Source: a virus
Virus record (IMG/VR): IMGVR_UViG_3300021599_001620
Coordinates: 1-20,718 of that record
Reading direction: 5' to 3' (one strand)
DNA length: 20,718 nt
Positions within the stretch are counted from its first letter, which is position 1, and every line of letters starts with the position of its first letter. Position numbers and translations under genes: made by a program. Positions 1 through 20,718 of the stretch are shown in pieces. The notes beneath the pieces were generated by a model. That model was not told the origin of the DNA, made no database searches, and saw nothing but the letters and a program-made list of their open reading frames with translations.

Positions 1-756
1 GGAGAAGTTGAGGATGCCCAACTCCCGTTCCATAAGCACCCGCGCTTTCAGCAGGTAATCAAGGAAAGAGCCGCATACCGGCAAGAACTTGATTCTGTGA
101 AGCCGGACGCAGAGGAATGGCGGGCCGTTCGCACATACATGAATACGAACAATCTGACCAACGATGAAGTTGCGAAGGGGTTTGAGATCATGGCTGCGAT
201 GAAAAACGATCCGTTGCGTGGACGCGAATTATTGTCGCATTACTGGAACAGCTTGCAGACATTCGCGGGAGCCGTTCTTCCTCAAGACTTGCAAAAGCGG
301 GTTGACGAGGGAGAGGTTACTGACGAAATGGCTTCGGAACTGGCGAAACGCCGGAACGAAGCTGAATTTCTGCGGGTTCAACAGCAACAAGCGGCAGAGC
401 GCGCGGCGCAGCAATCGGCGGCACAACAACAGGCAATTTCCCAGCAAATTATACGCGGGGCGGTTGTCGATTGGGAATCAAGCATAAAAACACGCGATGC
501 CGATTATTCCGTAAAACAACCGTTCCTGATGGACAAGATTCGCGCGGCTATTGCAGCACGCCAGCCAAGGACACCGCAAGAAGCGGTTTTACTGGTGGAG
601 TCTGCATACAAAGAGGTGAATGATTCCCTAAAAAGATTCACTCCTCAACGCCAAGCGGCTAATGCCATCAGAAGCGAAACATCGTCCGCAAACGTCGCTC
701 CGCAGCCAAAGAGCCTGCGAGATGCAGTCAGATTGGCAGCGGCGGGACAACTCTAA
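1..756 (+). CDS. Scaffolding protein, 5' end outside the window (partial)
   Basis: The reading frame is open from base 1 to the stop at 754-756, giving 251 visible residues. A GTG at 97 is in frame, but the codons upstream of it also read as normal protein (HPRFQQVIKERAAYRQEL), so the true start lies left of the window. The protein is hydrophilic, rich in Gln, Ala, Glu and Arg, with a probable coiled coil around the QQQQAAERAAQQSAAQQQ stretch. It ends in a short basic/helical tail. Composition and position directly upstream of the capsid gene are what is expected of a podovirus scaffold, which directs procapsid assembly and is then removed. The call rests on context and composition; no catalytic motif is expected. 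A gap of 23 bases separates it from the capsid gene. Confidence 0.75.
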   Translation, partial: GEVEDAQLPFHKHPRFQQVIKERAAYRQELDSVKPDAEEWRAVRTYMNTNNLTNDEVAKGFEIMAAMKNDPLRGRELLSHYWNSLQTFAGAVLPQDLQKRVDEGEVTDEMASELAKRRNEAEFLRVQQQQAAERAAQQSAAQQQAISQQIIRGAVVDWESSIKTRDADYSVKQPFLMDKIRAAIAARQPRTPQEAVLLVESAYKEVNDSLKRFTPQRQAANAIRSETSSANVAPQPKSLRDAVRLAAAGQL

Positions 757-779
757 ACAAATAAAAGGAAAACACTACT

Positions 780-1781
780 ATGGCATTCACAGCAGCAGAA
801 GTCGCTAACATCGCGACAGCCGCCCTTGATTATCACATCAAAGGCCCAGCTCTCTCGCAGAGCATTCAAGATAAACCGCTCCTCAAGGCTCTTGAGGGCA
901 GCAAGAAGTCCTTCCCCGGAGGCAAGGGCGACATCACCATCCCGGTCAAGGGTGACTACACCACGGCGATTGCGGGCTACACCCACAACGACTCCGTGTC
1001 GTATGCCAACCCAGCCAACCTCAAGCGCGTAAATTACCCATGGAAAGGAATTTCCGTTGTTGATTCCGCTCAAGGCAAGACCGTCAGCAACCACAGCGAC
1101 CGCGAACTCACCGTTCTTACCGGCTTGCTTGAGGACAAGCTGGAGGACATGACCGAGGGCTGGAGCCGTTCTTTCAATGCTATGCTTTGGAAAGACGGGA
1201 CTCAAAGCGCCAAGGAAGTTCCGGGCATTCGCTCGCTTCTCACAGACACACCTGCCACCGGCACGACTGGCGGCATCAACCGCGCTACTTCGGCTTGGTG
1301 GCGTCATCGCGCCCTTGTTGGAGCCAACAAGATCACCGCGTCTGCGACCAACCAAACCCTGACCAAGACTCTCCGCAAGGAAGTTCGTCAGCTTCGCCGT
1401 TACGCCAAAAATCCAAACTACCTGCTTCTCGCTGGTAGCGATTTCTTGGATGCGCTCGAAATCGAAGTCGCCGAAAAAGGTGTTTACACCGACATGGGCT
1501 TTGCCAATCGTGGCAAAAACGACATCGGCATGGCGGACATCTCCATGCGTGGCGTTGGCACTTTCGTCTATGATCCCACTCTGGACGATCTCGCCCTCTC
1601 CAAGCGTGCGTTCTTCATCGACCTCAACGCCATTCAGCTTATGCCGATGGACGGGGAAGATAAGAAGACCCACAATCCCGCCCGCCCATACGACCAATAC
1701 ACCATCTACCGCGCTATGACGTGGACTGGTGGTCTGGTCGCCCGCCAACTTAACAGCTCCGCTGTTTACGAGGTGGCTTAA
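780..1781 (+). CDS. Major capsid protein (HK97-fold, podovirus type)
   Basis: The 333-residue product has the features of podovirus coat proteins: a short N-terminal arm, a basic glycine-rich stretch (about residues 41-52), and a long central alpha/beta region with YLLLAGSDFLDALE near 215-228. The C-terminal beta strand contains DQYTIYRAMTWTGGLVARQL, typical of the closing strand of HK97-fold capsids. There is no N-terminal delta domain or protease, which agrees with a separate scaffold gene upstream. The length is close to what I recall for the BPP-1 coat protein, but I cannot place the subfamily. The purine-rich sequence AAGGAAAA about ten bases before the ATG is one of the few Shine-Dalgarno-like sites here, fitting a highly expressed gene. 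A strong hairpin follows the stop. Confidence 0.88.
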   Translation: MAFTAAEVANIATAALDYHIKGPALSQSIQDKPLLKALEGSKKSFPGGKGDITIPVKGDYTTAIAGYTHNDSVSYANPANLKRVNYPWKGISVVDSAQGKTVSNHSDRELTVLTGLLEDKLEDMTEGWSRSFNAMLWKDGTQSAKEVPGIRSLLTDTPATGTTGGINRATSAWWRHRALVGANKITASATNQTLTKTLRKEVRQLRRYAKNPNYLLLAGSDFLDALEIEVAEKGVYTDMGFANRGKNDIGMADISMRGVGTFVYDPTLDDLALSKRAFFIDLNAIQLMPMDGEDKKTHNPARPYDQYTIYRAMTWTGGLVARQLNSSAVYEVA

Positions 1782-1798
1782 CCAATCCCTATGATGAC

Positions 1799-1828
1799 GG
1801 GGCGAGGGCTGCGTAGCGGCCCCGCCCC
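1799..1828 (+). terminator. Strong hairpin after the capsid gene
   Basis: GGGGCG (1799-1804) pairs with CGCCCC (1823-1828), and GGGC (1806-1809) pairs with GCCC (1819-1822). One A is bulged and the loop has nine bases. It starts 18 bases after the capsid stop. No T-run follows, so it is not a classic intrinsic terminator. It may be a partial terminator or a 3'-end stabiliser that keeps capsid mRNA more abundant than the downstream message. The remaining sequence up to 1866 is an A/C-rich leader. Confidence 0.6.
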
Positions 1829-1866
1829 TGATTCATACAAACACAAACCAACAACAAAAAAATAAT

Positions 1867-2301
1867 ATGGATATTGCAAATTGCGAAGTCTGCCTGTCTG
1901 GCAGCATTCTAAACATCGTCCCCAAACAAAACGTCACGCCCGCAGAGGTTCTTGTTTTGCGCGCGCTGCACGGGCCGGAGTCGGTTATTTACATCAAGCT
2001 GACTGGCTCTGATCGCCGTCCGCACAAGGCTGAATACGAGCGTTTGGCAAACGTGTATGGACATACAGAAAACCACGAAGGAGTTCGTGTTTTTTACAAA
2101 ATTTTCCCAGAGTCATACGACCCAAAACTTCCTACTACCTTCAAGGAAATCGGAGTTGATTTTTCCGATGAAATTCCTCAAGCTGTTCCGAACATTCCCG
2201 ACGCCGAAGACGAGGAGCTTCCAGAAGACGATTCGCATAAAGCAGAAGACGCAAACGCATTTGAGCTAGAATCGAAGCCCGTTAAACGGCGCGGGAAATA
2301 A
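1867..2301 (+). CDS. Small head-associated protein of unknown function
   Basis: The 144-residue product is not recognised with certainty. Residues 1-100 look like a small globular domain: hydrophobic strands around ILNIVPKQNVTPAEVLVLRALHG, then an aromatic segment VRVFYKIFPESYD. Residues about 116-144 form a very acidic, probably disordered tail that ends in a basic patch (KPVKRRGK). Position between the capsid and adaptor genes suggests a capsid cement/decoration or head-completion protein, but no residue proves this. The start follows an A/C-rich leader ending in AATAAT with no Shine-Dalgarno sequence. Confidence 0.7.
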   Translation: MDIANCEVCLSGSILNIVPKQNVTPAEVLVLRALHGPESVIYIKLTGSDRRPHKAEYERLANVYGHTENHEGVRVFYKIFPESYDPKLPTTFKEIGVDFSDEIPQAVPNIPDAEDEELPEDDSHKAEDANAFELESKPVKRRGK

Positions 2302-2313
2302 CATTCCCGAAAC

Positions 2314-3000
2314 ATGCCAAGAAACGTCACTCTAGCGAAGCTGATAGAAGAAACGCGCGCCGAAATCGGCGCGTCAACAAACGTTGGTCAAGGAATAGGC
2401 TCTGTCCCTTCGCTGGAGCAGACGATTCGCCGCAATCAAGAGCGTCTATACCAAGAGTATAGCTGGCCGCATCTCATTATTGATCGCGATGAATCTTTGG
2501 TGATGCACGGTCGATATTACACGTTTAGCAGCGACTTGAATTTTGAACGCCTTCTTGGGGCTTGGGTAAAATACAGCGACACTTGGAGGCCGCTGGAATA
2601 CGGGTTTGACCCGATGGTTTATAACACGCAAGACACCGAAAACGGAGAGTATGACGACCCTGTTAAACGGTGGCGGCATTATGAGGGAAACCAGTATGAG
2701 GTTTGGCCTGTTCCAACCGCTAACAACTTGCAAAAAATCAGGTTTCGAGGATTAAAGAAACTATCGCCCCTTCTATCTGGCACAGACACATGTGATCTTG
2801 ACAGCACGTTGATTGTATTGTTTTCGGCGGCTGAAATTTTGACTAGGCTTAAAGCCGCAGACGCGGAAAACAAGCTGTCTGTCGCGAATCAGCATTACCG
2901 CACGATCCGCGCAAATTTTGACAAAACCCAACCTTTTATTATGGGCGGAGGCGTCGCAACAACGCGTCCAAGCGGCCCAATTTACGGAGCTAGAATTTAA
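2314..3000 (+). CDS. Head-to-tail adaptor protein (T7 gp11 / P22 gp4-like)
   Basis: The 228-residue product opens with a helical segment (TLAKLIEETRAEIG) followed by SLEQTIRRNQERLYQEYSWP, a pattern I associate with adaptor proteins that dock helices under the portal ring. The middle contains beta segments rich in Tyr and Trp (DPVKRWRHYEGNQYEVWPVP), and a C-terminal helix runs through AAEILTRLKAADAENKLSVA. These proteins form the ring between the portal and the tail nozzle and help close the filled head. The nozzle gene begins seven bases after the stop. The assignment rests on domain pattern, length and order. The start is the first ATG after the upstream stop, and no Shine-Dalgarno sequence is seen. 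Confidence 0.7.
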   Translation: MPRNVTLAKLIEETRAEIGASTNVGQGIGSVPSLEQTIRRNQERLYQEYSWPHLIIDRDESLVMHGRYYTFSSDLNFERLLGAWVKYSDTWRPLEYGFDPMVYNTQDTENGEYDDPVKRWRHYEGNQYEVWPVPTANNLQKIRFRGLKKLSPLLSGTDTCDLDSTLIVLFSAAEILTRLKAADAENKLSVANQHYRTIRANFDKTQPFIMGGGVATTRPSGPIYGARI

Positions 3001-3006
3001 TCCAAT

Positions 3007-5184
3007 ATGGGATATTTGCTTGTCGAAAATTTCGGCGAAGGTCTTGATAGCCGACGTTCTTTGCTTACGACAAAAGCCGGGGCTTTACTTGAATGCAAAA
3101 ACGCTCACATTACTCGCGGTAAAGAAATCGAAAAAAGAAAAAAGTTTTCTCCTTTTGCCGAGCTTCCAAATGGAACATTTGGGATGCAGTCAGCAGCCAA
3201 CTCGCTTTACACGTTTGGTTCAATCGGTTCGCCAACAGGCATTCCGGCGACCGTAACATATCAACGTTTAAGCCACCCCAACGGCAATATATCAATCAAT
3301 GCCGGAGTCAGCAGATTTTACAAAGTCGGAACTCAAAATTATTACACCATAGACAAATTGGCGACTGGTCTTTTCTACTCAAGAACACCTCACACTCTTG
3401 TCAATGGAGATCAGATCAAATTCGATAATCTGCCGTCGCCAACAAGCGGAATAGACGCCACAACGACATACCTTGTTTCAAACAAGCAGGCAAACGGCAG
3501 CTTTAACGTTACCACCACGGCGGGCGCGTCAATATCTGTTTCAGACACGATTGCCATGTCTGAACTTGTATTTTCCGAAACATTCAACGGCAAGATTTAC
3601 GCGATTGCAAAATACGAGAACGGCTCGATTCATCACTTTTTTGATGGAACAAGAATTACAACTTGGGACACCGTTGCTGCCGCTGTTGCATCAAACGTTG
3701 CTGTCGCGTCATCGCTTGCAACTCAAATTGACGGAGAATCTCTTTTCACCGCGACTCCAGTATCAAATACTTTTACGATTACAGGGCCGTCAGAAAAGGC
3801 ATTTAACGTCACTCTGTCTGCAATCAACGGAGGCGCAACAAACAATCAAACGCTAACGCAATCTACATCGCAGAGCGCCGTTGTTGGCATCCCGGCTTCC
3901 GGCCCGGTTCTGTCTGTCGCTCTTGCTGCCGCCGATCTTGCCTCAAGCATAAATGCAGACGTTCATTTTTCCGCGACTGAGCCGAACGACGTTTATCAAA
4001 TCACGCTTACTATCCCGTCAATTTCGCATGTGCAAACATTCAGCGTTACATGCGACACCCCAGCAGTTGCCGCGCTGCCTCAAATCACAACGATTACCGT
4101 CGGCGGAACTTTTGAAGCAAACGACAGGTTTTCGGTCAATCTTTCAATCCCGTCGCTTTCATATTCCAAGCAATTTTCAATATCAGCTTCCTCGTCCGGC
4201 GTTGGAACAACCGTCCGAACATTTGGCGACAAGGTGTATTCAACCACAAAATCACTGCTTTATTTTTCGCAAATTGGCGACGCGACTCAATGGGGAGGAA
4301 CAACCAACGGCGCTGGATTTATCAACATCACCACACAGGAAGGCGGCGGCGAAAATCTGACCGCGCTTGGAGCCTATCAAAATCGACTTGCCGTCTTTTC
4401 AAGGAACTCGACACAGATTTGGCAAATGGATGCAGACCCCAATAACAACATCAAGGCGCAGGTTCTTCCCAACGTGGGAACTTTTGCACCGCGAAGCGTT
4501 ACGGCTTTTGGTGATCTTGATGTATTTTTCTTGTCTGATAGCGGAATCAGATCGCTTCGCGCTCGCGACGCGTCGAACGCAGCTACCGTCTCCGACATTG
4601 GAACTGCAATAGATACTTTGATTCAAGAATACATGCGGTCTTTGGATGAGACGGTTCGCAACTCTGCAATCGGCATCATTGAGCCGTCTGATGGCAGATA
4701 TTGGCTGTCTGTCGGCGACAAGATTTTTGTTTTTTCGTATTTTCCATCTTCAAAAGTTGCCGCGTGGTCAACATACGAGCCGGGGTTTTCTGTTTCATCC
4801 ATGGCTTACGCCAATGGTAGAATTTACATCCGATCTGGAAATGTGATTTATCTTTACGGAGGAGCCAGCGGAAACGAATATGACGATTGCGAGGTTTCCG
4901 TTGTGATTCCGTTTTTGGATGGAGGCAAACCAGCGCACACAAAAACAATTCAAGCCTTGGATATGGCTTGCGAAAATTCATGGAGCGTTGAGGTCGGAAC
5001 AGACATCTCTCAACCAAATGTTAGAATTAACGCTGGGGCGATTCAAAATTCGTCATACATGATTGGAAGAATTATGCACTTTGGAATCGGAACGCACGTC
5101 AGCGCAAAAATGACATGCAATTCGGGCGGGTATGCCAGAATAGGGAATATGGCGATTCATTATACTATTGCCGACGCTGAATGA
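3007..5184 (+). CDS. Tail nozzle / packaged-DNA stabilisation protein (T7 gp12 / P22 gp10-like)
   Basis: The 725-residue product begins with ENFGEGLDSRRSLLTTKAG, followed by NAHITRGKEIEKRKKF, the usual opening of podovirus nozzle proteins. Residues about 400-600 carry the beta-propeller-like part: DATQWGG (425-431), ENLTALGAYQNRLAVFSRNS (449-468), IWQMDADP (471-478), DVFFLSDSGIRSL (505-517). Between them, about residues 215-395, lies an inserted beta-rich region with internal repeats (see findings). The protein should form the distal tail tube that plugs DNA and contacts the host surface. The length is near T7 gp12 and longer than P22 gp10. The last codons overlap the next start (ATGA at 5181), implying coupled translation. 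Confidence 0.8.
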   Translation: MGYLLVENFGEGLDSRRSLLTTKAGALLECKNAHITRGKEIEKRKKFSPFAELPNGTFGMQSAANSLYTFGSIGSPTGIPATVTYQRLSHPNGNISINAGVSRFYKVGTQNYYTIDKLATGLFYSRTPHTLVNGDQIKFDNLPSPTSGIDATTTYLVSNKQANGSFNVTTTAGASISVSDTIAMSELVFSETFNGKIYAIAKYENGSIHHFFDGTRITTWDTVAAAVASNVAVASSLATQIDGESLFTATPVSNTFTITGPSEKAFNVTLSAINGGATNNQTLTQSTSQSAVVGIPASGPVLSVALAAADLASSINADVHFSATEPNDVYQITLTIPSISHVQTFSVTCDTPAVAALPQITTITVGGTFEANDRFSVNLSIPSLSYSKQFSISASSSGVGTTVRTFGDKVYSTTKSLLYFSQIGDATQWGGTTNGAGFINITTQEGGGENLTALGAYQNRLAVFSRNSTQIWQMDADPNNNIKAQVLPNVGTFAPRSVTAFGDLDVFFLSDSGIRSLRARDASNAATVSDIGTAIDTLIQEYMRSLDETVRNSAIGIIEPSDGRYWLSVGDKIFVFSYFPSSKVAAWSTYEPGFSVSSMAYANGRIYIRSGNVIYLYGGASGNEYDDCEVSVVIPFLDGGKPAHTKTIQALDMACENSWSVEVGTDISQPNVRINAGAIQNSSYMIGRIMHFGIGTHVSAKMTCNSGGYARIGNMAIHYTIADAE

Positions 5185-5675
5185 CGGAAATACTGCCATT
5201 GAATCACGGCAATTTGCTGTATGTGGCAAAGCGGATGAGGCAAATAGACCGCGAAGAAATTTTTGCTACAAGATGGTCTGACAGCGCGGAGGCGCTGGCG
5301 GCGGAAGCTATGATGCTTCCAATAGACATGTGTTTCATTGCTGCATCGAATGGCGAGCCGGTTGCGGCTTTTGGCGCTTTCCCGATGCACCCCGGATGCT
5401 GGTCTGTATGGATGTTTGCAACAGACAAATGGGCAAGCGTAGCTCTCTCAACAACTCGGTTCATCAAAAACAAGCTCATTGTTGCATTGAAAAAATCAGG
5501 AGCAAACAGAGCTGAATGCAGGTCGCATATCAATCACAAGACAGCCCATAAATGGCTTGACAGCTTGGGAGCAATTCAAGAAGCTACGCTGGAAAAGTTC
5601 GGAAAAGACAGACAAGATTTTTACCTGTTCAAATGGAATAACGACCAACATCAACATCCAACAGAAATAAAATAA
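5181..5675 (+). CDS. T7 gp13-like internal virion protein, GNAT-like fold (DUF2833-like)
   Basis: The 164-residue product has the outline of the gp13/DUF2833 family: an N-terminal helix with ADREE-like acidic residues (RQIDREEIFATRW), a central strand pair around CFIAASNGEPVAAFGAFPMHPGCWSVWMFAT split by glycines, and a C-terminal HINHKTAHKWLDSLGA helix. The last segment is reminiscent of acetyltransferases of the GNAT fold. In T7, gp13 is needed for virion assembly without a proven enzyme activity, so no acetylation is claimed here. It overlaps the nozzle gene by four bases and precedes the ejection proteins, the T7 order. Confidence 0.65.
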   Translation: MTEILPLNHGNLLYVAKRMRQIDREEIFATRWSDSAEALAAEAMMLPIDMCFIAASNGEPVAAFGAFPMHPGCWSVWMFATDKWASVALSTTRFIKNKLIVALKKSGANRAECRSHINHKTAHKWLDSLGAIQEATLEKFGKDRQDFYLFKWNNDQHQHPTEIK

Positions 5676-5676
5676 T

Positions 5677-6375
5677 ATGTGTTTCGGAGGCGGAGGAAGA
5701 TCAGCGCAAGCCCAAAAGGACGCGCAAAAGCAACAGCAATCCAATTATGAGGCTCAACAACGGGCCGCAGCGGAAGCGGAGGCCCGCGCCCGCGCTGAAG
5801 CAGCGCGGCGAGCAGCCAACCTTAATACAGGCATGGCGAACATCAATAAAGCGTTCGCTGGATTTGATGATTCTTATTACAATAATATCGGAAGCGAGTA
5901 TTTGAACTATTACAATCCTCAAGTTCAAAAGCAAATTGATGACGCCAGAAAGCAAATGCTTTTCAACGCATCGCGCGCTGGAACCCTTGGATCATCTCAA
6001 TACAACGAAAACCTTGCCAATCTTGACAACCAAGCGCAGCTTCGCCAGAACGAAATTCAGTCGCAATCAAATGCCCGAATCAACGAAGCGCGCAATCAAA
6101 TTGCCAACCAAAGGACGCAGCAAATCGCGGCCTTGAACGCAAGTCAAGGCGACCTGTCTGCCGGAAGCCCGTTCTTGTCTGGAACAATTTCCGCTGCTGG
6201 CCCGTCGTTGCAGCCTTTTTCTCCTATCGGAGATTTGTTTAGTAACATTGCTGGCATTGCCGCAAACGACGCGGCAATCCGAAACGCGCAAGGTCAGCCC
6301 GGCGCGCTTGAAAGCCTTTTTAATAAAAATAAAGCTCCGGCAACTGGCGGCGGGGCGGGTGGCTACGTTCAATAA
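5677..6375 (+). CDS. Internal virion / DNA ejection protein, Met-Cys start
   Basis: The 232-residue product starts MCFGGGGR, then has a strongly helical Gln/Ala/Glu/Arg-rich region (about 9-47) likely to be a coiled coil, a Tyr/Asn-rich stretch (YYNNIGSEYLNYYNPQ), a second helical region rich in Gln and Asn, and a Gly-rich C terminus. Cys2 is the only cysteine. Low complexity and position among other such genes fit a podovirus protein that is packed in the head and ejected with DNA. I cannot match it to a specific T7 or P22 protein. The start follows AATAAT one base after the previous stop; there is no Shine-Dalgarno sequence. Confidence 0.65.
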   Translation: MCFGGGGRSAQAQKDAQKQQQSNYEAQQRAAAEAEARARAEAARRAANLNTGMANINKAFAGFDDSYYNNIGSEYLNYYNPQVQKQIDDARKQMLFNASRAGTLGSSQYNENLANLDNQAQLRQNEIQSQSNARINEARNQIANQRTQQIAALNASQGDLSAGSPFLSGTISAAGPSLQPFSPIGDLFSNIAGIAANDAAIRNAQGQPGALESLFNKNKAPATGGGAGGYVQ

Positions 6376-6378
6376 TAT

Positions 6379-7266
6379 ATGTGCGACTGGGGCGTTTCAG
6401 CGGCAGTTATTTCGCTCGCCGCATCAGCGGCAAGCACTTACGCGGCTTATCAGGCTTCGGAGCAACAAGACGCATCTAATGCAGGCGCAATCCGCGACAG
6501 GGCAAATGCTGAAAATATAAATGCCCAACAAGCAATGTCGCAGCGTCAGCAAACGCTTCGCGAGATGGAACAGCTTGACGAGGAGCGTAGGATGCAAAAA
6601 CAGGCTCTCGCCGATCAACATTTGGCTGAAAGCGGAGCTGATTCCACAAAACAAAAGATTGATGACGAATCTGCTAGTCTTTTAAGTCAAAAGTTGGGAG
6701 CTGTTACTTCTGTGAATGCACCAAGCGCGTCTGCTATTGGTGGCGACGAAACAGGTGTTCGCGTTGTTGCAGACGAAAGAGCCGCCACGCTTTCAAGGGC
6801 ATTGCAGGCAAGAACTCCGCAGCAACAGGCTTTGGCTTCAATGCTTGCCAGACAAAATGTAGGCGTAAACAATCAAATTGCGCTTTCAAACATGGCTAAC
6901 TTGAACAGCGTCGGAGATAACATTTACGCAGGGCGTCGCGGCGCTATCGGCCTTGCAGACAGCCTTTCCGGGCAGCTTTATCAGTTGGGTCAATATAACG
7001 CCGGACAGAATTTTGCCAACGCGCAATCACGCCTTCCGTATATTGGTCAAGGATGGCGGACTGGCGCAGGTATCTCGCAAGGAGTCGGCAATCTCGCCGG
7101 TTCATACGCATCTTACTCTGCCGGTCAATCGTCTGCCGCAAACGCGGCAGCAAACAGGCCGATGGAAATTACGGGATCGGCAACAACGGCTTCTGGAAAC
7201 ACGGTTCCAACAATTAACGGCAAGGTTCCAGACATGGCCGCATGGTCAACGCCAGCTAAATTTTAA
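6379..7266 (+). CDS. Internal virion protein, T7 gp14-like
   Basis: The 295-residue product opens MCDWGVSAAVISLAASAAST, a short hydrophobic segment after Met-Cys that resembles the start of T7 gp14 (MCW followed by a hydrophobic Ala-rich segment, from memory). A long helical region rich in Gln, Glu and Arg follows (about 30-85), as in gp14. The C terminus (about 215-295) is Gly/Ser/Ala-rich. In T7, gp14 enters the outer membrane and extends the tail channel at infection. Cys2 is again the only cysteine. It starts three bases after the previous gene, with AATAATAT before the ATG. Confidence is moderate because the match is by pattern only. Confidence 0.62.
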   Translation: MCDWGVSAAVISLAASAASTYAAYQASEQQDASNAGAIRDRANAENINAQQAMSQRQQTLREMEQLDEERRMQKQALADQHLAESGADSTKQKIDDESASLLSQKLGAVTSVNAPSASAIGGDETGVRVVADERAATLSRALQARTPQQQALASMLARQNVGVNNQIALSNMANLNSVGDNIYAGRRGAIGLADSLSGQLYQLGQYNAGQNFANAQSRLPYIGQGWRTGAGISQGVGNLAGSYASYSAGQSSAANAAANRPMEITGSATTASGNTVPTINGKVPDMAAWSTPAKF

Positions 7267-7268
7267 TT

Positions 7269-8393
7269 ATGCCAAGCACGGTTCAACAAAATCCATATCG
7301 CGACACAAGCTGGGCAGACGCCGGAAGCAATTTGGCTACCGCTTTTTTTGGCGATCCAAAAATGAAAGCTGCTCACGCGCAACTTGAGGCGCAGCGGCTT
7401 AATCAAGCGCAACAGCAATCTAATTGGAATCAGTCTTTTGCGCTTCAAAACGCAGCAGCAGCAAGAGACGCGGAACTTCACCCGCACGCGCTATCAAAGG
7501 CTCAACTTGAAAAAGACAAGCTGTCTGCCGAGCTGTCTAGGATTCAAGCCGAAAATCAATCACGAAGCGGAATTGTAAATTTTTTCGAGACGCCCGGAGC
7601 TCTTGTCCGCGATGAAGCCAGCGGAAGAATGGTGATTCCGCAAGACAAAGTTTCCGAGTTTATGGCATTGCAGGCTCAATTTGACCCGCAAATCAGTTCG
7701 GAAGTAGCAAAATTGGCAAATCCAGAAGCCGCAGATGACGGAATTTTTGGAACAGAAAAAGACAGATATAAGACCGTTGAGGATGCTCAATCGGCTGCGT
7801 TTCAGTCAAAATCTAACGCTATGTCTGCCTCCAGAATGGCGCAGGATGATGCTTTCTTGGAAAAGTCACAGCTAGGAGTTGGCGTCCCCGGAGTTGACTC
7901 TGTAATATCTGGAATTGCAAATTTGTTTGACACCGAAGGTGCGAAGGCGGCTAGACAATTTTCAGACACAACAATTTTGGACTGGCTTCAAAAATCAACT
8001 CTACTTAAGGGAGCCATTACAGAACGCGAAACCGCTCAATTAAGAGCCTCCCAGCCGCCGCCATACGCGTCAGCGCAGAATAAAAAAGAATGGCTTAACG
8101 CAATGTCTTGGGCTTCAAACAGGGAGGCCGAATGGCAGAATATAAGGGCCGAGGCCGCAAAGAAGGGCGTTCAGCCGCCGAATGTCGTTGATTGGGCAAT
8201 GCAATACGAAGAAAAATTCCCTCGCCCTGCCCTGCTTGGCGGGAATAATCAAATGCAGGCATCGCCGTCCGTTGCTGACGCAATGTTTCAGCAGACTTCG
8301 CAGACACAGATTCCAACCGGCGTTCCTGCCGGGATCAGCCCTACTGATTGGCAGTATATGACACCCGAAGAAAGGGCGCTTTTCACACAATGA
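7269..8393 (+). CDS. Internal virion protein, unknown (gp15 position)
   Basis: The 374-residue product is rich in Ala, Gln and Ser and lacks cysteine. An N-terminal region (about 35-100) is helical and Gln-rich, followed by mixed segments (FFETPGALVRDEASGRMVIP at about 105-124) and helices with Trp (NKKEWLNAMSWASNREAEW). The C terminus is Pro/Thr-rich and ends PTDWQYMTPEERALFTQ. No family was recognised. Its place between the gp14-like gene and the very large last virion gene is where T7 has gp15. The final codons overlap the next gene in an ATGA (8390-8393), so translation is probably coupled. Confidence 0.6.
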   Translation: MPSTVQQNPYRDTSWADAGSNLATAFFGDPKMKAAHAQLEAQRLNQAQQQSNWNQSFALQNAAAARDAELHPHALSKAQLEKDKLSAELSRIQAENQSRSGIVNFFETPGALVRDEASGRMVIPQDKVSEFMALQAQFDPQISSEVAKLANPEAADDGIFGTEKDRYKTVEDAQSAAFQSKSNAMSASRMAQDDAFLEKSQLGVGVPGVDSVISGIANLFDTEGAKAARQFSDTTILDWLQKSTLLKGAITERETAQLRASQPPPYASAQNKKEWLNAMSWASNREAEWQNIRAEAAKKGVQPPNVVDWAMQYEEKFPRPALLGGNNQMQASPSVADAMFQQTSQTQIPTGVPAGISPTDWQYMTPEERALFTQ

Positions 8394-9085
8394 CACTTGA
8401 ACAACAGCAGGCTTTGGCGCTTTCTCGCGCCCGTCAACGTTCCGCGTCGGCGTCACAACAGCAGCCAACCACCGCTCAAGGCGCTCAAGAAGCTCCAGAC
8501 TCCGGCTTCATGGGGAAAGTTGCGAGATTTTCAAATGTTGTGGCTCGCGAAGCGGCCCCATACGTCGCAGCCGGGACAGGCGGAGCGGCGCTTGGGTTGG
8601 CTGGAGGGCCGTTTGCTGGCGTAACGGTTCCTAGTGGATTTCTTGCTGGGGCCGGGGCTTACGGTCTGTCAAAACTTTTTGGTGATCCTGCCATTTCTGC
8701 CGCCAACGCGGCCATGGGAACTGAAATTCCAACGGTCAGTCAAGCGTCAGACAACTTGCTTGACGCAACAGGAATGTTCATTCCGCAAGATCAGCAGACA
8801 AAAGGCGAAAGAGTCCTTGGAACCGCAACGCAGGGCGCAATGGACGCAATGTCTGGCGTTGGAGCCGGAAAGCAGCTCGCGCAATACGGAGCTGGCCCTG
8901 TTTCTGAAATGGTTGGGAAAGTTGCTGGCCCGGTTGCATCAAAAATTCCGTTCTTAAAATCAAGTTGCGGCGGGAATTGCCGTCCCGATGATTGCTGGAA
9001 TCGGATACAACATTGCAGCCAGAAGGTTCCCGAACGCAATCGGCGCAGACAATTTGGCTGCGTTCTTTGGCGGAGCCACCGATGA
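8390..9085 (+). CDS. Large ejection protein, N-terminal part (frame broken near 8957)
   Basis: I chose the ATG at 8390 because it overlaps the previous stop as ATGA; an in-frame ATG at 8348 would run deep into the upstream gene. The frame gives 231 residues. Residues 1-190 are Ala/Gly/Gln-rich with a hydrophobic glycine-rich stretch (about 58-100) that could insert in a membrane. After ASKIPFLK the last 40 residues change character: five cysteines, several Arg and Trp, where the preceding 190 residues hold none. That tail is almost certainly out-of-frame reading. The true coding sequence continues one base over in the frame ending at 11201. A +1 shift would give one 936-residue protein. Confidence 0.7.
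   Translation: MTLEQQQALALSRARQRSASASQQQPTTAQGAQEAPDSGFMGKVARFSNVVAREAAPYVAAGTGGAALGLAGGPFAGVTVPSGFLAGAGAYGLSKLFGDPAISAANAAMGTEIPTVSQASDNLLDATGMFIPQDQQTKGERVLGTATQGAMDAMSGVGAGKQLAQYGAGPVSEMVGKVAGPVASKIPFLKSSCGGNCRPDDCWNRIQHCSQKVPERNRRRQFGCVLWRSHR
8954..8990 (+). other. Frame break between two halves of one coding sequence
   Basis: Reading TTA AAA at 8954-8959 and then skipping T8960 continues as CAA GTT GCG GCG in the frame of the downstream gene. The downstream frame has a stop at 8955-8957, so the overlap is bounded. The only in-frame start before the downstream body is ATG 8988, with no good Shine-Dalgarno sequence. The A-run at 8956-8959 is short but is a possible indel site. No classic slippery heptamer is present. 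Confidence 0.65.
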
Positions 9086-11201
9086 AGTTAAGCAGATCGC
9101 CGGACGACCGCTTGACAACATGCCAATTACCGAAATTGGTCAATCCGGGCGAAAGGCCGCAGCCGCCACGCAAGCTGTCAGAAATGTGTCTGAATACTTA
9201 AAAGACCAAACCGGCAAAGCCGGTTCGATTGATGATGTAATAAATAATCTATCCCAAGCCGGGGATATTTACGGCGGAGGATTGGTCAAGCCAGACGCGG
9301 CAACTTTATCAAATAACATGGGGATGATAGGGGCAATGCGGTCTGTCGCCAATGATCCCGTGGTTGCGGCTAGGGCAAAAGCAAATAAATCCGCCGTTGG
9401 ACAAGAAGTTTCCGAGGCGCTTCCGAGGGTCGGAGCGCCAGCGCGCGCGGCCCAGAATTTCATGCGCGGAGAATTGGAGTCCGGCATCAAATCGGCAGAC
9501 CTTGAAAGGCAGCAGAAATTCCAATCGCTAACTGGAGCCGAGGGCGAAATAGATCGCCTGCAATCTCAAGCAGACGTAACTGGAGACGCGCTTAATCGCG
9601 CAGCCGCATCTGAAGCGGCCTTGCCAGCATTACGCGGCAAGGACGCAGAAATGCGGGCTGTCAGTCAAAAATTAAGCGACGCAATTCCCAAGGATTTGCC
9701 AGTAAATATCGGAGACAATACCAAAAAAGCCGCTCAAGCCGCCGTAAACGAGTTCAAGAATCGCGCCACGGGCGAGCCAACAGAGGAGATAAAGGCGCTT
9801 CTGAAATTGGCCGACGAGAATCCTAATATCTTGTCTGGCGAGGCGCACGAAAATTTCAAAGACCTTTACAATCTTGCCGCGAGCGCGCAGACGCCAAACG
9901 AAAGGCGTCTTGTTGAGGGTGTGCGAAACGCTCTGCGTAAGGACATTGAATCTGTTTCGGAACTTCAAGAGCCATTTAAGAAATTTAATCAATTTTACAG
10001 CAAGACATACCATCCAAATTACAGGGAAGGAGCTTCTTTGGATGTGTTGACTGGACGCAAGGCTGGGAATGAAATGAAAATCGCTCCAGAAGCAACGCTT
10101 GATCGTTTCTTGCGTGTGAGCGAAATGGAGGGCGGAAGGGACGCGAGAAGGCTTGTTAGCGCGCTTTCTGGCAAGTCCGGCATGAACTCCGATTCAGAAA
10201 AAATTATCGGCGATTGGGTTGAGTCTTCAATTTCATCAGCTATCCGAGACAGCAAATCCACAGACAAAGCAGCAGTTGCAAAGGCTTGGATGGATAGGCA
10301 TTCATTGATTATCAATGAGCTTCCTGTTTCCGCGCAAAATCGCGTGATGAAAATTCAATCCGATTTCGGGCTGGCGCAGGGAACGCTTTCAAAAGCAAAA
10401 TCAGAACTTGCGGTAAGCGAAGAAGCCCTGTCTGCGGCGAAGCAAAAATTAACATCCACCCCGGAAGGCAAGTTTTCTGCTCGCGGAATGGAAGCGGCTA
10501 ATAATGTTGACGAGTGGTTGTATGGAAAAAAAGCAAGAGCCACAATGAATCAGCTTGTTCAGACAGCAAAACGAGATAAAAGCGGAAAAGCGATGCAAGG
10601 CTTGAAAAACGCCGTCAAGGAATCGCTAGAGCGCAAAATAAAAAACGTAGGGTCAACAACCGAAGGGAATGCGGCAGACATCGCGCTTGAAGATTTTGGA
10701 ACATCGTTTGCCAAGATGAATAAAGTTCTGTCCAGCGAAGAAACCTCAAAAGCATTGCGGCAAGTATTTTCTCCAAAAGAAGTTGAATCACTTTCACGTA
10801 TTCGCAAAAAAATCGCGATTTCCACAAGGATCAACGAAAAGGCAACTACTGGATCAATAACGGCTTATCTTGGAAAAGGCGGTCAGTCGCAGCTTGACGA
10901 GATAGCTCGCGGCATCGCTGCCCCCGGAAGCAGCACGACAGCATTTGGTGCTGGAGCTGTAAGAACATTAAAGACCATCAAGGACTTGGCGGTTGGGGCT
11001 ACAAAATCAACCGTTGTTGACAATGACACGCTCAATAAACTTCAGCATGAAATCTTGTTGAAGGCATTACTTGACCCTGATGTTGCTGTCGCTTTGTTGC
11101 GGACTCCAAATGCGGAAAACCTTAAAACTACGTCATCTATTTTGAAGCCAATAGTTCGCGGCTTTATGTCTGGGCAGTCTGAAACAGATTCAGACAACTA
11201 A
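8988..11201 (+). CDS. Large ejection protein, C-terminal part (continuation of 8390 gene)
   Basis: The 737 residues from ATG 8988 contain no cysteine and are rich in Ala, Lys, Glu and Ser. Most of it is predicted by eye as long helices, for example AEGEIDRLQSQADVTGDALN (about 185-205) and KAKSELAVSEEALSAAKQKL (about 470-490). The first residues (MIAGIGYNIAARRF) continue a hydrophobic segment whose upstream codons, in the same frame, read QVAAGIAVP, so the start at 8988 is likely artificial. Size and place match the largest ejection protein of T7 (gp16), which crosses the envelope during infection, but I see no lytic transglycosylase motif. The C terminus is acidic (QSETDSDN). The gene ends the virion module. 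Confidence 0.72.
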   Translation: MIAGIGYNIAARRFPNAIGADNLAAFFGGATDEVKQIAGRPLDNMPITEIGQSGRKAAAATQAVRNVSEYLKDQTGKAGSIDDVINNLSQAGDIYGGGLVKPDAATLSNNMGMIGAMRSVANDPVVAARAKANKSAVGQEVSEALPRVGAPARAAQNFMRGELESGIKSADLERQQKFQSLTGAEGEIDRLQSQADVTGDALNRAAASEAALPALRGKDAEMRAVSQKLSDAIPKDLPVNIGDNTKKAAQAAVNEFKNRATGEPTEEIKALLKLADENPNILSGEAHENFKDLYNLAASAQTPNERRLVEGVRNALRKDIESVSELQEPFKKFNQFYSKTYHPNYREGASLDVLTGRKAGNEMKIAPEATLDRFLRVSEMEGGRDARRLVSALSGKSGMNSDSEKIIGDWVESSISSAIRDSKSTDKAAVAKAWMDRHSLIINELPVSAQNRVMKIQSDFGLAQGTLSKAKSELAVSEEALSAAKQKLTSTPEGKFSARGMEAANNVDEWLYGKKARATMNQLVQTAKRDKSGKAMQGLKNAVKESLERKIKNVGSTTEGNAADIALEDFGTSFAKMNKVLSSEETSKALRQVFSPKEVESLSRIRKKIAISTRINEKATTGSITAYLGKGGQSQLDEIARGIAAPGSSTTAFGAGAVRTLKTIKDLAVGATKSTVVDNDTLNKLQHEILLKALLDPDVAVALLRTPNAENLKTTSSILKPIVRGFMSGQSETDSDN

Positions 11202-11233
11202 ATCATACTCAATGCTAGAAAGGGCTTGCCTCT

Positions 11234-11539
11234 GTGAGTCCAAACGATGTTCGATATAGAGAAAAAAAGCTAAATATCATCAGCACTTACAAGGCGTCTG
11301 GATGCCAAATATGCAGGTGGAGCGGAGAAAAGCAGGTGTTAGACCTGCATCATATTGATCCGAATAATAAAGTAACCGATGTTTCAAAAATCATATCATC
11401 AAAAGGCATCAAAGATTTGATTGAAGAAATCAAAAAGTGCATTGTTTTATGTGCCAACTGCCACAGGCTAGTTCATGCCGGAAAAATACTTTTGAAAGTC
11501 AATAAAAGGACAAAAAAAGTAACATTTCAATCAAATTAG
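11234..11539 (+). CDS. HNH endonuclease, small free-standing
   Basis: The 101-residue product has the zinc-coordinating pattern C24-x2-C27 and C73-x2-C76, with the HNH motif LHHIDP (His39/His40), CANCHRLVH (Asn75, His77, His81). This is a betabetaalpha-metal nuclease domain that cuts DNA. Length and simplicity fit a free-standing HNH such as a homing-type endonuclease or a packaging-associated nuclease. The GTG start at 11234 follows AGAAAGGG about ten bases upstream; no in-frame ATG lies nearby. Lys and Ile are more frequent than in neighbouring genes, suggesting separate origin. It runs toward the integrase gene and overlaps its end by four bases. Confidence 0.85.
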   Translation: MSPNDVRYREKKLNIISTYKASGCQICRWSGEKQVLDLHHIDPNNKVTDVSKIISSKGIKDLIEEIKKCIVLCANCHRLVHAGKILLKVNKRTKKVTFQSN

Positions 11540-12600
11540 GCCGCTTTCTGCACTTTGAAATTGATTGCCCCGCGAAGGTGATCCGGCGCATGGTGTAAAT
11601 AATTTTTTTCAACGGTTGATAGGGTGTCTCCTAGAACACCAGCTATTGCATACAAATCAACTCCGGCGCGAGCCGCCAATGTTGCCCAAGTATGCCGCAA
11701 TGTATGAGGCGTCATTTTTAACAGCCGTTTGTCTATTACTTGTGCGGCAATGCAGACAATTTTATCAAAAGCCCTGCGGATGTCGGAGTCGCAATCTAAA
11801 ACAAATTCGCTGATTTTTTCTGAATAAGCGCGATCAAGAACCGGCTTCAATCTGTCGCTGATAGGAACAGGCACGCGGCGCTTGTTTTTTTGTCTTTTCC
11901 CGTCTGCCTCAAATCTGATTATCCCGCGTTCTAGGTCAATCTGGTTCCAGCGTAGTCCAACAATGCTGTTCAATCGAGCGGCTGTCTCTAACGCTATCGC
12001 GACAAATCTAAATTCCCTCGAAAGCCTGTCTCCGTTGGTTTGGCTGGATATTTCCCAAAACCGCGCTTCCTCGCCTTCATTCAACCACAGGTCTTTTGAT
12101 GGAGGGGTCGGCGGCAACGATATTGATGGCATGTCAGCGCCGGATATTTTTTTGTTTCGCTTTGCGTGATTCATGGCCGCTATAAACGTCACCAGCTCGC
12201 GTCTGATAGTTCCATCAGAAATCGGCTTCTTTCCGCCGCGCGCCGCCTTGCGGCTGACTTTGTATTGCGCGATTTTTTCAGCCGTTATTTCAGAAATTTT
12301 GGAATCTCCAAAAAACGATTCAAGATGCCTTGCGGAGAGTATGCAGCGGTCTTTTGCCAATACCTGTTCCTCGACGTGGGTGTTCAAATAAAACCGAAGC
12401 ACTTCCCTTGCCGTTGCAGAGCTTGTTCTAACTCCGCCCTGCTCGCATCCGCCAAGCCATTCCGCAAAGAAGGCTCTTGCCTGCATGGCGTTTTTTTCCC
12501 CCGTTGAAACTCGCTTGCTTCTTCCATTTTCAGTCCAGCGTATCTCAAAAAAACCGCTTCCGTTTTGCTCTAGCCTTGGGCCTTTATTTGGTCTTGACAT
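11536..12600 (-). CDS. int: Tyrosine-family site-specific integrase
   Basis: The 354-residue product has an N-terminal arm-binding type region (about 1-60), a SAM-like core-binding domain (about 63-150) and a C-terminal catalytic domain (about 170-350). Catalytic residues seen: Arg209 (ETAARLNSIVGLRW), a Lys in the KRQKNKRRVPVP hairpin (235-240), His299-x2-Arg302 (TPHTLRHTWAT), and the nucleophile Tyr334 (STVEKNYLHH). The position usually held by His or Trp in the LGH box is Asp325 (LGD). The enzyme should integrate and excise the phage by attP/attB recombination. The start ATG follows the A/C-rich leader ACACCAAACCAAAACGAACC and lies 28 bases after the repressor gene, on the same strand, so a lysogeny operon is likely. 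Confidence 0.93.
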   Translation of the reverse strand: MSRPNKGPRLEQNGSGFFEIRWTENGRSKRVSTGEKNAMQARAFFAEWLGGCEQGGVRTSSATAREVLRFYLNTHVEEQVLAKDRCILSARHLESFFGDSKISEITAEKIAQYKVSRKAARGGKKPISDGTIRRELVTFIAAMNHAKRNKKISGADMPSISLPPTPPSKDLWLNEGEEARFWEISSQTNGDRLSREFRFVAIALETAARLNSIVGLRWNQIDLERGIIRFEADGKRQKNKRRVPVPISDRLKPVLDRAYSEKISEFVLDCDSDIRRAFDKIVCIAAQVIDKRLLKMTPHTLRHTWATLAARAGVDLYAIAGVLGDTLSTVEKNYLHHAPDHLRGAINFKVQKAA

Positions 12601-12623
12601 GGTTCGTTTTGGTTTGGTGTTTC

Positions 12624-12648
12624 AAAAATTATTGACGCAGGGCGTCAA
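12624..12648 (-). terminator. Inverted repeat at the end of the repressor gene, candidate terminator
   Basis: TTGACGC (12632-12638) and GCGTCAA (12642-12648) form a perfect 7-bp stem with a 3-base loop (AGG). Read on the minus strand it is followed by TAATTTTT, as in a weak intrinsic terminator. It overlaps the last codons and stop of the repressor. If it works, it would lower transcription from the repressor into the integrase. It could instead be a binding site, since the same TTGACGC occurs in the divergent control region. Confidence 0.45.
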
Positions 12649-12976
12649 AAATTGCAGCCGCTTGGTTCGCGGTGACACGGCGATTTATTTTTATCAAAAA
12701 ATTTCCGTTGTCGGCTTCCTTGATTTCAAAAATTTGACCGTTGTCAATCTTTATTGTTTTGTATGGTGAAAGCTCGGAGACGCCGCATTCAAGGGCATCC
12801 GCGAGCCTCTTTAAGTTTTTTGGTTCCGGCATAACGAGGCCGCGAATGTATGTGGAAATTGAATCCCTGCCCATGCTCGCGGCGCGCGCGAGGTCGCTTT
12901 GATTCCAGTTTTTTTGTTCGATTTTTTCTTGGATTTTTTTTCCGATTTCCAGAGCTTGTTCATTCGTGTTTTTCAT
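12629..12976 (-). CDS. Lysogeny repressor, short XRE-type helix-turn-helix protein
   Basis: The 115-residue product has an XRE/Cro-CI helix-turn-helix domain at about residues 11-70: WNQSDLARAASMGRDSISTYIRG gives helices 2 and 3, followed by EPKNLKRLADALECGVSELSP, the usual closing helices. The remaining 45 residues form a small beta/alpha tail (IKIDNGQIFEIKEADNGNFLIKI) without the Ser-Lys peptidase of LexA/CI repressors. It therefore probably does not self-cleave on DNA damage. Position upstream of and in line with the integrase, and divergent from a Cro-like gene, supports a role as the immunity repressor. The leader is A-rich (AGAAAGAAAAAA) without a clear Shine-Dalgarno sequence. Confidence 0.85.
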   Translation of the reverse strand: MKNTNEQALEIGKKIQEKIEQKNWNQSDLARAASMGRDSISTYIRGLVMPEPKNLKRLADALECGVSELSPYKTIKIDNGQIFEIKEADNGNFLIKINRRVTANQAAAIFDALRQ

Positions 12977-13001
12977 TTTTTTCTTTCTGTTGATTGTTTA
13001 T

Positions 13002-13019
13002 TGACTCCTACAAGGTGTC
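13002..13019. promoter_or_regulatory. Candidate operator, dyad on the repressor side
   Basis: GACTCCTACAAGGTGTC (13003-13019) is an imperfect 17-bp palindrome of form GACnCCTnnnAGGnGTC, with six matching pairs of eight around a central C. Its minus-strand half reads TTGTAGGAGTCA (13013-13002), nearly the same as the element on the Cro side. Spacing and symmetry suit a dimeric XRE repressor. Confidence 0.5.
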
Positions 13020-13059
13020 GCCAAAAACAAGAGCAGAAAATTTTTTTTTGAAAATAGGG

Positions 13060-13089
13060 TTGACGCCCCATACCCATGTTGTAGGGTCA
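13060..13089 (+). promoter_or_regulatory. Candidate rightward early promoter with overlapping operator half-site
   Basis: TTGACG (13060-13065) is a good -35 box; TAGGGT (13082-13087), 16 bases later, is a modest -10 box with T, A and T at the key positions. The element TTGTAGGGTCA (13079-13089) overlaps the -10, so repressor binding there would block transcription of the Cro-like and replication genes. About 38 bases follow before the ATG at 13127. Confidence 0.45.
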
Positions 13090-13126
13090 TCACCGCAGCG
13101 AGCAAAACTCGCCAGCACAAACCAAC

Positions 13127-13363
13127 ATGAACATCAACATCGACCCGCACAAAGTCATCTCCTTTTTCGGAGGTCGCGAGGCAGTTCAAAAACGGCTTCA
13201 AAAAGCCAAAGTAATTGTCAGCCTCAAGGCAATCGAAAAATGGTGCGAAAGGTCAAACATGCCAGCGTCCCGATTCGCGCAATTAGCATATTGCGCCAAG
13301 AAGGACGGTCGCGAGTTCGACCTTTACGACTTCATTGCAAAAATCAACATCACTAAAAAATGA
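13127..13363 (+). CDS. Cro-like small DNA-binding protein (predicted)
   Basis: The 78-residue product fits a Cro/CII-type helix-turn-helix regulator: residues 6-26 (DPHKVISFFGGREAVQKRLQ) resemble the first helices, and 32-52 (SLKAIEKWCERSNMPASRFA) resemble a recognition helix followed by the Pro-Ala-x-Arg turn common in small Cro-like phage proteins. It is the first gene of the rightward transcript, divergent from the repressor, which is the Cro position. The start is the ATG after GCACAAACCAAC, an A/C-rich leader without a Shine-Dalgarno sequence. The stop overlaps the next start (ATGA at 13360). Confidence 0.7.
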   Translation: MNINIDPHKVISFFGGREAVQKRLQKAKVIVSLKAIEKWCERSNMPASRFAQLAYCAKKDGREFDLYDFIAKINITKK

Positions 13364-13773
13364 ACCATAGCAAAATGAGTCTAACCGATCTCAAAAAGGA
13401 GGCCGTTTATTTGGCCGAATGCCGAGCCGAGATCGACGCGGACATAAAAAGCATAGAGCAGGAAATTCTGAATCGAATGGGCGACGAGTTTTATGCGGCC
13501 CTCAAAGACAGGGGACAGGAATACGGAGATTGCACAATGGAACGCGACGGCGTAAAGCTGACGCTTAAAATTGCAAAAACCGTTACTTGGGACAGCGACA
13601 AACTATCAGCCGTAGCGGCGCAAACGCCACCCGAATTGCGCCACATTTACAAAGCCAAAATTTCCGTGTCTGAAAAAGACTGGAATGCCGTGAAGGAGCT
13701 GCCAATCGGACAGAGCCTTCTGGAAGCCCGTATTGTTAAATACGGCGAACCCAAAGTGTCCTTTAAGGACTAA
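13360..13773 (+). CDS. Early phage protein of unknown function
   Basis: The 137-residue product is not recognised with confidence. Residues 6-45 form a charged helix, probably coiled coil (SLTDLKKEAVYLAECRAEID, then KSIEQEIL). Residues 60-137 form a beta-rich part with TLKIAKTVTWDSDKLSAVA and a segment KISVSEKDWNAVKELP. I recall similar small proteins beside phage AAA_24 ATPases and nucleases, so a role as an accessory to the recombination genes is possible; that is inference. It overlaps the Cro-like gene by four bases. A second ATG at 13375 could also serve as start. Confidence 0.65.
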   Translation: MNHSKMSLTDLKKEAVYLAECRAEIDADIKSIEQEILNRMGDEFYAALKDRGQEYGDCTMERDGVKLTLKIAKTVTWDSDKLSAVAAQTPPELRHIYKAKISVSEKDWNAVKELPIGQSLLEARIVKYGEPKVSFKD

Positions 13774-13797
13774 ACACAAACACAAACACAACCCAAA

Positions 13798-14670
13798 ATG
13801 ATAAAAATAATCAAGGCAGATGAGCGCCTTAAAGCTCACACAAAAATCAACATTGCCCTTTTCGGCCCTTCCGGCATCGGCAAGACAACGCAAGCCAGAA
13901 CGCTTGACGCCAAAACAACCCTGTTTCTTGATCTGGAAGCCGGAACGCTTGCGATCCAAGATTGGGATGGCGATGTCGTTGACCTTCGCAAGACAGCTCA
14001 AGGCATGAACGCACATCCTTGGGAAATTGCGCGAGCCATGGCGTGCTTGGTCAGCGGGCCAGACCCATCGGACGCAGACGGCCCTTATAGCCAGACCGCA
14101 TATCAGCAGTATGTTTCCGCATTTGGCGGCGATGTTTCGATGCTTGATAAATACAAGACCGTGTTTGTCGATTCGATTACGGTTGCCTCGCGCCTTTGCT
14201 TCCAATGGTCGCAAAAGCAGCCGGAGGCTTACAGCGAGAAGACAGGCAAGCCAGACACACGCGGCGCTTACGGACTACTTGGCCGCGAAATGGTTCGCTG
14301 GCTCACCGTGCTGCAACATTGCGCGAAGGACATTATTGTTGTCGGCATTCTTGACAGCGAAAAAGATGAGCTGAATCGCATCAACCATTCCGCGCAAGTT
14401 GAAGGAGCAAAAACAGGCAGGGAGCTTCCGGGCATCTTTGACCAAGTTGTAACGCTGGCAATGCTATCGTCAGACAATCAAAGCTACCGCGCTTTTGTCT
14501 GCCACCAAGACAACCCTTGGAATTATCCGGCAAAAGACAGGTCTGGACGCCTTGAGCAAGTCGAGCCGCCCGATCTTGGCGCTCTTATCAAAAAAATCCG
14601 CACAGGAAAACGGCTTGATACAAGCCTTACAACAACAATCGCAGCAAACAACAACACAACAACCAAATAG
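13798..14670 (+). CDS. P-loop ATPase, AAA_24 / Sak4-like
   Basis: The 290-residue product has a Walker A motif GPSGIGKT at 23-30 and a Walker B strand TVFVDSI at 121-127 (Asp125), with a RecA-like order of strands (ILDSEKDE at about 184-191 as a later core strand). Such phage ATPases (AAA_24, related to Sak4) are linked to single-strand annealing and recombination and usually act with a phage ssDNA-binding protein. Here the next gene is such a candidate, and a Cas4-like nuclease and helicases follow. The C terminus is Thr/Asn-rich. The ATG follows the A/C repeat leader ACACAAACACAAACACAACC without a Shine-Dalgarno sequence. Precise role is inferred from family and context. Confidence 0.8.
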   Translation: MIKIIKADERLKAHTKINIALFGPSGIGKTTQARTLDAKTTLFLDLEAGTLAIQDWDGDVVDLRKTAQGMNAHPWEIARAMACLVSGPDPSDADGPYSQTAYQQYVSAFGGDVSMLDKYKTVFVDSITVASRLCFQWSQKQPEAYSEKTGKPDTRGAYGLLGREMVRWLTVLQHCAKDIIVVGILDSEKDELNRINHSAQVEGAKTGRELPGIFDQVVTLAMLSSDNQSYRAFVCHQDNPWNYPAKDRSGRLEQVEPPDLGALIKKIRTGKRLDTSLTTTIAANNNTTTK

Positions 14671-14682
14671 AAAATATACTAT

Positions 14683-15270
14683 ATGTTTAGCCCAACATCA
14701 GGCGCAAGCCAGCAGCCAACCCTTATCCCAGCCGGAACGCTTGCGTTCGCGGCTGTTAAAGTCCGTGAACTCAAAAAGTCTCAATCCACGGGCGGCGAAT
14801 ACGCCGATCTGGAATTGACGATTGACGGCGGCGATTTCAATAACCGCAAGGTTTTTGAAATGGTCTGCAACCCCATGGATGAAAAAAACTCCGAAGGATG
14901 GCGGAAAATGGGAATTGGCAATTTGACCCGCATGTTTGAAGCCGCTGGTCTTTTCAAGGTGGAAGACCCATCGTCATACGAAAAGCTGAACGGCCAGAAC
15001 TTCCTGACCATTTGCCAGTATCTTGATGGCGCTCGCATCGCCATCAAGGTCAAGGTTGAAAAAGACAAGGATGGCGCTCATCCAGACCGCAACAAGGTTG
15101 GCGAATATCTCTCGCCAAACCCAAACAGCGGCTCCAATGCCAACTACAAGAAATTGTTGGATGGCGGCGCTGGCGCGGTGTCTGCCGCTCGCTCTACGGC
15201 GTTCGGTTCTGCCCCAGCAGCGCCCGTTGCTGGAACATCGGCTCCTTCTTGGCTGAATCAACCGAAGTAA
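14683..15270 (+). CDS. Putative ssDNA-binding protein (DUF669-like)
   Basis: The 195-residue product has an N-terminal beta-rich domain: PAGTLAFAAVKVRELKKS (17-34) and GGEYADLELTIDGGDFNNRK (37-56), then a helical part with GWRKMGIGNLTRMFEAAGL and a strand pair ARIAIKVKVEKD. This layout resembles DUF669 proteins that phages place after AAA_24 ATPases. The C-terminal 55 residues are Gly/Ala/Ser/Pro-rich and end PSWLNQPK, a flexible tail, though without the acidic tip typical of bacterial SSB. It lies 12 bases after the ATPase gene and is followed by a strong terminator-like hairpin. Binding to ssDNA is inferred. Confidence 0.68.
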   Translation: MFSPTSGASQQPTLIPAGTLAFAAVKVRELKKSQSTGGEYADLELTIDGGDFNNRKVFEMVCNPMDEKNSEGWRKMGIGNLTRMFEAAGLFKVEDPSSYEKLNGQNFLTICQYLDGARIAIKVKVEKDKDGAHPDRNKVGEYLSPNPNSGSNANYKKLLDGGAGAVSAARSTAFGSAPAAPVAGTSAPSWLNQPK

Positions 15271-15279
15271 CAAATAACA

Positions 15280-15324
15280 GCGGTGCGCGGGGTGAACCAA
15301 TAAAGCCCCGCGCGCCGCACTTTT
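15280..15324 (+). terminator. Strong GC-rich hairpin just before the helicase gene
   Basis: GCGG-T-GCGCGGGG (15280-15292) pairs with CCCCGCGC-G-CCGC (15306-15318), a 13-bp stem with one U-G wobble and a 13-base loop, followed by ACTTTTGC. It looks like an intrinsic terminator with a short T-run. The helicase ATG lies only 16 bases after the stem, so it may act as an attenuator that lowers helicase expression relative to the ssDNA-binding protein. Confidence 0.7.
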
Positions 15325-15333
15325 GCACAACCA

Positions 15334-17007
15334 ATGATTTTACGCCCTAGACAAGAACAATTCAAAGACGCCTGTATTGATGCTCTGAAAAAGCATGGCA
15401 ATACTCTTGGCGTTGCCCCTACTGGAGCGGGTAAAACCGTTATGCTGTCTGCTGTATGTGGCGGCATGAAGCCGGATGGCATTCTGTTCATCCAGCACAG
15501 AGATGAGCTTGTAACGCAAAACCGCGACACTTTCCGCATCGTCAACCCGTCGATCAAAACGGATTTGATGGTTGCAGACAGAAAAAACTTCGTTCGTGGA
15601 GGCTGCACATTTGCGATGGTTCAGACTCTCGCAAGAAACTTGGACATGATGCTGCCCGTGGATTTGCTCGCGATTGACGAATGCCACCACGTCGCGGCAA
15701 ACAGCTATCAGGTCATTCTTGAGCGCGCCAAAGAACTGAATCCAAAGGTTCAAATTTTCGGAGTTTCGGCAACGCCCATGAGGGCAGACAAGAAAGCCCT
15801 GACAACCGCTTTCAACAATGTTGCCGATGTTATCTCAATAACGGAACTCATCCAGAGCGGACACTTGGTCAAGCCAAGAACATTCGTGATTGATTGCGGT
15901 CTTCGGGAGGAGCTGAAAGGCGTCCGAAGGACGGCTGTTGATTTTGACATGTCCGAAGTTGAGGAGATTATGGACAAATCTCCGATTACGGATCGCGTCA
16001 TCGAGGAATGGAAAAAAGTTGCCGGAAATAGGCAGACAATCGTTTTTGCATCTACCGTCGAACACGCGCAGCACGTTACGGACGCATTCAAGAACGCCGG
16101 AGTTAAAGCCGAGCTTGTCCATGGAGCCATGAACGACGCAGACAGACGAGGCGCTTTGAAACGCTTGGATCGCGGTGAAACACAGGTCATTTGCAATGTA
16201 ATGGTTCTTACCGAGGGGTTTGACTGCCAGCCTGTTTCATGCGTCATCCTGCTTCGCCCATGCTCCCACAAATCCACAATGCTCCAGATGATCGGTCGCG
16301 GGCTTCGCAAGGTTGACCCGCAAAGATACCCGAATACACGCAAGGACGATTGCGTGATTTTGGATTTTGGATACTCGCTGCTGACTCACGGTAGCCTTGA
16401 GACAGACATTGAATTAAGCCCAAAAAAGGGAGTTGGATTGAAGATTCAATGCCCTTCATGCCAGACAGAGATTCCAGCCAACGTCAGGGAATGCCCGTTT
16501 TGCGGCGAAGTCATCAATGAGCCTGACAGCGACGGAGACGGCAAGAACGAAAGGGAAGAACTTGTTGATTTCGGCATGACCGAAATCGAGTTGATAGAAT
16601 CCTCGCCGTTCCGATGGGAGCCGTTTTTTGAAAACGCTGTTGTTGTTGCAAACGGTCTTACCGCTTGGGCTGTCCTTGTAAACTTTTCCGGCAGATGGAT
16701 GGCGATTGGCAAGTCCGAGGAGGGGGATATGCAGCGCCCGATGCTGCTGGCAGACGAGGCGGAAAAAATCATGGCCCTGTCGTCCGCAGACGATTTTCTC
16801 CGCGACCACGGCGACAAAAGCAACGCCCGGAAAAGCCGGTCTTGGCTGTCAATGGCTCCGTCAGACAAACAAAGACAGATGCTTGGGCTGGATCATTTCA
16901 CCCCAATTTCAAGATACCGCGCATCCTGCGCGATCACTTGGAAGTTTGCTGAAAGACAAATCAAGCAAATCGTCCAAGGACGGTGGAGCGGAAAGGCGGC
17001 AGCGTGA
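15334..17007 (+). CDS. Superfamily 2 DEAD/DEAH-type helicase with zinc ribbon
   Basis: The 557-residue product has the full SF2 set: RPRQEQ near the N terminus (4-9), Walker A APTGAGKT (28-35), DECHH (115-119), SAT (145-147), and in the second domain HGAMNDADR (263-271), TEGFDCQP (293-300) and QMIGRGLRK (318-326). After it, C373, C376, C387 and C390 form a zinc ribbon, followed by an acidic loop DSDGDGKNERE (398-408). The C-terminal 130 residues are specific to this group. Such helicases unwind or remodel branched DNA in phage replication and recombination. The start ATG follows CACAACCA. The stop overlaps the next GTG start. Confidence 0.92.
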   Translation: MILRPRQEQFKDACIDALKKHGNTLGVAPTGAGKTVMLSAVCGGMKPDGILFIQHRDELVTQNRDTFRIVNPSIKTDLMVADRKNFVRGGCTFAMVQTLARNLDMMLPVDLLAIDECHHVAANSYQVILERAKELNPKVQIFGVSATPMRADKKALTTAFNNVADVISITELIQSGHLVKPRTFVIDCGLREELKGVRRTAVDFDMSEVEEIMDKSPITDRVIEEWKKVAGNRQTIVFASTVEHAQHVTDAFKNAGVKAELVHGAMNDADRRGALKRLDRGETQVICNVMVLTEGFDCQPVSCVILLRPCSHKSTMLQMIGRGLRKVDPQRYPNTRKDDCVILDFGYSLLTHGSLETDIELSPKKGVGLKIQCPSCQTEIPANVRECPFCGEVINEPDSDGDGKNEREELVDFGMTEIELIESSPFRWEPFFENAVVVANGLTAWAVLVNFSGRWMAIGKSEEGDMQRPMLLADEAEKIMALSSADDFLRDHGDKSNARKSRSWLSMAPSDKQRQMLGLDHFTPISRYRASCAITWKFAERQIKQIVQGRWSGKAAA

Positions 17008-17219
17008 AGGTCAACATTGAAATCGACATGGACACCGAATCGCATAAGCTGGATGCTCACCTTCGCGGGCCGGAATACAAACATGTGTTGGAAGCGATTT
17101 TTTTTGAAATCAACAGCCTATTGTCTCAAGGGCATCCATATATCAACGCAGACGCGGCGCTGGTCGCATTGCACGACAAGTTAAAAAAAGACGCGGAGTA
17201 TTTTAACATCACCCTATGA
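17004..17219 (+). CDS. Small protein of unknown function
   Basis: I chose the GTG at 17004, which overlaps the helicase stop (GTGA) and has GGAAAGG about eight bases upstream; a GTG at 16983 in the same frame lies inside the helicase gene. The 71 residues (MKVNIEIDMDTESHKLDAHL at the start) show a beta strand followed by a helix KHVLEAIFFEINSLLSQ and a charged C terminus. No domain is recognised. It overlaps the next gene by four bases (ATGA at 17216). Confidence 0.65.
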   Translation: MKVNIEIDMDTESHKLDAHLRGPEYKHVLEAIFFEINSLLSQGHPYINADAALVALHDKLKKDAEYFNITL

Positions 17220-17536
17220 AGTCCATACTACACGAAGCCATTGAATGCACCAGCGGCGCGCGCCGAAGGGATTATGATAGCGCCGAACCAAACCACCAGC
17301 GGATTGCTGGCGCTTGGAACTGGTATTTGAACGCAAGAAAAAACCCATCCGCGCCCATATCGGCATTGGACGCAGCTCACATGATGGCTCTCTTGAAAAT
17401 TGCGCGCGCTTGTTTCACGCCGACCAGAGACACGTATGTTGATTTGGCTGGATATTCCCGCTGCGCGGCGGAGATAGCCGGATTTGAAGTGAATGACGGC
17501 GTTGTTCCGTCTGACTTGTATGAGGAGGGAGACTAG
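17216..17536 (+). CDS. DUF6378-like phage protein
   Basis: The 106-residue product contains TSGARRRDYDSAEPNHQRIA (12-31), AWNWYL, and DAAHMMALLKIARACF (52-67) followed by DTYVDLAGYSRCAAEIAG. This spacing of GxRxxDY, W-x2-YL, LLKIAR and VDLAGY matches the small all-helical family DUF6378, common in phage genomes and of unknown function; it resembles the MazG-like helical fold by eye, which I cannot prove. It overlaps the preceding gene by four bases and ends three bases before the next. Confidence 0.75.
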   Translation: MKSILHEAIECTSGARRRDYDSAEPNHQRIAGAWNWYLNARKNPSAPISALDAAHMMALLKIARACFTPTRDTYVDLAGYSRCAAEIAGFEVNDGVVPSDLYEEGD

Positions 17537-17539
17537 CCG

Positions 17540-17755
17540 ATGAAGTCGCCCCTAATCCCGTTTATCGGGCTTGGCGAACGCGGGAAGTTGGAGATTCAAA
17601 TGTCTGCATTTCCGCTGTCTCCGCTTTCTCCAATGCACCTTCGCGGGAAGCCTGTTCCAGCAATCGTTCAAAATTTTCTCGACACGGGCGAAGGTAGCCC
17701 TGTTGAGATACTTCAATCCATGACAGACTATTACAAAAACAAAAAAACAAAATGA
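17540..17755 (+). CDS. Small protein of unknown function
   Basis: The 71-residue product (MKSPLIPFIGLGERGKLEIQ at the start) has a Pro-rich middle (SAFPLSPLSPMHLRGKPVPA) and a helical, basic C terminus ending YYKNKKTK. No family is recognised. A good Shine-Dalgarno sequence, GGAGGGAG, lies about nine to seventeen bases before the ATG, which is unusual in this window. Its stop overlaps the nuclease start (ATGA at 17752), so it is translated as part of the same message. Confidence 0.62.
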   Translation: MKSPLIPFIGLGERGKLEIQMSAFPLSPLSPMHLRGKPVPAIVQNFLDTGEGSPVEILQSMTDYYKNKKTK

Positions 17756-18543
17756 TATTCAAACCAGAAACCAAAAACGAGCTTGATGTCAGCGAAAAAA
17801 TAGCGCCGCTTGTTGACGTCGCCATTCAGAAAGAAAGAGCAAAAGAGTCACCAAGATCATATCTTGGGGCAAGCCGATGGGGCGAAGCGTGCGAACGGAA
17901 GCTCGCATACGAGTTCCACAAGACACAAAAAGACAGCGGATTCAGCGGCAGGTCATACAGGATTTTTGATGCTGGACATGACTACGAAGACCGCGTTGTT
18001 CAATACATGCGGATGGCTGGATTTATTTTGAAAAACGAAAATGATGAAGGCAAGCAGATCGGATTTTTTGTCGCAGACGGAAAGCTAGGAGGTCATTGCG
18101 ATGGAATCATATATGACGGCCCCGTTGCGTTGCCGTATCCGCTTGTTTTTGAATGCAAGAGCCTCAATGACAAGTCTTGGAACGATACCAAAAAGAAAGG
18201 CGTCAAGGAATCAAAGCCAGTTTATTACGCACAGATTCAGACATACTGCGCTTACTTTGATGTTCCGAACGGTGGTCTTTTTGTCGCTATCAACAAAAAC
18301 GACGGAGAAATCTACTACGAGCATGTTCCATTCGACGCCAGAACCGCGCAAGACGTGTCTGACCGCGCTTTGCGTGTCGTCAAATCGTCTCGCCCGGAGG
18401 AGCTTTCAAGGATCACAGACGACCCGGCGAACTTCCAATGCCGTTTTTGCGATTACTCAAAAACGTGCCACAACAAACTTCCCCAGCAACAAACAACGAA
18501 CCAACAACAAGCGCAGACAGCAAAACCATTCTGGATAAAATGA
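17752..18543 (+). CDS. PD-(D/E)XK nuclease, Cas4/RecB-like, likely Fe-S
   Basis: The 263-residue product carries the RecB-type nuclease motifs: G75-x3-E79 (AGHDYED), Asp117 (GHCDGII), E134-C-K136 (FECKS), and Gln/Tyr in YYAQIQTY (158-165). Cysteines 47, 230, 233 and 239 (C ... C-x2-C-x5-C) match the 4Fe-4S cluster of Cas4 and AddB. The C terminus is Gln-rich. Such phage proteins are exonucleases that resect double-strand ends for recombination with an ssDNA-binding protein and annealing ATPase, both encoded upstream. It overlaps both neighbours by four bases. Confidence 0.85.
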   Translation: MIFKPETKNELDVSEKIAPLVDVAIQKERAKESPRSYLGASRWGEACERKLAYEFHKTQKDSGFSGRSYRIFDAGHDYEDRVVQYMRMAGFILKNENDEGKQIGFFVADGKLGGHCDGIIYDGPVALPYPLVFECKSLNDKSWNDTKKKGVKESKPVYYAQIQTYCAYFDVPNGGLFVAINKNDGEIYYEHVPFDARTAQDVSDRALRVVKSSRPEELSRITDDPANFQCRFCDYSKTCHNKLPQQQTTNQQQAQTAKPFWIK

Positions 18544-20718
18544 ACGATCAAGCACAAACCGAACCGCTAGATAACAACGCAGAACCACAATTCAACGCCA
18601 TCGAAGCAGCGAAGCTGATAAACTCCGAGGAGGTCATTGAATACTTCAAGACCATATTCGGAGATGTTGGCTGGAACCACGAACGCCACATCTGTCTTCG
18701 CGGAATCGGCGAAAAGGGAACCAAGCAAGAAGGAATTTTTAGAAGCGACAATTTCTTTGAGCCGTCCATGGCAGACCCGACAGACGGCATTTTGAATTGC
18801 GTGCAGCTATGGGCCAGAAATCAAATCGCTTGTTTCGTTGTCCCCGCTGTATTGCGAGCCGCCAAAGGAACTGCTGAAAACGTCAGTCTGTTTACCAATA
18901 TCCTTGCGGATTTGGACAGCGGCAATACAGACGAAAAGCTGGCGCACATGCGGCAACACATTGGAGAGCCAACCATGATCGTCAAGTCTGGCGGAACGAC
19001 GAGCGAAGGGACGCCGAAGCGCCATGTTTATTACGTTCTGTCCAGTCCAACGGAGAACATCAAAAGAGCGATCCTGACGAGGGACATGCTTGCCAGAAAA
19101 TGCGGCGGAGACATCAGTATGGGTCTTGGCGTTGACGGAAATCCGTTTGGTCGCGCCCATCAACCTGTCCGTGTAGCCGGATCGGTTCACGCCAAGAAAG
19201 GCATCGCAGCCGCTTGCTCAATCGAGTCGAACTGCGGACAGAAATACGATTTCGATTCTCTGGAGAAACTTATTTCCGAAATGGAATCTGGCCCGTGGGT
19301 TGTTGAAACTCCACAGACAGGCAAGCCGATGATGACAGACAGCCTGTTCAGCCCTTCATCCGGGGGAACAACGGCAGCGGACTCGCTGCGGACGCCTGTT
19401 TACGAAGGCGGAGAAAACAGAACGCGCTGGGGCGAGTTCAATAAAGTTGCTGGCTTGCATATCAGCATGTCCCGTCGCGGAGAAATGAGCATCCAAGAAG
19501 CATACGACAGGACGCATGGATGGTGCATCGCATACATGAATCCACCTTGGCCGGAAAACCGAATCGAACATGAGTTTTCGTCGCTTGTCTCGCATGACAT
19601 CCGGCAGCATGGCCCGATGCCGGAACCAGAAAAGCCAATCGTTCAAGAGGAGCAGCGCATGTCTGCGGGCGGTTTGGGTCTTCGCATTTGGGCCGCGCAC
19701 AGGTGGATTACGGAGCCGAAGCCGGAGCATTCGTTCTTGGTTGAGGATTTGGTCATCAAGGCAGAGCCGCACTTGTTTGTCGCTCAAGGTGGGGCAGGAA
19801 AAACATTTCAAGTTGCGGATTTGGCGCTCAAGATCGCCTCATTCGACAAGGATTCGCCTAGCTTTTGGTGCGGTCAAAAAGTCGTGCAGGGAGGAACTGC
19901 GGTTTTGATTCTTTGCGAGGACTCGCAGACCGAAATGCACCGACGGCTTTTGGAAATCAATTCAGACAGCCGCATTGAGAAAGCCGGTGACAAGCTGATA
20001 ATCCTGCCGATGACGAAACTTGGAGGCGCGTTTCCGTTGGTTGAAATTGATTATCGCAGCGGCGAGTCAAGACCATCGAAACGCTGGGCTGAAATGCTGG
20101 CGCTACTGAAAGAGTTGCCGGATTTGGCAATGGTCTGCATCGACACGCTTAACAGCGTCAGCCACGGTGACGAGAACTCCGCGCTGGCGATTTCGCAGAT
20201 GATGCGCGAAGCGCATCGCGTCTGCGGAGAGCTTGGAGCCGCGCTTGTTGTCAACCACCACATCAGGAAAACGTCGAAGGATCAAAAGATCACGTCGCTT
20301 GAGGATTTGTCTGCCGCCATTCGCGGATCGAGCGCGATCAGTTCGTATTTCCGAATCAATTTCGGAATGTTCGCTTGCGGCGATTATGTCAGACGAATGA
20401 AGTCCATGGGGCTAAAGCCGGAAAACGGCGCTCTGTGGCGGTTCGGCGTGGCAAAGGCAAACATACACGGATTGATGCGCGGAGAAAAAACCCTGCTGCG
20501 AAACAAGCGCGGGTTGATGGACGACGTTACCAAGCTCGACATGTTTGCCGGAGACACATACCAAGAACGCGTTGGCTGGCTTGTGGCTGCTTGCCGGATT
20601 GCGGCGGAGCGAGGACACCCATACACGACAGGCGCGAAGAACGCGGCAAACGGCTTGTATCGCAGAAGGGCGGAGCTTCCTCCAACATTGAGACACCTTG
20701 GCGAGCATGAGCTTCCCA
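18540..20718 (+). CDS. Primase-helicase fusion, 3' end outside the window (partial)
   Basis: The ATG at 18540 overlaps the nuclease stop; the frame stays open to the window end, giving 726 residues. The N-terminal part looks like an archaeo-eukaryotic-type (RepB-like) primase: LADLDSG with Asp124 and Asp126, and a HVYYVLSS strand with His162. The second half is a RecA-fold helicase of the RepA/AAA_25 type: Walker A GGAGKTF (417-423, Lys421), CEDSQTEMHRR (about 459-469), Walker B MVCIDTLNS (531-539, Asp535), and VVNHHIRKTSKDQKI as a motif H-x-R loop. Together they could prime and unwind at the phage origin. No DNA polymerase is seen. Confidence 0.82.
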   Translation, partial: MNDQAQTEPLDNNAEPQFNAIEAAKLINSEEVIEYFKTIFGDVGWNHERHICLRGIGEKGTKQEGIFRSDNFFEPSMADPTDGILNCVQLWARNQIACFVVPAVLRAAKGTAENVSLFTNILADLDSGNTDEKLAHMRQHIGEPTMIVKSGGTTSEGTPKRHVYYVLSSPTENIKRAILTRDMLARKCGGDISMGLGVDGNPFGRAHQPVRVAGSVHAKKGIAAACSIESNCGQKYDFDSLEKLISEMESGPWVVETPQTGKPMMTDSLFSPSSGGTTAADSLRTPVYEGGENRTRWGEFNKVAGLHISMSRRGEMSIQEAYDRTHGWCIAYMNPPWPENRIEHEFSSLVSHDIRQHGPMPEPEKPIVQEEQRMSAGGLGLRIWAAHRWITEPKPEHSFLVEDLVIKAEPHLFVAQGGAGKTFQVADLALKIASFDKDSPSFWCGQKVVQGGTAVLILCEDSQTEMHRRLLEINSDSRIEKAGDKLIILPMTKLGGAFPLVEIDYRSGESRPSKRWAEMLALLKELPDLAMVCIDTLNSVSHGDENSALAISQMMREAHRVCGELGAALVVNHHIRKTSKDQKITSLEDLSAAIRGSSAISSYFRINFGMFACGDYVRRMKSMGLKPENGALWRFGVAKANIHGLMRGEKTLLRNKRGLMDDVTKLDMFAGDTYQERVGWLVAACRIAAERGHPYTTGAKNAANGLYRRRAELPPTLRHLGEHELP

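Follow-up and report, generated by a model that had tools for sequence, protein, structure and literature searches.

Gene content and relatives

The window, that is the whole stretch of DNA analysed here (20,718 bases), is a complete IMG/VR record that is linear and has both ends cut inside genes. Its genes start with a scaffold-like gene, the gene of the major capsid protein (phrog_9953), tail-tube-like genes and a phrog_308 gene, which encodes an 'internal virion protein' of the acetyltransferase type. Three small to middle-sized virion genes follow, then a large gene that is split over two frames. Beyond this lie HNH, integrase and repressor on the minus strand, followed by genes for a Sak4-like annealing protein, a helicase, a Cas4-type exonuclease and a primase/helicase. 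Because both an integrase and a repressor are encoded, the gene content identifies the window as part of a temperate tailed phage.

The closest relatives were reached via the capsid gene and are the records L002 (IMGVR_UViG_3300021961_000425) and L003 (IMGVR_UViG_3300021962_000167). Their DNA is identical over 21 kb, their metagenomes have neighbouring sample numbers, and by sequence they are the same phage recorded twice, with the capsid gene and the large virion gene both intact. More distant capsid relatives (45-54%) come from an alphaproteobacterial MAG, a Devosia MAG, a Rhizobiales genome and one deltaproteobacterial MAG. The 3' part of the split gene, used as sole query, found no close relative in viral contigs, phages or genomes, and no IMG/VR contig, the window's own record included, was matched by exact patterns taken from either side of the break or by a degenerate pattern built for the junction in the capsid gene, so that near copies may have escaped this search. 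The features discussed below are as follows.

Whole record, 20,718 bases, linear: IMGVR_UViG_3300021599_001620
780 to 1781, plus strand: major capsid protein gene, 333 residues, HK97 fold by relatives (phrog_9953, E 4.8e-48)
1046/1047, plus strand: second putative deletion junction, 48 nt absent, in frame (16 residues, residues 90-105 of the relative)
7269 to 8393, plus strand: preceding virion gene, 374 residues, syntenic counterpart of Rhizobium phage RHph_N65's 'putative injection protein'
8390 to 8963, plus strand: 5' part of the gene for the ejection-type virion protein, about 191 residues in frame up to the junction, with 65% identity to the L002 protein's N-terminal region
8963/8964, plus strand: putative deletion junction, 143 nt of L002 (18250-18392) absent, placement uncertain by 1 nt
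8964 to 9085, plus strand: out-of-frame tail of the 5' part, rich in Cys, Arg and Trp, ending at TGA 9083-9085
8964 to 11,201, plus strand: 3' part of that gene, about 745 residues read in the second frame, 77% identical to the L002 protein over 742 residues

The same order of genes is found in Rhizobium phage RHph_N65 (MN988536, EVC08_001 to _015), which has a homologous capsid gene followed by an acetyltransferase, two small virion genes, the 'putative injection protein', a large protein, HNH, integrase and repressor. Its large protein differs from that of the window, however, in that it has 708 residues in one frame, gives no match to the window's family in an HMM search and is followed by a lysin gene. 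Two local observations concern other genes of the group. The virion gene at 6379-7266 is matched among the close phages only by L005 (tblastn, E<=1e-3), and a gene of similar size occupies the same place in most of them; on the L005 contig, the Sak4-like gene (L030, about 7375-8235) has a single stop codon within its tblastn-matched region.

A large virion gene in two frames

The start codon at 8390 overlaps the stop codon of the preceding gene (ATGA), as it does in L002. The upstream frame (frame 1) spans 8390-9085 and ends at TGA 9083-9085, and the downstream frame (frame 2) is open over 8958-11,201, after TAA 8955-8957, with 747 residues that begin NQVAAGIAVPMIAGIGYNIAA. A first-pass annotation of this DNA had drawn attention to an abrupt change in cysteine content, and recounting bears this out: residues 1-189 hold no Cys, the next 42 residues of the same frame hold 5 Cys, 8 Arg and 2 Trp, and the 747 residues of the other frame again hold none. 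The split over two frames is really present in the sequence, and it is more than chance since each half aligns with part of a single, continuous L002 protein (65% over residues 1-189; 77% over 742 residues). The first-pass proposal of a 936-residue protein with a +1 break near TTA AAA T thus stands as to one gene in two frames and as to the sum (189 + 747 = 936), but the break is the site of a 143-nt gap and the parent protein would have had about 986 residues.

In L002 and L003 the counterpart is one uninterrupted ORF of 986 residues. Like the window's protein it follows an injection-type gene with an ATGA overlap, precedes an HNH gene and is Cys-free; unlike it, it is continuous and 50 residues longer overall. 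In the DNA alignment with L002, homology runs up to window position 8963, is interrupted by a clean gap of 143 nt and resumes at GTTGC. The lost segment corresponds to L002 residues 194-241 and holds a Gly/Ala-rich motif common to L022, L023, L042 and L053. Since 143 nt are 47 codons and 2 nt, the loss alone accounts for the +1 change of frame; with the nearest relative only 65-77% identical, the ancestral length is an estimate and the actual loss could be a few codons longer or shorter. Single ORFs cross the position of the break in L022 (L005 contig), L023 (L013 contig), L004, L025, L042 and L053. Read-through is seen in five further lineages besides L002/L003, and the proteins of L002, L022, L023, L025, L042 and L053 are all Cys-free. 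The break is therefore not a conserved property of homologous phages, and no relative has two genes at this place.

Over the stretch in which both frames are open, mismatches to L002 number 11, 7 and 27 at codon positions 1, 2 and 3 of the downstream frame, and third-position coding bias is seen in the downstream frame only. The Cys-rich tail is therefore out-of-frame noise and, by this pattern of substitution, is under no selection in its own frame. As the relatives also encode the protein in one frame, there is neither a conserved frameshift nor a small alternative product under selection. In the 3' part pN is 0.156 and pS 0.722, which gives a dN/dS of about 0.07, with dS close to saturation.

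A second loss in the major capsid gene

The first-pass annotation had described the neighbouring genes as intact, which does not hold for the capsid gene. The capsid protein of the window has 333 residues, compared to about 343-356 in most relatives, and a block of 16 residues is gone between its residues 89 and 90, where 89 of 89 spanning relatives have no gap. The missing block contains six invariant positions (E90, H92, G94, E101, L102, K103). All 26 invariant columns outside the gap are kept, as are 49 of 52 nearly invariant ones, the three lost ones lying inside the missing segment, and another gap of at least 3 residues at conserved columns was found in none of the 90 proteins compared. 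Being in frame, this loss is invisible to an ORF scan. The dN/dS of the capsid gene is 0.08.

In a low-confidence structural model of a relative's capsid protein (pLDDT 56), the missing block opens with a strand that precedes the long spine helix. Foldseek returned 108 PDB matches to this model at E<=1e-3, and among the matches listed most are phage capsids and encapsulins. The loss of these 16 residues would very probably prevent capsid assembly. With L002 as proxy, each junction has just 1 nt of shared sequence, though more microhomology may have existed in the ancestor of the window. Single-strand folding of the relative's lost segments was uninformative, with a z of -0.97 for the large one and of -2.9 for the capsid one, the latter calculated on the relative's sequence and not the window's.

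When the genes of the window were compared with their relatives, gaps at well-conserved columns that occur in the window only were two, one in the capsid gene and one in the ejection-type gene; for the genes at 6379-7266, 13360-13773 and 17216-17536 this comparison draws on few relatives (one to three). Other gaps follow stretches that vary between lineages, and in most other genes synonymous change is saturated, with low pN against high pS.

The gene directly upstream of the split one (7269-8393) is 77 residues shorter than that of L002 and lacks a Pro-rich stretch after residue 153. Its front is much less conserved than the rest (31% vs 63%), pointing to a mosaic or rapidly changing region. 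An 84-residue gap in this gene was weighed as a possible third deletion but not accepted, as the region is Pro-rich and variable and only 1 of 4 aligned relatives has residues throughout.

Nature of the large protein

The ejection proteins of podophages include gp14, gp15 and gp16 of T7 and gp7, gp16 and gp20 of P22. PhiM1 has a podophage ejection-protein system as well, the ejectosome (PMC11440229). The window's large protein resembles those of T7, P22 and PhiM1 in what appears to be its build and place, being a large and mainly helical internal virion protein whose gene closes the virion module, but searches of Pfam, PHROGs (best E 0.004) and the PDB returned no sequence match. The gene lies behind the capsid gene, the tail-tube-like genes, phrog_308 and three further genes. 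The protein has about 1000 residues, is Ala-rich and has its most hydrophobic segments within the first 260 residues. Its predicted structure is confident and almost all-helical at about 400-800; the N-terminal part (21-385), which holds the lost segment, is of low confidence. A fold search of BFVD at E<=1e-3 returned large uncharacterised phage proteins (best E 1.8e-11), two of which carry an annotated GEWL lytic transglycosylase (LT_GEWL) domain, while no lytic transglycosylase domain was found in the large protein itself, nor a PDB fold match at E<=1e-3. Position, synteny and helical fold suggest that it acts in DNA ejection, and the first-pass name of ejection protein is a reasonable, putative working name.

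Origin of the losses

We consider it very likely, from the comparison with relatives, that 8390-11,201 represents one virion gene interrupted by a loss of about 143 nt. About 143 nt would have been lost inside a gene that encodes a large internal virion protein of the ejection type, helical and free of Cys; since 143 is not a multiple of three, the remaining two parts would fall into different frames and could not yield a full-length protein. The preference of the first-pass annotation for a mutation or an error is thus upheld as the better class of explanation, with a loss against L002 in place of a miscounted base. A second conserved loss in the same record, that in the capsid gene, fits a damaged record and does not fit a regulated event. 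Relaxed selection after the break, which would be expected only of an old lesion, was not observed in the 3' part, its dN/dS being like that of the capsid gene. As the other genes are intact and constrained, the losses would be either very recent or made by the library or the assembly.

Between these two origins, a loss present in the sampled DNA, which would make the phage a freshly defective prophage or a mutant, has roughly even chances. Its competitor, which accepts the deletion itself and disputes only its presence in the sampled DNA, holds that both segments dropped out of the record of an intact phage through chimeric reads or a wrong join at the library or assembly stage, and we rate it as quite possible, at somewhat less than even, the small remainder falling to other readings. 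It would readily explain two losses of conserved segments in one fragment of 20.7 kb with the other genes intact, the retention of conserved capsid columns outside the missing segment, the low dN/dS of the broken gene and the scarcity of homology at either junction (L002 as proxy). However, an assembler needs reads or overlap across each junction, other indel errors are not seen in the window, and a real lesion of very recent origin would be expected to look the same.

The other explanations fare far worse. A miscount of one base in the short A-run (8956-8959), which adjoins the junction and would yield the net +1, is very improbable, as it leaves about 50 residues of the relative unexplained and is contradicted by the alignment to L002, in which homology stops and restarts at 8963/8964, past the run. 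Equally little weight is given to two real genes, one for a short N-terminal protein and another for a large protein starting at ATG 8988; this codon is in frame with an intact ORF of 737 residues, but no relative has such an arrangement, no good ribosome-binding site was seen by eye, a promoter-like site is absent in 8850-9150, and the start would fall inside the most hydrophobic stretch. The least likely of all is a programmed +1 ribosomal frameshift yielding the full-length protein: both frames are open over 8958-9085 with a net shift of +1 and a CTT T sequence lies within this overlap, but the relatives have the gene in one frame and need no shift, which refutes this reading for the family, the break coincides with the 143-nt gap, a shift at CTT T would insert out-of-frame residues, and the upstream frame is not conserved past the junction. 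In agreement with the first-pass annotation, inspection of 8955-9085 by eye found no CTT TGA-like or heptameric slippery site, only one CTT TGG, with neither an in-frame stop nor an SD-like stimulator.

Implications

It is likewise hardly to be expected that both losses are real and kept, in a temperate lineage that does without the capsid strand by the spine helix and without the long ejection protein; if true, this would make the phage a defective or helper-dependent element whose other genes are still under selection. The deletion reading given above calls for an ordinary cause, a defect or a sequencing artefact, with no programmed frameshift and no new mechanism. What is tempting to read as a programmed frameshift is thereby corrected to an ordinary out-of-frame loss. 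The record is unfit as a reference for the capsid or the ejection protein of this group of phages, for which the intact relatives are preferable.
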